Of a DNA stretch of 64,000 nt, positions 1-64,000 are shown piece by piece (position 1 is the first letter of the stretch; each line of letters opens with the position of its first letter). The stretch covers positions 1 to 64,000 of the forward strand of contig JACDEU010000002.1 of assembly GCA_013816245.1 (NCBI GenBank), given 5' to 3'. The stretch is from Actinomycetota bacterium (GTDB lineage Bacteria > Actinomycetota > Thermoleophilia > Gaiellales > Gaiellaceae). The position numbers and the translations under genes are program-made. Under the pieces are notes generated by a model, which worked only from the letters and a program-made list of their open reading frames with translations, was not told the DNA's origin and searched no databases.

Positions 1-13
1 GACGATCAGGGCA

Positions 14-58
14 GAGAGAGGAACCGATGTGCCGTAGGTGCGGCGCGGCTCCTCTCTC
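14..58. repeat. Imperfect inverted repeat, 12-base arms
   Basis: GAGAGAGGAACC at 14-25 faces GGCTCCTCTCTC at 47-58; the arms pair with one A/C mismatch around a 21-base loop. It lies just upstream of the transposase remnant and could be part of a decayed insertion sequence or a terminator. There is no T-tract. Confidence 0.45.
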
Positions 59-112
59 ATGCGACTGGCGGAGGGTTTGCTTAGACGGCTTTCTGCGTGA
101 CGCGACCGATCA

Positions 113-223
113 ATGATCCGCTACGACAAGAAGGCAGAGAACTACCGAGGACTACTTCAACTCGCGTGCGCCTTACTCTGGTATCGACGCCTGCACCAAC
201 TCACCGAGGCGCAGGTTACGTAG
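113..223 (+). mobile_element. IS5-family transposase C-terminal remnant
   Basis: The 36 residues read from the ATG at 113 contain IRYDKKAENYRGLLQ followed by LACALLWYRRL. This matches the conserved C-terminal tail of IS5-group DDE transposases, where RY-E/D-KK-x-x-NY and LACAL-x-x-YRR follow the catalytic core. The upstream DNA does not continue that reading frame, so only the tail survives and it cannot be active. No terminal inverted repeat or target duplication could be assigned, and the rest of the element may lie outside the window. Together with the tRNA-Gly fragment at 1763 it marks the left 1.8 kb as accessory DNA. Confidence 0.65.
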
Positions 224-296
224 CGGTTTCTCTCAGACGCGAGGACGCTGGCGCAGGCGGGCCAGACTGTCGCCCGGGCCTCTGAGTTGACTCCCG

Positions 297-1118
297 CTAG
301 CGGGGCTTGGCTACTGCTGTGAGCGCACCGTCTAGGACGGTGACGGCCCGCCCGATGACGGTCACTCGGTCACCGTTCAGTTCAACGCCGACGGTTCCAG
401 ATCTCGCCGATGCCTGGAAGCCAACGAGCGGCGTCCTTCCGAGTCGGGCGGCCCAAAACGGCGCCAGCACGGTATGGGAGCTGCCCGTCACCGGGTCTTC
501 AGGGATACCGACCTTCGGTGCGAACAGGCGGGAAACGAAGTCATATGGCTGATCTGCATCGGCGACTGCAGTCACGATCACGGCAGAGGCATCAAGCCCA
601 CCTAAAGCAGCGGGGTCAGGGGTTAGATCGCGAACCGAACGCTCGTCCGCGAGAAGCGCCAGCAGGAAGAAACCGTCGTGAGCCTGGCCTGTCCATTCCA
701 CCGCCGCTCCGAGTGCCTCTGCCGCTGCGTTCCGCGCGTCAATCTCGGCGGGCGGCCAGGCTGGAAAGTCCATCGCGAGCGAGCCATCGGGCCGCTGATG
801 GACCGTAAGAACACCGCTTCGACTCGCGAAGCGAATCGGTTCCCTCACGCCGTCGTCAAAGAGACAGTGGGCTGAGGCGAGAGTCGCATGGCCGCAGAGA
901 TCGACCTCGACCGTCGGCGTGAACCAGCGGAGCCGGAAATCGGCGTCGGAGAGCTCTTCTCGAATGACAAATGCCGTATCCGAAACGTTCGTCTCTCGCG
1001 CGACCGCCGCCATCCACTCATCCGCCGGCGCTTCATCGACGAAGACCACAGCCGCGGGGTTGCCCGTGAACGGTGTGTCCGTAAACGCATCCACCGTCCT
1101 CAAGCGCACCTCAACCAT
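297..1118 (-). CDS. PhzF-family isomerase/epimerase-like protein
   Basis: 273 residues, full length for the PhzF (phenazine biosynthesis-like, diaminopimelate-epimerase fold) family. Visible landmarks are FTGNPAAVVF near the N-terminus, LCGHATLASAH around residue 75 and EDPVTGSSH around residue 210, the two halves that form the active-site cleft. The catalytic glutamate of PhzF normally sits in an S-E-T motif; here the matching place reads S-D-T (D47), a conservative change worth noting. The start ATG lies 6 bases after a TAGCGT -10 element, suggesting a leaderless transcript. No phenazine genes are nearby, so the substrate is unknown; most family members are isomerases of unassigned function. 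Confidence 0.85.
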   Translation of the reverse strand: MVEVRLRTVDAFTDTPFTGNPAAVVFVDEAPADEWMAAVARETNVSDTAFVIREELSDADFRLRWFTPTVEVDLCGHATLASAHCLFDDGVREPIRFASRSGVLTVHQRPDGSLAMDFPAWPPAEIDARNAAAEALGAAVEWTGQAHDGFFLLALLADERSVRDLTPDPAALGGLDASAVIVTAVADADQPYDFVSRLFAPKVGIPEDPVTGSSHTVLAPFWAARLGRTPLVGFQASARSGTVGVELNGDRVTVIGRAVTVLDGALTAVAKPR

Positions 1119-1124
1119 CCGCCG

Positions 1125-1130
1125 ACGCTA
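1125..1130 (-). promoter_or_regulatory. -10 element for the PhzF-family gene
   Basis: On the minus strand TAGCGT is followed by six bases and then the ATG at 1118. This fits the TAnnnT plus 6-9 base spacing seen before many genes here and implies a leaderless mRNA. No clear -35 is seen. Confidence 0.5.
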
Positions 1131-1187
1131 CCTCAGCACAGCGCCAACCACAAACGCTCGGGCGACAGTCGTGAACGCTCGCCCAGC

Positions 1188-1379
1188 CTACGGTCGATTG
1201 CCGGGACCGCTGCCGGGCCCGGGATTCGACTTGACGTGTAGGTGTGCGGGGTTGAGTTCCTTGGCGCTCTCTACAAGATCGTCGGCCTCTTGTCTAATGA
1301 GCCCTGTCCTTGGTGATGCGCTCATTTCGCGGCGCTCTGCATCGGATGGGGTGCGCCCTTCGGCCACGAGCCGCAGCAT
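1188..1379 (-). CDS. Hypothetical small hydrophilic protein
   Basis: A 63-residue reading frame starting MLRLVAEGRTPSDAERREM, charged and probably helical, with a Gly/Pro-rich tail. I do not recognise it. Codon use is less GC3-biased than in the core genes, as for other genes in this accessory block, so it could equally be a chance ORF. It fills most of the otherwise gene-free stretch between the PhzF-family gene and the zinc-ribbon ORF. Confidence 0.28.
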   Translation of the reverse strand: MLRLVAEGRTPSDAERREMSASPRTGLIRQEADDLVESAKELNPAHLHVKSNPGPGSGPGNRP

Positions 1380-1449
1380 AGAGGGGGTACGGAGGGCTCC
1401 GCGTTGCGGCCTCTCGTGCGGCGCGGGGAACCTGTCAATATCGGGCCGG

Positions 1450-1593
1450 ATGCGAAAGCCGCAGATCAACCCGGCCTACATGAAGGTCTGTACTAGCTGC
1501 AGCAATAGGCAGCCTGCCTCCAAGGGTGATACGTGCGAGGTCTGTAACTCCCCGATGGAGGACTTGAAGGAACCGGATCCGCCGCGCGCCTAG
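1450..1593 (+). CDS. Small double-CxxC zinc-ribbon protein
   Basis: 47 residues with CTSC and CEVC spaced 15 residues apart, the pattern of a small zinc ribbon. Start candidates are the ATG at 1450, preceded by CAATAT eight bases upstream, and an internal ATG at 1480. No function can be assigned. It is one of several tiny CxxC proteins in the window (compare 5066, 8936, 47770 and 48039), a type abundant in this lineage. It stands alone between the PhzF-family gene and the tRNA remnant. Confidence 0.5.
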   Translation: MRKPQINPAYMKVCTSCSNRQPASKGDTCEVCNSPMEDLKEPDPPRA

Positions 1594-1762
1594 GTCGAAG
1601 TGCTTGCCGGTGGGTGTGTTGCGCCATCTACCGCCCATCTACCGGGACACGCTGGGACACGGTGGAACAGGCGCTAACGACACAGCACCGCTAACCGCCG
1701 CGTCGCGCTTCGCTCCGTACGTCACGGCACACACGGGGACTGTGCGGAACCCAAGCCCCCGA

Positions 1763-1800
1763 TTGGGAAGCTGATGCTCTACCAACTGAGCTACGTCCGC
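1763..1800 (-). pseudogene. 5' half of tRNA-Gly(CCC), truncated at the anticodon loop
   Basis: Read on the minus strand from 1800, the bases give a canonical acceptor 5' strand (GCGGACG), a D-arm (GCTCAGTTGGTAGAGC), an anticodon stem 5' strand (TCAGC) and the loop TTCCCAA with anticodon CCC. The next bases (TCGGGGGC) cannot pair with the stem, and no T-arm or matching acceptor 3' strand follows. The break lies exactly after the loop. The chromosomal genes yceH and the M32 peptidase lie on the 5' side and accessory DNA on the other, as expected for an attachment-site scar. Confidence 0.7.
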
Positions 1801-1838
1801 GCGCGGGTTGATTGTAGCTCCCGCTCGAGCCGGGTCTC

Positions 1839-1844
1839 TAACCT
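1839..1844 (+). promoter_or_regulatory. -10 element for yceH
   Basis: TAACCT is followed by six bases and the ATG at 1851. This implies a leaderless transcript for yceH and the downstream peptidase gene. Confidence 0.5.
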
Positions 1845-1850
1845 CTGAGC

Positions 1851-2477
1851 ATGGACGTCGACGCCGTCGAGATCCGCGTACTTGGCTGCCTGATCGAGAA
1901 GCAGCGGACGACGCCGGATGCCTATCCGCTCTCGCTGAACGCGCTCCGGCTTGCGTGCAACCAGGCGACGAACCGGGATCCGGTTGTCGCGTACGAGGAG
2001 CGCGAGATCAAGGCCGCCCTCGACCGCATGTCGAACCGTGGCTGGACGCGCTTCGCCAGCGGGGTGAGCAGCCGTGCTCTCAAGTACCGGCAGCTATTCG
2101 ACGAGGCGCTCGGTCTCTCCGAGCCGGAGATCTCGCTGCTCGGAGTCCTCATGCTTCGTGGGTCGCAAACGGTCGGCGAGCTGAAGCAACGGAGCGAACG
2201 GCTGCACCGCTTCGGCTCGATCGCCGAGGTCGCAGAGACACTCGACGGACTCACCCAGCGGGAGCTCGTCACGCGGCTCGAGCGCCGGCCGGGCCAGAAG
2301 GAGGAACGGTGGCAGCAGCTGCTCGGAGGCGACACCGAGTCGGCCGCCGAGCCCGTGGCGCACGTGCCCGACGAGGGCGCTGACCGGGTCATTCAGATAG
2401 AGCAACGGCTCGAGCGCCTCGAGACCGCCTTCGACGAATTGATCGCACGCCTCGATAGGGTGCCCGACCGTGAGTGA
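1851..2477 (+). CDS. UPF0502/DUF480 winged-helix protein (YceH family)
   Basis: 208 residues, the usual length of the YceH family. The N-terminus EIRVLGCLIEKQRTTPDAYP followed by LSLNALRLACNQ is the family hallmark: two tandem winged-helix domains (about residues 1-90 and 95-165), then a Glu/Arg-rich C-terminal helix that looks like a coiled coil. YceH has no settled function; the fold suggests nucleic-acid or protein binding. It overlaps the next gene by 8 bases, so the two are probably translated together. The start is supported by the -10 hexamer six bases upstream. Confidence 0.88.
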   Translation: MDVDAVEIRVLGCLIEKQRTTPDAYPLSLNALRLACNQATNRDPVVAYEEREIKAALDRMSNRGWTRFASGVSSRALKYRQLFDEALGLSEPEISLLGVLMLRGSQTVGELKQRSERLHRFGSIAEVAETLDGLTQRELVTRLERRPGQKEERWQQLLGGDTESAAEPVAHVPDEGADRVIQIEQRLERLETAFDELIARLDRVPDRE

Positions 2478-3966
2478 CGCACTGACGCAGCTCAAGGAGC
2501 GACTCGGCAAGGTCAGCGACCTCGAGCGGATCAGCCGGGTGCTCGGCTGGGACCAGCAGACGATGATGCCGCCCGCCGGTTCGGACCATCGCGCAGACCA
2601 TCTCTCGACTCTGCGCCGCATTTCGCACGAGCTGTTGATCGACGACGAGACGGGACGCCTGCTCGATGAGCTGCGTCCCCTGGAAGCCTCGCTCGAGCCC
2701 GACTCGGACGACGCGTCGCTGATCAGGGTCACCCGGCGCCAGTTCGAAAAGGCGTCACGCGTCCCGACGGAGCTGCGCGCGGAGATGACGCGCGCATCCG
2801 CACAGGCGCGCCCGATCTGGGTCAAGGCAAAGGCGGAGTCGAATTTCGAGCTTTTCCTGCCGGTCCTGGAAAGGACAGTCGAGCTACGTCGACGCTATGT
2901 CGACTGCTTCGAGGGCGTCGAGGAGCCGTACGACATCCTGCTCGACGACTTCGAGCCGTACACGACGACCGCCGAGGTGCGTGAGATCTTCGCGGGCCTG
3001 AAGGCGGAGCTCGTGCCGCTCATCGCAGATCTTCGCGACATCGAGGTCGACGACTCGTTCATGAGCGGGAACTTCCCGGTCGACCGTCAGGAGCGGGTCG
3101 CGAAGGAAGTCGTCGCTCTCTTCGGCTTCCGACCAGACACGTGGCGACTGGATCCCACCGAGCACCCGTTCGCATCAGGCGCAGGTGTCGACGACATCCG
3201 GATCACGACGAACTACGACCCGCAGACGATGAAATCGTTCTTCTCGACCATGCACGAGTACGGCCACGGCCTCTACTCACACCAACTCCCGCGGCATCTC
3301 GAGCGGCTGCCCACCGGAAACTCCTGCTCGCTGGGAATCCACGAATCGCAGAGCCGGCTCTGGGAGAACCTCGTCGGCCGAAGCCCGCAGTTCTGGCGTT
3401 TCTTCTACCCGCGCGTCCAGGAAGCGTTTCCCGATCAGCTCGGTGGGGTGGAGCTCGACCGCTTCGTCGCCGGCATCAACCGCGTCAAGCCGTCGCTGAT
3501 CAGGATCAAAGCGGACGAGGTCACGTACGGGATGCACATCATCCTCCGCTTCGAGCTCGAGCAGGACATCATCAACGGGCGCGTCGACCTGCGTGAGCTG
3601 CCGCAGGTCTGGAACGAGCGGATGAAGGAGTACCTCGGTGTCGACGTTCCGGACGATGCCCACGGCGTCCTGCAGGACACGCACTGGGCGTCGGGCCTGA
3701 TCGGCTACTTCTCGACCTATCTGCTCGGCACCGTCATGTCCGTGCAGATCTGGGAGAAGGTCCTCGAGGACGTTCCGGATCTCGAGGAACAGGTCGAGCG
3801 CGGCGAGTTCGCCGCGCTGCGCGGCTGGCTCGGCGAGAACATCCATGCGCATGGCATGAAGTTCTCACCGCAGGAGACGCTCGAGCGCGCGACGGGCAAC
3901 CGCATCGACGCGAAGCCGTACCTGGCGTATCTCCGCGCGAAGTACGGCGCGGGCGTCGCCGCCTAG
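2470..3966 (+). CDS. Carboxypeptidase Taq-type metallopeptidase (M32)
   Basis: 498 residues, full length for family M32 zinc metallocarboxypeptidases, cytosolic enzymes that remove C-terminal residues from peptides. The zinc motif HEYGH is at residues 262-266 with Glu263 as general base, and HESQSR at 291-296 supplies the third ligand and the family signature. The mostly helical N-terminal half and the late motif THWASGLIGYFSTY also fit the family. GTG start at 2470, overlapping the end of yceH by 8 bases. Its stop overlaps the stop of the convergent HIT gene by four bases. Confidence 0.93.
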   Translation: MSDALTQLKERLGKVSDLERISRVLGWDQQTMMPPAGSDHRADHLSTLRRISHELLIDDETGRLLDELRPLEASLEPDSDDASLIRVTRRQFEKASRVPTELRAEMTRASAQARPIWVKAKAESNFELFLPVLERTVELRRRYVDCFEGVEEPYDILLDDFEPYTTTAEVREIFAGLKAELVPLIADLRDIEVDDSFMSGNFPVDRQERVAKEVVALFGFRPDTWRLDPTEHPFASGAGVDDIRITTNYDPQTMKSFFSTMHEYGHGLYSHQLPRHLERLPTGNSCSLGIHESQSRLWENLVGRSPQFWRFFYPRVQEAFPDQLGGVELDRFVAGINRVKPSLIRIKADEVTYGMHIILRFELEQDIINGRVDLRELPQVWNERMKEYLGVDVPDDAHGVLQDTHWASGLIGYFSTYLLGTVMSVQIWEKVLEDVPDLEEQVERGEFAALRGWLGENIHAHGMKFSPQETLERATGNRIDAKPYLAYLRAKYGAGVAA

Positions 3967-4442
3967 TCTCGCCAGGCCTCGGCGAGACGGCTGCGCGTCT
4001 CCTCGAGGTGTTCCGGTAGCACCTTGATGTCCGCCAGCACGGGCATGAAGTTGGTGTCGCCGGCCCAGCGCGGCACGACGTGCAAGTGGACGTGGTCGAC
4101 GACGCCCGCTCCAGCGACACGACCCAGATTCCAGCCGGCGTTGTAACCCTGCGGCGCATAGAGCTTCGCGAGAGCGTCCATTCCGGCGGACGCCAGCCGG
4201 TGCAGGTCGAGCACTTCGTCCTCGTCCAGCGTCCCGTACTCGCCGACGTGCCGTGTCGGTGCGACCATGAAGTGGCCCGACGAGTAGGGGTACTTGTTCA
4301 GCAGGGCGATCGCCTTCTCGCCCCGGCGCACGACCAGCCGCTCCGCGTCGTCGCCTTCCACCGCGTCGCAGAAGACACAGCCAGGCTCCTCGTCGGCCGA
4401 CTTGATGTACTCGAGGCGCCAGGGCGCCCACAGCCGTTTCAC
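3963..4442 (-). CDS. HIT-family nucleotide hydrolase/phosphorylase
   Basis: 159 residues. The histidine triad HVHLHVVPR is at about residues 117-125, preceded by an N-terminal CVFC pair that fits a zinc-binding HIT subtype. The N-terminus MKRLWAPWRLEYIKSADEE is typical of actinobacterial HIT proteins related to Ap4A phosphorylase/hydrolase, which cleave dinucleoside polyphosphates or nucleoside phosphoramidates. The substrate cannot be told from sequence. GTG start 7 bases after TAGACT, so probably leaderless. It is convergent with the M32 gene. Confidence 0.88.
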   Translation of the reverse strand: MKRLWAPWRLEYIKSADEEPGCVFCDAVEGDDAERLVVRRGEKAIALLNKYPYSSGHFMVAPTRHVGEYGTLDEDEVLDLHRLASAGMDALAKLYAPQGYNAGWNLGRVAGAGVVDHVHLHVVPRWAGDTNFMPVLADIKVLPEHLEETRSRLAEAWRD

Positions 4443-4449
4443 CTGGACG

Positions 4450-4455
4450 AGTCTA
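4450..4455 (-). promoter_or_regulatory. -10 element for the HIT gene, overlapping an upstream stop codon
   Basis: Minus-strand TAGACT is followed by seven bases and the GTG at 4442. Its TAG is also the stop codon of the small membrane ORF upstream. Confidence 0.5.
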
Positions 4456-4602
4456 GAGCGGGTGATCGAGAGGCTCGACCGCCACCGGCACCGACTCTGC
4501 CGCGAGCCGCTCGCGGAACGTCGCCAGGAACATCATCGACCCCACCATGGTCAGGACCATCAGGAGGGAAGAGGTGAGGAGGATCGCCTGAAGAGTGAGC
4601 AT
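4453..4602 (-). CDS. Small single-pass membrane protein, hypothetical
   Basis: 49 residues, MLTLQAILLTSSLLMVLTMV then a short charged tail. Residues 3-28 form one strongly hydrophobic helix. Third codon positions are almost all G or C, as in neighbouring real genes, which supports coding. It ends 10 bases upstream of the HIT gene and its stop is part of that gene's -10 hexamer. The ribosome binding site is weak and there are no close relatives I recognise. An upstream in-frame extension with poorer composition is less likely. Confidence 0.45.
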   Translation of the reverse strand: MLTLQAILLTSSLLMVLTMVGSMMFLATFRERLAAESVPVAVEPLDHPL

Positions 4603-5052
4603 CTGTGTCGGTGGAACGCGCCACGCCCGATTTCGGGTGCGCGGTCCGGACTCCTTCAGGGCTTTTCTCACCGAGGTCGCGCTGGCTGCCTCAGCGCTTG
4701 CCGAGCTTCGGCACGGCAAGCGAAACGTCGGTCTCGACACGCTGAAGCGCCTGCTCCATCACGCCTGAGTCCGAGCTCCTTTTCTTTTGCCCTGAGCGGG
4801 GAGCGCGAGTTCGATAACTGATAGCGACGAGCGGCCCCAGGCGGCCTGACCTCGCCAGTCAGACTGGGCCGAGTCGCCCCTTCGGACACCTAGGGAGCGA
4901 TCGAGTTTGGTCCTTGACTGAACCGTCAATCACCACTTCACGGCAAGGTCGACGGCGCGGGTGCTTCGCCACCCAAGTTCGGGAGCGGGCGCCGTGTGGG
5001 GACACCTCGCCTGCTCCCCGACCTTCCTCTCGCCCAGTTTTTTGGCGCAGAG
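4603..5052. other. Mostly gene-free accessory stretch
   Basis: No convincing gene larger than about 45 codons. One plus-strand frame at 4637-4768 (43 residues, GTG start, helical) is possible but has no promoter or ribosome-site support. A short inverted repeat TTGAC/GTCAA lies near 4914-4930. The stretch also contains the first copy of the hairpin repeat at 4961-5034. Confidence 0.4.
4961..5034 (+). repeat. 75-bp hairpin repeat, copy A
   Basis: Hand alignment with 6527-6603 shows about 90% identity. The core folds as GGGAGCGGGCG pairing with CGCCTGCTCCC around GTGTGGGGACAC, which itself forms a four-pair stem with a GGGG loop. The C-to-T difference from copy B keeps a G-T pair, so the stem is conserved. 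It may act as a terminator or be a mobile palindrome. Confidence 0.7.
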
Positions 5053-5065
5053 GACAATCCAAACC

Positions 5066-5188
5066 GTGAGCGCCGAACAGGTCGCCCTCATACCTCAGTG
5101 CGCCGAGTGCGGCAAGGTCCGGCTGTGGAGGAGCAAGGTCCGAAACCGTCCGACCGCTGATGCGGGTTTCGTGCTGGAGGCGCTGTAG
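5066..5188 (+). CDS. Truncated paralogue of the zinc-ribbon gene at 8936
   Basis: 40 residues from a GTG start. The first 18 residues, SAEQVALIPQCAECGKVRLW, parallel SQDVALTPECEECGTVWL of the 53-residue protein at 8936, then the similarity stops and the second CxxC is missing. A GACAAT hexamer sits seven bases before the start, the same spacing as TAAACT before the intact copy. It looks like a duplicated gene that has lost its second half, so it is probably non-functional. Confidence 0.5.
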   Translation: MSAEQVALIPQCAECGKVRLWRSKVRNRPTADAGFVLEAL

Positions 5189-5191
5189 AGT
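5186..5191 (+). promoter_or_regulatory. -10 element for the HYR-domain gene
   Basis: TAGAGT followed by eight bases and the ATG at 5200. It overlaps the stop codon of the short ORF upstream. Confidence 0.45.
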
Positions 5192-5199
5192 CAAGGGCC

Positions 5200-6426
5200 A
5201 TGAGAGGTCTCTTGCGGCTTGCGTTTTTCGTGTGCGCGTTTTTGCTGCTGGTTCCGGCGGCTGCAGTGCAAGCGGCTCCGCAGTTAACGGTGCCCGGCCC
5301 GATCACCGCTGAGGCTCAGGATGCTTCGGGTGCAGATGTGACGTACACCGTCACGGCGACGAATCCCGCTGGTAAACCGGTGACAGTCTCCTGCGCGCCA
5401 CCAGGTTCAACGGCGGTCGGCACGCTGACTGCCACGGTCCACTTTCCGTTGGGTGTCACGACCGTCACCTGCAGTGTGATCGATGAAACCGGTGCGGTCG
5501 CGGCGACTGCGTCGTTTACCGTGACCGTGGCGGATACGTCACCGCCGGTGATCGCGGGGACGCCGGCGGTTCAAGTGGACGCGGCCGGTGTTGGGGGAGC
5601 CGTCGTCAGTTATCTCCCTCCGACCGCCGTTGACTCGGTGGACGGGCCGGTGCCGGTCAGCTGCTCGCCCGCATCCGGGTCGTTGTTTCCTATCGGATCG
5701 ACCACCGTCACCTGCACTGCTTCCGATAGTCGCGGAAACACGGCAACCGCCACCTTCGCGGTAACCGTCACTGCTCCCACTACTGCTCCCACGCCGCCTC
5801 CCACATCGCCTACGCCCCCGCCTCCTGGACGTTCCGTACCCGACACAGTGCCGCCCCATGAGGTTGGAAAGGTGCAGGTCGAAAGCATCAATCGGGCGAT
5901 TCGACTGTCCTGGGCGCTGCCGAGCGACCCTGATTTCGACCACATCGAGGTGCAACGTTCCAGCAGCAGCAGCGATGCACCCCTGATCACGGTCTATAGC
6001 GGCTCAGCTTCGAGCTTCACCGATAGGAGCGTGAATGGGGGGACTTCGTATCGCTACGTGATTGTCACGGTCGATCGCGTCGGCAATCGGTCAGCCGGGA
6101 TCACCGTTGCCGCGACCGCGAGGCTTTTCATGCTCCTCTCGCCGCGCGACGGAGCGACCCTGAAGAAGCCACCACGCCTCGTCTGGCGGTCATGGCCATC
6201 CGCGACCTACTACAACTTGCAACTGTTCCGCGGTTCACAAAAGATCTTCAGCGCCTGGCCGATCCGGCCGGGGCTACGCATCAAGAAGACATGGATCTTC
6301 GGCGGAAAACGCTACACACTCAGCCGCGGCACGTATCGCTGGTACGTCTGGCCCGGACTTGGACCTCGAAGTGCGACCGATTACGGACCGCTGCTCGGAA
6401 ACAGCAGCTTCACCGTTAAGAGATAG
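5200..6426 (+). CDS. Secreted HYR-domain and fibronectin-like protein
   Basis: 408 residues with a clear signal peptide (about 1-25, hydrophobic core AFFVCAFLLLVPAAA). Two HYR repeats follow at about 27-112 and 113-190, each with the pattern F/SPIGxTTVTC and terminal FTVTV strand. Then comes a Thr/Pro-rich linker (about 192-215) and an FN3-like domain (about 218-305: LSWALPSDPDFDHIEVQR ... YRYVIVTVDRVGN). The C-terminal 100 residues resemble another beta-sandwich. This is an extracellular adhesion or structural protein, with no enzyme motif. It lies between two copies of the hairpin repeat (4961 and 6527), which suggests it was acquired or duplicated with them. Confidence 0.85.
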   Translation: MRGLLRLAFFVCAFLLLVPAAAVQAAPQLTVPGPITAEAQDASGADVTYTVTATNPAGKPVTVSCAPPGSTAVGTLTATVHFPLGVTTVTCSVIDETGAVAATASFTVTVADTSPPVIAGTPAVQVDAAGVGGAVVSYLPPTAVDSVDGPVPVSCSPASGSLFPIGSTTVTCTASDSRGNTATATFAVTVTAPTTAPTPPPTSPTPPPPGRSVPDTVPPHEVGKVQVESINRAIRLSWALPSDPDFDHIEVQRSSSSSDAPLITVYSGSASSFTDRSVNGGTSYRYVIVTVDRVGNRSAGITVAATARLFMLLSPRDGATLKKPPRLVWRSWPSATYYNLQLFRGSQKIFSAWPIRPGLRIKKTWIFGGKRYTLSRGTYRWYVWPGLGPRSATDYGPLLGNSSFTVKR

Positions 6427-6446
6427 AAAAGCCTTACAGCTAGTCC

Positions 6447-6460
6447 GCCGCCTAAGCGGC
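6447..6460 (+). terminator. Weak hairpin after the HYR-domain gene
   Basis: GCCGC pairs with GCGGC around CTAA, about 20 bases past the stop. There is no T-tract, so termination is uncertain. Confidence 0.3.
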
Positions 6461-6526
6461 CTCGGCAAAAGCGACGAATCGGGCGAGCCTAGATCAAGCG
6501 GACGAACTGTCCGAGAGCCCACGCGG

Positions 6527-6603
6527 GTGCTCTGGCCACCCATGTTCGGGAGCGGGCGACCGTGTGGGGACACCTCGCCCGCTCCCCCGACCTTCCTCTC
6601 GCC
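6527..6603 (+). repeat. 75-bp hairpin repeat, copy B
   Basis: Second copy of the repeat at 4961. Here GGGAGCGGGCGA pairs perfectly over 12 bases with TCGCCCGCTCCC, with the inner GTGT-GGGG-ACAC hairpin. The two copies flank the HYR-domain gene in direct orientation. Confidence 0.7.
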
Positions 6604-6883
6604 TGGTGTTCTATTGCCGCGAGACCTGCTCTCTCCCGTCCTGATGGCTGACCCTTCGGATGGTTGGGCGCCCGGACTCCTATTACGTGGGAAACGCCAA
6701 GGTCAGGCAGCCTTCCCGGTTCAAGGCCGAACCGACTTCCTTTTCGGCTCAGGCCCCAACTTTTCGAGTTTTTTCCCCGGCTGTGTGGTGAGCGGTCTAC
6801 AGGAGCGCTTCTTAGAAACGACCCCCCCTTGGTCTTGCGGGGATGCTCGCCGCATAGCCGGATCTTTCCGCACCAGCACGCTT
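6604..6883. other. Intergenic stretch, no gene recognised
   Basis: No frame on either strand has convincing codon bias or a recognisable protein. The stretch lies beyond hairpin copy B and the end of the coiled-coil gene. Confidence 0.4.
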
Positions 6884-7957
6884 TCACCCGCACCCGTTCA
6901 CCCGCCCCGGTAGTCGACGGGACGGGGCCCGACGAAAGCCCCGCTCCGTCGTCGGAGCACAGACCTCCCGGGAGGAGAAAGGTGCGTGCTCACGGGCGGA
7001 AGTCTCTTGCCTCGTCGGCAACCTGGTTAAGGTTCGGGCTGTACTCGCCGATCGCCCGGTGCGTGCTCGCTCCAGTTCCTGCTTGCGCCATGCGGCCGCC
7101 CGCGGATCGTCGTTCCACATCGCCGTCGAGATCGGGGTGGCCTCGTCGGGATGGCCGAGTTGCCGTTTCTGCTCGTCCGAGAACGCCGAGGCGAGCGCGG
7201 CCATGTCCTCCTCGAGGGCGGCGATCAGGCTGACGTACGCGATCTGTGCGCGGGTGGAGAGTGTCCGTTCGACCGGTTCGCGCAAGCCGAGCGCGACGGC
7301 GTCCGGGAACCCGAACTGGTCAAGGTGACCGGGGTAGCTCGCGGCCCACAGCAAGACCTCGCGGGCGTCTGCGAGTTGCTGCCGTAGCGGCGCGAGCTCG
7401 TTCACCTTCGAGCTCAACGCTTCGCGGGCCTGGTCGATGTCTTTACGCGCGTCCGCGAGCATCTTCTCGCGGTGTTTCGCGACGTGCTGTAGGCGTTGCT
7501 CGAGCTTCTGGTCGAGCTCAACGGCGACTGCGGCAACGAGTAGCTGGGCTGCGTCGCGGTCACGCGTCTTCTCGTACACGGTCGCGGAAGGCCGATCTCC
7601 CTTCTCGCCGCCGGAGAGCCAGGCGGCAAGCGTCCGCGCGTCACTCTCGGGCGCCCGGTTAAGCGCCTCCTCCGCAGCGGTGAGCCGCCCGGTCGCTTCG
7701 GCGTGGCGTTGCGTGATCCGGTCGACCTCCTCGTCGAGCCGGTTAAGAGTCCGCCAGCGGCGGCTCAGGGGACGCGAGCCCCGGTTGGCCCGCTCCTCCT
7801 CCGTCAGCTCGAATCGTGCGCTCTCGGGGTCGAGCGGAAGATGACCGACGCCGCGGAGATGCTGGCGGCCGGCGGCGACATCCTGCCGCATCTCCTCCTG
7901 CGCGTTCTCTTCGATGCTGGGTTTGGTTCCGCGTGCCCAGGATGGCGCGGCGGTCAC
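6884..7957 (-). CDS. Coiled-coil protein of unknown function, coupled to an excisionase-like gene
   Basis: 357 residues from a GTG at 7957 whose TG is shared with the TGA of the upstream HTH gene (GTGA overlap), so the two are almost certainly translated together. The middle (about residues 55-210) is rich in Glu, Arg, Ala and Gln in heptad-like order and should form long coiled coils; TLAAWLSGGEKGDRPSATVY interrupts it. The C-terminal 50 residues are Arg/Ser/Pro-rich and look unlike the rest, so a late frameshift or overrun is possible. I recognise no family. Its pairing with an excisionase-like DNA-binding protein suggests a plasmid- or phage-derived accessory function. Confidence 0.55.
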   Translation of the reverse strand: MTAAPSWARGTKPSIEENAQEEMRQDVAAGRQHLRGVGHLPLDPESARFELTEEERANRGSRPLSRRWRTLNRLDEEVDRITQRHAEATGRLTAAEEALNRAPESDARTLAAWLSGGEKGDRPSATVYEKTRDRDAAQLLVAAVAVELDQKLEQRLQHVAKHREKMLADARKDIDQAREALSSKVNELAPLRQQLADAREVLLWAASYPGHLDQFGFPDAVALGLREPVERTLSTRAQIAYVSLIAALEEDMAALASAFSDEQKRQLGHPDEATPISTAMWNDDPRAAAWRKQELERARTGRSASTARTLTRLPTRQETSAREHAPFSSREVCAPTTERGFRRAPSRRLPGRVNGCG

Positions 7958-8160
7958 GACGCATCCCCGCCCGCGCTGATCCACCGCTCGAGCTCGAGCT
8001 CGTCGACACGGACTGTGCGTCCGATCCGCACGGACGGGATCTCGCCGCGGCGCAACTTCAAGTAGCACGTCTGCCGCCCCAACTGGAGTCGCCTAGCGAC
8101 GTCACCGACCTTCAGCAGACTTCGCGCCTCACCAGTCTCTACCGTTTCGGTCTTTTCCAT
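7954..8160 (-). CDS. Excisionase-like MerR-type helix-turn-helix protein
   Basis: 68 residues. The core LLKVGDVARRLQLGRQTCY then RGEIPSVRIGRTVRVDELELERW is the classic excisionase-family (HTH_17) winged helix-turn-helix: a recognition helix, then the IPSxRIGRxxRV wing, then a short C-terminal helix. Such proteins bend DNA in site-specific recombination or act as small regulators on mobile elements. No integrase gene is visible nearby. It is divergent from the sigma-like gene across 68 bases and overlaps the coiled-coil gene by four bases. Confidence 0.75.
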   Translation of the reverse strand: MEKTETVETGEARSLLKVGDVARRLQLGRQTCYLKLRRGEIPSVRIGRTVRVDELELERWISAGGDAS

Positions 8161-8228
8161 AGCCGTGTGTATCGGCTAGGAAAATTTCGTGGCGGGCGAC
8201 GTCTACTCGCGCTGCTAAAACGAAGCTA

Positions 8229-8744
8229 TTGCTGGCCGGCTTCTATTTGTACGGGGTCGACGTCGGGAAGCTGGTCACCCGCACGCTTGGGTCCGAGCTC
8301 TCACGCCTCGACGTGCGGCTATCTGCGCATGAACGAGAAGACGCCGAAGCCTTCCTTGTCGCCGAGGTCTGGAAACTCAGCCGCGACTTCGACGTCGACC
8401 GGGGGGCGCCGTTCGAAGCGGCCGCCCGGATCAGAGTCAAAGTGCGGCTTGTCGACTACCAGCGCCAACGGCTTGGACGAACGAAATGGACCTGGAAGTC
8501 GCACGAGTACGTCAGGCCTCCTAAGCCCCGCGTCCTCTCTCTCGACGCGCCCGCCGGCAGCGACGATCACCCCGGAACTCTTGGCGACGCTCTCCCCGAT
8601 CCTGCAGGCGACATTGAGACAGGTGGTGACTCGCCTCGCGGATGGCTGAACCCCGATCGAGATCGCGATCTTGACGCGGACCTCGAGGCCCTTCATCAAG
8701 AGTATCGTCGCCGAATTAGCGACCGAGCTCGAGCATCCAAATAG
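8229..8744 (+). CDS. Sigma-70-like protein with region 2 but apparently no region 4
   Basis: 171 residues, TTG start, 7 bases after a TAAAAC hexamer. Residues 40-80 (EAFLVAEVWKLSRDFDVDRG and AAARIRVKVRLVDYQRQRLGR) resemble sigma region 2.1-2.4, in which the R-x-x-DYxRxRxGR helix contacts the -10 element. VLSLDAPAGSDDHPGTLGD at about 103-121 resembles the linker between regions 3 and 4 of sigma factors. The last 45 residues are charged (DRDRDLDADLEALHQEYRRR) with no helix-turn-helix for the -35. It may be a minimal or degraded sigma factor, or a decoy. It is divergent from the excisionase-like gene, so it is probably part of the same element. Confidence 0.5.
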   Translation: MLAGFYLYGVDVGKLVTRTLGSELSRLDVRLSAHEREDAEAFLVAEVWKLSRDFDVDRGAPFEAAARIRVKVRLVDYQRQRLGRTKWTWKSHEYVRPPKPRVLSLDAPAGSDDHPGTLGDALPDPAGDIETGGDSPRGWLNPDRDRDLDADLEALHQEYRRRISDRARASK

Positions 8745-8833
8745 AAACGACTAGCGGCACCGCGCAGGTTCTCGTCGCCACGCGGATCTATGTAGATGGA
8801 GCCTGGTGCGAGGTCTGCGGCAACCTTTAGCCT

Positions 8834-8855
8834 CACACACTTGGGGGAGTGTGTG
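8834..8855 (+). terminator. Perfect 8-bp hairpin after the sigma-like gene
   Basis: CACACACT pairs with AGTGTGTG around TGGGGG, 90 bases past the stop. There is no T-tract. Confidence 0.35.
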
Positions 8856-8922
8856 GGGTAGCGCCGGGCTCCGTCTCTACCATCGTTACAGGTTGCGGCG
8901 GAGAGTGCCGAGATCGGGTCCG

Positions 8923-8928
8923 TAAACT
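8923..8928 (+). promoter_or_regulatory. -10 element for the zinc-ribbon gene at 8936
   Basis: TAAACT followed by seven bases and GTG at 8936. The spacing matches the degenerate copy upstream of 5066. Confidence 0.5.
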
Positions 8929-8935
8929 CCGGATC

Positions 8936-9097
8936 GTGAACTCCCAGGACGTCGCGCTAACCCCCGAATGCGAAGAGTGCGGCACCGTCTGGCTTCCCAG
9001 CGACACGGAGCGGTGGCGGGCCGAGCTCCTCGACGACGAGCCGGTGGATCACCTGGCGTTCTGGTGCGCCGAGTGCTGGGAGCGCGGGTTCGCCTGA
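8936..9097 (+). CDS. Small zinc-ribbon-like protein (CEEC...CAEC)
   Basis: 53 residues with CEEC at 12-15 and CAEC at 45-48, separated by an acidic, Trp-containing stretch (LPSDTERWRAELLDDEP). This is a plausible zinc-binding mini-domain. The start GTG lies seven bases after TAAACT, and a truncated paralogue at 5066 shares the first 18 residues and the promoter spacing. That shared context makes this a real gene family in this genome rather than a chance ORF. Function is unknown; transcription-related or adaptor roles are possible for such ribbons. Confidence 0.6.
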   Translation: MNSQDVALTPECEECGTVWLPSDTERWRAELLDDEPVDHLAFWCAECWERGFA

Positions 9098-9112
9098 GCG
9101 GGCAACAATCCC

Positions 9113-9133
9113 GAGACCACACCGAGACCACAC
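9113..9133 (+). repeat. Two tandem copies of a 10-bp unit
   Basis: GAGACCACAC occurs at 9113-9122 and 9124-9133, separated by one C. It could be a protein-binding repeat or an attachment-site arm; nothing else supports either. Confidence 0.35.
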
Positions 9134-9390
9134 GGGCAGCGCATTTAGCGGCCTCTACGGCAACTACGGCAGTGGAGGGAAGCGGGCTCCCGCGTGGCAA
9201 GCGGGGGTCTGCCTTGCAGGGAAACGCTACTCGTGGAGCAGAAGCGCCGCCCTTTTCTTGCGCGGGGCAACGCTGTTGAGAAAGATCAACGCCTCACCGC
9301 CTTGACCTAACGGGCTTTTGGGCAGATGATCGAATCGGCGGACGCCAGGAGAAGGCGTCTATTGCGGTCCACTTAGAAGGGGAGGTAAGC

Positions 9391-9716
9391 ATGGGCAAGA
9401 AATCAATGCTTGCGGCTGTGTTCTGCGCAGTTGCGCTAGCGGGTGGGAGCGTGGGTACCGCTCTCGCGGGTGAGTAAAGGGCCCGCCTGGCAGCCCCGCA
9501 ACGGCACAACCGGGTGGCAATCCCAACGAAACGGGTGCCCTCGACCACGCGAACTCGGCCTGCGCCGCCAGCGGGCTGAATGACTTCGACTCGACAGCGG
9601 GACAGAACGTGTCTCAGGTTCAGACTGCGGCGAACTCTTGGAAGTACTACGGCCTGCCCAAGGGCGCGCCAGGCACGCTTGGTCTCTGCAAGGGCGGGAC
9701 CGGCGAAAGACCATAG
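9391..9716 (+). pseudogene. Small secreted-protein gene with a one-base deletion after the signal peptide
   Basis: A strong Shine-Dalgarno sequence (GGGGAGG) precedes ATG 9391. The first 28 codons give a complete signal peptide, MGKKSMLAAVFCAVALAGG then TALA-GE, and then hit TAA at 9475. Reading on in the next frame gives about 78 residues rich in Asn, Gly and Pro with two Cys (TGALDHANSACAASGLNDF ... GLCKGG), ending at TAG 9716. That is the expected mature part of a small secreted actinobacterial protein. One missing G around 9474 (GAG-GTA-AAG read as GAG-TAA-AG) would explain the break. A strong terminator follows at 9728. Confidence 0.65.
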
Positions 9717-9727
9717 TTGAGGCGAGC

Positions 9728-9760
9728 GGTTGGCCCCGACCGCTGGTTTCGGGGCCAACC
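9728..9760. terminator. Strong 12-bp hairpin after the secreted-protein pseudogene
   Basis: GGTTGGCCCCGA pairs perfectly with TCGGGGCCAACC around a nine-base loop, 11 bases past the stop at 9716. It is symmetric enough to work in both directions. Confidence 0.6.
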
Positions 9761-9787
9761 TAGCTGCGGTAGAAACTTCCGGTAGAA

Positions 9788-9819
9788 AGAACGGCCCAGC
9801 CGCTTAACCAGGCCGTTCT
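9788..9819 (-). terminator. 9-bp hairpin just past corA
   Basis: AGAACGGCC pairs perfectly with GGCCGTTCT around a 14-base loop, three bases beyond the corA stop. This is probably the corA terminator. Confidence 0.55.
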
Positions 9820-9821
9820 GT

Positions 9822-10817
9822 TCAGAGCCAGCGCTTGTACTTGAAGAATCCGATCATCCCGACGATCACGCCGACCATCAGGCCCACGATCGCCCAGAAC
9901 GCCGCATGGGTGTGCTCGCCGGGAAAGAGCACGTTCATCCCGAAGATCCCGGAGATCAGGGTCAGCGGCAGCAGGATCACGGAGAACACCGTCAGGATCC
10001 GGAGGACGTCGTTCTGGCGGTGCGAGATCACCGACTCGTTCGTGCTCTCGAGCGCCTCGACCACTTCCTTGTAGTTGTCCAGCAAATCCCAGATGCGCTC
10101 GGACGCGTCGACGAGATCGTCGAAGTAGAGCTCGAGGTTCTCCGGGAGGAAGCGCTCGATCCGCCGCTCGAGCAGGCGCAACGCGGGGCGCTGGGGCTTG
10201 ATGATCTTGCGGTAGGAGATGATCTCCTGCTTCGCCTTGGAGATGTCTGTGACGATCTCCTCGGAGCGGCGGTCCTCGATGTCGTCCTCGATCGAGTCCA
10301 GCTTGTACGCGATCTTGTCGAGGATGGGAAAGCAGTAGTCGAAGAGGTCGTCGAGCACCTCGTAGAGCAGACGGCCGGATCCCTTGCTGAAAAGCTGCTC
10401 GCGAAACCGCTCGTCCTCCTGCACGCGGTTGAACAGGCGCGTGACGGGCAGGAGCTCGACGTTCGAGATCGTGACGAGATAGTCGGGGCCGAGGAAGAAG
10501 TCGAGCTCGCCCGAGTTCAGCCGCTGGACGTTCTTGTCGTACGCCGGGAAGTGGAGGACGCCGAAGAGGTAGCCCTCGTCGGCGTAGTCGTCGATCTTCG
10601 GCCGCTGCCGCTTCGAGAGGACATCCTCGACGTCGAGCGGGTGCCAGCCGAAGCGCTCACGGAGCGCGTTGACCGTCTCCGGGTCGATCGCCGGGTCGAG
10701 GTGGATCCAGGTGAGGTCGTTGGCGCTTAGCTCAGCGACGCGTGGTTCCGGGCGCGGGGCTACCGCCTCCGCGAATCCGCAAGGCCTCGTCCGCCGGATG
10801 CGGGGCAGGCTGGGCAT
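9822..10817 (-). CDS. corA: CorA-family divalent cation (Mg2+) transporter
   Basis: 331 residues with the CorA layout: an alpha/beta cytoplasmic funnel, a long helical stalk (about 160-265, AKQEIISYRKIIKPQRPALR), then two C-terminal membrane helices with the GMN selectivity motif at 293-295 between them (FSVILLPLTLISGIFGMN) and a basic tail FKYKRW. It imports Mg2+ and possibly Co2+/Ni2+ as a pentamer. The ATG at 10817 puts the first 29 codons inside the end of the upstream MFS gene; I see no later ATG, GTG or TTG before the conserved LTWIHLD, so the 86-base overlap seems genuine. It is probably co-transcribed with the MFS gene. Confidence 0.9.
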   Translation of the reverse strand: MPSLPRIRRTRPCGFAEAVAPRPEPRVAELSANDLTWIHLDPAIDPETVNALRERFGWHPLDVEDVLSKRQRPKIDDYADEGYLFGVLHFPAYDKNVQRLNSGELDFFLGPDYLVTISNVELLPVTRLFNRVQEDERFREQLFSKGSGRLLYEVLDDLFDYCFPILDKIAYKLDSIEDDIEDRRSEEIVTDISKAKQEIISYRKIIKPQRPALRLLERRIERFLPENLELYFDDLVDASERIWDLLDNYKEVVEALESTNESVISHRQNDVLRILTVFSVILLPLTLISGIFGMNVLFPGEHTHAAFWAIVGLMVGVIVGMIGFFKYKRWL

Positions 10818-12117
10818 TGGTACTGAGGGGATCGTCGGTCGCTAGCGTCATGTTCGGCATGGTACCCGGGACGCCTGCGAGGGAATCCGTGTGAGGGGTG
10901 CGGTGCAGGTGCGCGGGGATGCGCCGTTCGATCGCGAGGGCGTAGAGCGATGCGAGCAGGCAGATGGCAGCGGCGGCGGGCCAGAGCGCGAGCGGTTGGT
11001 GCTGGAGGACGAAACCGCCTACCGCCGGCCCGACGAAGAAGCCGATCTGCCACGACGAGCTCGAGAACGCCATGTAACGGCCGAGCAGCTGCGGCTCGGC
11101 GAGATCGACCACGAGCGGCGCATAGATCGCGCCGTGCAGGCACTCCGCGAGGGCGAAGACACCGACGGCGATGCCGAAGACGACCGCCGCCTGCGTTCCC
11201 GTGAACCAGGCGCCGCCCGCGAGCACCCCGAGAAACGCTCCCGCCCAGATGACGCCCATCAAAGCGAGGCCGCGCAGGCGCCGCTTGCCCTCGACGAGCT
11301 TCACGATCGGTAGCTGGCCGATCGCAACTCCGGCCGAGAAGACGAACCAGATCACGCCGATGGCGGGCTCACTGACGTGCGCGGCGTTCTTGGCGAACGG
11401 CGGGAGCAGCTCGCTCATGACCGCGATGCCCGCACCGATGAAGATCACGTTCAGGACGACGTAGGAGACGAACACCCGATTCCGTGCGACGTCTGCGTAC
11501 CGACCGGCTTCGCGCCGCTCCTCTCGATGCCGCGTCGAGGGCACGAACTGCAAGACGGCGACAAAGGCCAGGAACGTCACGGCGTTGAGCAGGAAGAGAA
11601 TGGTGAAGGTGCCAGGGTGGGCCGTGCGCGCGATGGCGCCCGCGACGAGCGCGCCGAGTGCGAACCCGACGTTCATCGTCATCCGCTGCTGGGCGAAGGC
11701 TGCGTGACGACGCTCGGGCGGTGCCAGTGAGCTTAGGAGCGTGGACTGGCTGGGCCAGAACGATCCGGTGGCGATGCCGACCAGGAGGTTGAGCGCGAAC
11801 GCATGCCACGTCTCGCGGATCAAGGGGAAGAGCGCGAAGGCGACAGCGGCCACGACGAGCGCGCCGCTGAGCACGACGCGGGGGCCGAGTCGATCCGACA
11901 GTGCGCCGCCAACGAAGCCCGACGCGAACGCCGCGAGCGAGCCGGTTGCGACTACGAGGCCAGCGACGCCGAGCGACAGGCCTCGCACGTTGTGCAGGTA
12001 GATGATCAGGAACGGCCCGATCACGCCGTTCCCGAACATGTTCACGAGCCCGCCGGCCTGAAGGATCCAGACCTCGCGCGGAAGCTGCGGATTCAGGCTA
12101 CGAAGGTACGCCCGCAC
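10732..12117 (-). CDS. Major facilitator superfamily transporter
   Basis: 461 residues with about twelve hydrophobic segments. The MFS motif GGALSDRLGPR occurs in the loop between helices 2 and 3. The N-terminal half contains GIATGSFWPSQSTLLSSLAPPE and the C-terminal half YMAFSSSSWQIGFFVGPAVGGF, typical of drug or metabolite exporters. The substrate is unknown. The last 60 residues are hydrophilic and overlap the corA start. The GTG start lies six bases after a minus-strand TAGTCT, suggesting leaderless translation. It is divergent from tRNA-Arg. Confidence 0.85.
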   Translation of the reverse strand: MRAYLRSLNPQLPREVWILQAGGLVNMFGNGVIGPFLIIYLHNVRGLSLGVAGLVVATGSLAAFASGFVGGALSDRLGPRVVLSGALVVAAVAFALFPLIRETWHAFALNLLVGIATGSFWPSQSTLLSSLAPPERRHAAFAQQRMTMNVGFALGALVAGAIARTAHPGTFTILFLLNAVTFLAFVAVLQFVPSTRHREERREAGRYADVARNRVFVSYVVLNVIFIGAGIAVMSELLPPFAKNAAHVSEPAIGVIWFVFSAGVAIGQLPIVKLVEGKRRLRGLALMGVIWAGAFLGVLAGGAWFTGTQAAVVFGIAVGVFALAECLHGAIYAPLVVDLAEPQLLGRYMAFSSSSWQIGFFVGPAVGGFVLQHQPLALWPAAAAICLLASLYALAIERRIPAHLHRTPHTDSLAGVPGTMPNMTLATDDPLSTNAQPAPHPADEALRIRGGGSPAPGTTRR

Positions 12118-12123
12118 GGATCG

Positions 12124-12129
12124 AGACTA
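12124..12129 (-). promoter_or_regulatory. -10 element for the MFS gene
   Basis: Minus-strand TAGTCT followed by six bases and the GTG at 12117. Confidence 0.5.
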
Positions 12130-12144
12130 TCCGGGCACCGCGGC

Positions 12145-12150
12145 TACACT
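12145..12150 (+). promoter_or_regulatory. -10 element for tRNA-Arg
   Basis: TACACT ends nine bases before the first base of the tRNA. It is back to back with the MFS -10 element. Confidence 0.45.
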
Positions 12151-12159
12151 GGCGCCAAC

Positions 12160-12232
12160 GCGTCTGTAGCTCAGGGGATAGAGCGTGCGCCTCCGGAGCG
12201 CAAGGTCGCAGGTTCGATTCCTGCCAGGCGCA
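12160..12232 (+). tRNA. tRNA-Arg, anticodon CCG
   Basis: A 73-base cloverleaf. The acceptor arms GCGTCTG and CAGGCGC pair with one G-T wobble; the D-arm is GCTCAGGGGATAGAGC; the anticodon stem TGCGC/GCGCA encloses the loop CTCCGGA with anticodon CCG; the T-arm carries GGTTCGATTCC. The discriminator is A and CCA is not encoded. CCG-reading arginine tRNAs suit the high-GC codon use. Confidence 0.95.
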
Positions 12233-12280
12233 CTCCGCCGAGAGATCCGGCCGCTTCTCCGCCGTGAGATCCGGCCGCTT
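12233..12280 (+). repeat. Two 24-bp tandem repeats directly after tRNA-Arg
   Basis: CTCCGCCGAGAGATCCGG... (12233-12256) is repeated at 12257-12280 with one mismatch. The second unit runs into a GGCCGC-TTC-GCGGCC hairpin that may terminate the tRNA transcript. Confidence 0.6.
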
Positions 12281-12390
12281 CGCGGCCATGATGATCTCCC
12301 GGCGTTCGGGTTTCGATTCCCGCTGTTGCGGCCGACGCCGGCAGAGCCGGCATCGGCGGCGAAGTGTGATCCCAATCTGGAGGGGGCCGT

Positions 12391-12396
12391 TAGGCT
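12391..12396 (+). promoter_or_regulatory. -10 element for dgcA
   Basis: TAGGCT followed by seven bases and GTG 12404. It supports this start over the longer upstream open frame, which runs back through the tRNA. Confidence 0.5.
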
Positions 12397-12403
12397 CTCC
12401 GGC

Positions 12404-13414
12404 GTGGACGTGACCGCCCGTATCGCTCGGCTCGAGCTTGCCGAGACATTCGTCATCTCACGGGATTCGACCGACTTCCAGGAAGTGGTCAAGGTCGAGA
12501 TCCGCCACGGCAAGGTTTCGGGCTTCGGCGAAGGAGCACCGATCGACCGCTACGAGGAGACGGCCGAGTCGGCGCTCGCGTACGTCGAGGAGCACGCAGA
12601 CGCTCTGGGCGACGACCCGTTCGCGCTCGACGAGATCGAGCACCGCCTGCCGCCCCGGGAATGGGCTGCGCGCGCAGCGATCGACGGAGCGCTGCACGAC
12701 CTCCAGGGGAAGCTCGTCGAACTGCCGGTGTGGAAGCTCCTCGGCGTCGAACGCGAAGGCCCGCCTACGTCGTGGACGATCTGGCTCGGCGATCCGGACG
12801 ACATGGCGCGGCGTGCCGCCAGGGCGGTGGACTTCTCCCGCCTCAAGCTGAAGCTCGGCGCGCGCGACGGCCTCGACGTCGAGCGCGTGCGTGCCGTCCG
12901 CGAGGTGACCGGGGCCTCGCTCCAGGTCGACGTCAACGAGTACTGGACGTTCGACGAAGCGCTCGACGCACTGCCGCAGCTCGCGGAGCTCGGAGTCGAC
13001 TACTGCGAGCAACCGCTGCCGGCCGGCGACCCGGACGGTCCGCGCCTGAAGGCCGCGTCGCCGATTCCCATCTACGTCGACGAGGACTGTCATCGCCTCG
13101 GCGACGTTGCGGCCTGCGCCGAGCGTGCGCACGGGATCAACATCAAGCTCGCGAAGTCCGGCGGCATTCGCGAAGCCGTGAGGATGGCGCATGCTGCGCG
13201 CGCGCTCGGTCTCGGCGTGATGCTCGGCTGCATGGTCGAGTCAGGGCTTGGAATCGCTGCAGCGGCGCAGATCGCGAGTCTCTGCAACCACGTCGACCTC
13301 GATGGGAACCTTCTTCTCGCGGATGATCCGTGGCCCGGTGTCGAGTTCAGCGGCGGCATTCAATGGCCGTCCGAGCGACCGGGCCTCGGCGTCGCAGCCT
13401 CGGCTCGTGCGTGA
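12404..13414 (+). CDS. Dipeptide epimerase/DgcA-like enolase-superfamily enzyme
   Basis: 336 residues of the muconate-lactonizing-enzyme/L-Ala-D/L-Glu epimerase type. Catalytic Lys pair K148-L-K150 (RLKLKLGA), metal ligands D176 (DVNEYW), E202 (EQP) and D226 (DEDC), and second-face Lys K248 (NIKLAKSGG) are all present. It racemises at the alpha carbon of an amino acid or dipeptide in the cytosol. The next gene is a DUF1611 protein overlapping by GTGA, the pairing described for DgcA (racemase) with DgcN (N-acetyltransferase) in D-glutamate catabolism. That makes D-Glu use or peptidoglycan-peptide recycling the best guess; plain Ala-Glu epimerase is the alternative. Confidence 0.85.
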   Translation: MDVTARIARLELAETFVISRDSTDFQEVVKVEIRHGKVSGFGEGAPIDRYEETAESALAYVEEHADALGDDPFALDEIEHRLPPREWAARAAIDGALHDLQGKLVELPVWKLLGVEREGPPTSWTIWLGDPDDMARRAARAVDFSRLKLKLGARDGLDVERVRAVREVTGASLQVDVNEYWTFDEALDALPQLAELGVDYCEQPLPAGDPDGPRLKAASPIPIYVDEDCHRLGDVAACAERAHGINIKLAKSGGIREAVRMAHAARALGLGVMLGCMVESGLGIAAAAQIASLCNHVDLDGNLLLADDPWPGVEFSGGIQWPSERPGLGVAASARA

Positions 13415-14451
13415 GCGTTGCGCGCGTGAGCGAGAAGCGTTACCTGATCCTGGCCGAAGAGTTCTCGCACGACCCGCATTACGCGAAGACCGCCCGCGGT
13501 GTCATGCGCTACCGGCGCGACGACGTCGTTGCGATGCTCGACTCGCCGCGAGCCGGAGAGTCGGAGGACGGCGTGCCGATCGTCGGCACGGTCGACGAAG
13601 CGCTCGCCTTCGAGCCGAACACGGCACTCGTCGGCGTCGTCACGCAGGGCGGCCATTTTCCGGGCGACTGGCAGGAGCTGCTGAAGAGCTGCGTCTCCCA
13701 CGGCCTCGACCTCGAGAACGGGCTCCACGTGCGGCTTCGCGACATTCCCGGCTTGCCCGAGCTCGCGATGCAGCACGGCGCCGAGCTCCGCGACCTGCGC
13801 GAGCCCCCTGCGGATCTCAGCACGGCGACCGGTGAGAACCTCGAGGTCGACGCGACGATCGTCCTGACCGTCGGCTCCGACTGCGCGATCGGAAAGATGA
13901 CCGCGATCTGCGAGCTCGACCTCGAGGCTCGAAGACGCGGCCTGAAGTCTGTCTTCGTCCCCACCGGGCAGACCGGCGTTGCGATCGCCGGCTGGGGGAT
14001 CTCGGTCGATGCCGTGGTGTCGGACTTCCTCGCGGGCGCGGCCGAGCGACTGGTCGTCGAAGGCGGCAAGCGGGGCAACCTGCTGTGGGTCGAAGGGCAG
14101 GGCGCGATCCTGCATCCGATCTACTCGGGCGTCACCGTGGGCCTGATGCACGGGAGCGCCCCGCACCTGTACGTGCTCTGCCACGAAGTGGGGCGGACCG
14201 TGGTCGAGGGCGATCCGACCGAGTCCCCGATCCTGAGCCTGTCCGAACTGGTCGATCTCTACGAGCGCATGTCGCTCAAGCTTCGGCCGGCCAAGGTGGC
14301 GGCCATTGCGCTAAACACGTCCAGCGTGTCCGAGGACGAGGCCAGACAGGCGATTGCGGCCGCCGAGGAGGAGACCGGCCTGCCGACGGACGATCCCGTC
14401 CGTTTCGGGGCCGAAAGACTCCTCGATTCAGTGCTCAAACTCGTTCGCTGA
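13411..14451 (+). CDS. DUF1611/DgcN-like P-loop protein
   Basis: 346 residues from GTG 13411, coupled to the epimerase gene by a GTGA overlap. GSDCAIGKMT at 155-164 is the P-loop-like motif of DUF1611, followed by FVPTGQTGVAIAGWG and HGSAPHLYVLCHE, both family hallmarks. Members studied as DgcN are N-acetyltransferases that act with the DgcA racemase to convert D-glutamate to L-glutamate. The sequence shows the pairing and the family; the reaction in this organism is inferred. GTG 13426 is a possible alternative start. Confidence 0.82.
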   Translation: MSVARVSEKRYLILAEEFSHDPHYAKTARGVMRYRRDDVVAMLDSPRAGESEDGVPIVGTVDEALAFEPNTALVGVVTQGGHFPGDWQELLKSCVSHGLDLENGLHVRLRDIPGLPELAMQHGAELRDLREPPADLSTATGENLEVDATIVLTVGSDCAIGKMTAICELDLEARRRGLKSVFVPTGQTGVAIAGWGISVDAVVSDFLAGAAERLVVEGGKRGNLLWVEGQGAILHPIYSGVTVGLMHGSAPHLYVLCHEVGRTVVEGDPTESPILSLSELVDLYERMSLKLRPAKVAAIALNTSSVSEDEARQAIAAAEEETGLPTDDPVRFGAERLLDSVLKLVR

Positions 14452-14469
14452 TCTGCCGAAGAACCAAGC

Positions 14470-15902
14470 ATGTGGCGGATCACTGCGGTCCTGGCGTGCG
14501 CCTGCGCGGCGTTGACTCTTGCGGGCGGTGCTTCCGGTACCACCTTCGGCGTCGCCGACGATGCCGGCAAATACGCAGACGACAGTGGCGGCACCTTCTT
14601 TCACATGCTCACCGACCTCGGTATGACCGAGGACCGCATGGCGGTCTTCTGGGATTCGTCCCAGCCGACCACGATCGTCGACCAGGCGTTCCTCGACCGA
14701 TCGATGCCGCAGGCGATGCGGCGGGGCATCGAGGTGATCTTCTCGATCTATCCGCAGAAGGCCCGATTCCTGGTCGACACGCCGAACGGCATCCAGCTTT
14801 TCGCGCAGTACGCAGCGAGGGTCGTTCAGCGCTACCCGTACGTGCGCAAGGTGATCTGTCTAAACGAGGGCAACCAGCCCCGCTTTCACCAGCCGCAGTT
14901 CGACGACGCGGGCAAGGGCATCTCCGGCTACGTGCAGGAGCAGGCGATGGCCGCCTGCTACGACGCGGTCAAGGCGGTCGACCCGAAGATCACGGTGATC
15001 GCCTTCGGCGTCTCGCCGCGCGGCAACGACGACTTCGAGGCGTCGAGCAACGTCTCGCACTCCCCGATCAGGTTCCTGGAGGAGGTCGGCGAGGCGTATC
15101 GCGCGAGCGGCCGCACCAAGCCGATCGCGGACGAGGTCTCGATTCATTGCTATCCGAACCTGAACACGGACGCACCCGCCATCGGCTACGCGTGGCCGAA
15201 GATCGGCTGCGCCAACTTCGACCGCTTCAAGCAGGCCTGGTGGGACGCGTTCCACGGCACCGCGCAGCCACTCTTTCGTGAGGCAGGCGAAGACGGCGCC
15301 GGGCCCTATGTGCACATCTATGTCGACGAGGTCGGCTACCAGGCGAAGATCGCGCCCGAGAAGGTCGCGCTGTACACAGGCAGCGAGAACGTTCCCGCCC
15401 TCGACGAGGCGACGCAGGGCAACTATACGCGCAGTTGATCGCGATGATGGCGTGCGATCCGAATGTCGCCCTCCTGAATTTCTCCCACGCAGTCGACGAA
15501 ACGAACCTCCCGGCCTGGCAGAGCGGTCTCGTTCTCCCCAACGGAACACGCCGTGCGTCGTTCCCCGCGGTGCGGGACGCGATCATGGTGAACCACGAAT
15601 GCAAGGGCAAGCTCGTGGAGTGGCGCCACACCGATCGTGTCGTCGGTGCACGTGTCAGCTTCAAGACGCTGCCGCGTTCGTTCCTCGTCCGAGCCGACGA
15701 GGGCTTTTCGTACGAGGTGAAGATCACGCGTATGAGCAGCACGCGCAAGCTCACCGGCGCAGCGGGGCAGGGAGAGGCCGCCCGTGACCTGCTGTTCAAG
15801 CTGCCACGCCTGAATCATGGTGCTTACCGCGTGACGGTCGCTCTCCACGCCGAGACGAACGTAGGACGAGTGACGACGTTCTCACGCACGTTCCGCCGCT
15901 AG
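14470..15902 (+). pseudogene. Secreted glycoside-hydrolase-like protein, frameshifted
   Basis: The first frame (14470-15438) has a signal peptide (about 1-23) and a TIM-barrel-like domain with VICLNEGNQPRFHQPQ, resembling the acid/base region of family-5-type glycosidases, and IYVDEVGYQ as a possible second acidic residue. It ends in NYTRS-stop. The second frame (15435-15902) continues naturally (YAQLIAMMACDPNVALLNF ... then a C-terminal beta domain), so one base was lost near 15425. Together they would encode about 477 residues. This could be a pseudogene or a sequence error; the activity is unproven. Confidence 0.65.
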
Positions 15903-15927
15903 GCGACGGACATGTCCAATCTGGCCG

Positions 15928-15956
15928 CTGGCAAGGCGGCCAGGATGCGGTATAAG
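15928..15956 (+). promoter_or_regulatory. Promoter of the M29 aminopeptidase gene
   Basis: CTGGCA (15928-15933), a 17-base spacer and TATAAG (15951-15956), then seven bases to ATG 15964. It is one of the best -35/-10 pairs in the window and again predicts a leaderless mRNA. Confidence 0.6.
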
Positions 15957-15963
15957 AATCGAC

Positions 15964-17112
15964 ATGACCGATCCGCGCGTGGCGAAGCTGGCCGACCTGC
16001 TCGTCAACTACTCGCTCGAGCTGCAACCGGGCGACATCGTTCGGCTCGACGGCGGCACCGTGGCAGCCCCGTTCGTGCGGGAGCTCTACCGGTCGGCCTT
16101 GCGCGCGGGCGCCAATCCCCGCACGCGTGTGGAGGTCGAAGGGCTCGACGTGATCGCAGTGGGCGAGGCCTCCGAGGAGCAGCTGACGTTCGTCTCCGAG
16201 ATCGACCGGTTCGAAGTCGAGAACGTGGATGCGATCGTCACCATCTGGGCCGATCGCAACACGCGCGCGCTGAGCGAAGCGGATCCGGAGCGCGTGAGCA
16301 AGAGGATCGCGTCGCGACGCCAGCTCACGAATCGCTTCTGGGAGCGCATCGACGAGGGCAAGGCAAAGTGGGTCGGCACCCGCTTCCCGACGGACGCGCA
16401 CGCGCAGGACGCCGAGATGTCACTGGCCGGCTACGAGGACTTCGTCTATGGGGCCTGCCACGTGCGTGCAGAGGAGGATCCTGTCGCACATTGGCGCGCC
16501 GTCTCGGTCGAGCTCAACGCGCGCGCACTTGAGCTGAACACCTTCACCGAGCTGCGCGTCGTCGGGCCCGACACCGATCTGCGGCTGAACGTAGCCGGGC
16601 GCGAGTGGCTCGCGGCGGACGGCAAGCTCAACATGCCGGACGGCGAGATTTTCACGAGCCCGGTCGAGACGGAGACCGAAGGCGAGATCCGGTTCTCGTT
16701 TCCGGCGATCTTCCAGGGGCGCGGGGTGGAGGACGTCCGGCTGCGCTTCGAGGGCGGCCGCGTCGTGCACGCCGAGGCCGGGAACGGCAACGAGTTTCTG
16801 CAGTCGCTGCTCGACATGGACGACGGTGCACGGATCCTCGGCGAGGTCGCGTTCGGTCTCAACTACGAGATCGACCGGTTCACCCGCGACATCCTCTTCG
16901 ACGAGAAGATCGGCGGCACGATGCACTTCGCGCTCGGGTCGAGCTTCAAGATGCTCGGAGGTCAAAACGACTCCGGCCTCCACTGGGACATGATCTGCGA
17001 CCTACGAGCAGACGGCGAGGTCTACGCCGACGGTGAGCTCGTCTGGAAGGCAGGCCAGTTCCTACACGAGCCCCGCCCGGTCGCAGCGCGCGAGCCGGTC
17101 ACTGCTTCCTGA
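15964..17112 (+). CDS. Aminopeptidase, family M29 (AmpS/PepS type)
   Basis: 382 residues, close to the usual M29 length of about 370-410. Family landmarks are the N-terminal LADLLVNYSLELQPGD, the metal-site segment GEIFTSPVE at about residue 230, ARILGEVAFGLN and NDSGLHWDMICDL near the C-terminus, where Glu, His and Asp bind two metal ions. It releases N-terminal residues from peptides in the cytosol. It starts a small operon: the phosphoesterase gene begins inside its stop codon. Confidence 0.92.
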   Translation: MTDPRVAKLADLLVNYSLELQPGDIVRLDGGTVAAPFVRELYRSALRAGANPRTRVEVEGLDVIAVGEASEEQLTFVSEIDRFEVENVDAIVTIWADRNTRALSEADPERVSKRIASRRQLTNRFWERIDEGKAKWVGTRFPTDAHAQDAEMSLAGYEDFVYGACHVRAEEDPVAHWRAVSVELNARALELNTFTELRVVGPDTDLRLNVAGREWLAADGKLNMPDGEIFTSPVETETEGEIRFSFPAIFQGRGVEDVRLRFEGGRVVHAEAGNGNEFLQSLLDMDDGARILGEVAFGLNYEIDRFTRDILFDEKIGGTMHFALGSSFKMLGGQNDSGLHWDMICDLRADGEVYADGELVWKAGQFLHEPRPVAAREPVTAS

Positions 17113-17597
17113 CCCGCGTAGCCGTCATCTCCGACACGCATCTCCCGCGCGGCACACGGGCGCTGCCCGACGAGTGCGTGCGCCTCGTAGCGGGTGCCGA
17201 TCTCGTGCTGCACGCCGGCGACTTCGTGTCTTCGCAATTCCACGACGAGCTGCGCAAGCTTGGGCCGCCGCTCGAGGGCGTGGCCGGCAACATGGACGAA
17301 GCGGCGCTGAAGCAGGCGCTGCCGACGCAACGCGTGGTCGACGTTGCCGGGGTGCGGATCGCCATGGTGCACGACGCCGGGCCGCGTGCGCGGCGGGAGG
17401 CGCGCCTGGCGGCCAGATTCGAAGACTGCGCGGCCGTCGTCTACGGCCATACCCACGTTCCGCAGGTCGATCAGTTCCAGCATCTCTGGGTCCTGAACCC
17501 GGGCTCGCCGACCGAGCGCCGAAGCTCGCCGACCCACTCGATGATCGTCCTGACCATTCAGGCCGGCCGGATCACTCCGGAATTGGTCACTTTGTAG
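17109..17597 (+). CDS. YfcE/MJ0936-type metallophosphoesterase, probable CTG start
   Basis: 162 residues if started at CTG 17109, which overlaps the TGA of the aminopeptidase gene. The phosphoesterase motifs need this N-terminus: AVISDTHLP (D-x-H) lies before the first ATG/GTG/TTG in frame (GTG 17178). LHAGDF, VAGNMD, MVHDAG and YGHTH follow in order, giving a complete two-metal site, although the usual GNCD/GNH reads GNMD. Small proteins of this group are Mn-dependent phosphodiesterases. A GTG 17178 start would delete the first metal motif, so CTG by coupled re-initiation is the better call. Confidence 0.8.
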   Translation: MTRVAVISDTHLPRGTRALPDECVRLVAGADLVLHAGDFVSSQFHDELRKLGPPLEGVAGNMDEAALKQALPTQRVVDVAGVRIAMVHDAGPRARREARLAARFEDCAAVVYGHTHVPQVDQFQHLWVLNPGSPTERRSSPTHSMIVLTIQAGRITPELVTL

Positions 17598-17599
17598 CC

Positions 17600-17743
17600 A
17601 TGACGTGGCTCGCGCTCGTCTATCTCGCCTGCGTCGTCATCACGATCGTGCTGATCGTCTACGTCGTGCGTGTTTACGGCGATCTGAGGCTCATCCAGGA
17701 ATCACTTGACAAGGCGAACAGGTGTTCGTTACCCTACGAACAC
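17600..17743 (+). other. In-frame N-terminal extension or separate small membrane ORF
   Basis: From ATG 17600, three bases after the phosphoesterase stop, an open frame encodes a hydrophobic helix (MTWLALVYLACVVITIVLIV) and runs without a stop into the LysM gene. Codon bias is strong up to about 17700 and fades inside the SOS promoter. It may give a long constitutive form of the LysM protein from the operon promoter, or be a separate gene that lost its stop. Confidence 0.45.
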
Positions 17744-17750
17744 ATGTTCC
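17706..17750 (+). promoter_or_regulatory. LexA-controlled promoter with two SOS boxes
   Basis: TTGACA (17706-17711), an 18-base spacer and TACCCT (17730-17735) form a promoter. CGAACAGGTGTTCG (17715-17728) fills the spacer and CGAACACATGTTCC (17737-17750) covers the start site and the ATG at 17744. Both match the LexA consensus CGAAC-N4-GTTC of Gram-positive bacteria and Actinobacteria. Repressor binding would block both polymerase entry and the start codon. Confidence 0.8.
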
Positions 17751-17983
17751 CTCGAGTCGCAGTCTTGCTCCTGGCCATCTCCCTCGTGGTGGGCGTCGTG
17801 GCCCGGCCATCCGGCGGCGCGGGCAAGCCTGTGCCCTATCTGGTGAAGCCGACGGACACCCTTTGGTCGATCGCGGCCGCCCACTACGCGGGTGACCCTC
17901 GCGAGGGCATCTGGAAGCTCCAGCACCGCAATCACCTGCAAGGGACGACGCTCGTTCCAGGGCAGCGGCTCGTCCTGCCCTAG
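17744..17983 (+). CDS. SOS-induced membrane LysM protein (YneA/ChiZ-like)
   Basis: 79 residues from ATG 17744: a short N-terminal membrane segment (FPRVAVLLLAISLVVGVVA) and a C-terminal LysM domain (YLVKPTDTLWSIAAAHYAGD ... LVPGQRLVLP). The mRNA should be leaderless, since the -10 hexamer ends eight bases before the ATG. B. subtilis YneA and mycobacterial ChiZ (Rv2719c) are LexA-controlled LysM membrane proteins linked to division arrest or wall remodelling during DNA damage. The size, layout and tandem LexA boxes here point to the same role. Unlike those genes, it is not next to lexA in this window. The in-frame extension from 17600 is discussed separately. Confidence 0.75.
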   Translation: MFPRVAVLLLAISLVVGVVARPSGGAGKPVPYLVKPTDTLWSIAAAHYAGDPREGIWKLQHRNHLQGTTLVPGQRLVLP

Positions 17984-17992
17984 CTATTAGTA

Positions 17993-18442
17993 CTAGAGCT
18001 CTGTGAGCGGAAGGCCAGCGGTGTAGACCTTCTCCCCTCGGAAGAGCCTTTGCGCTGGATCCCAGGGAAAGAAGATGACGACCTTCCACGCGAGCCGTTC
18101 GCCGGACGGCGGGATGCCGAGCCATTCGGCCTGGTGCGTGCCGGTCACATTCGCTTCCTCGCAGACTCCCTGCGGGCCGATCACGATGTCCGTCAGGTCG
18201 AAGTGGACGTCGGGAAACGCGGAGAGCAGTCCCATGTAGAAGCGCGCCGCGCCTTCGTGCCCTTCCCAGCGGTGTCCGGTCTGCGCGAGCTCGTAGACAC
18301 AGTCCGGCGTGAGCGTGGAGATCAGACCGGGGAGGTCGCGTTCGTCCTCGGCGATCGAGTGGCGCTTCCAGAGCTCTCGGATCTCGTCGTGCTCCCCCGG
18401 GGACGAGTCCCGGCGGATCAGGTCGCGGACGTCTTCGCTCAC
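17993..18442 (-). CDS. NTF2-like/SnoaL-type polyketide cyclase-fold protein
   Basis: 149 residues of the SnoaL/NTF2-like fold: an N-terminal helix EIRELWKRHSIAEDERDLPG, then LISTLTPDCVYEL, HRWEGHEGAARFYMGLLSAFPD and VTGTHQAEWLGIPPSG, the usual family order. Such proteins are small isomerases, dehydratases or ligand binders, and the substrate is unknown. The GTG start at 18442 overlaps the TGA of the hydrolase gene, so both are expressed together. The hydrolase neighbour suggests a shared catabolic or detoxifying task, which is inference only. Confidence 0.8.
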   Translation of the reverse strand: MSEDVRDLIRRDSSPGEHDEIRELWKRHSIAEDERDLPGLISTLTPDCVYELAQTGHRWEGHEGAARFYMGLLSAFPDVHFDLTDIVIGPQGVCEEANVTGTHQAEWLGIPPSGERLAWKVVIFFPWDPAQRLFRGEKVYTAGLPLTEL

Positions 18443-19203
18443 TTTGCCTCCCAGAAGGTACGCAGGCGCTCGTTGAACGGCTCGCCGAGGAGCTGCGGGT
18501 TGTGTGCACCCGGAAAAGTGGCCGACTCTGCGCCGAGCTCTCGTTCGAGCACGGCGCAAACGGCGTGAAGGATCGTCTGTCCGCGCTCGCGCGCGCTCGA
18601 TGGGGTCTTCGACCAGTCGCCGCGTACGACTAGCGTGCGTATTCCGCGTAGCTCGTTGAAAGGGATCTCGGCGTCCGCCGGGTTTCGTTCGCCCCAGGAC
18701 GAGCGCGCTGCCGCGAGGCCAGCGCCCTCGAGCTCCTGCGGTTGGCCTGCAAACCCGAAGTTGCGCAGAAAACGCGTGCGGTAATCGCTTGGATCGGCGG
18801 CAGCGCGCATAGCTTCGTCGACTCCCGTGATGAACGTCTCGACAACAGGATCTCCACGCACGAGGCCGAGGGCCGGCGGCTCGATCACCGTCAACGAGCG
18901 AACCGCATCAGGTCGCCCTGCTGCGGCAAGAAGCGAAACGACACCGCCATACGAGTGTCCGACGAGGTGGGCACCGTCGCCGATGACTTCCGCCACGTCG
19001 TCGGCGTCGCGCTCGAAGTCGACCGGCCCATCCGCTGGGCTGGCGCCAAACCCGCGGCGATCGAGGAGCAGCAGGCGGTGCGAATCTGCGAGCGGGCGCT
19101 GCTTCGCCCAGGTCTCTTCCCCCCAGCCAAAGCTGCCGTGAACGAAGACGGCAGGCTCGCCCTCGCCCCAAACGGTCACGTGCAGTCCCGTTGCGGTGTG
19201 CAC
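18439..19203 (-). CDS. Alpha/beta-hydrolase
   Basis: 254 residues. VFVHGSFGWGEETW forms the oxyanion-hole region, LVGHSYGGVVSLLAAA at about 79-94 contains the nucleophile Ser in G-H-S-Y-G-G, and GAHNPQLLGEPFNERL near the C-terminus carries the catalytic His. It could be an esterase, haloperoxidase-like enzyme or related hydrolase; the substrate is not deducible. The GTG start is six bases after TAGGCT. It is divergent from RNase Z and coupled to the SnoaL-like gene. Confidence 0.87.
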   Translation of the reverse strand: MHTATGLHVTVWGEGEPAVFVHGSFGWGEETWAKQRPLADSHRLLLLDRRGFGASPADGPVDFERDADDVAEVIGDGAHLVGHSYGGVVSLLAAAGRPDAVRSLTVIEPPALGLVRGDPVVETFITGVDEAMRAAADPSDYRTRFLRNFGFAGQPQELEGAGLAAARSSWGERNPADAEIPFNELRGIRTLVVRGDWSKTPSSARERGQTILHAVCAVLERELGAESATFPGAHNPQLLGEPFNERLRTFWEAK

Positions 19204-19209
19204 TCGCCG

Positions 19210-19215
19210 AGCCTA
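19210..19215 (-). promoter_or_regulatory. -10 element for the alpha/beta-hydrolase gene
   Basis: Minus-strand TAGGCT followed by six bases and GTG 19203. Confidence 0.5.
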
Positions 19216-19233
19216 ACGGCAGGAAGGCCGACC

Positions 19234-19239
19234 TAGAAT
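19234..19239 (+). promoter_or_regulatory. -10 element for rnz
   Basis: TAGAAT followed by six bases and ATG 19246. It is divergent from the hydrolase -10, with 18 bases between the two hexamers. Confidence 0.55.
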
Positions 19240-19245
19240 CGCCCG

Positions 19246-20232
19246 ATGGATCTCGACGTCGTCTTTCTCGGCACCGCAGGCTCGATGCCGACGGCCCAAC
19301 GGGCGCCGGCCGCGCTCCTCGTGCGGCGGGGCGGCGACCGGCTCCTCTTCGACTGCGCGGAAGGGACCCAGCGTCAGCTCCTGCGCTCGTCGGTGGGGCT
19401 CGTCGATCTTCCCGAGATCTTCCTGACGCACTTCCATGCCGACCACGTGCTGGGTCTGCCCGGCATGTTGAAGACTTTCTCGTTGCGCGGACGCGAGCTC
19501 CCGCTCGAGATCTACGGCCCACGCGGCCTGGTCGATCTGATGTCGTCGCTGAAGCGGGTCGTCGGAAAGCTCTCCTACGAGCTGCGCCTCGTCGAGCTCG
19601 AGCCCGGCGACGTGGTGGAGCGAGACGGCTATCGCCTCGCGGCATTCGCGGTCGCACACGGTGTCTCAGCGCTCGGCTGGTCGTTGATCGAGGCGACCCG
19701 GCCGGGCCGCTTCGATGTTGCCGGCGCGGATGCCCTCGGGGTTCCGAACGGGCCCGAGCGCGGACGACTACAACATGGAGAGGCAGTAACGCTTGCAGAC
19801 GGCGCGAAGATCACGGCCGATCAGGTGGTGGGACCGCCGCGGCCTGGACGCAAGCTCGTGATCACCGGTGACACGGCGCCGAACGAGACGGTCGTCGAGG
19901 CAGCCTGGGGAGCTCAAGTGCTCGTCACCGAGGCGACGTTCTCCGAGGAGGAGCGCGCGCGGGCCCGCGAGACTATGCACCAGACCGCGGCCCAGGCCGC
20001 CGACGTCGCGAAGCGCGCGAACGTCGGCCTCCTCGCTCTGACGCACCTCTCCAACCGCTACTTCGGGCCCGAGATCGCGCGTGAGGCGTGCGAGGTCTTC
20101 CCCGAGACCGTCGTGCCGAGGGATTTCGACGTCGTCGAGGTGCCGTTCGAAGAGCGCGGCGCGCCTCAGCTCGTCAAAAGTGGGGCGCTCCACCGGCGCG
20201 AGCCGGAGCCCGTATCATCGGCGCCGCAATGA
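19246..20232 (+). CDS. rnz: Ribonuclease Z (tRNA 3'-processing endonuclease)
   Basis: 328 residues of the short tRNase Z form. The metallo-beta-lactamase signature HFHADH is at 62-67. FLGTAGSMPT and FDCAEGTQRQ start the fold, and KLVITGDTAPNE supplies the later Asp. LALTHLSNRY is the typical His-containing motif near the C-terminus. It cuts pre-tRNA 3' trailers so that CCA can be added, which matters here because the tRNA seen lacks an encoded CCA. It is coupled to the small DUF2007-like gene by an ATGA overlap. Confidence 0.93.
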   Translation: MDLDVVFLGTAGSMPTAQRAPAALLVRRGGDRLLFDCAEGTQRQLLRSSVGLVDLPEIFLTHFHADHVLGLPGMLKTFSLRGRELPLEIYGPRGLVDLMSSLKRVVGKLSYELRLVELEPGDVVERDGYRLAAFAVAHGVSALGWSLIEATRPGRFDVAGADALGVPNGPERGRLQHGEAVTLADGAKITADQVVGPPRPGRKLVITGDTAPNETVVEAAWGAQVLVTEATFSEEERARARETMHQTAAQAADVAKRANVGLLALTHLSNRYFGPEIAREACEVFPETVVPRDFDVVEVPFEERGAPQLVKSGALHRREPEPVSSAPQ

Positions 20233-20438
20233 CGGGCATGGTGCAAGTCGCGGTCGCCGGCGACGTGGCTGAGGCCGAGGAGATCCAGGGGATCCTCCGC
20301 TCTGCGGGTATCGACGCCGAGATCGGCGACGGCGAGGACGACTCGGTGACCGTCTCGGTGCCTGAGGGCTCGATCGAAGAGGCGCAGGACGCGATCGAGG
20401 CGATGACCGAGCCAGAAGACGTCATCGGCGAGCCCTAG
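20229..20438 (+). CDS. Small DUF2007-like putative signal-transducing protein
   Basis: 69 residues. VQVAVAGDVAEAEEIQGILRSAGI then a beta strand and EEAQDAIEAM match the small alpha/beta fold of DUF2007, whose members resemble PII-like or ACT-like modules but have no proven role. The protein is acidic. ATG 20229 overlaps the TGA of rnz. A new promoter hexamer (20442) follows immediately, so transcription for the methyltransferase restarts after it. Confidence 0.7.
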   Translation: MTGMVQVAVAGDVAEAEEIQGILRSAGIDAEIGDGEDDSVTVSVPEGSIEEAQDAIEAMTEPEDVIGEP

Positions 20439-20441
20439 CAG

Positions 20442-20447
20442 TAGGAT
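20442..20447 (+). promoter_or_regulatory. -10 element for the Erm-like gene
   Basis: TAGGAT lies ten bases before an ATG at 20458 that opens a short leader frame and 29 bases before the methyltransferase GTG at 20477. Confidence 0.4.
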
Positions 20448-20457
20448 CCCCTCAACT

Positions 20458-20532
20458 ATGTGCATGGTGTTCTTCCGTGGCCGTCCGACCGCGACAACGT
20501 CGCGGCCTCGGCCAGCACTTCCTCCGCAGTAG
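20458..20532 (+). CDS. Possible leader peptide overlapping the Erm-like gene start
   Basis: A 24-codon frame, MCMVFFRGRPTATTSRPRPA..., starts just after the predicted transcription start and ends 55 bases inside the methyltransferase gene. Known erm genes are often controlled by ribosome stalling on a leader peptide, which makes the position suggestive. The peptide lacks the known IFVI or RLR stalling motifs in a typical place, and it could be chance. Confidence 0.25.
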   Translation: MCMVFFRGRPTATTSRPRPALPPQ

Positions 20533-21226
20533 CAAGCTCGCGGCGGAACTGGTACACGCTGCCGGAATCCGGCAGGGCGACCTCGTGCTCGATCTCGGCG
20601 CAGGAACCGGCGTCCTGACGGGCGCACTCGCGCGCATCACACCGCGCCTGATCGCCGTGGAAGTCGACGGCGTTCTCGCCGCGGCGTTGCGGCAACGGTT
20701 TCGCGAAGTCCAGGTGCTCGAGGCAGACGTGCTGTCGATCGCGTTGCCGAAAGAGCCGTTCAAGGTCGTGGCCAATTTTCCGTTCGACGGCGGGACGGCC
20801 ATGCTCCGCCGGCTCCTCGACCCACGCGTCTCACTCGAGAGCGCCGACGTGATCGTCGACTGGGGTCTCGCCACGAAACGCGCTGCTGTCTGGCCGGGCA
20901 CGAAATTGAGCGCGTACTGGGGAGCCTGGTTCGAGCTCTCCGTCGTCCGCCGGTTGCCGAGCGGCGCTTTCGCTCCGTCGCCCGCTGCGGACGGAGGCCT
21001 CCTCCGGATCGAGCGCCGGTCCGAGCCCCTCGTCGAGGAGTCCGACTACCGCGAATTCGACGCGTTTCTCGCGCGGGGGTATCGAGACGGCCTGCGATCG
21101 GTCGTGACGCCGCACCTGCTGAAACGCTGCGCCGGCGAGCTCGGCTTCGACCGGAAAGCCCGGCCGCGCGACCTCGATGCGCGCCAGTGGGCCCGCCTCT
21201 GGCACGCCGTCCGGCGAAGCGTCTAG
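20477..21226 (+). CDS. Erm-family 23S rRNA adenine N6-methyltransferase
   Basis: 249 residues of the KsgA/Erm family. RRGLGQHFLRSSKLAAEL starts the fold, LVLDLGAGTGVLTGAL is the SAM-binding motif I, and VVANFPFDGGTAMLRRLL carries the N-x-P-F catalytic motif IV. The C-terminal segment LSAYWGAWFELSVVRRLPSGAF followed by FAPSPAADGGLLRIERR is closer to actinobacterial Erm enzymes (A2058 of 23S rRNA) than to KsgA. If active it would give intrinsic resistance to macrolides, lincosamides and streptogramin B. The GTG start is preceded by no clear Shine-Dalgarno sequence. KsgA-like 16S dimethylation is the alternative. Confidence 0.8.
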   Translation: MAVRPRQRRGLGQHFLRSSKLAAELVHAAGIRQGDLVLDLGAGTGVLTGALARITPRLIAVEVDGVLAAALRQRFREVQVLEADVLSIALPKEPFKVVANFPFDGGTAMLRRLLDPRVSLESADVIVDWGLATKRAAVWPGTKLSAYWGAWFELSVVRRLPSGAFAPSPAADGGLLRIERRSEPLVEESDYREFDAFLARGYRDGLRSVVTPHLLKRCAGELGFDRKARPRDLDARQWARLWHAVRRSV

Positions 21227-21229
21227 AGT
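21224..21229 (+). promoter_or_regulatory. -10 element for the pyr operon
   Basis: TAGAGT places the transcription start near 21236, just ahead of the PyrR-binding loop. It overlaps the stop codon of the Erm-like gene. Confidence 0.45.
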
Positions 21230-21245
21230 CCCGCGCAACGGAACC

Positions 21246-21278
21246 CCTTTAACCCGGTCCAGTGAGGCCGGAAAGGAG
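21246..21278 (+). promoter_or_regulatory. PyrR-binding RNA loop overlapping a Shine-Dalgarno site
   Basis: CCCGGTCCAGTGAGGCCGG followed by AAAGGAG matches the PyrR recognition hairpin (core TCC-A-G-TGAGGC, CCGG arms). The 3' side contains the AAAGGAG that serves ATG 21283. PyrR with UMP bound here would hide the ribosome site, the translational-repression mode known for mycobacterial pyr operons, instead of the attenuation seen in Bacillus. Confidence 0.75.
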
Positions 21279-21282
21279 TCAG

Positions 21283-21330
21283 ATGTACCTGCCTGCCCGC
21301 ACCATCCTGTCGACCCTGGCTGCGTCGTGA
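21283..21330 (+). CDS. pyr operon leader peptide
   Basis: 15 codons, MYLPARTILSTLAAS, with AAAGGAG at the right distance. Its TGA (21328-21330) overlaps the GTG start of pyrR (21327), so ribosomes finishing the leader would restart on pyrR. This makes pyrR expression depend on the leader's ribosome site, which lies inside the PyrR-binding loop. No codon bias for a regulatory amino acid is obvious. Confidence 0.6.
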   Translation: MYLPARTILSTLAAS

Positions 21331-21920
21331 ACGCGGTGGAGACTCCGACCGGAAGGATCCTGCTCGATGCCGATGCGCTCCGGCGCACGCTCTCGCGGAT
21401 CGCGCACGAGATCATCGAGGCCAACCCTGACCTCTCGCGCGTCGCTCTCGTCGGGATCCAGACCAGGGGAGTGCCGATCGCACAACGCCTACGCCGCCTG
21501 GTCGAGGAACGCGCCGGCGCTGCGCCGGATCTCGGTGCGGTCGACATCACCTTCTACCGCGACGACGTTCAGGTACGCGGCGGCGGCGCACCGCTGCACC
21601 CGCAGCCGATCGTGCGCTCGACCGCGCTCGACTTCCCGCTCGAGGGCAAGACGGTCGTGCTGGTGGACGACGTGCTCTACACGGGACGGACGATCCGCGC
21701 GGCGATCGAGGCCCTCTTCGACTACGGCCGCCCGGAGCGCATCCAGCTCGCGGTGCTTGTCGACCGCGGCCACCGAGAATTGCCGATTCGCCCGGACTAC
21801 ATCGGCAAGAACCTCCCGACTTCACGCGACGAGCGCATCCAGGTGCAGCTCGTCGAGGTCGACGAGATCGACCGAATCCTGCTCATTCCAGCCTCAGAGG
21901 AGGGGAGCCATGACGGCTGA
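21327..21920 (+). CDS. pyrR: PyrR bifunctional regulator/uracil phosphoribosyltransferase
   Basis: 197 residues from GTG 21327. The PRPP loop VVLVDDVLYTGRTIRAA (VDD at 113-115) and the dimer/RNA-binding face RSTALDFPLEG are present. It senses UMP/UTP and represses its own operon by binding the leader RNA at 21246-21278; many PyrR proteins also make UMP from uracil and PRPP. The N-terminus in longer upstream frames runs through the leader and is not coding. It overlaps pyrB by 11 bases. Confidence 0.92.
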   Translation: MNAVETPTGRILLDADALRRTLSRIAHEIIEANPDLSRVALVGIQTRGVPIAQRLRRLVEERAGAAPDLGAVDITFYRDDVQVRGGGAPLHPQPIVRSTALDFPLEGKTVVLVDDVLYTGRTIRAAIEALFDYGRPERIQLAVLVDRGHRELPIRPDYIGKNLPTSRDERIQVQLVEVDEIDRILLIPASEEGSHDG

Positions 21921-22908
21921 CATCCGCGTCATGCGGGAGGACTTGCGTCCGCCCGCAACGCCGCCCCGGCGGCACTTCATCTCGATCAAGGACATCACGC
22001 GAGAAGACATCGAGCGACTGCTTGCAACCGCCCGCACGTTCGAGCGCAGCCTCGAGCGAGAGGTGAAGAAACTGCCGACCCTCAAAGGGCGGCTGGTGAT
22101 CAACGTGTTCTACGAATCGTCGACGCGTACATCCTCGAGCTTCGAGCTCGCTGCGAAGCGGCTCTCGGCCGACACGATGTCGATCAAGTCCAGCGGCTCC
22201 TCGGTGGACAAGGGGGAATCGCTGAAGGACACCGCCATCACACTCGGCGCCTACGACCCCGACGTGATCGTCATCCGGCATCCACAGATCGGGGCTCCAC
22301 AGCTCGTCGCGCGTGTAACGGAAGCGCACGTGGTGAACGCTGGCGACGGGAAGCATCAGCACCCGACTCAGGCACTGCTCGATCTCTACACGATGCGCGA
22401 AGCCCTCGGCCGGCTCGAAGGGCTGCACGTCGCGATCGTCGGCGACGTCCTGCACTCGCGGGTAGCGCGCTCGCTAATCCAGGCGCTTGCGCTGGTGGGC
22501 GCCCACGTCACCCTCGTCGGGCCGCCGGGGCTCCTGCCGCGGGGCATCGAGGAGATGGGCTGCGAAGCCACCACGGAGATCAGCACGATCGCCGGCGCAG
22601 ACGTCGTCTACATCCTCCGCATGCAGCGCGAGCGGATGCAGGAAGGCGCGAACTACGTACCGTCACTCCGCGAGTACACGGCACGCTGGGGGGTCACACC
22701 CGAGCGCCTGCGGCCGGGCCAAAAGGTGATGCATCCGGGGCCGATGAACCGCGGTGTCGAGATCGATCCTCGAGTGGCCGACCACGCGGATGCGCTGATC
22801 GAGACGCAAGTGCGAGCCGGGCTCGTCACGCGGATGGCGGTCCTCTACGACCTGCTGACGAATGGCCCGATCGAGGTCAAGACCGAGTCAGTGCTGGAGG
22901 TGGCGTAA
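21910..22908 (+). CDS. pyrB: Aspartate carbamoyltransferase catalytic subunit
   Basis: 332 residues. ESSTRTSSSFELAAKRL contains the carbamoyl-phosphate motif STRT (71-74), GDGKHQHPTQALLDL supplies the HPTQ motif, and VMHPGPMNRG closes the aspartate site. It condenses carbamoyl phosphate with L-aspartate, the committed step of pyrimidine synthesis. No pyrI regulatory subunit is present, so control is through PyrR, as is typical of Gram-positive operons. ATG 21910 overlaps pyrR and a GGGGAG site precedes it. The stop abuts the pyrC ATG. Confidence 0.95.
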   Translation: MTADIRVMREDLRPPATPPRRHFISIKDITREDIERLLATARTFERSLEREVKKLPTLKGRLVINVFYESSTRTSSSFELAAKRLSADTMSIKSSGSSVDKGESLKDTAITLGAYDPDVIVIRHPQIGAPQLVARVTEAHVVNAGDGKHQHPTQALLDLYTMREALGRLEGLHVAIVGDVLHSRVARSLIQALALVGAHVTLVGPPGLLPRGIEEMGCEATTEISTIAGADVVYILRMQRERMQEGANYVPSLREYTARWGVTPERLRPGQKVMHPGPMNRGVEIDPRVADHADALIETQVRAGLVTRMAVLYDLLTNGPIEVKTESVLEVA

Positions 22909-24206
22909 ATGCTGTTCGGACCTGAGCAGACGAAGGAGAACATCGTCGTCCGCGGCGCGCGTGTCGTCGATCCGGTCGCGGGCATCGACGCGGTGCTCGA
23001 CGTGCGCGTCGACGACGGCGTGATCGCCGCGCTCGGCACGGATCTCGATACGAACTCGCACAGGGTGATAGAAGGGGAAGGCCTTCTGCTGGCCCCGGCA
23101 TTCGTCGACCCCCACGTGCACCTTCGGACGCCCGGCCGGGAGGACGAGGAGAACATCGTCTCCGGCACGGCCGCCGCGGCCGCAGGCGGCTACTGCGCGA
23201 TCCTCGGGATGCCGAACACCGACCCGGTCGTGGACTCAGCGGCGACGCTCGGCTCGCTCATCGAAGCCGCGCGCGCCGAGGCGGGGATTCCCGTCGGATT
23301 CCTCGCCGCGATCACGAAGGGACAGTCGGGAGCGGAGCTCACCGAGATGGGCGAGCTCGCCGCCGCCGGGGCAGCTGGCTTCACGGACGACGGAATGCCC
23401 ATTGCGGCGCCCGGTTTGATGAGGCGGGCACTCCAGTACGGCGCTGTCACGGGCCGGCGGATCGCTCTGCACTGCGAAGAGACGACGCTCTCGCGGGACG
23501 GCCAGATGCACGAAGGCGCAGTCTCGGCCGAGCTCGGCTTCACGGGCTACCCGTCCGTTGCCGAGAGCCTCATGGTCGAGCGCGACCTTGCCCTCGCGGC
23601 GTACGAGCGGCAGCCGCTCCACCTGCTGCACCTGTCCGCCTGGGAGTCGGTGCAGGCTCTCCGCCGCGCACGCGCGGAAGGCGTGGAGGCGACCGGAGAG
23701 GTCACGCCCCATCATCTCTGCCTCACCGACGAGGCGATCCGATCGCTCGACTCCAACCTGAAGATGAATCCGCCGCTCCGTTCTGCGTCCGACCGCACGG
23801 CGCTGATCGAAGGGTTGAAGGACGGGACGATCACTGTGATCGCGACCGATCATGCGCCGCACGCGCGACACGAGAAGGACGTCCCTTTCGAGGCGGCGCC
23901 GTTCGGCGTCACGGGTCTAGAGACAGCGTTCGCAGCGCTGTACACACACCTGGTCGACCCGGGGATCATCAAGCTCGAGACACTGCTCGACCGCATGTCG
24001 ACCGGCCCGGCGCAGGCGTACGGGCTCACGGAGCCGCGGATCGCCGTCGGATCGCACGCGAATCTCGTCCTGCTCGACCTGAACGCGAGCTACCGCATCA
24101 CCGAAGAGACGTTCCGCTCCCGGTCGGTGAACTCGTGGCTCCTCGGAGATACGGTTAAGGGCAAGGTGCGGGCGACCATCGCTGCGGGAAGGCTGGCGTA
24201 CTCGGC

Positions 24207-24210
<4 letters not shown>
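22909..24210 (+). CDS. pyrC: Dihydroorotase, class I
   Basis: 433 residues. The metal motif HVHLR is at 69-73, GYCAILGMPNTDPV gives the second conserved block, and TDHAPHARHEKD near residue 307 carries the catalytic Asp and substrate-binding His. The length and motifs fit class I dihydroorotases that form complexes with PyrB. It closes N-carbamoyl-aspartate to dihydroorotate. ATG 22909 follows the pyrB stop with no gap, and the TGA overlaps the carA ATG. Confidence 0.95.
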
Positions 24211-25233
<1,023 letters not shown>

Positions 25234-25250
<17 letters not shown>

Positions 25251-28200
25251 TCTCGAATCGATCTGCCTGATCGGCTCAGGCCCGATCGTGATCGGGCAGG
25301 CGTGTGAGTTCGACTACGCGGGCTGCCAGGCGCTGAAGGTGCTCCGCGAAGACGGCTTCCGCACGATCGTCGTCAACTCCAACCCGGCCACGATCATGAC
25401 CGACCCGGGCTTCGCGGACCGCACCTACCTCGAGCCGCTCGACCTCGAAGGAGTGACGGACGTACTCGCACGGGAGCGACCGGATGCACTGTTGCCGACG
25501 ATGGGAGGGCAGACGGCGCTCAACCTCGCGCGCGAGCTCGCGCTCGAGGGCGTCCTCGAAGAGCTCGGTGTCGAGCTCATCGGTGCGCCGCTCGACGTGA
25601 TCCAACGGGCGGAGGACCGTGAGCTCTTCCGGACGGCGGTGCGCGAGGTGGGCCTGCAGGTTCCCGGCTCGCGGATCGTCACGAGCCTCGACGAGCTCGG
25701 GGGAGTCTCGTTGCCTGCGGTGATCAGGCCTGCGTTCACCCTCGGCGGCCACGGCGGCGGTTTCGTCGAGACGGTCGACCAGCTCCATCGGCAGGTGGAA
25801 CGCGGGCTCGACGAGAGCCCGATCCGCCAGGTGCTCGTGGAGGAGTCCGTGCGAGGTTGGGACGAGTTCGAGCTCGAGGTCGTCCGCGACCGCAAGGACA
25901 ACGTAGTGATCGTCTGCTCGATCGAGAACATCGACCCGATGGGCGTGCACACGGGCGACTCCGTCACAGTCGCGCCGCAGATGACGCTCTCAGATCACGC
26001 GTATCAGGAGTTGCGCGATGCCGCGGCTGCTGTCGTGCGCGCCGTCGGCGTCGAGTGTGGCGGCTCGAACATCCAGTTCGCGCGCGAGCGCGACACGGGA
26101 GAGCTACGCGTGATCGAGATGAATCCGCGCGTCTCCCGCTCCTCCGCTCTCGCGTCGAAGGCGACGGGCTATCCGATCGCGAAGGTCGCCGCGAAGCTCG
26201 CTGTCGGCTACACGCTCGACGAGATTCCGAATGACCTCACCGGCACGACGCCGGCGAGCTTCGAACCGACACTCGACTACGTCGTGGTCAAGTTCCCGCG
26301 GTTCGCCTTCGAGAAGTTCCCGGGCGCCGACACGACACTCGGCACGCAGATGAAGTCGGTCGGGGAGGCCATGGGCATTGGCCGCACGTTCCTCGAGGCC
26401 TTCCGCAAGGCGCGACGCTCACGCGAGCTCGACGGGAGCGAGACGTGGGAGCTCGCGGAAAGCGCGCATCCCTGGTTCCACGTCGAGCTCGCGAACGAGC
26501 TCCAGGAGCTCAGCCTAGACGACCTCGTGGCGGACGATTTCGTGAGGCTGAAGCGCAGTGGTTGGTCCGATGCGGAGCTCGCAATTGCATCTGGAACGAC
26601 CGACGACGCGGTCCGGGCCCGCCGCCGCTCCTGCGGCGTTCGGCCGTCGTACCGCCGAGTCGACTCTTGCGCCGGCGAGGTTGAAGCGGCCTCGACCTAC
26701 TACTACTCCACCTGGGGCGAAGCCGACGAAACGCCACCGCACGGCGAGAAGCCGCGCGTCGTCATCCTCGGATCGGGCCCGAACCGCATCGGCCAGGGGA
26801 TCGAGTTCGACTACTGCTGCGTACACGCGGCGCAGAGCTTCCGCCGACTCGGCTACGAGGCCGTAATGGTGAACTGCAATCCGGAGACTGTGTCGACGGA
26901 CTACGACACCTCCGATCGGCTCTACTTCGAGCCGCTCGGGCTCGAAGAAGTCCTCTCGATCTGTGAGCGGGAAAAGCCCGAAGGCGTCGCGATCCAGTTC
27001 GGCGGCCAGACACCGCTCAAGCTCGCCCGTGGGCTCGAGGCCGCCGGCTACCGGATCATCGGGACGCCGTTCGACGCCGTCGATGTCGCCGAGGACCGTG
27101 AGCGGTTCGGTGCATTGCTCGACCGGCTCGGCGTCCGCTGCCCGGAGTGGGGGATCGCGCGCACGGAGACGGAAGCGCGGGCGATCGCAGAGCGGATCGG
27201 TTACCCGATCCTGATCCGTCCGTCGTACGTTCTCGGCGGGCGCGCGATGCGTGTCTGTTACTCGGGCGATGATCTTGGGCCGATCAAGAGCCCGGTCCTG
27301 ATCGACCGCTTCATCGAGAGCGCGATCGAGATCGACGTCGACGCGGTCTCCGACGGTCGTGACACCTACGTCGGTGCGGTGATGCAGCATGTCGAGGAGG
27401 CTGGCGTGCACTCCGGCGATTCGGCGTGCGTTCTGCCGGCGCCGTCGCTCGCACCGGCCCAGGATGCCGAGATCCGGCTGATCGTTCGCACCCTCGCGCA
27501 AGCTCTCGGGGTCGTCGGCCTTATCAACGTGCAGCTTGCGGTCGTCGAAGAGAACATCTACGTGCTCGAGGCGAACCCGCGCGCGTCGCGAACCGTTCCG
27601 TTTGCCTCGAAGGCGACGGGGGTCAACCTCGTCGACGCGGCGTGCCGTGTCATGGCGGGGGCGCGCCTTTCCGAGCTGGCGCTGTCCCAGGGACAGTCCC
27701 TGGGACATGTCTCTGTCAAGGCGGCGGTCCTACCGTTCGCACGGTTCCCCGGCGCGGATCCGGTGCTCGGGCCGGAGATGCGGGCGACCGGCGAGGTCAT
27801 GGCCAGCGCGGCCGACCTGCCGACCGCATTCGCGAAGGCCGAGCGTGCCGCGGGGAGACCGCTTCCCACCGGCGGCACGGCGTTCCTCTCGGTGCGTGAC
27901 GCCGACAAGCAGGCGGTGGTCAAAGTGGCAGGCACGCTCGCGGAGCTCGGGTTCAAGCTCGTTGCGACCGCAGGCACGGCCCAGACGCTCGCCGCCGCCG
28001 GCCTCGATGTCGAACACGTTCGCAAGGTCACCGAGGAAGGAACGGGGCCGACGGTGGTCGACTTGATCAGGCGCGGACGTTGCAAGCTCGTCATCAACAC
28101 GCCGCACGGATCCGGCGCACGGACGGACGGCTACCTCATACGCGAGGCGGCGCTCGTAGCGCGCGTGCCGTGCATCACGACGCTCTCGGGTGCTGCAGCT

Positions 28201-28293
28201 GCGGTGCATGCGATCGCAAACGCGCGGAGCGAGGAATCGCTCTCGCTGCAAGAGCTGCAAGAACGGATCGTTCATGAGACGCGAGCGGCTTAA
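25234..28293 (+). CDS. carB: Carbamoyl-phosphate synthase large subunit
   Basis: 1019 residues, about 50 fewer than most CarB proteins. Two homologous ATP-grasp halves are visible: [19 protein letters not shown] starts the first and [20 protein letters not shown] the second. Each has the NPR metal motif ([18 protein letters not shown] and [18 protein letters not shown]). A C-terminal MGS-like allosteric domain ([18 protein letters not shown]) binds UMP/IMP. It makes carbamoyl phosphate from bicarbonate, ammonia and 2 ATP. A 25-base palindrome at 27683-27707 lies inside the second half. It overlaps carA and pyrK. Confidence 0.95.
27683..27707. repeat. 25-bp palindrome inside carB
   Basis: TGTCCCAGGGA and TCCCTGGGACA are perfect 11-base arms around CAG. 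It encodes LSQGQSLG in a variable loop between the second ATP-grasp core and [11 protein letters not shown]. It looks like a palindromic element accommodated in frame. Confidence 0.65.
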
Positions 28294-28933
28294 GGTCGTC
28301 GCCGGCGAGGAGGTCGGCCCGTACACGCTCGTGCGAATCGAGCGAGGCGGGCTCGACCCAGGTGCGCCTGGACAGTTCTTCATGCTCGAGGCTCCCGGTC
28401 GGCTGTTGCCGCGGCCGATGAGCCTCTGCCTCGCACCGCGGGGGGAGCTTGCGTTCCTCATCGATCCGATCGGGCCCGGGACCCGGGCGCTCTGCGCGAT
28501 GGAGCCCGGTGATCACCTACAGGTGCTAGGCCCGCTCGGGAACGGCTTTCGGCTCGAGCTCGACCGTCCTCTGCTCGTCGGCGGCGGTATCGGCGTCGCG
28601 CCCCTGCCGCACCTGTCCGAAGCCCTGAAACAGCCGCCGGCGGTTCTCGGTTTTCGCTCGGAGTGGCACGCCCAGGCCGCGGAGCTCGTGCCGAACGCCC
28701 AGACCTGCGTCGAGCCCACGCTCGTCACGCAGCTGATTCCGGAGGGCATGGACGTGCTTGCCTGCGGGCCCGAGCCGATGCTCGAGGCGGTCCGGGCGGT
28801 CGCTCCGGACGCGCAACTCGCGTGGGAGGCGCCAATGGCCTGTGGTTACGGCGCGTGTTACGGCTGCGCCGTGGAGATCGACGGCGAGCTCAAGCGTCTC
28901 TGCGTCGAAGGACCGGTGCTCTGTGCTGCTTAA
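28274..28933 (+). CDS. pyrK: Dihydroorotate dehydrogenase electron-transfer subunit
   Basis: 219 residues. RPMSLCL is the FAD-binding motif, [15 protein letters not shown] the NAD-binding region, and Cys190, Cys195, Cys198 and Cys210 ([21 protein letters not shown]) hold the [2Fe-2S] cluster. It passes electrons from PyrD to NAD+. ATG 28274 lies inside the end of carB, and its stop overlaps the pyrD start by 11 bases. Its presence makes the dehydrogenase class 1B. Confidence 0.93.
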
Positions 28934-29804
28934 CGCGTCCGGTTGTCTCGATGCACTGACCGCACCCGACGTCGCGCGTGCCCTCGATGCGTTCGTGACC
29001 AAAACGGTGACGCCGTTGCCGCGCGACGGCAACACTCCGGTACGCATCGCGGAGACCGACGTCGGGATGCTCAACTCGATCGGGCTCGCGAATCCGGGCA
29101 TCGACCGGTTCGTGACGCGCAACCTGCCGCGGCTCGGAGAGCTCGGTGTGCCGATCTGGGTGTCAGTGGGGGGGTTCGAGACAGACGACTACGCCGAGAT
29201 CTGCTCGAGGCTCGACGACCACGCCGAGGTCAGCGCGATCGAGCTCAACGTTTCGTGCCCGAACGTCGAGGCGCCGGCGGAAAGCGCGGCGCAGATCGTC
29301 GCGGCCGCTCGCCTGGCGACGCGCAAGCCGCTCTGGGCAAAGCTCTCGCCCGCAGTGCCCGATATCGCGGAGGTCGCGCGCGCCGCGCAGGCGGCGGGCG
29401 CCGACGGCCTCTCGCTCGTGAACACGATCCGTGGGCTGAAGCTCGACGCCCGCACGCTTCGCCCCGTCCTCGGCCCCGGCCAGGGCGGGCTCTCGGGTCC
29501 CGCCCTGAGGCCGATCGCTCTTGCAGCGGTGGCCACTTGCTACCGCGCGACGCAGCTTCCGATCGTCGGGATGGGCGGCGTCCAGAACGGGCTCGACGCG
29601 CTCGAGCTGATCGCGGCCGGCGCCCGGCACGTCGCACTCGGGACGATCTTGTTCGCAGATCCGGATGCGCCAGCGCGCGTGCGCGCAGAGCTGCACACCG
29701 CCGGGGCGGAACGTGGTTGGCGAGCATACGAAGATGCATATGCAGTCGCCCATGAAGAGGCGTTGTCCGTCGGGACAACTCTCGATGACAGGTCGAGCTT
29801 GTAA
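28923..29804 (+). CDS. pyrD: Dihydroorotate dehydrogenase, class 1B catalytic subunit
   Basis: 293 residues from GTG 28923. Catalytic Cys112 sits in ELNVSCPN, VNTIRG and IVGMGGVQNGLDALE bind FMN, and GARHVALGT closes the barrel. It oxidises dihydroorotate to orotate with PyrK in the cytosol. It is the last gene of the pyr operon; pyrF and pyrE are not in the window. Small inverted repeats near its end (29762-29779 and 29789-29819) may terminate the operon. Confidence 0.93.
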   Translation: MLLNASGCLDALTAPDVARALDAFVTKTVTPLPRDGNTPVRIAETDVGMLNSIGLANPGIDRFVTRNLPRLGELGVPIWVSVGGFETDDYAEICSRLDDHAEVSAIELNVSCPNVEAPAESAAQIVAAARLATRKPLWAKLSPAVPDIAEVARAAQAAGADGLSLVNTIRGLKLDARTLRPVLGPGQGGLSGPALRPIALAAVATCYRATQLPIVGMGGVQNGLDALELIAAGARHVALGTILFADPDAPARVRAELHTAGAERGWRAYEDAYAVAHEEALSVGTTLDDRSSL

Positions 29805-29819
29805 GTCTCAAAAGACCTG
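29789..29819 (+). terminator. Possible weak terminator at the end of the pyr operon
   Basis: CAGGTC pairs with GACCTG across the pyrD stop, with an alternative inner stem GTCT-CAAA-AGAC. There is no T-tract. Confidence 0.3.
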
Positions 29820-29842
29820 CTCAGAACCGCAAACGTAGACGC

Positions 29843-29870
29843 TTGACCGGCGCAGGTCGCTTGTTAGACT
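29843..29870 (+). promoter_or_regulatory. Promoter of mihF-gmk-rpoZ
   Basis: TTGACC (29843-29848), a 16-base spacer and TAGACT (29865-29870), then nine bases to ATG 29880. Both hexamers are close to the housekeeping sigma consensus. Confidence 0.65.
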
Positions 29871-29879
29871 CCCGCGCTC

Positions 29880-30209
29880 ATGGTGTCCCCCAAGACCCAG
29901 GCCGAGGCACCCATTCGCTCACTCGACCAACGGATGGAAGCGCTGAAGCGAGCGAACGACATCCGCGTCCGGCGCGCACGGTTGAAGAAGGATCTGAAGG
30001 ACGGCCGCGTCCAGATCGAACAGATCCTTAGCAATCCTCCCGAGTATGTCTCGACTGCGAAAGTCTTCGACATGCTCATGGCGGTGCCGAAGTTCGGGAG
30101 AGTGAAGGCGGCGCGTTTTCTCAACATGTGCCGGATCAGCCAGTCGAAGACGGTGGGAGGCCTCTCCGACCGCCAGCGGTCAGAGCTGATTGGCCTCTTC
30201 CACCGCTAA
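29880..30209 (+). CDS. mihF: Actinobacterial integration host factor (mIHF)
   Basis: 109 residues. ALKRANDIRVRRARLKKDLKDG then VFDMLMAVPKFGRVKAARFL and ISQSKTVGGLSDRQRSEL are the signature of mIHF, a helix-two-turn-helix nucleoid protein unique to Actinobacteria and needed by phage L5-type integrases and for chromosome structure. It contacts DNA through the basic N-terminal helix and the PKFGRVKA loop. Its end overlaps gmk by 20 bases. It is a strong phylum marker. Confidence 0.95.
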   Translation: MVSPKTQAEAPIRSLDQRMEALKRANDIRVRRARLKKDLKDGRVQIEQILSNPPEYVSTAKVFDMLMAVPKFGRVKAARFLNMCRISQSKTVGGLSDRQRSELIGLFHR

Positions 30210-30789
30210 GCCGCTGGTCGTCGTCGTCACCGGCACGTCGGGTGCCGGCAAAGGCACGCTCGAGAAGATCCTGCTCGTGCGGATGCCCGAGCTGGAGCTC
30301 GCCGTCTCCGCGACGACGCGCGAGCTGCGCCCTGGTGAGGTGAACGGACGGGAGTACTGGTTCATCACGCCCGAGAAGTTCGAGCGTCTCGTCGAGGACG
30401 GGGACTTTCTCGAGTACGTCGACCTTCCCTGGGGCGCACGCTCCGGGACTCTGCGTTCCGAGATCGACCGCATCCAGGCCCGCGGGCATGTGCCCTTGCT
30501 CGACCTCGAGACCGACGGGGCGCTTCGAGTGCAGGAGACGATTCCGGGCGTCGTGACAGTGTTCGTCGACGCGCCGACCTTCGAGGAGCTCGAACGTCGC
30601 CTCCGCGAACGGGCAACAGAGAGCTCCGGCGAGATCCAGGTCCGTCTCGACCTTGCACACAGGCAGCAGACCCAAAAAGGGCTCTTCAACTACGCGATCG
30701 TCAACGACGACGTCGAGCGTGCGGCCGCCGAGCTCATCGGAATCGTCCGCCGAGAGCTCCAAACCGCAGGTAGCATGAGCCGTCCATGA
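30190..30789 (+). CDS. gmk: Guanylate kinase
   Basis: 199 residues from TTG 30190. The P-loop GTSGAGKGT is at about 15-23, SATTRELRPGEVNGREYWF is the GMP-binding segment, and RLRERATESSGEI the lid. It phosphorylates GMP to GDP. It is set between mihF and rpoZ, as in many Actinobacteria. The TTG start lies inside mihF, so coupled translation is likely. A TAGCAT hexamer near its end (30771-30776) may add transcription for rpoZ. Confidence 0.94.
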   Translation: MASSTAKPLVVVVTGTSGAGKGTLEKILLVRMPELELAVSATTRELRPGEVNGREYWFITPEKFERLVEDGDFLEYVDLPWGARSGTLRSEIDRIQARGHVPLLDLETDGALRVQETIPGVVTVFVDAPTFEELERRLRERATESSGEIQVRLDLAHRQQTQKGLFNYAIVNDDVERAAAELIGIVRRELQTAGSMSRP

Positions 30790-31019
30790 TCCATCCCCGC
30801 ATAGATGAGCTCCTCGACAACGTCGATTCGCGGTACGCACTCGTGATCGTCGCTGCCAAGAGAGCCCGCCAAATCAACGACTACCACCACCAGCTGGGCG
30901 AGGGCATCGGCTTCGACCAGGCCCCGCCGCCCCTGGTGGAATCCCGCTCGAAGAACTACTTGACCATGGCCCTCGAGGAAGTCGCCGAGGGCAAGCTCAA
31001 GTACAAGTACCCGAAGTAG
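30786..31019 (+). CDS. rpoZ: RNA polymerase omega subunit
   Basis: 77 residues. IDELLDNVDSRYALVIVAAKRARQIN is the conserved helix pair of omega, and SKNYLTMALEEVAEGKLKY the C-terminal signature. It assists assembly of the beta-prime subunit. ATG 30786 overlaps the gmk stop, and a TAGCAT hexamer nine bases upstream could give separate leaderless expression. Confidence 0.94.
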   Translation: MIHPRIDELLDNVDSRYALVIVAAKRARQINDYHHQLGEGIGFDQAPPPLVESRSKNYLTMALEEVAEGKLKYKYPK

Positions 31020-31067
31020 TTCTTTCCGGCCCGGTCGCGGGCTCTGCCAAACGGGCAGAATTCCGGC

Positions 31068-32231
31068 ATGGCTCGAGTACTGGTCGGCATCACCGGTGGA
31101 ATCGCCGCCTACAAGGCGTGTGAACTGGTGCGCCTGCTCGTCAAGGGAGGGCATGAGGTCGTTCCGCTGGTCACTCCAGGTGCGGACCGGTTCGTCCGCG
31201 CGGACACGTTCCTCGCACTCGCCCGGCGCTCGCCCGCCGACGACCTCTACGCGCACCTGACGCAAGCCGACCTCCTCGTGGTCGCGCCCCTGACCGCGAA
31301 CACGCTCGCGAAGCTTGCGCACGGCCTCGCCGACAACCTCGTAGCCGAGGCCGCGCTTGCGCACCGTGGCCCGGTCCTGCTCGCACCCGCGATGAACCCG
31401 CGCATGTGGGCCCACGCCGCGACGAAGGCCAACCTCGAGACCGTGCGCTCACGCGGAGCAGAGATCGTAGGCCCGGATGAAGGGGAGACCGCAGAAGGAG
31501 AGTGGGGGCTCGGGCGGATGGCCGAGCCCGACGAGATCTACCGCCGCTGCCGGAAGCTACTCGGTGAGAGCGACTCGCTTGCGGGACGGCACGTGCTCGT
31601 CAGTGCGGGTGGTACGCGCGAACCGCTCGACGCAGTCCGCTTTGTCGGAAACCGGTCTTCGGGCCGCATGGGCGTCGCTCTCGCGGAGGAGGCGCGCAAA
31701 CGCGGCGCGGACGTGACGCTCCTGGCTGCGAACCTCGGCGTGCCGGTGCCGGGTGGCGTCGAGGTCGTCGAGACTCCAACTGCCCAGGCGATGCTCGAGC
31801 AGGCGCTCGCCCACGGCGATGCCGACGTCGTGTTGATGGCAGCCGCAGTCGCGGACTACCGTCCGGCGGGCGTGTCCGACGAGAAGCGGCCGAAAGACGA
31901 GGAGGCGTGGAACGTGACGCTCGAGCCGACCATCGACGTGCTGCGCACACTCGGCGAGCGCCGGACGAACGGCCAGGTATTGATCGGGTTCGCGGCCGAC
32001 CACGGAGAGCGGGGTCTCGCACGTGCGAGGGAAAAGCTCGAGCGGAAGCGCGTCGATCTCGTCGTCTACAACGACGTGTCTCGCGAGGACATCGGCTTCG
32101 ACGCGGAGGAGAATGAGGTGGTGCTGGTCGAGACAGACGGCGATCGTCGCGTTGGGAAAGCCCCGAAACACCGAATCGCCGCGGCGATCGTAGATAGAGC
32201 CGAGGAGCTGTTGCGTGAGCGAACCCGGTAG
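31068..32231 (+). CDS. coaBC: CoaBC: phosphopantothenoylcysteine synthetase/decarboxylase
   Basis: 387 residues, the usual fused form. The N-terminal flavoprotein decarboxylase half (GITGGIAAYKACELVRLL, APLTANTLAKLAHGLADNL, PAMNPRMW) is followed by the CTP-dependent synthetase half (SAGGTREPLDAVRFVGNRSSG, AAAVADYRP, GFAAD). It converts 4'-phosphopantothenate to 4'-phosphopantetheine in CoA synthesis. A CAGAAT hexamer six bases before ATG 31068 may give its own start. Its end overlaps the moxR start by 17 bases. Confidence 0.95.
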   Translation: MARVLVGITGGIAAYKACELVRLLVKGGHEVVPLVTPGADRFVRADTFLALARRSPADDLYAHLTQADLLVVAPLTANTLAKLAHGLADNLVAEAALAHRGPVLLAPAMNPRMWAHAATKANLETVRSRGAEIVGPDEGETAEGEWGLGRMAEPDEIYRRCRKLLGESDSLAGRHVLVSAGGTREPLDAVRFVGNRSSGRMGVALAEEARKRGADVTLLAANLGVPVPGGVEVVETPTAQAMLEQALAHGDADVVLMAAAVADYRPAGVSDEKRPKDEEAWNVTLEPTIDVLRTLGERRTNGQVLIGFAADHGERGLARAREKLERKRVDLVVYNDVSREDIGFDAEENEVVLVETDGDRRVGKAPKHRIAAAIVDRAEELLRERTR

Positions 32232-33180
32232 TCAACGAGTCGAGGCGGTGGCCGCGGCCGACACGATCCGCGCGATCGTCGACAACCTGGCGCGCGTGGT
32301 GCATGCGCCCGAGGAGACGCTGCGGCTCTGCGTGCTCTGCCTCGTGGGCGAGGGCCACCTGATCCTCGAGGACTTCCCAGGCGTGGGGAAGACGATGCTC
32401 GCGAAGGCACTCGCACGCTCGCTCGACGTGTCGTTCTCCCGCATGCAGTTCACACCGGATCTGCTGCCCTCGGACGTGACAGGCGTGAACGTCTTCAACC
32501 AGCGCTCCAACGAGTTCGAGTTCAGGCCCGGTCCCGTCTTCGCCAACCTCTTGCTCGTCGACGAGATCAATCGAGCCTCGCCGAAGACTCAGGCGGCGCT
32601 GCTCGAGTGCATGCAGGAGCAGCAGGTGACGACCGACGGCGTGACGAACGAGCTCGACCGCCCCTTCATGGTGATGGCGACCCAGAACCCCATCGAATAC
32701 GAGGGCACATACCCGCTTCCCGAGGCACAGCTCGACCGTTTTACGATGCGGATCGCGATCGGCTACCCGCCCCTCGCGGAGGAGGCGAAGATGCTCACCG
32801 AGCAGACGGCCGATCCGCCGCTGGACGCGCTCGAGCCCGTGGCGAACGCGGCAGATGCGATCGCGCTCGCCGACGAGGCCAAGGCGATCTTCGTCGAGGA
32901 GAGTCTCAACCGCTATGTCGTCGCGCTCCTGCGTGCGACCCGCGGCGATTCGCGGCTCTACCTCGGCGCGAGCCCCCGTGCCGGCATCGCCATGCTGCGC
33001 GTTGCGAAGGCGCGCGCACTCGCGGACGGCCGCGGGTTCCTCGAGCCGGACGACGTCAAGGCCGTGGCGGTTCCCGTCCTCGCGCACCGGTTGATCCTCG
33101 CGCCCGAAGCCCGCTCGACCGGGGTGAGTGGGGAGCAGGTCGTCCAGGAGACGCTCGACAAGACGCCGGTCCCCGTCTAG
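32215..33180 (+). CDS. MoxR-family AAA+ ATPase
   Basis: 321 residues. Walker A GVGKT (in EDFPGVGKTMLAKALARSL), Walker B LLLVDEINRASPKTQ, sensor 1 MATQNPIEYEGTYPLPEAQ and arginine finger region DRF are all in place. MoxR ATPases act as chaperones for metal insertion or assembly of DUF58/VWA partners. Followed by DUF58 and a transglutaminase gene, it forms the conserved moxR-DUF58-tgl cluster. GTG 32215 overlaps coaBC. Confidence 0.92.
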   Translation: MSEPGSQRVEAVAAADTIRAIVDNLARVVHAPEETLRLCVLCLVGEGHLILEDFPGVGKTMLAKALARSLDVSFSRMQFTPDLLPSDVTGVNVFNQRSNEFEFRPGPVFANLLLVDEINRASPKTQAALLECMQEQQVTTDGVTNELDRPFMVMATQNPIEYEGTYPLPEAQLDRFTMRIAIGYPPLAEEAKMLTEQTADPPLDALEPVANAADAIALADEAKAIFVEESLNRYVVALLRATRGDSRLYLGASPRAGIAMLRVAKARALADGRGFLEPDDVKAVAVPVLAHRLILAPEARSTGVSGEQVVQETLDKTPVPV

Positions 33181-33182
33181 AC

Positions 33183-34385
33183 ATGCTCACGCAGCGCGGT
33201 CGCTTCATCCTGGCGCTCGGCTTCGGCGTCTACGTGGCCGCCTGGGGATTCGGTTCGAAACCGCTCTATCCGGTCGCAACGGGACTCCTACTCGTCGTCG
33301 GCGTGGCGTGGGTCTGGGTGCGGCTTGCAGACCGGCCCTTCCGTGTCCAGCGCGGTTGGGGTGACCGAGAGCACATTGAGGGCGACGACGTGCCGATCGT
33401 CGCCGAGATCTTTCCCAGCGGAAACGTCATGCCGGCCGCGGTCACGCTAGTCGAGACGGTGGGACGCCTCGGTGAGCAACGGCACGTACTCCGACGGAGT
33501 GGCTCGCACCTGAGCGTGCGCTATGTGCTCGAGGACGTTCCCCGCGGTCGTTACGAGTTCGAGGACGTACGCATCGAGCTGTCCGACCCGTTTGCACTCG
33601 AGCGGTCGATCGTTCCGCTACCTCCGCCTGGTGCGCTCCTCGTGTATCCACGGCTCGTACGCCTCGGGCCGCTTTTCTCCGAATCCGGAGAAAGGTCGCA
33701 TGATGGTCGTCGGCTCTTGCTTCGCCGCAACAGCGGCTTTGAGCTACACAGCGTGCGTGAGTACGAGCAGGGAGAGTCGCTTCGACGGGTGCACTGGCCG
33801 TCGACGGCGCGCCGAGCCCGCCTGATGGTGAAGGAGCTCGAGGACTCGCCTCGAGACGAGATCGCGGTCCTCCTCGATGCGGATGCGAAAGCAGTGGTCG
33901 GTGAGAGCTTCGAGGTGCAGGTGCGAGCGGCGGGCTCGGTGCTCGACGCGTACGTCCGCCGCGGGAGGCGGGCGGTGCTGGCGGTGAACTCCGAGCGGCG
34001 CGAAGTCCAGCACGTCCACTCGCCGGGCGCGGACTGGCGCCGCGCTCTCGAATTGCTCGCCGCGGTTCAGCCGACGGGCAACACGCCGGTGGCCCGCCTC
34101 CTGCTCGAGGAGGACAGCCCGGCGGCACGGGCGCTCGAGTTGGTGGTGGTGACGGCACGTCTCGAGCCGGGACTGATCGACCGGCTGGTTCAGCGAGCGC
34201 TCTCCCGGCGGCGGGTCTCTCTGGTCTACGTCGACCCGGCGAGCTTCAACGGTGCGCCCCGCCGTGCGGAGCCCGGCCTGCTCCGCCTCCAGGCCGCTGG
34301 GGTTCCGGTCTCCGTTGTACGTGCGGGCGACCGTCTGGCCGCGCGCCTCTCGGGTGAGTCGACCCTGGGGGTCGCGCATGCTTAA
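33183..34385 (+). CDS. DUF58 membrane protein
   Basis: 400 residues. Two membrane helices at about 8-45 (FILALGFGVYVAAWGF and VATGLLLVVGVAWVWV) are followed by a beta-rich domain and the DUF58 hallmark VREYEQGESLRRVHWPSTARR at about 205-225, then a VWA-like C-terminal domain (IAVLLDADAKAVVGESFE). DUF58 proteins are partners of MoxR ATPases; the molecular role is unknown and probably concerns envelope assembly. It starts two bases after the moxR stop and overlaps the transglutaminase gene by 8 bases. Confidence 0.88.
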   Translation: MLTQRGRFILALGFGVYVAAWGFGSKPLYPVATGLLLVVGVAWVWVRLADRPFRVQRGWGDREHIEGDDVPIVAEIFPSGNVMPAAVTLVETVGRLGEQRHVLRRSGSHLSVRYVLEDVPRGRYEFEDVRIELSDPFALERSIVPLPPPGALLVYPRLVRLGPLFSESGERSHDGRRLLLRRNSGFELHSVREYEQGESLRRVHWPSTARRARLMVKELEDSPRDEIAVLLDADAKAVVGESFEVQVRAAGSVLDAYVRRGRRAVLAVNSERREVQHVHSPGADWRRALELLAAVQPTGNTPVARLLLEEDSPAARALELVVVTARLEPGLIDRLVQRALSRRRVSLVYVDPASFNGAPRRAEPGLLRLQAAGVPVSVVRAGDRLAARLSGESTLGVAHA

Positions 34386-36612
34386 GACGGTGGCACTCTC
34401 GGCGGCCGCGGCGCTTGTGATCGCCGTCGACTGGCTTCGGTTCGAGGAGCCGCGGTCGGGCGGCGGCCGCCCGTTCGTCCTGGCAGCGCTCGCGATCGCG
34501 CCGGTGCTTTTGCGGCCGCTCTGGCTGCGTCTGGTCGGTGTCGTGCTCGGGGCGCTGTTTGCAGCATGCGTCGCGTTTTCGCTCTCGCCGCTCGCGCTCG
34601 TGCCCGGCGGCGAGGGGTTCTTCGGACCGCTCCGCTCCCGATTTTCCCGCGGGTTCCTCGACTTCTACGACTTCCGGCTGCCGATCGACTCGACGACACA
34701 TCCGGCGATGCACGACGTGATCCTCGTCGCGATCTTCGGCTTCACGCTCGCGGTCGCGCTCGCCGTCGCTTCGCGCCACGCCCTCCTGGCTGTCGTGTTC
34801 TTCTTCATCGGCGCCGGCTGGCCCGCCACGCTTCTGTCGGGCGGCAACGAGCTCGGCCGGGGTATCGCGATCCTGGCGGTAGCGCTCGCATTACTGGCGG
34901 GCATGACCGATCGTCCGAGCAGGCTTGCGCTGATCGCGACCGGCGCAGTTCTCGCGGGAGCGCTCGCGCTGTCGAGCTCCCCGGCTGTCGCAAAGAGCGC
35001 GTTCCTCGATTGGCAGCATTGGGACTTCTACACGCGTCCACAAAAGCCGGTGAGCGTGAAGTACATCTGGGATGCCCGCTACGACGGGGTGCACTTTCCG
35101 AAGAAGAAGACGACCGTTCTGACGATCCGCGCACCGCGTCGACCGTACTACTGGCGCGCCACCGTCCTCGACCGGTTCGACGGGACGCGCTGGCTCGAGG
35201 GTGTCTGGCGCGACACTCGCAGTCAACGCCGGCGGCTCGAACCGGCGGCTGCGCGCAACCGAGGGAACCTCGTCAGGCAGGAAGTCAATGTGGTCGCCCT
35301 CGAGGACAACCATGTGATCGGCGCGAGCATGCCGATCTCCAACGATCTCGGTGACCGCGCCGCGTACGAGGGGCAGGGTGTCTTTCGGGCAATCGGCGGA
35401 CTTCACCGCGACGACCACTACGCGGTCTGGAGCTACGCGCCCCGACCGACCCCGGAGGAGCTCGTTCGCGTGCAGCCCGCGTATCCGAGGATCCTCACTC
35501 GGCCGAGGCGCGAGCTCGACGTCGCGCCGGGCGTCACCGCGCTGCCCTTTGGGACAGCGGGCCGCGACGCAAAGCTGTTCGCGTCGTTGACCGGACGTCT
35601 GCAGCCGTACGCGGACATGTTCCAGCGGGCGCAGGCCGTCGCCGGCGAGACGAGCTCGCCGTATGCCGCGGTCGTCGCGCTCGAAGCCTGGTTAAGGTCG
35701 ACCGGCGGCTTCAGCTATTCCGAGCAGCCGGACACCGCGCCTGGACTGCCGCCTCTCGTCGGCTTCGTTGCGGTGACGAAGGTCGGCTACTGCCAGCACT
35801 TCGCCGGAGCGATGGCGTTGATGTTGCGCCTACTCGGGATTCCGGCGCGCGTCGCCGCGGGCTTCGTCCCGGGGCGCTATCACGACGACTTCTGGCAGGT
35901 GACCGACCACGACGCACACGCCTGGGTCGAGGTCTGGTTCCGCGGGTACGGCTGGCTACCGTTCGATCCCACGCCGGGGCGTGGCCGTCTGAGCGGGTCG
36001 TACAGCTCGACGTCGCTCGGTTTCAACGCGCAGAGCGCGGCGAAGTTGCTCGCTCTCGTCGTGCGGGGAGGAGAAGTGTTCGGACGAGGGGCCACGGCCG
36101 GCGTGATCGCTCACGACTCCGAGCGACGTACTCCGCGCTCCACGGGCGACTTGCCTCTCGGGATCGGCAGTCCCGTGACCCCTGAACCGAAGAGGCGCAG
36201 TCCGAGCCTCCTGCTCTTCCTGTTGCTGCTTGCCGGCGCGCTGGCGGCGGTGATCGTCCTGCTCAAGATGGCGCGGCGGAAGCTGCGCTACCTCACGCGA
36301 GACCCACGGCGGATCGCCGTCGCGTGTGCGCGCGAGCTCGCCGAGTTTCTTCACGACCAGCGAGTGCCCGCAGGGAAAGCTGCGACGTTCCATGAGCTCG
36401 GCGGGACCGTGTCCGACCGTCTCGGGGTCGACGCGAGCGGCTTTGCACGCGCGGCGACCGCTGCGCGTTACGGACCTCCGGCGGACGCGAACAGGGCTGC
36501 AGCGGCGGCGCGGACCGAGCTCCGCGAGTTGAAGCGCCGGCTTCGTCGGAGTCTTGCGACATTCGATCGCGCGCGCGGGTTGTTCTCCGTGCGTTCGCTC
36601 GGGCTGGGCTAG
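34378..36612 (+). CDS. Membrane-anchored transglutaminase-like protein
   Basis: 744 residues. About five or six N-terminal membrane helices (to about residue 205) precede a DUF3488-like extracytoplasmic region and a transglutaminase core with catalytic Cys472 (GYCQHFAGAMALMLRLLG), His514 (DHDAHAWVEVW) and Asp530 (LPFDPTPG). A further membrane helix (LLLFLLLLAGALAAVIVLL) is followed by a basic C-terminal domain. The triad is complete, so protease or amide-transfer activity outside the membrane is possible. It is the third member of the moxR-DUF58-tgl cluster. Confidence 0.9.
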   Translation: MLKTVALSAAAALVIAVDWLRFEEPRSGGGRPFVLAALAIAPVLLRPLWLRLVGVVLGALFAACVAFSLSPLALVPGGEGFFGPLRSRFSRGFLDFYDFRLPIDSTTHPAMHDVILVAIFGFTLAVALAVASRHALLAVVFFFIGAGWPATLLSGGNELGRGIAILAVALALLAGMTDRPSRLALIATGAVLAGALALSSSPAVAKSAFLDWQHWDFYTRPQKPVSVKYIWDARYDGVHFPKKKTTVLTIRAPRRPYYWRATVLDRFDGTRWLEGVWRDTRSQRRRLEPAAARNRGNLVRQEVNVVALEDNHVIGASMPISNDLGDRAAYEGQGVFRAIGGLHRDDHYAVWSYAPRPTPEELVRVQPAYPRILTRPRRELDVAPGVTALPFGTAGRDAKLFASLTGRLQPYADMFQRAQAVAGETSSPYAAVVALEAWLRSTGGFSYSEQPDTAPGLPPLVGFVAVTKVGYCQHFAGAMALMLRLLGIPARVAAGFVPGRYHDDFWQVTDHDAHAWVEVWFRGYGWLPFDPTPGRGRLSGSYSSTSLGFNAQSAAKLLALVVRGGEVFGRGATAGVIAHDSERRTPRSTGDLPLGIGSPVTPEPKRRSPSLLLFLLLLAGALAAVIVLLKMARRKLRYLTRDPRRIAVACARELAEFLHDQRVPAGKAATFHELGGTVSDRLGVDASGFARAATAARYGPPADANRAAAAARTELRELKRRLRRSLATFDRARGLFSVRSLGLG

Positions 36613-36615
36613 CCG

Positions 36616-37314
36616 GTGGAAGCCGTCGTGATGGCGGCGGGGGAGGGAATACGTCTCCGCCCGTTGACCGAACGCTGGCCGAAGCCCGTGCTGCCGATCG
36701 ACGGGCGGCCGGTGCTTGCCACGCTGCTGCGCGAGCTGGCTGCTGCGGAGCTTCGACGTGTCTGGCTCGTCACCGGTTACCTCGCCGAGCAGGTCGAGCA
36801 GCTCGCAGGAGACGGATCTGCGTTCGGCCTCGAAGTGCGAGGAGTCCGGCAGCCGGCAGTTCTCGGTTCAGCAGATGCGGTGCAACGTGCGCTTGCGGCT
36901 GGAGCGGTTGTCCCGCTCGTCGTCACTGCTGCGGACACGCTCTTTCGCCGCGGGGATGTCGCCCGCTTTGCAGAGGAGTTTCGAACAGCGAACCCCGCCG
37001 GCGCAGTGGCGGTGCGCACCGATCCTCCGCCGGGCCCCGGTCGCCACGCGATCCGCCGGAGCGACGGGCGCGTCCTGGCTATGAGGGACGAGGATCCCGC
37101 GAATCCGTGGTCGGGCGCCCCACTCTGGGGAATCGGCCCGGACGTGGCGGAGCGGCTCGGCCTCGACCGGCCACCGTACGAGCTCGGAAACGCGTTCCAG
37201 TCCGCGGTCGAAGACGGCCACACGATCTTGGCAGTCGAGATCGGGAAGACCCGGGATTTGACGTATCCGCTTGACTTGGTGAAGGAGAACCTTCCGTACC
37301 TCCAAGCGACATGA
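36616..37314 (+). CDS. Sugar-phosphate nucleotidyltransferase
   Basis: 232 residues. MAAGEGIRLRPLTERWPKPVLPI matches the NTP-transferase signature (G-x-G-x-R-x2-P-x-T-x(4)-P-K). VTAADTLFR supplies the metal Asp and NPWSGAPLWGIGPDV the sugar-binding region. It is related to mannose-1-phosphate guanylyltransferase and glucose-1-phosphate thymidylyl/uridylyltransferases, and the exact sugar is not clear. GTG start, three bases after the transglutaminase stop. It overlaps the TPR gene by ATGA. Confidence 0.85.
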   Translation: MEAVVMAAGEGIRLRPLTERWPKPVLPIDGRPVLATLLRELAAAELRRVWLVTGYLAEQVEQLAGDGSAFGLEVRGVRQPAVLGSADAVQRALAAGAVVPLVVTAADTLFRRGDVARFAEEFRTANPAGAVAVRTDPPPGPGRHAIRRSDGRVLAMRDEDPANPWSGAPLWGIGPDVAERLGLDRPPYELGNAFQSAVEDGHTILAVEIGKTRDLTYPLDLVKENLPYLQAT

Positions 37315-37691
37315 GCGAGACCTACGACCTCTACCAACAAGGACGAGCGCACCTGCGAAAGGGGCGCGCCGCGCAGGCGACCGTTGCGCTCGAGAAAGCC
37401 AAGCGTCGTGAGCCCCAGAAAGCCTCGATTCGCGAGGCGCTCGGCATCGCGTACCTGCGCATCCAGCGCTACGAGGAGGCGGAAGCGGAGTTCCGGGTCA
37501 TGCTCGAGCTGTCACCAGACGACCATTACGCCCACTACGCGCTCGGGCGCGCACTGGAGAAGCAGGGCAAGCAAGCGGAGGCGAACGGGCACTACAAGCT
37601 GGCGAGCTCGCTCCGCCCGCAGAACGAGCATTACGCGTCGCGCATCCTCGATCTCGACCGAGACGTGGACGACCCGGACACGTCGGAGTAA
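37311..37691 (+). CDS. Tetratricopeptide-repeat protein
   Basis: 126 residues. At least two clear TPR units: [24 protein letters not shown] and [25 protein letters not shown], each with the W/G-Y-A pattern, and a likely third at the N-terminus. It is a scaffold for protein contacts, with no membrane helix or signal. ATG 37311 overlaps the stop of the nucleotidyltransferase gene, suggesting joint expression and perhaps a joint function. Confidence 0.85.
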
Positions 37692-37742
37692 TTGGCGCAG
37701 ATTCGGTGCAGTTGCGTCAATCCTCGGCGCGCAATCCGAAAG

Positions 37743-37792
37743 TAGGCTCGAACGCAGCGGGAGGTGGGTGAAACACCCCCACCCGGGTGGGG
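37743..37792 (+). promoter_or_regulatory. Candidate promoter and competing hairpins ahead of dtd
   Basis: TAGGCT (37743-37748) could start a transcript near 37755. The next bases can form either GGTGGGTG with CACCC-CC-ACC, or the palindrome CCCCACCC/GGGTGGGG (37777-37792). These overlap and exclude each other. About 110 bases then remain before dtd. Confidence 0.4.
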
Positions 37793-37902
37793 CGACGCGC
37801 GCGAGTACCTCTAAACGCGTCACGCGCCTCAACAAACGGAGGGCGCGTAAGAGCGGGGTCCGCCCGCGTGTGTGCGTGTGCGTGCGCGATGATGGCCGGA
37901 AC

Positions 37903-38346
37903 ATGCGGGCCGTCTGCCAGCGGGTATCGGAGGCACGTGTCAGCGTCGGCGGGGAGGTCGTGGCGGAGGTCGGCACGGGCCTTGTCGTCCTGCTCGGAGT
38001 CGCCCGGGGCGACACCGACGGCGACGGCATCCGGCTTGCCGCCAAGATCGCGTCCCTACGGATCTTCGAGAACGAGGAGGGCAAGTTCGACCGCAGCCTC
38101 CTCGACCTGCGCGGCGGTGCCCTCGTCGTGAGCCAGTTCACACTTCTCGCAGATAGCAAGCGCCAAAAGGGAACTCGACCGGACTTCTCAGGCGCAGCCC
38201 CGAGAGAGCAGGCCGAACCGCTATACGAGCGCTTCTGCGAGGCGCTGGCAGAAACAGGAGTCCCGGTCGAACGGGGCGTGTTCGGCGCCCGGATGGCGCT
38301 CGCACTCGTCAACGACGGGCCGGTCACGATCCTGCTCGACACCTGA
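37903..38346 (+). CDS. dtd: D-aminoacyl-tRNA deacylase
   Basis: 147 residues, full length. [20 protein letters not shown] starts the fold, [19 protein letters not shown] carries the SQFTL motif and the C-terminus [23 protein letters not shown] has the GPVT cross-subunit motif. It hydrolyses D-amino acids and glycine mischarged on tRNA. A degenerate second copy of its last 40 codons lies at 39434-39557, beyond the acyltransferase pseudogene. Confidence 0.94.
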
Positions 38347-38430
38347 CGGCGGTTGTGGCCTCGCCGAAGGGTGGTTGCCTCGACGGCGCGCGGAGTCAGA
38401 ATCACGGACTGACCCAACCTGGTTTCCGCG

Positions 38431-39435
38431 CTACAGGTCTCGCGGCTGCGACGCGTCCGAGTGGCCGGGGCTCTCCCCGCTGTTCGCGACGGTAGAGCCG
38501 CTTGGCTCAACGAGCACAACCGCGGCGGCACCCGGAGGCGACCCGACGTGGCTCGAACGCGCGGTCATGACGAGAGGCCGCGTCGACAGGCCGCGGCGGA
38601 CCCATCCACCAGGGGCGTAGTCGAGCCCGACGACTACCGCTGCGGCGAATATCGCAAGCACCGCGTGTCCGACGACCGCAGCGGTGTATGTCTCGTTGCG
38701 GAACACCACCGGCATCGCGAGGACACCCGCAATCCCTACGGCGAGTATCCACCTCCTTGGACGCCAGCCCAGTCGCACCGCAATCGCCGCAGCGCACCCC
38801 CAGAGCAGTGTGTCCGCGCGCTCGAAGCTGCCCGTCTCCACAAGCGAGAGCCGTATCGTTGCCGCCGCCAATCCGGCCCTCCACGCAAACGCCACTGCGC
38901 ATGTGACGAGCGTCGCACGAACTGCCATACGCAGCCCGTAGCGGTTGACGACGAACAGGAGCGCGATCGGCCAGATCACGTAGAAGTGCTCCTCGACCGC
39001 GAGCGTCTACGTCGGGCCGTACGCCGGGACCAAGTGCGGCCTCAGTATCTGAGCGTAATTCGAGAAGTACGTGAGTGCGAAAACGGAGCCGCGAACCGGC
39101 GCATAGTCGCCAAGGACAAGGAACAGCAGGTTGCAGCAAACGACAACCAGGAAGAGCGCCGGAAGCAACCGGGCGCCACGCCGCAGGTAAAACTGAGACA
39201 AGGAGACCGAGCCGCGCAGGTCGCGTTCGTCGAGCAGCAGCGACGTGATCAGGTAGCCCGAAAGCGCAAAGAACAGACCGACCCCGACGAACGCGACATC
39301 GAACGGCACGTTGCCAAGCGCGTGCTGCGCCGCGACCATCAAGACGGCACCGGCGCGCACGCCGTCGAGCCACGGGCGATACCCGGTTACGACTCCTGGA
39401 ATGGGCGCTGACTGGTGCGGCGCGGTCGTGCGCAC
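38431..39435 (-). pseudogene. Acyltransferase-3 family membrane protein with an in-frame nonsense codon
   Basis: From GTG 39435, residues WLDGVRAGAVLMVAAQHALG and FFALSGYLITSLLLDERDLRG then FYLRRGARLLPALFL are typical of acyltransferase family 3 (O-acetylation of surface glycans). TAG at 39009-39007 interrupts PAYGPT-stop-TLAVEEHFYVIWP; family members have a Trp there, so TGG became TAG. The same frame continues to 38431 with more membrane helices, but the last 45 residues are not family-like. It is surrounded by dtd and a dtd remnant, so it probably came in by insertion. Confidence 0.75.
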
Positions 39436-39557
39436 CGAGCCGATTGTGGCACAGGCTCTCGCCGAGCAGGGAGTCGAGGGTGCCCTCGGGGCGTCTTCGG
39501 GGCACGGATGGCGGTCGAGAGCTGGTGAATGAAACGCCCGTCACCATCATCCTGGGC
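39434..39557 (+). pseudogene. Displaced, decayed dtd 3' end
   Basis: Read with one or two frame changes, this gives [25 protein letters not shown] and ELVNETPVTIILGR, which line up with [30 protein letters not shown] and [14 protein letters not shown] of the intact dtd at 37903. DNA identity is only about two thirds by eye, so this is an old or foreign copy. It sits directly ahead of the rimP promoter. Confidence 0.65.
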
Positions 39558-39562
39558 CGAGG

Positions 39563-39590
39563 TCGACGCCCAGCCGCAGGCTGCTATCCT
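39563..39590 (+). promoter_or_regulatory. Promoter of rimP-nusA-infB
   Basis: TCGACG (39563-39568), a 16-base spacer and TATCCT (39585-39590). The transcript would start near 39597 and have a leader of about 63 bases, unlike the leaderless pattern elsewhere. Confidence 0.5.
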
Positions 39591-39598
39591 GCAAAAAC

Positions 39599-39643
39599 CA
39601 CATTTCGAGCGGTTTTCGAAGTGGGCCTGCGGGCCCATTTTTT
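39599..39643 (+). terminator. Leader terminator with competing antiterminator before rimP
   Basis: TGGGCC (39622-39627) pairs with GGCCCA (39632-39637) around TGCG and is followed by six T residues, an intrinsic terminator 17 bases before the rimP start. Upstream, CCAC-AT-TTCGA can pair with TCGAAGTGG, which uses the first bases of the terminator stem. The two folds exclude each other, the layout of an attenuator. Confidence 0.6.
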
Positions 39644-39659
39644 GTGACAGGAACGAGTT

Positions 39660-40097
39660 TTGGCACCGACACACGACAAGGAGAGGCAGCTGACGCGCGA
39701 GATCACCCCGAAAGTCGAAGGCGCCCTGCCCGGCACCGAGGTGCTCGCAGTCGAGCTCACGAGCCCGGGGCGCTTCACGGTTTTCGTCGACCATGTCCAG
39801 GGCGTCGACCACGCACTTTGCGAGCGCGTGACCACCGTGCTCCGCGACTACCTGGGTGACTACGCGGTCGATGTCTCATCGCCCGGCGTCGAACGGCCGC
39901 TCCGCAAGCCCGCTCATTTTCGCGACGCCGTGGGGCGGCGCGTGGCGCTACGCACCAAGGAGCGGAAACGGGTCCGCGGCGAGGTGGTCGCGGCCGGCGA
40001 AGCTGCCGTCACCGTCGAGACCGACGGTAAGTCCGTAGACATCCCGTATGAGGCGATCGTGCGGGGCAACCTGATCGAGGAAGCGGGGAAGAGATGA
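39660..40097 (+). CDS. rimP: Ribosome maturation factor RimP
   Basis: 145 residues from TTG 39660. LTREITPKVEGALPGTEVLAVEL starts the N-terminal domain, DYAVDVSSPGVERPLRKPAHFRDAVG is the family signature and the C-terminal Sm-like domain ends with IPYEAIVRGNLI. It helps assemble the 30S subunit. The start lies right after the leader terminator. It overlaps nusA by ATGA, giving the usual rimP-nusA-ylxR-infB order. Confidence 0.93.
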   Translation: MAPTHDKERQLTREITPKVEGALPGTEVLAVELTSPGRFTVFVDHVQGVDHALCERVTTVLRDYLGDYAVDVSSPGVERPLRKPAHFRDAVGRRVALRTKERKRVRGEVVAAGEAAVTVETDGKSVDIPYEAIVRGNLIEEAGKR

Positions 40098-41623
40098 GCC
40101 AGGAAATCGTCGAGGCCGTACGAGACATCGAGCGCGAGAAGGGAATCGAGAGCGGCACGCTCGTCGCGGCGCTCGAGGACGCCCTGCTTGCTGCGTACAA
40201 GAAGATGCCCGGAGCGGCACGGCACGCGATCGTCGAGATCGACGAGGAGGGTGACTTCCGCGTGTTCGCGGTCGAGCTCCCGCCCGACATCGAGGAGCGC
40301 CTGATCGAAGAGGCCCGCGAGCGGAAGCTAGAGGAGCTTGAGGCACTGGAGGTCGAGACCGGCGAGCGCTCGCACACACTTATCTCCGACAACGACCTCG
40401 ACGTCGACTGGTCGGATGTGCCGGAGAACCTGATCAAGCGCGAGGACGTCACCCCTGAGAACTTCGGCCGGATTGCCGCTCAGACCGCGAAGCAGGTCAT
40501 CCTGCAGCGCATCCGCGAAGCAGAGCGCGCGATGATGTACGACGAGTACGTCGACCGCGTCACCGAAGTCGTGACCGGAATCGTCCAGCAGGCCGGCGAC
40601 CGCAACAACGTCCTCGTCGACCTCGGCAAGGTGGAAGCGCTCCTGCCGCGGTCCGAGCAGGTGGACGGCGAGCGTTACGAGCAGGGCTCGCGCATCAAGG
40701 CCGTGATCACCGAGGTTCGCTCGGGCACCAAAGGCCCGCAGGTGATCCTGTCGCGTCGCGACCCGGAGTTGATCAAGACGCTGTTCGAGCTCGAGGTCCC
40801 GGAGATCGCCGACGGCCTCGTCGAGATCCGCGGTGTCGCCCGCGAGCCGGGCTACCGCTCGAAGATCGCGGTCGAGTCGCACGCGCAGGGGGTCGACCCG
40901 GTCGGCGCATGTGTCGGCCCACGCGGCTCGCGTGTGCGGATGGTGGTTTCGGAGCTCCGCGGCGAAAAGATCGACATCATCCCGTGGAACCCCGAGCCTG
41001 CGCGCTTCGTCGCGAAGGCTCTTTCGCCCGCACGCGTCCGCGAGGTCTTCGTCGACGACGAAACGAAGGAAGCGACTGTGATCGTCCCGGACGACCAGCT
41101 CGCGCTCGCGATCGGCAAGGAAGGCCTCAATGCACGGCTTGCCGCGCGGCTGACCGGCTGGAAGGTCGACATTCAGTCCGACACCGAGTTCGCTCAGGCC
41201 GAGGCGGCTGCGGCCTACGGCGCCGGCGCCGAAGGCGAAGAATTCACCGGTCGCTGTTCCGCGGTGCTCTCGAACGGCAAGCGCTGCCCGAACGAAGCGC
41301 TGCCGGGCTCGCGGTACTGCGGGCTTCCCGCGCATCAAGAGCTCGCGCTCAAGGACACCGGGGACGACGTCGAGCCGATCGTGGCTGAGGCAGATCCCGA
41401 GCTCGAGGCGATCGCCGATCTCGCGCCGCCCGACGCGGAGAGCATTGGGCCCGACAGCCTGGCCGACGTGCCGGAGGAGGTCGAGCCGATCGACTCGGCG
41501 GACGGTGCAGCCACAGATGGCGCCGGGGCGAACCGGGCCGAACCAGAGCAGGTTCCTGCAGGGATCCCTGTGGAACCACTGACACCCGACGCAGCCGACG
41601 AGGAGCATTCACCCGCTGCGTGA
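40094..41623 (+). CDS. nusA: Transcription factor NusA with a C-terminal zinc-finger-like extension
   Basis: 509 residues. The NusA N-terminal domain (about 1-125), S1 domain (about 130-200), and two KH domains (about 205-360; GACVGPRGSRVRMVVSELRGEK and VPDDQLALAIGKEGLNARLAARLTG) are complete. After that comes an extension with Cys388-x9-Cys398-x10-Cys409-x4-His414 (GRCSAVLSNGKRCPNEALPG then SRYCGLPAH), like the CCCH mini-modules found alone in many bacteria, then 90 acidic, Pro-rich residues. NusA controls pausing, termination and antitermination. The extension is not part of standard NusA. Confidence 0.94.
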   Translation: MSQEIVEAVRDIEREKGIESGTLVAALEDALLAAYKKMPGAARHAIVEIDEEGDFRVFAVELPPDIEERLIEEARERKLEELEALEVETGERSHTLISDNDLDVDWSDVPENLIKREDVTPENFGRIAAQTAKQVILQRIREAERAMMYDEYVDRVTEVVTGIVQQAGDRNNVLVDLGKVEALLPRSEQVDGERYEQGSRIKAVITEVRSGTKGPQVILSRRDPELIKTLFELEVPEIADGLVEIRGVAREPGYRSKIAVESHAQGVDPVGACVGPRGSRVRMVVSELRGEKIDIIPWNPEPARFVAKALSPARVREVFVDDETKEATVIVPDDQLALAIGKEGLNARLAARLTGWKVDIQSDTEFAQAEAAAAYGAGAEGEEFTGRCSAVLSNGKRCPNEALPGSRYCGLPAHQELALKDTGDDVEPIVAEADPELEAIADLAPPDAESIGPDSLADVPEEVEPIDSADGAATDGAGANRAEPEQVPAGIPVEPLTPDAADEEHSPAA

Positions 41624-41856
41624 GCGAGCCGATCAGAAGCTGCGTCGGCTGCGGGCGAAAGGCCGGTCAGAGCGAGCTTCTGCGGTTCGTGGCGAAGGAC
41701 GGCCTGCTCGTCTCGGGGACCACGGACCCGGGTCGCGGGGCCTATACCTGCCGGCGGCTCGCCTGCTTCGAGCGCGCCGTTTCTCGACGAGCGTTCAACC
41801 GCGCGCTACGGCAGACCGTCCGGGTCGATCAGAAACTGACATCCCTCTACACTTGA
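41620..41856 (+). CDS. ylxR: YlxR-family RNA-binding protein
   Basis: 78 residues from GTG 41620, overlapping nusA by GTGA. SCVGCGRKAGQSELLRFV and DPGRGAYTCRRLACFERA are the YlxR (DUF448) signature, including CxxC and the GRGAY(V/T)C motif. YlxR proteins are small RNA- or DNA-binding regulators always found between nusA and infB. There is a 7-base gap to infB. Confidence 0.92.
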   Translation: MSEPIRSCVGCGRKAGQSELLRFVAKDGLLVSGTTDPGRGAYTCRRLACFERAVSRRAFNRALRQTVRVDQKLTSLYT

Positions 41857-41863
41857 ACACCTG

Positions 41864-43837
41864 ATGGCCAACGAACCCGGATCGAACAGACCAAATCGGC
41901 CGATGCGGCCGCGCCAGGGTGGCGCGGGCCAGCGCCGGAAGCGGCGCGTGGTCATCGACAACGCGGCGGCACGCCCCCGTGACGCCCGACAGCAACAGCG
42001 AGAGCGCGAAGCCGCACGCCCGAAGACACCTCGTGAGGTAGCTCCGATCACGGGGCCGGTGACGGTCGAGTCCGGTGTCAGCGTTCGCGACCTCTCTCAG
42101 GCGCTCGGCGTTCCTGCACCGAAGATCATCATGTTCATGATGGGCATGGGAAAGGCCGTGACGATCACGCAGACGCTCGCCGACGAGGAAGTCGAGCTCG
42201 TCGCCGCAGAGCTCGCACCCGAGCGCGAGATCACGATCAAGCATGCGGCCGACGACGACGAAGAGCCCGAGACGTTCGAGGACAGCGAGGCCGATCTTGC
42301 CCCGCGCCCGCCCGTGGTCACGATCATGGGACATGTCGATCACGGGAAGACGACGCTGCTCGACGCCATTCGGAAGACGTCCGTCGTGGACACCGAAGCC
42401 GGCGGGATCACGCAGCACATCGGCGCGTACCAGGTCGACCACAACGGTCGCGGGATCACCTTCCTCGACACGCCCGGACACGAGGCCTTCACGGCCATGC
42501 GTGCGCGCGGCGCGAAGGTGACCGACATCGCAGTCCTCGTGGTCGCGGCGGACGACGGTGTGATGCCGCAGACGAGGGAGTCGATCTCCCATGCGCGGGC
42601 CGCCCAGGTTCCGATCGTCGTTGCCGTGAACAAGATGGACGTCCCGGACGCTGACGCCAACCGCGTGCGCAGCGAGCTTTCCACCGAAGGCCTGCAGCCC
42701 GAAGAGTGGGGCGGAACGACCCAGTTCTCGGATGTCTCGGCCAAGCAGGCCGAGAATCTCGACGACCTGCTCGAGAAGGTCTTGCTCGTGGCGGATGCAG
42801 AGCTCGTCTTGACCGCGAACCCGAAAGCCGAGGCCTCGGGCCCGATCATCGAGTCGCGGCTCGACGTCGGCCGCGGCCCCGCGGCGACGATGCTCGTCCA
42901 TCGCGGCACACTCCGTGTCGGCGACGCGATCGTCGCCGGAGACGCGTGGGGCAAGGTGCGCGCCCTCTACAACTTCCGCGGCGACAAGGTGCAGGAAGCA
43001 CGGCCCGGTGACCCCGTCGAGATCCTCGGCTTCGACAAGCCGCCGCCTGCGGGCGAGCTCGGGCGAGTCGTCGAGAACGAGCGCCGCGCGCGCGAGTTCG
43101 CGAACGCGCGCGGTGAGCGATTGCGCCGCGAGCAGCTCGCGCAGGGCTCACGCGGCGTCACGATCGAGGGGCTCTATGAGCAGATGCAGGCCGGTGCGAT
43201 CCAGGATTTGAACCTCGTTCTCAAGGGCGACGTCGTCGGGTCGGTCGAAGCGGCCGTCTCGGAGCTCGGGAAGATCAAGCACCCGGAAGTGCGCGTCAAC
43301 GTCATCCATCAGGGAGTCGGCGGCATCACCGAGGGAGACATCATGCTTGCCTCGGCCTCCGGCGCTACGGTCGTCGGCTTCAACGTCCGCCCGAACGCCG
43401 AAGCACGTGCTCTCGCAGCGCGCGAGGGAGTCGAGATTCGCACCTACCGCGTCATCTACCAGCTGACCGAAGACATTGAGCAGGCTCTCGTCGGAATGCT
43501 TAAGCCTGTCGAGACCGAGGAGACCCTCGGCGAGGCAGAGGTTCGGCAGCTCTTCAAGGTCTCGAGGCTCGGCACGATCGCGGGGTGCATGGTCACGAGC
43601 GGCGTCATCCGCCGCAGCGCTCAGGCACGGGTGATCCGCGACGGCACGGTCATTCAGGAGTCGACGATCACCCAGCTCAAGCGGTTCAAGGATGACGCTA
43701 GGGAAGTCGCCGAGGGCTTCGAGTGCGGGATCCTCCTCGACGGCTTCAACGACGTGAAGGAAGGCGACGTCATCGAAGCCTTCGAGACACGCGCGGTCGA
43801 GCGGACGACGCTCACCGAGCCGCCTACCGCCGCCTAG
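41864..43837 (+). CDS. infB: Translation initiation factor IF-2, short N-terminus
   Basis: 657 residues, far shorter than the 900-1000 of most actinobacterial IF-2 because the repetitive N-terminal region is reduced to about 65 basic residues (RPMRPRQGGAGQRRKRRVV). The IF2_N module (VSVRDLSQALGVPAPKIIMF), G domain (GHVDHGKTTLLDAI, DTPGHEAF, NKMD), domain II and the C-terminal fMet-tRNA-binding domain are all complete. It places initiator tRNA on the 30S subunit. It is followed at 18 bases by the DUF503 gene. Confidence 0.95.
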   Translation: MANEPGSNRPNRPMRPRQGGAGQRRKRRVVIDNAAARPRDARQQQREREAARPKTPREVAPITGPVTVESGVSVRDLSQALGVPAPKIIMFMMGMGKAVTITQTLADEEVELVAAELAPEREITIKHAADDDEEPETFEDSEADLAPRPPVVTIMGHVDHGKTTLLDAIRKTSVVDTEAGGITQHIGAYQVDHNGRGITFLDTPGHEAFTAMRARGAKVTDIAVLVVAADDGVMPQTRESISHARAAQVPIVVAVNKMDVPDADANRVRSELSTEGLQPEEWGGTTQFSDVSAKQAENLDDLLEKVLLVADAELVLTANPKAEASGPIIESRLDVGRGPAATMLVHRGTLRVGDAIVAGDAWGKVRALYNFRGDKVQEARPGDPVEILGFDKPPPAGELGRVVENERRAREFANARGERLRREQLAQGSRGVTIEGLYEQMQAGAIQDLNLVLKGDVVGSVEAAVSELGKIKHPEVRVNVIHQGVGGITEGDIMLASASGATVVGFNVRPNAEARALAAREGVEIRTYRVIYQLTEDIEQALVGMLKPVETEETLGEAEVRQLFKVSRLGTIAGCMVTSGVIRRSAQARVIRDGTVIQESTITQLKRFKDDAREVAEGFECGILLDGFNDVKEGDVIEAFETRAVERTTLTEPPTAA

Positions 43838-43855
43838 CGATTCCGCCGCCCGGCA

Positions 43856-44152
43856 GTGGGCACCGGATACGTAGGCATTCTGAGCGTCGAGCTGCACTTT
43901 CCCGAGAGCAGCTCGCTCAAGGGCAAGCGCAAGTACGTCAAGTCTGCGAAGGCCCAACTCCAGAACCGCTTCGGAGCCTCCGTCGCGGAGGTCGATCATC
44001 ACGAGCTATGGCAGCGTGCCCGCCTGACGCTTTCGTGTGTCACTCGGGAATACCGCGAGGCGGAACATTTGCTGGACGATGCAGAGCGCTTCCTGTCGGG
44101 TCAGGACTTCGAGCTCGTGCGGAGCGAGCGCGACATCGTCACGCTCGACTAG
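43856..44152 (+). CDS. DUF503/YlxP-family protein
   Basis: 98 residues from GTG 43856. VGILSVELHFPESSSLKGKRKYVKS and LQNRFGASVAEVDHHELWQRA are the DUF503 hallmark, and the protein lies between infB and rbfA as YlxP does in many Gram-positives. Function is unclear, with a possible link to ribosome or rRNA processing. Its stop overlaps the end of the convergent TauE pseudogene by four bases. Confidence 0.88.
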   Translation: MGTGYVGILSVELHFPESSSLKGKRKYVKSAKAQLQNRFGASVAEVDHHELWQRARLTLSCVTREYREAEHLLDDAERFLSGQDFELVRSERDIVTLD

Positions 44153-44915
44153 GCGATGCCCTGGCCGACGAGTGCAGCGCCCGCGACGAGGAGCACGGCG
44201 CCGACGGTCCGAAGAAGTTGCCGTTCGTCCAAGCGTCCAGTGAGCCGCGCACCGAGGATCGAGCCCGGAACGGAGGATGCCGCGCCGACGCCGAGAAGCG
44301 TCCAGTCGACACCACCGCCGGTCAGGTGCCCGACCAGCCCGGCGACACCGAGACAGAACCCGACGGCAACGTTCGTGCCGACGGCCCGGAATGCATCTGC
44401 TCCCACGAAACGAAGTAGCGCAGGCAGTCTCAACGCGCCGAGAATGAGCCCGACGAATCCGCCCAACAGCCCGATCACCGCTCCGGTCACGACCGCCGTA
44501 CGCGCACTCGGAGGTCCTTCACCCGCAGCTCGCTGCACGGATGCCTTCGGCCGAATCAGGTCGATCCCGAAGACGACGAGAGTCGCGCCGATGGCGATCA
44601 ACAGGGCATCGGCCGGGACCTCGGCAGAGACCAGCGCACCCGCCGCGGCTCCCGCCATCGAAGGCGGCGCCATCCAGGCGAAGAGTCGCCAATCGATACG
44701 GCCCGCGCGAATGTGGGTCACGGCAGCCGCAAGGGCGGAAAGTGCCGAAATCCCGATGTTCGCCCCGGCCCCGCAGCCGGGCTCGAGGCGGCGAGCACGA
44801 CGACGGGCAGGCGAATGTTCCCCAGAATCAGGCCGACGAGACCGCCCGCAAGCGCAGTGGCGAAGCACCAGAGTCCGACGGCTACCAGGAGGAGGGCGTG
44901 CAGTCGCTTGAATAT
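44149..44915 (-). pseudogene. TauE/SafE-type sulfite/anion exporter, frameshifted
   Basis: The C-terminal frame (44149 to about 44770) has the second TauE repeat GLLGGFVGLILGALRLPALL and six membrane helices. The first repeat, RLHALLLVAVGLWCFATALAGG then LVGLILGNIRLPVVVLAASS, is in another frame (about 44915-44770). The switch lies in the C-rich run near 44763-44775. No ATG/GTG/TTG precedes the first repeat; CTG 44903 or ATA 44915 are the only choices. It lies between infB-DUF503 and rbfA, facing away from rbfA, so it probably inserted into the operon. Confidence 0.65.
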
Positions 44916-44920
44916 CCCCG

Positions 44921-45268
44921 ATGACGGATCGCATGCGTCGCGTGAACGAGTCCGTCCGGCAGGTTCTGTCGGAGGCTGTCGGCCAGCTCAAGGACCCCCG
45001 AATTGGCTTCGTGACGGTGACGGGGGTGGAGACCTCGGCCGACCTCAGGCATGCGCGCGTCTTCATCTCGGTCCTCGGTGCGGAGCGGAAACGCGCCCAG
45101 ACGCTCGCCAGCCTGGAGCGGGCCCATTCGGTGCTCCAGGCGCAACTTGCACGCGAGCTACGGATGAAGCGAACCCCACAACTCGCCTTCGAGTACGATC
45201 CGTCCGTCGAACGCGGGGTCCGCATGACGAAGCTGATCGATGAGCTCGCCCCAGACGACAGCGAGTGA
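44921..45268 (+). CDS. rbfA: Ribosome-binding factor A
   Basis: 115 residues. MRRVNESVRQVLSEAVGQLKDPRIGFVTVTGVETSADLRHARVF contains the RbfA KH-type fold signature, and MKRTPQLAFEYDPSVERG the C-terminal motif. It helps mature the 16S rRNA 5' end in the cold. ATG 44921 is five bases from the TauE pseudogene start on the other strand. It overlaps nrnA by 29 bases, starting an rbfA-nrnA-truB-ribF operon. Confidence 0.94.
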   Translation: MTDRMRRVNESVRQVLSEAVGQLKDPRIGFVTVTGVETSADLRHARVFISVLGAERKRAQTLASLERAHSVLQAQLARELRMKRTPQLAFEYDPSVERGVRMTKLIDELAPDDSE

Positions 45269-46238
45269 TCTGACGGCGGTCGCGGACGCGATTCGCGATC
45301 ACGACCGGTTCGTCATCACGACTCACGAGAACCCCGACGGGGATGCGCTCGGGTCATTGCTCGCCTCGAAGCTCGCACTCGAGCAGCTGGGCAAGGACAC
45401 GGTCATGGTCCTCCACGGTGACGCCCCGCTGCCGAACGAATACGGGTTCATGAAATTGGGCGACCTGCAGCGACGTTGGCCGGATGACGTCTCGGAGCGG
45501 GTACTGCTCGCTGTCGACTGTGCCACCGAGAGCCGAATCGCCGATCCCGAGGTGCTCGGGCGAGTGCCACTCTCGATCGACGTCGACCATCATCACGACA
45601 ACACTCGTTTCGGGCGCATCAACCTGATCGTGGCCGACGCCTCGTCGACGGGCGAAGTGCTGCGCGATCTCTTCCGCGAGCTGAACGTCGATCTGACCCC
45701 GGAGATCGCCGAGGCGCTCTACATCGCCCTGGTGACCGACACGGGACGCTTCCAGTACACGAACACCACTCCGAAGGCGCTCAGGCTCGCCGCTGAGCTC
45801 GTCGACGCCGGCGCCAATGTGCATCGCGTGTTCCAGGGGGTCTATGAATCCGTTGAGTTCGCCAAGCTGAAGCTGCTCGCCCGCGCACTCGAACGGGCGA
45901 AGGTGTTCGAAGGCGGCCGGATCGTCGTCTCGTACCTCTTCCGGACGGACTTCGCCGAGGTCGGCGCCGCCGAGCCTTACTCGGAAGGAATCATCGACTT
46001 TCTCAGAGCGGTCGAAGGCGCCGACATGGCTGTGCTCATTCGAGAGCCCCCCCGCCAGGATGGTCCGTCACGACGGGTGAGCCTGCGCGCGAGCATCGAC
46101 GAGCTCGACGTGTCCGCGATCGCTCGCAAGTCGGGAGGAGGGGGGCACCGTCAGGCGGCGGGCTTTTCGAGTGAGGCCTCCATCGAGGAGATCACGGACT
46201 TCGTGCGCCGGGAGTTCCTTGCCTCCTCGCGCGCTTAA
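45240..46238 (+). CDS. nrnA: DHH-family oligoribonuclease/pAp phosphatase NrnA
   Basis: 332 residues. Motif I NPDGDALGSLLA, VDHHHDN (DHH) and the DHHA1 motif GGGGHRQAAG near the C-terminus are complete. NrnA degrades short RNA oligonucleotides and dephosphorylates 3'-phosphoadenosine 5'-phosphate, with Mn2+. It lies between rbfA and truB as in most Gram-positives. ATG 45240 overlaps rbfA, and its end overlaps truB by 20 bases. Confidence 0.94.
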   Translation: MSSPQTTASDLTAVADAIRDHDRFVITTHENPDGDALGSLLASKLALEQLGKDTVMVLHGDAPLPNEYGFMKLGDLQRRWPDDVSERVLLAVDCATESRIADPEVLGRVPLSIDVDHHHDNTRFGRINLIVADASSTGEVLRDLFRELNVDLTPEIAEALYIALVTDTGRFQYTNTTPKALRLAAELVDAGANVHRVFQGVYESVEFAKLKLLARALERAKVFEGGRIVVSYLFRTDFAEVGAAEPYSEGIIDFLRAVEGADMAVLIREPPRQDGPSRRVSLRASIDELDVSAIARKSGGGGHRQAAGFSSEASIEEITDFVRREFLASSRA

Positions 46239-46872
46239 CCCGGCCGGCATCGTCCTCGTCGACAAGCCGGCGGGGCCGACGTCCTTTGCGATCGTCGCAG
46301 AGCTGCGCCGAAAGACAGGTGCGCGCACCGGCCACGCGGGAACTCTTGACCCATTCGCCACAGGTCTGTTGCTCTTGTTGTCGGGATCGGCAACTAAGCT
46401 GGCACAATGCTTCGTCGGTCTGGACAAGCGCTACCTCACGGACATCGACCTGACCGCGCGCACGTCGACCGGAGACCTCGAGGGCGAGGTCGTCGAGCAA
46501 CAGGCCGTTCCGAAGGACGACGAGCTGGAGGCACGGCTCGAGCGCCTCCGGGGCGAGGTGGAGCTGCCGATTCCTGCTGTCTCTGCAGTGAAGATCGGCG
46601 GTGAGCGCGCCTACAAGCTCGCCCGGCGCGGCGTCGAGGTCGAGATGCCGCTCCGACGATCGCGGGTAGATGCGCTCGACGTCATCACGTATACGGGAGA
46701 GGAGGTCCAGCTTGATCTCCGGGTCAGCTCCGGCACCTACGTGCGGGCAATCGCCGACGCACTTGGCGGGCATTGCCGGACGCTGCGCCGCCTGGAGATC
46801 GGCCCCTTCTCGGTCGACGAGGCCGATCTCGACCGGTTCATTTCGCCCGATCAAGCGCTGGCTCGCCTGTGA
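46219..46872 (+). CDS. truB: tRNA pseudouridine(55) synthase
   Basis: 217 residues from TTG 46219. The catalytic Asp44 is in GHAGTLDPFATGLLLL; VDKPAGPTSF starts the fold and VSSGTYVRAIADALG is the later motif. It is short because the C-terminal PUA domain is missing (most TruB have about 300 residues), a known variant in Actinobacteria. It makes pseudouridine 55 in the T-loop of tRNAs. It is coupled to ribF by a GTGA overlap. Confidence 0.92.
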   Translation: MPPRALNPAGIVLVDKPAGPTSFAIVAELRRKTGARTGHAGTLDPFATGLLLLLSGSATKLAQCFVGLDKRYLTDIDLTARTSTGDLEGEVVEQQAVPKDDELEARLERLRGEVELPIPAVSAVKIGGERAYKLARRGVEVEMPLRRSRVDALDVITYTGEEVQLDLRVSSGTYVRAIADALGGHCRTLRRLEIGPFSVDEADLDRFISPDQALARL

Positions 46873-47735
46873 AGGTCGCGCGGCGTCCGGAAGAGCTCGA
46901 GTCTGGCCGACGCATCGCTGCCGTCGGCAGCTTCGACGGGGTGCATCTCGGTCATCGCCGCGCACTCGAGACTGCTATCGCCGCAGGGAAACCGGTCACG
47001 GTCGTCACGCTGTGGCCGCACCCTCGACTCGTGCTCGGCAACCACGTGGAGCTGCTTTCGACGCTCGAGCGGCGTCTCGAGTTGCTGGAAGAGGCAGGCG
47101 TGGACGAGACGCTCGTCGTCGAGTTCACTCCCGGTCTCGCCGATCGGGAGCCGACAGAGTTTGCCGACTCGATCCTTCGACAGATCGGCGCCGAGATCAT
47201 CGTCGTCGGCGAGAACTTCCGTTTCGGTCGTGGCGCGGCAGGCGACCCCGGCCTGCTGGCGCAGCTCGGCTTCGACGTTCGCACGGTTCCTGTGCTGCCC
47301 GGGATCTCCTCGACTGCGATCCGAGGTCTGCTTCGCGACGGCGACGTCGTCAAGGCGGCGGCGCTCCTCGGTCGTCCGGCTGAGATCGAGGGCACGGTCG
47401 TGCTCGGCGACCAGCGCGGGGGGACGCTCGGGTACCCGACGGCCAACCTCGCCGCTCCCGCAGAGCTGGTCGTCCCGGCCTACGGCATCTACGCAGGGTC
47501 CGCGATCGGGCACCGCGCTGCCATCTCGATCGGCGTCAACCCACACTACGGCGGCGACGAGCGGCGAATCGAGCCGCATCTCCTCGACTTCGAGGGCGAT
47601 CTTTATGGCCAGCGCCTCGTCGTCGAGCTGTGGCAGCGCCTGCGCGACGAGCGGGCCTTCGCCAGCGAGGAGGAGCTCGTTTCCCAGATCACGCACGACG
47701 TTGCCGACACGCGGGCTGCCCTGCGTCCCATCTGA
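46869..47735 (+). CDS. ribF: Bifunctional riboflavin kinase/FAD synthetase
   Basis: 288 residues from GTG 46869. The FAD synthetase half starts IAAVGSFDGVHLGHRRALETA and contains FTPGLADREPTEF, GENFRFGRGAAGD and ISSTAIRGLLRDGD. The riboflavin kinase half has GDQRGGTLGYPTANLA and the active-site YGIYAG. It makes FMN and FAD, needed by PyrD/PyrK and CoaBC in this window. It is the last gene of the rbfA-nrnA-truB-ribF operon. Confidence 0.94.
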   Translation: MKVARRPEELESGRRIAAVGSFDGVHLGHRRALETAIAAGKPVTVVTLWPHPRLVLGNHVELLSTLERRLELLEEAGVDETLVVEFTPGLADREPTEFADSILRQIGAEIIVVGENFRFGRGAAGDPGLLAQLGFDVRTVPVLPGISSTAIRGLLRDGDVVKAAALLGRPAEIEGTVVLGDQRGGTLGYPTANLAAPAELVVPAYGIYAGSAIGHRAAISIGVNPHYGGDERRIEPHLLDFEGDLYGQRLVVELWQRLRDERAFASEEELVSQITHDVADTRAALRPI

Positions 47736-47769
47736 GCGCGGCACAAGTTCCAAGCCGCGCCGGCATTTC

Positions 47770-47955
47770 ATGAATGTGCAGATCGAGCCCGAGAGAGCGG
47801 AGCTCGTACGTTGCGCCGCCTGCCACTGCCTTTACGAGCCCGCGTCGGCGACGCAGCTAGCATCCGCCGGAGACGGATGCCCCGAATGCGGCGGAACTGC
47901 CTGGCTGGCCGTGCGTGTGCCGGTCGACCAAACCGATATGTCTTTCAAACAGTAA
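47770..47955 (+). CDS. Small zinc-ribbon protein
   Basis: 61 residues. VRCAACHCLYEP and DGCPECGGTAWLAV form a double-CxxC ribbon with 19 residues between the knuckles. It is paralogous to the next ORF (VRCLECGAVYAK...PGCPDCGYVGWVAA). Function is unknown; such ribbons are frequent in this lineage. It lies 34 bases beyond ribF. Confidence 0.55.
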   Translation: MNVQIEPERAELVRCAACHCLYEPASATQLASAGDGCPECGGTAWLAVRVPVDQTDMSFKQ

Positions 47956-48038
47956 GAATCCTTGCAAAGAGCGGCACGCAAGTTTCCGCAAAGAGCGGAG
48001 TCTTCTTTGCACGTGGAGTCGGATTCGGGAGACGAACC

Positions 48039-48254
48039 TTGAACCTCACAGTGCTCGAAAGCGTGCGCTGTCTCGAGTGTGGCGCGGTCTATGCGAAACC
48101 GTCGAGCGGGGGAACCGTTCGCGCGAACCCAGGCTGTCCCGACTGTGGGTACGTCGGCTGGGTCGCGGCGGGGCTGGTCGGCTCCTTTTCCTTCACCGAA
48201 ACGTGGTCGCCGCCCCATTTCGACGAGGGTCGCCTGCCGCACCAGCACGGCTGA
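48039..48254 (+). CDS. Second small zinc-ribbon protein, tandem paralogue
   Basis: 71 residues if TTG 48039 is used, or 67 from GTG 48051. ESVRCLECGAVYAKPSSGG then NPGCPDCGYVGWVAAGL repeats the layout of the ORF at 47770, followed by a serine/aromatic tail. The last 62 bases overlap the end of the convergent gamma-glutamyltranspeptidase gene. Between the two ribbon ORFs GCAAAGAGCGG occurs twice (47964 and 47988) and TGCAAAGA/TCTTTGCA form an inverted repeat. Confidence 0.55.
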   Translation: MNLTVLESVRCLECGAVYAKPSSGGTVRANPGCPDCGYVGWVAAGLVGSFSFTETWSPPHFDEGRLPHQHG

Positions 48255-49575
48255 CGACGCTCACGCCGCCGAAATAGTGGTGAGGCGCCGGCCAACGCCG
48301 GACCGAACGCCCGCACGCTTCTAGCTCGTCGAGTGCGGCGGCGTCGACGCCCGGCTCGGCGTGGAGGATGCTCGGAGCAGGATGGAACCGCGGCCGTACG
48401 ACTGCAGCGGCTGCCGATAGTCCTTCATCGAGGATGCCCGCGATGACGCCGAGAAGAGCGGTGCGCAGGCGGGTGCCGCCCGCGGCGCCTCCGGCGAGTG
48501 CGAGTGCTTCACCGTCGAATGCCAGCAGGGGCGCCATCATGCTCTGCATCCGCCCACCGGGGACGAGCGCGCCTCGGAGCAGGTCGGCTTCGCCGAGCAT
48601 GCTGTTCAGGTGCAGGTCTCGGCCCGGGAGGAAGTCGCCCGAGCCGAGACCGAGACTCGATGTGACGACACAGGCATTGCCGTCGCCATCGACGACGGCG
48701 ATGTTCGTCGTGTCACCGTCCGCCTCGAGCGCATCCGAGAACACGTCGACGAGCGCCAGCACTCGAGCGGTTTCGTCGAGGCCTCGCAGCCGGGGGAGAC
48801 TCCGGATCGTCTCCGGCATGCGCGACAGGCCGCCGCGCGTCGCGATGCGCCACGAGTTGTAGGCGACCTTGACCGGCTCGCCCCAGCTCGGCTCGTACGC
48901 GCCGAGATCTGTGGGGTTGAGCAGACCGCCGCGCTCCGACGAAAGAGCGAGCAGCTCTGCCGCGAGCGAGCCTCGGTAGACGGTTGCAGGATCAGCAGCC
49001 AACTCCTCGAGAGCGCCGGCGAGCCCGGGTTGTTCGAGTCGCTCGCCTGCTTGCAGCAACCGACCTTGCGGTGCGTAGATGTCAGCACCCTCGTTCATGG
49101 TCATCACGGGGGCGAGCATCGCGAGACAGGCTGCGTGCGCCGGCGGAAACTCGACACCGTCTCGCGCGAGGCGAGCCGCGGGCTCCACGAGCAGCGGCCA
49201 GGGCAACCGTCCGTGTCCGCGCGAAAGAGCCTCGAGACCGGCAGGCAATCCGGGGACTGCACATGACGCCGCGCCGACTGCGTAATGGACGAGCTCGGCG
49301 CCGAAGGGGACGTCGAGGTGGATGAGCTCGGCGTCCCGCGGCTCGTCACCCAAACCAGGCACCGCGACGAAGCAGTCGAGATTGCGAACGCGGCCGGTTG
49401 CGCGCTCGAAGTAGACGGCGTGGCCTCCGCCCAGCAGTCCGGTCATGACCGTCTCGGCGACGCACGATGCGAGTACCGCCGCCACCGCAGCATCAGCCGC
49501 GTTGCCGCCGTCCTCCAGAATCTCGATTCCTGCAGCCACCGTCGCCGGATGGCCGCCCGCCACAGCCGCCTGCAT
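48193..49575 (-). CDS. Gamma-glutamyltranspeptidase-like Ntn hydrolase
   Basis: 460 residues from ATG 49575 (a GTG at 49581 is the alternative; a TAGCTT hexamer nine bases upstream favours the ATG). GGHPATVAAGIEILEDGGNAADA is the GGT start. The catalytic Thr is in DGDTTNIAVVDGDGNACVVT at about residue 289, where the precursor autocleaves into two subunits, and VPGGRMQSMMAPLLAF and GAAGGTRLRTA close the active site. It is shorter than classic GGT (about 550), closer to the cephalosporin-acylase-like and cytosolic group. No signal peptide is seen. The substrate may be a gamma-glutamyl compound. Confidence 0.85.
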   Translation of the reverse strand: MQAAVAGGHPATVAAGIEILEDGGNAADAAVAAVLASCVAETVMTGLLGGGHAVYFERATGRVRNLDCFVAVPGLGDEPRDAELIHLDVPFGAELVHYAVGAASCAVPGLPAGLEALSRGHGRLPWPLLVEPAARLARDGVEFPPAHAACLAMLAPVMTMNEGADIYAPQGRLLQAGERLEQPGLAGALEELAADPATVYRGSLAAELLALSSERGGLLNPTDLGAYEPSWGEPVKVAYNSWRIATRGGLSRMPETIRSLPRLRGLDETARVLALVDVFSDALEADGDTTNIAVVDGDGNACVVTSSLGLGSGDFLPGRDLHLNSMLGEADLLRGALVPGGRMQSMMAPLLAFDGEALALAGGAAGGTRLRTALLGVIAGILDEGLSAAAAVVRPRFHPAPSILHAEPGVDAAALDELEACGRSVRRWPAPHHYFGGVSVVSRAGAAGDPRRNGAATTFR

Positions 49576-49615
49576 ATCCACCAGAAGCTACCGCGCGGGC
49601 GCCTGCCGCCGTCGG

Positions 49616-49621
49616 TAGTTT
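49616..49621 (+). promoter_or_regulatory. -10 element for the ABC exporter operon
   Basis: TAGTTT followed by six bases and GTG 49628. It is divergent from the gamma-glutamyltranspeptidase gene, 35 bases from its -10. Confidence 0.5.
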
Positions 49622-49627
49622 GACGGT

Positions 49628-50587
49628 GTGGTGGATGCAGCCGCACAGCTGCCGCTGGTGCATGCCCGCGGACTGGTCAAGAGTTTCGGCGAGCTCGTGG
49701 CCGTGGACGGCGTCGACTTCGACGTCCAGCGAGGCGAGGCTTTCGGCTTTCTCGGACCGAACGGGGCCGGCAAGACGTCGACGATGCGAATGATCGGGTG
49801 CGTCTCACCGCCCTCGGGCGGGACGCTCCGCATTCTCGGCCTCGATCCCGTGACGCAAGGCGCGGAAATCCGCGCGAAGCTCGGCGTCGTCCCGCAGCAG
49901 GACACGCTGGACACGGAGTTGACGGTACGCGAGAACATCATCATCTACGGCCGCTACTTCGGCCTGCCGCGCAGCGACCTCGGCAAGCGGGCCGACGAGC
50001 TCATCGATTTCGTTCAGCTGAACGACCGTGCGAACGACAAAGTCGAGCCGCTGTCCGGCGGTATGAAGCGCCGTCTGACGATCGCGCGGTCGCTCGTGAA
50101 CGATCCTGAGGTTCTGCTCCTCGACGAGCCGACGACCGGGCTCGATCCGCAGGCACGCCACACCGTCTGGGACCGACTCTTCCGCTTGAAGCAACGCGGC
50201 GTCACGCAGATCTTGACGACGCACTACATGGACGAGGCGGAACAGCTCTGCGACCGGCTCGTTGTCATGGACAGGGGCAAAATCGCAGCCGAGGGCTCAC
50301 CGCAGGAGCTCATCCGCCGCTACTCCACGCGTGAGGTCGTCGAGCTTCGCTTCCGCGCGGAGAACCGTCCAGAAGAGGTGGCGGACGAGCTCAAGTCGCG
50401 CCTCGACGGCTCGGTGCGGAGGCTCGAAGCGCTGCCGGACCGACTGTTGCTCTACACCGATGACGGCGACGCTACCGCAACGCATGTCCACGAATTCGAT
50501 CTGAAGCCGGAAAGCGTCCTCGTCCGCCGCTCCACGCTTGAGGACGTCTTCCTCCATCTGACAGGGCGAACGCTGGTGGACGATTGA
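49628..50587 (+). CDS. ABC-2 exporter ATP-binding protein
   Basis: 319 residues. Walker A GPNGAGKTSTMRMI at about 42-55, signature LSGGMKRRLTIARSL, Walker B VLLLDEPTTGLD and the H-loop TTHYMDEAEQL are complete, with a C-terminal extension typical of DrrA/NodI-type drug or polysaccharide exporters. It powers the two membrane subunits that follow. The GTG is six bases after TAGTTT. It overlaps the first permease by four bases. Confidence 0.93.
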   Translation: MVDAAAQLPLVHARGLVKSFGELVAVDGVDFDVQRGEAFGFLGPNGAGKTSTMRMIGCVSPPSGGTLRILGLDPVTQGAEIRAKLGVVPQQDTLDTELTVRENIIIYGRYFGLPRSDLGKRADELIDFVQLNDRANDKVEPLSGGMKRRLTIARSLVNDPEVLLLDEPTTGLDPQARHTVWDRLFRLKQRGVTQILTTHYMDEAEQLCDRLVVMDRGKIAAEGSPQELIRRYSTREVVELRFRAENRPEEVADELKSRLDGSVRRLEALPDRLLLYTDDGDATATHVHEFDLKPESVLVRRSTLEDVFLHLTGRTLVDD

Positions 50588-51360
50588 GCAGCCTCGCGCT
50601 GCCGCTCCGCGTCTTCGAGTACTGGCTCATGCAGTACCGGCGCGTGTGGCGTGGCACGGCGATCACGAGCGTCATCAACCCTGTCTTCTACCTCGGCGCG
50701 CTTGGCATCGGGCTCGGGACGCTCGTGAACAAGTCGTCCGGCAACTCGCTCGGCGTTCCTTACATCGACTTCGTCGCGCCCGGCATGCTCGCGGCGACCG
50801 CGATGACCGTGGCCTCCGGTGAGGCGTCGTGGCCGGTGATGGGATCGATCAAGTGGACGAGACAGTACTTCGCCATGCTGGCCACGCCCCTTGGAACGCG
50901 AGACATCGTGCTCGGGCATCAACTCTGGATGACGGCGCGTGTCGCGATGACGAGCGCCGTCTACCTCGCGGTGATCGCAGCGTTCGGGGGAGTCGACTCA
51001 CCGTGGGGCATTCTCGCGTTGCCCGCGGCTGTCCTGCTCGGTGCGGCTTTCACGACACCGTTCGCGGCCTATGCGGCGACGCGTGACAGCGACGCCGCGT
51101 TCGTTCCGGTCAACCGCTTCATCGTCGTGCCGATGTTTCTCTTCTCCGGAACGTTCTTCCCGGTGTCGCGGCTGCCTCAGGCGCTCGAGTGGCTCGCCTA
51201 TGCCACACCCCTCTGGCACGGCGTCGAGCTCTGTCGCATGTTCACGCTCGGCAACGTGGATGCGTTGCGAGCTCTCGGTCACACCGCCTATCTGTTGCTG
51301 TTCGTAGTGGTCGGCTTCATCTGGGCCCAGCGCACCTATGCGGAGAGGCTGCTCAAGTGA
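50584..51360 (+). CDS. ABC-2 type permease, subunit 1
   Basis: 258 residues from TTG 50584. Six membrane helices; [21 protein letters not shown] at the N-terminus and [21 protein letters not shown] at about 180-200 are typical of ABC-2 (DrrB/NodJ-like) permeases. It pairs with the next gene to form a heterodimeric pore. The stop overlaps the GTG of subunit 2. Confidence 0.9.
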
Positions 51361-52136
51361 CGGCGGCGGCGTTCGCAGGCAGCCGGGGCCGCCTGCTCTT
51401 CGAGCGGAACCTCATGGTCTATCGCCGCGCGTGGCTGATCATCTTCTCCGGCGTCTTCGAGCCGCTCTTCTATCTCTTCTCGCTCGGGATCGGCCTGGGG
51501 CACTTCGTCGGGAAGGTGCCGGGGCCGGATGGGCGGCTCATCAACTATGCGAGTTTCGTCGCACCGGCGCTGCTCGCCTCCGCGGCAATGAACGGCGCAA
51601 TCTACGACGCGACGAACGTGTTCTGGAAGCTGAAATACATCAAGACGTACGACGCTGTGCTCTCGACGCCGATCGGGCCAGCGGACGTCGCGGTCGGCGA
51701 GACGGCGTGGGCGCTGTTCCGGGGGTTCCTCTACGCGGTCTCGTTCATGGCGGTTGCGGGAGCACTGGGCCTGATCGAATCCGTCTGGGGTCTGCTCGCG
51801 CTTCCGGGCGCCGTGCTGATCGGCTTCACGTTCGCAGGCATTGGCATCGCTGCGACGACGGCCATGCGCACCTGGCAGGACTTCGAGCTGATCTCGCTCG
51901 TCCAGCTGCCGATGTTCCTCTTCTCGGCGACCTTCTTCCCGATCTCGACGTATCCGGAAGCCGCGCAGTGGGTCGTCCGCTGCTCGCCGCTCTACCACGC
52001 GATCGAGCTCTTGCGCGCGCTCAATCTGGGAACCGTGGGATGGGCTCAGCTAGTGAACGTCGCGTATCTCGCGGCCCTCGGAAGCGGCGGCCTCTACGTC
52101 GCGCAGCGCCGCCTCGGCAAGCTCCTGCTCAAGTAG
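51357..52136 (+). CDS. ABC-2 type permease, subunit 2
   Basis: 259 residues from GTG 51357 (GTGA overlap). Six membrane helices; [21 protein letters not shown] and [21 protein letters not shown] match subunit 1 at the same places, so the two genes arose by duplication. With the ATPase they form an exporter for an unknown lipid, glycan or drug. A TACCCT hexamer for rpsO follows immediately. Confidence 0.9.
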
Positions 52137-52144
52137 ATCGTTGC

Positions 52145-52150
52145 TACCCT
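52145..52150 (+). promoter_or_regulatory. -10 element for rpsO
   Basis: TACCCT, about 73 bases before the rpsO ATG. The predicted leader holds a CCGCC-TGCTT-CCGGCGG-type hairpin and then a GGAGGTGAG ribosome site. Ribosomal protein S15 represses its own mRNA through leader folds in several phyla, so this leader may do the same. Confidence 0.4.
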
Positions 52151-52222
52151 GTCCGCCGACCGCAGCCGCGGCTTTCCGCCTGCTTCCGGCGGATTGCTGG
52201 GACTGACGACTACGGAGGTGAG

Positions 52223-52492
52223 ATGGGCCTTACGAAGGAAGTCAAGCAAGAGATCGTCCAGCAGCACGGGGCGAGCAAGGAAGACACGGGGTCGACGAAG
52301 GTGCAGATCGCACTGCTCACGAAGCGGATCAACGATCTGACCGAGCACCTGCGTGCACATCCAAAAGACCACTACTCCCGACGTGGGCTGCTCAAGCTCG
52401 TGGGCCGTCGCCGCCGTTTTCTCACCTATCTCCAGAAGCATGATCTGGAGGGATATCGGGCACTGATCAAGGAACTGGGGCTGCGCAGGTAG
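52223..52492 (+). CDS. rpsO: 30S ribosomal protein S15
   Basis: 89 residues, exactly the usual length. [50 protein letters not shown] contains the S15 signature for 16S helix 22 binding, and [16 protein letters not shown] the second half. A GGAGGTGAG site precedes ATG 52223. It is followed by pnp, the widespread rpsO-pnp pair. Confidence 0.96.
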
Positions 52493-52509
52493 CCCTGATA
52501 AAAAGCACG

Positions 52510-52537
52510 CCCGAACCAGACTGAAGTCTGGCACGGG
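52510..52537 (+). promoter_or_regulatory. Hairpin between rpsO and pnp
   Basis: CCAGACT pairs with AGTCTGG around GA, with an outer CCCG/CGGG. There is no T-tract. It could be a partial terminator or an RNase processing site, as in the rpsO-pnp spacer of E. coli. Confidence 0.5.
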
Positions 52538-52591
52538 AAGACCAGGAAGGGTGGAGATTCGAGCGAGCGCCGATCCGACGCTGACTCGAGT

Positions 52592-52619
52592 CCCCACTCT
52601 CCCGTTAGAGCAGAGTGGA
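52592..52619 (+). promoter_or_regulatory. Hairpin next to the pnp ribosome site
   Basis: CCACTCT pairs with AGAGTGG (arms about 52592-52598 and 52611-52617). The second arm runs into the GGAGG that serves ATG 52629, so folding could limit pnp translation, a possible autoregulatory site. Confidence 0.4.
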
Positions 52620-52628
52620 GGACAACTG

Positions 52629-55103
52629 ATGGCAATTGCCACCGAACGCAGGGCCGACGTCAGTGTGACGATCGGCGGGCGCGAGATCACGTTCGAAACC
52701 GGGAAGTTGGCGAAGCAGGCGGATGGTTCTGTCGTCGTTCGCTCCGGTGACACGATGGTGCTCGCGACGGCCCAGGGGCGGATGGAACCGCGCGAAGGCG
52801 CGGATTTCTTCCCGCTCACCGTTGACGTCGAAGAGCGGATGTACGCGGCCGGGAAGATCCCCGGCGGCTTCTTCAAGCGTGAAGGACGGCCGACCGAACG
52901 AGCCATCCTCACCGCCCGCATGATCGACCGGCCGATCCGGCCGCTTTGGCCAAAGGGCTACAAGAACGAAACGCAGGTGATCTGTACGGTGTTGAGCGCC
53001 GACCTGGTTACCGCGCACGACATCCTCTGCATCAACGGCGCGTCTGCGGCGCTGATGCTCTCGCCGATGCCGTTCCTCGGCCCCGTCGGGGCAGTCCGGA
53101 TTGCGATCATCGACGACGAGCTCGTCGTCAACCCGACGCTCCCCGAGGTCGATGAGCACAAGGAGCTCGACCTGATCGTCGTCGGTACGCCCGACGCGCT
53201 CACGATGGTCGAAGCCGGCGCGAACCAGGTCTCGGAGGAGAAGCTCCTCGAGGCCCTCGATCTCGCGCACGACGAGATCAGGAAGATCTGTGAGGTGCAG
53301 GTGGACCTTCAGCGCCAGGCGGGCAAGGCGAAGTGGCTCGACGACGGCGTGACGGAGGAGGTCGAGCAGGAGTTCGGCGACAAGATCCGCGAGCGGATCA
53401 GCGCCGAGGGCCTGCGCGCTGCCGACGCCGTCATCGAGGAGGCGCTCGGCGAGCTGAGCATGGACTCGACCGAGGAGGACGTCCTGCGGCAGGTGCAGCG
53501 CAAGATGAGCCTGGCTGCACTGCTCGAGCGGACAAGGCTCGAGCTCGTCCTACAGCCGGTGCGTGAACAGTTCGAGACCGATCTGCGCGCGCTCACCGAC
53601 GCGGAGCAGGACTCGAAGGAGCTCAAGTCCGCAAAGCGTCAGCTTCTGTTCGACCGCATCATCGAGACGGTTAAGCTGCCGTTCCCGGTGGGCCCGTCGG
53701 TCGGCGACGGCGAAGCGGTCACGGCGAAGGACTCGATTACGAAGAGCTACGTCAAGAAGGCCGCCGAGGCGGTCTACAAGGAGCTCGTTCGCCGGAAGAT
53801 CGCGGTCGACAAGCACCGCCCGGACGGCCGAAGCCCCGAAGAGATCCGGCCGATCGAGTGCGAGGTGGGAGTCTCACCGCGCGTGCACGGCTCGGGCCTC
53901 TTCACCCGTGGGCAGACGCAGATCATGTCGCTGCTGACTCTCGGCACCGCGAAGGAAGGCCAGCGGATCGACGACCTCTCGCTCGAGAGCGACCGCCGCT
54001 TCATGCACCACTACAACTTCCCGCCCTACTCGGTCGGGGAGACGGGCTTCATGCGCGGGCCGAAGCGCCGTGACATCGGTCACGGTGCGCTCGCGCAGCG
54101 TTCGCTCGAGCCGGTGATCCCGGCCACGGAGGACTTCCCGTACACGATCCGGATCGTGTCCGAGACGCTCGAGTCGAACGGCTCGTCGTCGATGGGCTCG
54201 GTCTGCGGCTCGACGCTCGCGCTCATGGACGCAGGTGTGCCGATCAAGGCACCGGTGTCCGGCATCGCGATGGGCCTCGTCAAGGAGGGCGACGACTACG
54301 TCATCCTTACCGACATCCAGGGCGCCGAGGACCATCTCGGCGACATGGACTTCAAGGTCGCCGGGACCCGCGAAGGAATCACCGGCCTGCAGATGGACAT
54401 CAAGATCACCGGCGTGACGCGGGAGATCATGCAGGCCGCGCTCGAGCAGGCCAAGCGGGCGCGCGAGATCATCCTCGACAAGATGCTCGAGGCGATCCCG
54501 GAGGTGCGGACCGAGCTGAACGAGAACGCACCGCGCATCTCGACCGTGAAGATCGACCCGGAGAAGATCGGCATGGTGATCGGCAAGGGCGGCGAGACCA
54601 TCCGCGGGCTCGAGGCCGACCACGAGGTGCAGATCGACATCGAGGAAGACGGCACGATCCTGATCTACGCGACCGACGGCCAGAAGGCGGCCTCGGCGAT
54701 CGCGGCGGTCGAAGCCCTGACGAAGGAGCCCGAGGTCGGAGACGAGTTTCGCAATGCGAAGGTCGTCAAGACGACGCAGTTCGGCGCATTCGTCGAGCTC
54801 AAGAAGGGCACCGACGGCTTGCTCCACGTCTCGAACGTGGGCCCGGGCCGGGTCGGCCACATCGAGGACGTCATCAATCGCGGCGACATCCTCGACGTGC
54901 TCGTGCAGGAGGTCGACAAGGCACGCGGCCGGATCGGTCTCAAGCTGATCCAGAAGCACGAGAACGGCAACACGGTCACTCCCGAAGAGCTGATCGAGCG
55001 GGCGAAGGACGCTCCGCCGCGTGAGCCGAGTGAGGACCGTCCGCCGCGCGGTGGCGATCGCGGGGGCCGCGGCGGTGGCGGCCGCGACCGCGAGCGCCGC
55101 TAG
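52629..55103 (+). CDS. pnp: Polyribonucleotide nucleotidyltransferase (PNPase)
   Basis: 824 residues, with two RNase PH domains (first about 10-225, second about 330-560; FMHHYNFPPYSVGE and SSSMGSVCGSTLALMDAG), a helical linker, KH domain (KIGMVIGKGGETIRGLE) and S1 domain (FGAFVELKKGTDGLLHVSNV). The C-terminal tail is Arg/Gly/Asp-rich (PPRGGDRGGRGGGG). It degrades RNA 3' to 5' by phosphorolysis. ATG 52629 follows GGAGG; the earlier in-frame start is in the rpsO spacer and unlikely. Confidence 0.96.
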   Translation: MAIATERRADVSVTIGGREITFETGKLAKQADGSVVVRSGDTMVLATAQGRMEPREGADFFPLTVDVEERMYAAGKIPGGFFKREGRPTERAILTARMIDRPIRPLWPKGYKNETQVICTVLSADLVTAHDILCINGASAALMLSPMPFLGPVGAVRIAIIDDELVVNPTLPEVDEHKELDLIVVGTPDALTMVEAGANQVSEEKLLEALDLAHDEIRKICEVQVDLQRQAGKAKWLDDGVTEEVEQEFGDKIRERISAEGLRAADAVIEEALGELSMDSTEEDVLRQVQRKMSLAALLERTRLELVLQPVREQFETDLRALTDAEQDSKELKSAKRQLLFDRIIETVKLPFPVGPSVGDGEAVTAKDSITKSYVKKAAEAVYKELVRRKIAVDKHRPDGRSPEEIRPIECEVGVSPRVHGSGLFTRGQTQIMSLLTLGTAKEGQRIDDLSLESDRRFMHHYNFPPYSVGETGFMRGPKRRDIGHGALAQRSLEPVIPATEDFPYTIRIVSETLESNGSSSMGSVCGSTLALMDAGVPIKAPVSGIAMGLVKEGDDYVILTDIQGAEDHLGDMDFKVAGTREGITGLQMDIKITGVTREIMQAALEQAKRAREIILDKMLEAIPEVRTELNENAPRISTVKIDPEKIGMVIGKGGETIRGLEADHEVQIDIEEDGTILIYATDGQKAASAIAAVEALTKEPEVGDEFRNAKVVKTTQFGAFVELKKGTDGLLHVSNVGPGRVGHIEDVINRGDILDVLVQEVDKARGRIGLKLIQKHENGNTVTPEELIERAKDAPPREPSEDRPPRGGDRGGRGGGGRDRERR

Positions 55104-55127
55104 GCTCGCGCCGACAAGCAGACGAAG

Positions 55128-55158
55128 CGAGGGCGGCCGAAAGGTCGCCCTCGTCGTT
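55128..55158 (+). terminator. pnp terminator
   Basis: CGAGGGCGGCC pairs with GGTCGCCCTCG around a GAAA tetraloop (one G-T pair), 24 bases past the stop and followed by TCGTTT. Confidence 0.75.
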
Positions 55159-55227
55159 TCGGCCTGAAGTCGGCGCAAACGCGCGCGCCCTACGGCGGTA
55201 TCGTCGACCGCGAGGGTGGCGGGTGTT

Positions 55228-55252
55228 CACCCCACCCTGAAGGGTGGGGGTG
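55228..55252 (+). terminator. Second hairpin after pnp
   Basis: CACCCCACCC pairs with GGGTGGGG(G)TG around TGAA. There is no T-tract. The CCCCACCC/GGGTGGGG arms recur in the palindrome at 37777-37792. Confidence 0.5.
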
Positions 55253-55285
55253 CGCGGTGCGCGGTGGGCACTCGGCCTGGCGGCC

Positions 55286-55291
55286 TAGGAT
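55286..55291 (+). promoter_or_regulatory. -10 element for the first VOC gene
   Basis: TAGGAT followed by six bases and ATG 55298. Confidence 0.5.
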
Positions 55292-55297
55292 TGACTC

Positions 55298-56050
55298 ATG
55301 CTTCGGTTGCAGCACGTCACCTTCTCCTGCGAAGACCCGGCGCGAGTTGCGGAGTTCTGGGCGGCGCTTCTCGGCTACGAGCGAGCTCCGGCCGGCGCGA
55401 GCTGGATCGCCACCGATCCGCACGAGGAAGACGTGCGGCTCCTCTTCAACAAGATGGCCAAGTCCGAGACCATCGACGTGCCGATCCACCTCGACATCAA
55501 CGTGCCGGACCGCGAGGCCGAGCTCGCGCGGGTCCTCCAGCTCGGCGGCAGCCTCGTCGAGACGAAGTCGTACGAGATCGGTGAGCTTTCCGACACCACT
55601 ACGATCATGCGCGACCCCGAGGGGAACGGTTTCTGCCTGGAGGGCCTGCCAAACACGAAGCGCGCGCACATCTGGAACATCACCTTCGCGTGCGCCGAGC
55701 CTCGCCCGCTGGGGCGCTTCTGGGCCTTCGCGCTCGACTGGCCCGGCGAGGACATCGACGAATCGATCCTCCAGAAATTCCGAGACGCGGGAGTGGGTGA
55801 GCCGGAACTCAGCGGCTTCCACCTGGTGAAGGCGCCGAACGGTGGCCGGCCTCGCTTCTACTTCCACCGGCGCGAGAAGTCGAGGCCCGAGTCGTACCCG
55901 ATTCATCTCGACTTCGCCGCAGATGATCGCGAGGCGGAGATCGAACGGCTCGTGCAGGCGGGCGCGTCGGTTGTCGAGACGAAGCAAGGGACGAACCTAA
56001 CGTTCACAGTCCTCCGCGATCCCGAAGGAAATCCCTTCTGCGTCGGCTAG
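55298..56050 (+). CDS. Two-domain VOC (glyoxalase-like) protein, copy 1
   Basis: 250 residues with two vicinal-oxygen-chelate domains (about 1-115 and 125-250). Each runs from FSC/ACxxPxxLGRFW to the end motif RDPEGNxFC (TIMRDPEGNGFCLEG and VLRDPEGNPFCVG). IHLDINVPDREAE in the first and IHLDFAADDREAE in the second are the usual inner strands. It is related to the glyoxalase-like group of actinobacterial proteins; metal ligands and substrate are uncertain. The next gene is a close paralogue, so this is a tandem duplication. Confidence 0.85.
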   Translation: MLRLQHVTFSCEDPARVAEFWAALLGYERAPAGASWIATDPHEEDVRLLFNKMAKSETIDVPIHLDINVPDREAELARVLQLGGSLVETKSYEIGELSDTTTIMRDPEGNGFCLEGLPNTKRAHIWNITFACAEPRPLGRFWAFALDWPGEDIDESILQKFRDAGVGEPELSGFHLVKAPNGGRPRFYFHRREKSRPESYPIHLDFAADDREAEIERLVQAGASVVETKQGTNLTFTVLRDPEGNPFCVG

Positions 56051-56067
56051 CCGGCACGGCTCGAGAC

Positions 56068-56823
56068 ATGCTGCAGCTACTCAACATCACGTTCTCATGC
56101 AGCGATCCCGGCCGTCTCGCCGAGTTCTGGGGGACGCTACTCGACTACGAGCGCGCTCCCGCAGGTGACAGCTGGATCGCGACAGACCCGCGCGGGGAGG
56201 GGACGCGCCTTCTCTTCAACCGAATGGAGAAGTCCGAGACGATCGAGGTGCCGATCCACCTCGACGTCAACGTTCCGGACCGAGAAGCGGAGCTCCAGCG
56301 GATCCTCAAGCTCGGCGGTCAGCTCGTCGAGACAACCTCGCACAGCATCGGCGAGCTCGCCGAGACCTGGACCGTGATGCGGGACCCGGAACGAAACGGC
56401 TTCTGCATCCAGTCCCCGCCGAATACGCCGCCGCACCGCTATATCGGCAACGTCACGTTCTCCTGCGCGGAACCGCCCCAGCTCGGGGCGTTCTGGGCGA
56501 AGGCGCTCGGCTGGCCCGAGGAGGAGATCGACGAAAACTTCTCGCAGCAGCTCCGCAAAGCCGGCGTCGACGAACGGGAGCTCAGCGCCCTCTACGCCAT
56601 CAGACCCCCGAACGAGGGTAGACCCCGGTTCCTCTTTCAGCGGCGCGAGAAGTCGCGGCCCGCCAGTTACCCGATTCACCTCGACTTCCGCACCGAGGAT
56701 CGAGAGGCAGAGATCGAGCGCCTCGAGTGTGCCGGGGCGTCAGTCGTCGAGACGAAGAAGGGCGTGAACGTCACTTTCACGGTTCTGCGGGATCCCGATG
56801 GGAACCCGTTCTGCGTCAGGTAG
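56068..56823 (+). CDS. Two-domain VOC (glyoxalase-like) protein, copy 2
   Basis: 251 residues, colinear with copy 1 from MLQLLNITFSCSDPGRLAEFW to VLRDPDGNPFCVR, with roughly 60-65% identity by eye. The conserved blocks WIATDPRGEGTRLLFN and HLDVNVPDREAELQRIL match copy 1. The gap to copy 1 is 17 bases and holds no promoter I can see, so they are probably co-transcribed. The two may use different substrates. Confidence 0.85.
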   Translation: MLQLLNITFSCSDPGRLAEFWGTLLDYERAPAGDSWIATDPRGEGTRLLFNRMEKSETIEVPIHLDVNVPDREAELQRILKLGGQLVETTSHSIGELAETWTVMRDPERNGFCIQSPPNTPPHRYIGNVTFSCAEPPQLGAFWAKALGWPEEEIDENFSQQLRKAGVDERELSALYAIRPPNEGRPRFLFQRREKSRPASYPIHLDFRTEDREAEIERLECAGASVVETKKGVNVTFTVLRDPDGNPFCVR

Positions 56824-56876
56824 AAGTCGAATAGCCCGTAGGGGAGCCGGACCATGCGGCCGTCGCGCCCGGCCGG

Positions 56877-56882
56877 GATAAT
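56877..56882 (+). promoter_or_regulatory. -10 element for the M16 protease gene
   Basis: GATAAT followed by six bases and GTG 56889. Confidence 0.5.
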
Positions 56883-56888
56883 GCCGGG

Positions 56889-58178
56889 GTGCAGAAATAC
56901 GTTCTCTCCGAGCTCGACTCGGGCGAGCGAGTCATCTCGGAACGGATCCCGAATGTCCGCTCGGTCGCCCTCGGTTTCTGGATCGGCGCCGGCTCGCGTG
57001 ACGAGACGGACGCCAAGGCCGGCGCGTCGCATTTCATCGAGCATCTTCTGTTCAAGGGATCACGCGCCTACACCGCGCAGCAGATTGCGGAGATCTTCGA
57101 CGGTCTCGGCGGAGAGCTCAACGCGGCCACCTCGAGGGAGCACACGATGGTCTACGCACGCGTGCCCGATGGACACGTGCAAACCGCGCTCAACGTCATG
57201 ACCGACATGGCGTTCGCCCCGAGCTTCACCGACCTCGACTCGGAACGGGCCGTGGTGCTCGAGGAGATCGCGATGTACGAAGACACGCCGCAAGAGCTCG
57301 TGCACGATCTCTTCTCGGAGGCCGTCTTCGGCCGCCATGCGCTCGGGCGCCCGGTGATCGGCACCGCAGACGTGATCTCCTCGGTGACGAAACGAGTGCT
57401 CTCCACCTATCACCGCCAGATGTACGCGGGCGGCAACGTCGTCATCGCGGCAGCCGGAAACGTCGAGCACAACAAGTTCCTGCGCATGCTCCAGCGCGCG
57501 CAAAGCCAGCAGCGCCCGCCGGCGGGTGGGCCGCGCATCCGACGGCCGCTCGTCAAGGCGCCGCCGCCCGGCTTCCGGTTCGCCAAGAAGGACACGGAGC
57601 AGTACCACGTCTGCCTCGGCGCACCCGGCATCGCGCGCTCCGACCCTCGTCGTTTCGCCGCGTCGATCCTCGATGCCATCCTCGGCGGTTCCGCGTCGTC
57701 TCGACTCTTCCAGGAGATCCGCGAGAAACGCGGCATGGCCTACTCCGTCTATTCATTCGCCTCGCAGTACACCGACACGGGCCTGGTCGGCATCTACGCC
57801 GGCACGCGGGCCGAGAACCTCGGGCCTTGCGTGGACATCGCGGCCGAGCAGTTGGCCGACATCGCCGCCGGCAACCTCCGGCCCGAGGAGATCTCGCGCG
57901 CCAAGGAGAACCTGAAGGGACGGATCATGCTCTCGATGGAGTCCACCTCGAACCGGATGAGCAGGCTCGGGAAATCGCTCATCACCGACACCGAACTGCT
58001 CTCCTTCGAGCGCATCATCGCGGAGCTCGAGGCGGTCGAGGCAGACGAGGTGGCAGATCTCGCAGGGCTTCTGTTCACACCCGAGAAACTGTCGATCTCG
58101 GGTATCGGCCCCAGCGAGCGCGTCTTTCGTAGCGCGGCGCGCCGCATCAATCCCGCCGTGCTCGCGCGCGCCGCGTGA
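56889..58178 (+). CDS. M16-family zinc protease (processing-peptidase type)
   Basis: 429 residues. The inverted zinc motif HFIEH is at 48-52 (ASHFIEHLLFKGS) and the distal Glu in VLEEIAMYEDTPQELVHDLF at about residue 125. The second, inactive-half-like domain has PGIARSDPRRFAASILDAILGGSASSRLFQEIREKRGMAYSVYS. Such proteins act on short peptides and lie next to dapA/dapB-pnp in many Gram-positives. GTG start six bases after GATAAT. Confidence 0.93.
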   Translation: MQKYVLSELDSGERVISERIPNVRSVALGFWIGAGSRDETDAKAGASHFIEHLLFKGSRAYTAQQIAEIFDGLGGELNAATSREHTMVYARVPDGHVQTALNVMTDMAFAPSFTDLDSERAVVLEEIAMYEDTPQELVHDLFSEAVFGRHALGRPVIGTADVISSVTKRVLSTYHRQMYAGGNVVIAAAGNVEHNKFLRMLQRAQSQQRPPAGGPRIRRPLVKAPPPGFRFAKKDTEQYHVCLGAPGIARSDPRRFAASILDAILGGSASSRLFQEIREKRGMAYSVYSFASQYTDTGLVGIYAGTRAENLGPCVDIAAEQLADIAAGNLRPEEISRAKENLKGRIMLSMESTSNRMSRLGKSLITDTELLSFERIIAELEAVEADEVADLAGLLFTPEKLSISGIGPSERVFRSAARRINPAVLARAA

Positions 58179-58189
58179 ATATCCGAAAA

Positions 58190-58240
58190 ATGCTGCACAT
58201 CTTCCGCGGGCCGGATTACTACCATCGCTTCGCTCGGTAG
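58190..58240 (+). CDS. Possible 16-codon leader ORF abutting dapB
   Basis: ATG 58190 opens MLHIFRGPDYYHRFAR, and its TAG is followed directly by the dapB ATG at 58241. The position suggests coupled re-initiation, but there is no lysine bias and no Shine-Dalgarno sequence, so chance is likely. Confidence 0.2.
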   Translation: MLHIFRGPDYYHRFAR

Positions 58241-58846
58241 ATGAGGATCACCCTCTACGGGCGTGGCGGCAAAGTCGGGCAGGTACTGGCCCCGGCCCTG
58301 GAACAGGCAGGCCACGAGCTCGTCTCACTCGACGCCGCCGAGGCCATGATCGACTTCACCGCCCCCGACGCGGTCGAGGCGAACGTGGACGCGGCGCTCG
58401 AACGTGGAGTCCCCTCCGTGATCGGCACGACGAGCTTCGACGAGGTGAAGGTCGATGCGCTCGCGTGCGAGCGGGGAGTGGCCTGCTTCCACGCGCCGAA
58501 CTTCGCGCTCGGCGCGGTGCTGATGATGCGCTTCGCACAGGAAGCGGCACGGCACATGCCGCGCGCCGAGATCGTCGAGCTGCACAACGAGGCAAAAAAG
58601 GACGCACCTTCCGGGACGGCGAAAGCCACGGCGCGCCTCATCGGTCGAGACCCCGCAATCCATTCGGTTCGCCTGCCGGGTCTCGTTGCCCACCAGGAGG
58701 TGCTGTTCGGCGGCGACGGCCAGCTCCTGACGATCCGGCACGACACGTTCTCGCGAGACGCGTTCGTTCCGGGCGTCCTACTGGCCCTCGCGCGGCTCGA
58801 GACGCTGCCGCCGGGTCTGACCGTTGGATTGGACGCGCTGCTCTGA
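58241..58846 (+). CDS. dapB: 4-hydroxy-tetrahydrodipicolinate reductase, unusually short
   Basis: 201 residues against the usual 245-270. ITLYGRGGKVGQVLAPAL is the nucleotide-binding turn; about 40-45 residues normally between the first strand-helix unit and IDFTAPDAVEAN are missing. The catalytic segment reads ELHNEAKKDAPSGTA (usual E-x-HH-x3-K-x-DAPSGTA), with the first His and the Lys present and the second His replaced by Asn. The C-terminal HDTFSRDAFVPGVLLA is normal. It makes tetrahydrodipicolinate for lysine and diaminopimelate. Its stop overlaps the probable CTG of the GNAT gene. Confidence 0.85.
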   Translation: MRITLYGRGGKVGQVLAPALEQAGHELVSLDAAEAMIDFTAPDAVEANVDAALERGVPSVIGTTSFDEVKVDALACERGVACFHAPNFALGAVLMMRFAQEAARHMPRAEIVELHNEAKKDAPSGTAKATARLIGRDPAIHSVRLPGLVAHQEVLFGGDGQLLTIRHDTFSRDAFVPGVLLALARLETLPPGLTVGLDALL

Positions 58847-59295
58847 CCATCTCCCGTGCGACGGTCGCGGACCTGCCGAAACTCCTGCCGCTCGTCCGCG
58901 CATACTGCGACTTCTACGACGTCTCGCCGAGCGACGACGACCTGCTCGAGCTCTCGCGGGCTCTCATCGCAGATCCAAACCGTGAAGGGATCCAGCTGAT
59001 CGCCCGTGACGACGCGAACTCGGCGGTCGGGTTCGCGACGGTCTACTGGAGCTGGGACACCCTCAGCGCCGCACGCGTCGGGAACATGCACGACCTCTTC
59101 GTCGCCCCTGACGCGCGCGGAACGGGTCTTGCGGACAGGCTCATCGCCGCGTGCCTCGACGAGTGCCGGCAGCACGGTGCAGCGAAGCTCGGGTGGCAGA
59201 CCGCACACGACAACGCACGCGCACAGCGTGTCTACGACCGCGTCGGCGCTCAGCGCGAAGAATGGGTCGACTACTGGCTCAGCGTGCGACCGTAA
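58843..59295 (+). CDS. GNAT-family N-acetyltransferase, probable CTG start
   Basis: 150 residues if started at CTG 58843, which overlaps the dapB TGA (CTGA). ISRATVADLPKLLPLVRAYC is the expected first strand and helix of a GNAT, and no ATG/GTG/TTG in frame lies between it and the dapB region. MHDLFVAPDARGTGLADRLIAAC is motif A for acetyl-CoA and WQTAHDNARAQRVYDRVGAQ motif B. The substrate is unknown. Its 3' end overlaps that of the convergent GNAT by 25 bases. Confidence 0.8.
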   Translation: MTISRATVADLPKLLPLVRAYCDFYDVSPSDDDLLELSRALIADPNREGIQLIARDDANSAVGFATVYWSWDTLSAARVGNMHDLFVAPDARGTGLADRLIAACLDECRQHGAAKLGWQTAHDNARAQRVYDRVGAQREEWVDYWLSVRP

Positions 59296-59702
59296 CGCCG
59301 ACCGGTTCGTTCGAGCCCGACGCTCTCGTAGAAGGCATGCGCGTCGTTCCGGCGCTCCGCCGTCGTCACGAAGAAGACAGCGCAACCTCTCGCCGTCGCC
59401 TCCGTCTCGAGCGTTTCGACGAGCTGCCGCCCGATGCCCTGGCCGCGGTGCGACTCCAAGACGACGAGTGCACCGAGCCTGCCGGCCGGGCGTTCGTGCT
59501 CGATCGTCGGGGAGACGTGCAGGTGCGCGAGACCCACCACCTCACGGTCGACTTCGGCGACGACGACCCGGTCGCCGACGATGACGAGTCGCTCCAGGCG
59601 TGACGCGACCGCCGCCTCCGAAGCCGGATAGCCGAGCTCCCCCAGCAGCTCCGCGATCGCCGTCGCGTCGGACGCCCGCGCGTCTCTGATCGTCGAAGGC
59701 AC
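59271..59702 (-). CDS. GNAT-family N-acetyltransferase
   Basis: 143 residues. TIRDARASDATAIAELLGELG starts the fold and LGALVVLESHRGQGIGRQLVETL is the Q/R-x-x-G-x-G/A acetyl-CoA motif; NDAHAFYESVGLERTGRRY ends it. The acceptor is unknown. The GTG start lies six bases after a minus-strand TAGTCT that overlaps the dapA -10 on the other strand. Confidence 0.85.
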   Translation of the reverse strand: MPSTIRDARASDATAIAELLGELGYPASEAAVASRLERLVIVGDRVVVAEVDREVVGLAHLHVSPTIEHERPAGRLGALVVLESHRGQGIGRQLVETLETEATARGCAVFFVTTAERRNDAHAFYESVGLERTGRRYGRTLSQ

Positions 59703-59707
59703 GTGAG

Positions 59708-59714
59708 TAGACTA
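59708..59714. promoter_or_regulatory. Overlapping divergent -10 elements of dapA and the GNAT gene
   Basis: TAGACTA reads as TAGACT on the plus strand (59708-59713, seven bases before dapA GTG 59721) and TAGTCT on the minus strand (59714-59709, six bases before GTG 59702). The hexamers share five base pairs, so the two polymerase complexes should exclude each other. Confidence 0.6.
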
Positions 59715-59720
59715 GTGGCC

Positions 59721-60605
59721 GTGCTCGGCGAGGTACTGACCGCAATCGTCACGCCGTTCAAGAACGACGGCGCCGTCGACTACGAACGCTTCCGTGAACT
59801 GGCGCAGCATCTGGTCGAGAACGGCTCCGACGGGATCGTCGTCGCAGGCACTACGGGTGAAAGCCCAACGCTCTCCGACGACGAACGACTAGAGCTCTTC
59901 CGCGTCGCCGTCGACGCGCTGGGTGACGGTGCCACGGTGATTGCCGGTACGGGCACATACTCAACCGCGCATTCGATTCACCTGACCCGCGCGGCGCACG
60001 AGATCGGAGTCGACGGCTTCCTCGTCGTCACGCCGTACTACAACAAGCCGCCGCCGCGGGGTATCGTCGAACACTTCAAGGCGATCGCCGCCGAGAGCGA
60101 CAAGCCGATCGTCGTCTACAACATTCCCGCCCGGGTCGTGATCAACATCGAGCCGGACACGGTGCTCGAGCTGGCGGAGATCCCGACCGTGAAGGCCGTC
60201 AAGCAGGCGAATGACGACCTTGTGCAAGCCAAGCGGATCGTCGACGAGTCAGGTCTCGACCTCTACGCCGGCGACGACAATCTCATCTACTCGTTCCTGG
60301 AGCTCGGCGGCATCGGCGGCGTTTGCGTGCACACGCACGTAGTCGGGCCTCGCGTGAAGGCGATGGTAACTGCCTACCGCGAGGGCAACCCAGGAGAAGC
60401 GAAGCTCATCGACGACGAGCTCGCTCCCTCGTATGAACTGCTCAAAGTGCAGGGGAATCCAATCGCGATCAAGGCCGCGCTGAACCTGCTCGGCCACGAG
60501 GTGGGCGGCCTGCGCCTACCGCTCGTCTCGGCGAACGAGAGCGAGATCGCCGCCGTCCGAGACTGTCTCGAGCGGCTCGGCATCCTGACTCCGGTCACCG
60601 CTTAG
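59721..60605 (+). CDS. dapA: 4-hydroxy-tetrahydrodipicolinate synthase
   Basis: 294 residues from GTG 59721 (GTG 59703 would add six residues). LGEVLTAIVTPFKNDGAVDY starts the barrel, VVAGTTGESPTL is the pyruvate-carboxylate motif, VVTPYYNKPP and VYNIPAR carry the Tyr residues, and Schiff-base Lys161 is in TVKAVKQAND. It condenses pyruvate with aspartate semialdehyde, the first step to diaminopimelate and lysine. The predicted mRNA is leaderless, and its -10 overlaps that of the divergent GNAT. Confidence 0.94.
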   Translation: MLGEVLTAIVTPFKNDGAVDYERFRELAQHLVENGSDGIVVAGTTGESPTLSDDERLELFRVAVDALGDGATVIAGTGTYSTAHSIHLTRAAHEIGVDGFLVVTPYYNKPPPRGIVEHFKAIAAESDKPIVVYNIPARVVINIEPDTVLELAEIPTVKAVKQANDDLVQAKRIVDESGLDLYAGDDNLIYSFLELGGIGGVCVHTHVVGPRVKAMVTAYREGNPGEAKLIDDELAPSYELLKVQGNPIAIKAALNLLGHEVGGLRLPLVSANESEIAAVRDCLERLGILTPVTA

Positions 60606-62330
60606 CTCCGGCCGGTCCGCAAGGGCGAGCCCGAGCTCGTCGAGTGAATCGAGGAGGGCAAGCTCCACGTGGCGAGGCGGCAGCTTCGGCGCGGCGACGA
60701 CGAGGAAGCCGACGAGCGCGCTGTTGTCGCGGCGAAGGGGCAGGGCCGCGACGATCCCGTCGCGCCCGAGCTCGACGCCGGCCGCGACGATGGCGTCGCG
60801 TCCCGACTCCGCTTCGCGCACAAGCCAACCGGTGAGCGTGCCGACGGAGGGAGGATCGTCGCCGCGAGCATGCTCGATGGTTCCACCGAGGCCGTCTTCG
60901 TCCCACGACATGAGGCCGATCCAGTCGTGCTTCCACACTCGCGCAACGGCATCGGCGAGGCGTAGGAACGCTCGTTCACGTTCGTCGCCCGTGCCGAGCG
61001 CGCGATGGAGCGCACCCCCGAGTGCAACCAGCTCGGGCCGTTCCTTGAGCTCTCCCGGGCCGGCGAGCGTGATCTTGTACGAGGTCGATGCGCCGCGGAG
61101 CTCGTCCAGCGCAGCGGCCGACAGCACGGTCGAAGGGTCACTGCCACGCTGCACCGCGACGAAGGCTCGGGCCACGATGGGGTGAAACTGCGTTCCGGCA
61201 TTGCGTTCGATCTCGGTGAGCGCGGCCTCATGTGACAGACCGGCGCGGTAGGGGCGGTCCGTCGTCATCGCATCGAAGCTGTCGGCGACGATCAGGAAGT
61301 GGGACGCGAGTGGGAGGTCGTCGCCTCCGACGCCGTAGTAGCCCGCGCCCATCCATCCGCTCGTGGTGAAGCTCGACCGCGCGCGCCTGGGCCGACACGA
61401 ACTCGAACCGTTGCAGCAACCGCGCGGACAGGCGTGGGTGGCGGCGCATTGCGGCCCATTCCGCTCCGTCGAGCGTGCCGCGCTTGCGCAAAAGCGACGC
61501 GTCGACGGCCACCTTGCCGAGATCGTGCAGGCGGCCGGCCCAGCGGAGACGGTCGATCTCGGAGAAGGGAAGTTGCAAGGCGCGCGCGAGGCCGTCCACG
61601 TAACCCGCCACGCGCAGTGAATGACGATAGGTCGACGGGTCGCGTTCGTCGACGATGTTCGCGAACGTCTCGAGCGCACGAAGGGTCTCGTGCTGCAAGC
61701 TCCTCAACCGCACCTGCACCTGCTGCACGGCGATCGCGACCGGCACGAGCATGACGACGTTCCAGGGATGGCCGATCGCGAGCAGGGCAAGCGCGCTCCG
61801 AGGCCGACCTCCCCGGCGCTCGAGACGAGCCGTGGCTCGAAAGTCTCTTGCCGGCGCACGACATCGAGCAGAACCGTGTGGACCGTGAGGAAAGCGAGTG
61901 CGAGTGCGACAAGGCGATCAGGTCGTCAGCAGGCGCCGGGTGCCGACCTCGCCACCGGCGAGGCGGAAGGCGAGCCCGCCCGCGCATGCGGCGATCGCCG
62001 TTGCGCTTGCGTCGAAGACAATGCCCCGCAGGGCAAGACCGCGAAAGAGACCGACTGTGACGACCCCGGCCGCCGCGACAAGTGCACCGGCCCAGGGCCG
62101 GGGACGATGAGGGCAGCCACCTGGATCGCAGCGGCGAGTCGGAAGCGCTCCCACTGCATCGGCTCGCGCGAGCGTTCCCGGTCCGACTCCTCGAACAGCT
62201 CCACGAGGATGACCGCGGCCACGAAGAGCGCGAAGGCCGTATGAGCGACGCCCGACAGCTTGGCGATCGAGATCGCGAGCACGCCAGGGCCGAGCCCGAT
62301 CGTTGCCAGAGCTGAGCGAGAAGGCCGCAT
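60516..62330 (-). pseudogene. Membrane HD-GYP/GAF signalling protein with several frameshifts
   Basis: From ATG 62330 a frame starts with hydrophobic helices (GPGVLAISIAKLSGVAHTAF and FALFVAAVILVELFEESD). It continues in other frames near 62105, 61925 and 61800 through more membrane helices into FANIVDERDPSTYRHSLRVA and LRWAGRLHDLGKVAV (HD). At about 61347 an extra G moves HHERMDGRG into the frame of YYGVGGDDLPLASHFLIVADS and FDAMTTDRPYR (GYP). A GAF-like domain follows, to 60516 on the strand opposite the end of dapA. The intact ancestor would be a cyclic-di-GMP phosphodiesterase. At least four breaks make this a clear pseudogene. Confidence 0.7.
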
Positions 62331-62363
62331 TCCTGCTGTATCGGTCAGGATCGGCTCCCCGCT

Positions 62364-62369
62364 TAGACT
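62364..62369 (+). promoter_or_regulatory. -10 element for rnj
   Basis: TAGACT followed by nine bases (with GGGGTGG) and ATG 62379. Confidence 0.5.
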
Positions 62370-62378
62370 GGGGTGGAT

Positions 62379-64000
62379 ATGGCTGACACCTGCAGGATCA
62401 TCGCTCTTGGGGGCCTCGGCGAGGTCGGAAAGAACATGACCGTCTACGAATGTGACGGCTCGATCGTCGTCGTCGACGCCGGGCTTGCCTTCCCTCGGGA
62501 CGAGCACCTGGGCGTGGATCTGGTGCTGCCCGACTTCGGCTACCTGCGCGATCACGCCGACCAGATCAAAGCTGTCGTCCTGACGCACGGCCACGAAGAC
62601 CACGTCGGTTCCCTGCCGTACCTCATGCGCGACGTGCCGATTCCCGAGGTGTGGGCCACGCGCCTGACGCTCGGCCTCGTGAAGTCGAAGCTCGACGAAC
62701 ACGGCCTGCTTCGCGCCGCGGAGCTCCGCGAGGTGCATCCCGACGACCCGCCCCGAGAGCTCGGGCCGTTCCGCATCTCTTTCATCCGCATGGCGCACTC
62801 GATTCCTGACGCCGTCGCAATCGTGCTCGAGACACCCGCCGGACGAATCGTGCACACGGGCGACTACAAGCTCGACCACACACCGGTCGACGGGCTGAAG
62901 ACTGACGTCGGCCGCCTCGCGGACTTCGGCAACCAGGGCGTCGACCTCATGCTCGGCGACTCGACGAACGCCGAGCGACCCGGGTTCACCCCGTCGGAGC
63001 GAATCGTCGGCGAGGCGTTCAGGCAGATCTTCCCGCTTCGCCAGGGCCGGATCCTCCTCTCCTCGTTCGCCTCGAACGTGCACCGGATGCAACAGGCAAT
63101 CGACGTCGCGGTCGAGCTCGACCGCAAGGTCTGCATCGTCGGGCGCTCGATGCGGAAGAACGCGAACATCGCGCGCAACCTCGGCTACATGAACGTGCCT
63201 GAAGGTGTGCTCGTGCGGCCGGTCGACCTCGAGGAGCTCCAGCCGCACGAGCAGTTGATCCTCTGCACCGGCAGCCAGGGAGAACCACTCTCCGCGCTGA
63301 CACGCATCGCCTACAACGATCATCCCGCCATCCACGTGGAACGCGGCGACACGGTGATCATCTCGGCGAAGCCGGTCCCCGGCAACGAGTTGCGCGTCCA
63401 CGACACGATCAACCAGCTGGCGAAGACCGGGGCGGAGGTCCTGCACCAGGAGATCGCGCCCGTTCACGTTTCGGGTCATGCCTGCTCGGAGGAGCTCCGC
63501 ACGCTTCTGGCGCTCTTGCGACCCAGAGCGGTGATGCCCGTGCACGGCGAGTTCCGCATGCTGGCAGCGCATGCACAACTTGCCCGCGAGGCGGGAGTGC
63601 CCGCGGCGAACATCATCCTCGCCGAAAACGGGACCGTCGTCGAGCTGTCCCGCGACGGTGTCAAGATCGTCGGCGAAGTCCAGACAGGCATGTCCTTCGT
63701 GGATGGGCTCGGCGTGGGGGACGTGCACGACGTCGCGCTGCGAGACCGCCGGCGGCTGTCCGAGGATGGCGTCCTGATCGTCGTTGCCACCATCGCGGCG
63801 ACGAACGGCGGCTCGGCCGGGCCGACCGAGCTGATCGCGCGCGGCTTCGGCGACGACTCCGGGGCTTTGCTCGACGAGCTGAAAAAGGAGGCGGACAAGG
63901 TTCTCGACGGCCTCTTGCGCAAGGAGATCGTGGAGATCAAGCTCATCCAGGAGCATTTGCACGATGAGCTCGGACAACTCGTCTACGACCGCACCCACCG
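62379..64000 (+). CDS. rnj: Ribonuclease J, cut by the window end
   Basis: At least 540 residues, with the 3' end beyond 64000. IIALGGLGEVGKNMTVYE starts the metallo-beta-lactamase fold, HGHEDH (70-75) is the zinc motif, HTGDYKLDHTPVDG the second metal site, LMLGDSTNAERPGFTPSE the RNase J signature and VHVSGHACSEELRTLLALL the beta-CASP motif. It has 5' exonuclease and endonuclease activity on mRNA and rRNA. The C-terminal domain starts at about residue 445. It is next to dapA, the usual actinobacterial dapA-rnj order. Confidence 0.95.
   Translation, partial: MADTCRIIALGGLGEVGKNMTVYECDGSIVVVDAGLAFPRDEHLGVDLVLPDFGYLRDHADQIKAVVLTHGHEDHVGSLPYLMRDVPIPEVWATRLTLGLVKSKLDEHGLLRAAELREVHPDDPPRELGPFRISFIRMAHSIPDAVAIVLETPAGRIVHTGDYKLDHTPVDGLKTDVGRLADFGNQGVDLMLGDSTNAERPGFTPSERIVGEAFRQIFPLRQGRILLSSFASNVHRMQQAIDVAVELDRKVCIVGRSMRKNANIARNLGYMNVPEGVLVRPVDLEELQPHEQLILCTGSQGEPLSALTRIAYNDHPAIHVERGDTVIISAKPVPGNELRVHDTINQLAKTGAEVLHQEIAPVHVSGHACSEELRTLLALLRPRAVMPVHGEFRMLAAHAQLAREAGVPAANIILAENGTVVELSRDGVKIVGEVQTGMSFVDGLGVGDVHDVALRDRRRLSEDGVLIVVATIAATNGGSAGPTELIARGFGDDSGALLDELKKEADKVLDGLLRKEIVEIKLIQEHLHDELGQLVYDRTH

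Follow-up and report, generated by a model that had tools for sequence, protein, structure and literature searches.

The LysM domain is a general peptidoglycan-binding domain that occurs also in hydrolases and other envelope proteins, and hydrolase activity has been reported for ChiZ. In YneA from Bacillus subtilis, the membrane helix binds TM7 of FtsW and brings the protein to the septum, binding of peptidoglycan by the LysM domain is needed to block septal synthesis, and residues D46 and T47 are required for this binding (PMC13396833). ChiZ (Rv2719c) from Mycobacterium tuberculosis is an actinobacterial, SOS-controlled membrane-LysM protein (PMC6851548), and in this respect resembles the Gaiellales protein described here.

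The gene considered below is located in a 64-kb window, i.e., the whole stretch of DNA that was analysed, from a draft genome of 3.16 Mb in 123 contigs. We conclude that it is probably an SOS gene under repression by LexA that encodes a YneA/ChiZ-like division inhibitor, and in which operator and start codon are fused in an unusual way. A search of the open-access literature returned no paper that deals with control by LexA in Gaiella or Thermoleophilia, and none on LexA in connection with leaderless starts.

Organization of the locus

The features of the locus are listed in Table 1. The first-pass annotation had proposed a promoter of the form TTGACA-N18-TACCCT (17706–17735) and two LexA boxes, one of them over the start codon; the promoter is present in the sequence as described, and both boxes are found at the expected coordinates and are kept across relatives. 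Box 2 covers the ATG (17744–17746) of the 79-codon gene, and the transcript should for that reason be leaderless. A gene of the YfcE family is also found upstream of lysM in many relatives.

Table 1. Features of the lysM locus, with positions in the window.
Feature	Position	Strand	Basis
Upstream gene, YfcE-family phosphodiesterase (stop 17595–17597)	17178..17597	+	Metallophos_2 E 1.3e-29; TIGR00040 yfcE above cut-off
Stretch peculiar to this genome; from ATG 17600, a hydrophobic 36-residue peptide in frame into promoter and lysM	17598..17705	+	
-35 hexamer TTGACA	17706..17711	+	Sequence
LexA box 1, CGAACAGGTGTTCG, within promoter spacer	17715..17728	+	0 mismatches to CGAACANNTGTTCG
-10 hexamer TACCCT, spacer 18 nt	17730..17735	+	Sequence
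LexA box 2, CGAACACATGTTCC, start codon at centre	17737..17750	+	1 mismatch to CGAACANNTGTTCG
Putative SOS gene of lysM type, leaderless by position, 79 aa	17744..17983	+	ATG 17744–17746
Predicted membrane helix, residues 5–21, after Arg4	17756..17806	+	Kyte-Doolittle
LysM domain, residues 32–79	17837..17980	+	Pfam
Longer in-frame reading, 127 aa, open, not conserved	17600..17983	+	

No other site with fewer than two mismatches to the LexA-box pattern is present in the 64-kb window. In the 3.16-Mb genome, pairs of boxes separated by 3–20 nt occur at two places, as against none for the reversed control pattern, and these two places are the LysM gene and imuB only. The mismatch scan of the window and the tandem count in the genome together rule out a chance origin of the boxes. 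Control of the lysM gene by LexA through the two boxes is the best reading of this arrangement, with binding of LexA itself predicted from the operator sequence.

Conservation of the operator-start-codon fusion

Homologs were searched for in this genome and 150 relatives and were found in 108 of the 151. The sample used for conservation consists of 96 homologs from the order Gaiellales, 95 of which have upstream DNA. A box of the form CGRACNNRTGTTC is exactly centred on the start codon in 94 of these 95 (87 ATG and 7 GTG), and by our tally a start-codon-embedding box is seen in all 38 genera of the order that have a homolog; the exception, L114, has box 1 only. The regular expression used for counting demands RTG, but the outcome was the same when box positions had first been listed without RTG, relative to the start placed by BLAST. 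The same embedding is seen in 19 Gaiellales-like loci of a named genome collection, the genomes of which partly overlap the main sample. The operator-start-codon fusion is thus deeply conserved across the order. A coding frame conserved in relatives without its boxes had been named by the first-pass annotation as evidence against its reading, and the outcome is the opposite, in that the boxes are retained in relatives and the 17600 frame is not.

Box 1 is kept in 86 of 94 relatives, at a distance of 21–26 nt (mostly 22–25) from box 2, and the eight relatives that are devoid of box 1 all retain box 2. TTGAC is found at most 52 nt from the start codon in 85/94 relatives, and a promoter with both TTGAC and TANNNT in 77/94, mostly with a spacing of 17–18. 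The -10 element ends 7–11 nt before the start codon, so transcription should begin at the start codon or within a few nucleotides of it. A leaderless short form, as suggested earlier, is accordingly supported by the position of the start codon, both inside box 2 and relative to the -10 element in relatives. Codon 2 is TTC (Phe) in 94/94 relatives, and among the 63 Phe codons elsewhere in these genes 9 are TTT. At the centres of box 1, RT occupies the matching position in only 45 of 86 cases, which indicates that RTG is found in box 2 because this site must also provide the start codon. The locus is thus a clear example, in nature, of bases shared between a repressor operator and the start codon of a predicted leaderless mRNA.

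The SOS regulon

In this genome, lexA is found on contig C7 with CGAACACACGTTCG directly upstream, and the lysM gene on contig C67. The motif CGAAC-N4-GTTC is present upstream of lexA, uvrA, ssb, dprA, imuB, and a radical-SAM gene; the LexA motif of Streptomyces is tCGAAC-N4-GNNCGa (PMC9380542). Judged by these sites, the predicted regulon is the standard actinobacterial SOS regulon. The lysM gene shares the features of its members, with two boxes that overlap the promoter and carry the motif common to lexA, uvrA, ssb, dprA, and imuB, and with a box retained by 94 of the 95 order homologs that have upstream DNA. A repressor other than LexA is unlikely, because the same box fronts these five genes. 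Genome-wide, the 13-base pattern has 28 matches in the forward orientation and 18 for the reversed control, which is only a modest excess, and single matches inside genes therefore mean little; some of the other matches to the box do lie within genes and are probably chance occurrences.

The imuB gene (C67:149717–149745; L126, L221), which encodes a Y-family polymerase, also has tandem LexA boxes, where the second overlaps the -10 element and ends just 5' of the start codon. This tandem is a strict match in 29 of 30 loci (L126/L221, L222–L250), and the 30th has one mismatch. The imuB and lysM products should be costly if made without damage, and we suggest that tandem LexA operators are reserved here for the two costliest SOS products, i.e., a division brake and a mutagenic polymerase. 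The stretch read upstream of recA (C67:80920) in this genome has no CGAAC-N4-GTTC box, and a GAAC-N4-GTTC box is found at most 250 nt upstream of recA in 5 of 30 recA loci of the family (L137, L271, L282–L311). The genome has a second LysM gene (C42:74407), which we rejected as a candidate SOS brake since the sequence read upstream of it contains no LexA box.

A possible second type of upstream promoter

In seven of the eight relatives without box 1, the gene is preceded by CGTCCG-N10/11-TANNNT (L067, L068, L070, L073, L080, L081, and L089). The same pattern is present upstream of lexA and recA in this genome (C7:2238 and C67:80838), precedes lexA in L109–L113, and is among its 26 matches also found in front of genes for RuvC, NucS, RmuC, ScpA, a ParA-like ATPase, and ribonucleotide reductase (L253–L278). 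Because the total is no higher than that of the control (26 versus 27), only the gene content is suggestive. Upstream of recA, the pattern was seen in 11 of the 30 loci, and the adjoining 1000 nt further upstream contain no match in any of them. The RecA-independent motif of mycobacteria is tTGTCRgtg-N8-TannnT (PMC5656591), in which GTC is placed 12 nt from the -10 element, as in CGTCCG-N10. Furthermore, this genome has an open frame of 675 residues (C66:4516–5757; L279, L281) that, with its two WYL domains, resembles naturally fused PafBC (PMC6789036). The CGTCCG element may thus be a PafBC-type damage promoter, which we regard as a lead.

A broader view can be put forward, tentatively and with somewhat less confidence than doubt. 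The start codon of the brake gene in Gaiellales would be part of the LexA operator, which would fix the beginning of the protein as Met-Phe (or a Val-codon start followed by Phe) in almost every member. This module would be constant and the upstream part exchangeable, in most cases TTGACA and a second box, and in at least seven species CGTCCG-N10/11-TANNNT, which resembles a PafBC-type RecA-independent promoter and would place the brake under two damage systems.

The encoded protein

The 79-residue protein begins with a short segment containing Arg4, which is followed by a single hydrophobic helix and, over residues 32–79, by a LysM domain (Pfam PF01476, E 1.8e-10). The first-pass annotation had described a membrane segment followed by LysM, as in YneA and ChiZ, and this composition is borne out by hydropathy, Pfam, and the fold of the model. 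The highest Kyte-Doolittle value over 17 residues is 2.62, from residue 5. In the 94 homologs, the hydropathy of the helix has a minimum of 1.74 and a median of 2.45, and Arg or Lys is present within residues 3–12 in every case (94/94). The AlphaFold2 model (mean pLDDT 80) has a helix at residues 2–19 and the strand-helix-helix-strand fold of LysM, with 4uz2 as the best match among solved LysM domains (Foldseek E 2e-3, probability 1.00). The single N-terminal membrane helix and the C-terminal LysM domain that characterize proteins of the YneA/ChiZ type are thus both present. A DT pair at the start of LysM is nearly invariant among the homologs.

The NCBIfam YneA profile (NF010723) matches all 42 of the aligned homologs, a number reached by no other family, and covers both helix and LysM in the window protein. 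The score of this protein is 29.8 bits, which is below the equivalog cut-off of 60. The similarity of a 48-residue domain is, in any case, weak proof of shared function.

Proposed mechanism

The sequence, the identity of the motif with that of the SOS regulon in this genome, the conservation of the fusion, and the domain composition are shown by the data above. The start site, leaderless translation, topology, and LexA binding of the LysM gene are inferred, and the following scheme should be read in that light. In undamaged cells, LexA dimers would occupy the two operators, about two helical turns apart. With box 1 between the -35 and -10 elements, and with both the start codon and the site of transcription initiation covered by box 2, RNA polymerase would be tightly blocked. 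Upon damage, RecA assembled on single-stranded DNA would promote cleavage of LexA, and both operators would be freed. Translation of the resulting leaderless mRNA, with a 5' end about 0–3 nt from ATG 17744, would not involve a Shine-Dalgarno site. The 79-residue product would insert via its single N-terminal helix and expose LysM on the outside, on nascent septal peptidoglycan, where it would delay septation until repair is done. Division inhibition as such is a prediction, and FtsW is a putative target by analogy with YneA.

Alternative explanations

Since box 1 by itself overlaps the promoter core and would repress, box 2 might be considered a by-product of a crowded leaderless promoter, with no function of its own. 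This is highly improbable given that box 2 is the better conserved of the two (94/95 versus 86/94), is kept where box 1 has been lost, and is followed by an invariant TTC codon despite the use of TTT elsewhere in the same genes. A different proposal relates to the longer frame. The first-pass annotation had suggested that an operon transcript could yield a long form with an additional membrane helix, and damage the short leaderless form; read-through from the yfcE operon would then give a product of 127 residues with two membrane helices. The frame 17600–17983 is indeed open, with ATG 17600 only 2 nt past the end of yfcE, and GC content by codon position is coding-like (0.60/0.29/0.83) over the first 36 codons (17600–17705). 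A conserved long form must nevertheless be rejected, as the 36-residue peptide is absent from all 9 other genomes of the genus, and a search of 129 genomes of the order gave no clear counterpart, with a single weak stray match (E 0.03, 41% identity). Apparent longer matches in two relatives are due to chance alignment to the YfcE C-terminus. In several relatives of the genus the yfcE stop immediately precedes TTGACA, and in most relatives the frame closes shortly upstream of the embedded start. In 72 of 94 loci, no other start codon precedes the embedded one within its open frame. An open upstream frame is not remarkable in itself, since at least 48 open codons are found in 14/94 loci, and codons 37–48 are merely promoter-operator DNA read as protein. 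Because the 17600 frame is peculiar to this genome, the proposal of two forms is left without support elsewhere, and we find it barely credible. On the basis of its composition and the hydrophobic peptide, the stretch 17598–17705 could instead be a small young gene.

More weight must be given to the alternative that the product is an SOS envelope protein that protects or remodels peptidoglycan, for example by modulating a hydrolase, while septation continues. LysM binds peptidoglycan generally, several members have additional weak matches to LysM hydrolases and to LysM proteins with other functions, and, against a division brake, the YneA cut-off is missed and the gene is not beside lexA. On the other hand, YneA is the one profile that matches all 42 members with the membrane part included, and 79 residues leave no room for a catalytic domain. 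Outside the order, the closest relatives are for the most part encoded next to lexA, like the known inhibitors (PMC6851548), and the tight tandem repression fits a product that is harmful in undamaged cells. We therefore consider a role other than division inhibition unlikely, and retain the division inhibitor as the preferred reading.

Comparison with known systems

A related promoter arrangement is found in another family of the class, f6, where lexA itself has tandem LexA boxes, the second of which is centred on the lexA start in 5 of 6 cases (L106, L110, L111, L112, and L113), and where a LysM gene follows lexA at a short distance in the same orientation. As for lysM in Gaiellales, the tandem boxes follow TTGACA, and the second is centred on ATG or GTG followed by TTC. 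The two arrangements differ in box spacing, which is 28–29 in f6 compared with mostly 22–25 in Gaiellales, and in that the embedded start belongs to lexA in f6. The two promoter-start modules may have a common ancestor.

Divergent orientation next to lexA, which is the position of the YneA and ChiZ genes (PMC6851548), is found for 46 of the best 80 matches in a collection of 84,980 species. In Gaiellales, the lysM gene adjoins yfcE or other genes rather than lexA, and in the present genome the two are on different contigs, in agreement with the earlier remark that the gene is not next to lexA. A search beside lexA would therefore miss the division-brake loci of Gaiellales.

The Gaiellales protein is similar to B. 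subtilis YneA in its predicted control by LexA, its single N-terminal membrane helix, and its C-terminal LysM domain, and the near-invariant DT pair at the start of LysM probably corresponds to D46/T47 in YneA. It differs in scoring below the equivalog cut-off, in not being encoded divergently from lexA, and in its length of only 79 residues, and the gene differs in being leaderless by position, with its start codon inside a LexA box. The ChiZ gene, in contrast, adjoins lexA, and we know of no operator-embedded start for ChiZ. DivS from Corynebacterium glutamicum and SosA from Staphylococcus aureus are small, single-helix SOS division inhibitors encoded next to lexA (PMC6851548), but both lack a LysM domain. 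Overall, the Gaiellales protein is like YneA and ChiZ in make-up and control, and is best called YneA/ChiZ-like, a name chosen because it departs from these proteins in lexA neighbourhood and in equivalog score. With this assignment, YneA/ChiZ-like SOS checkpoints would extend to a deep actinobacterial order, apparently unstudied in this respect.
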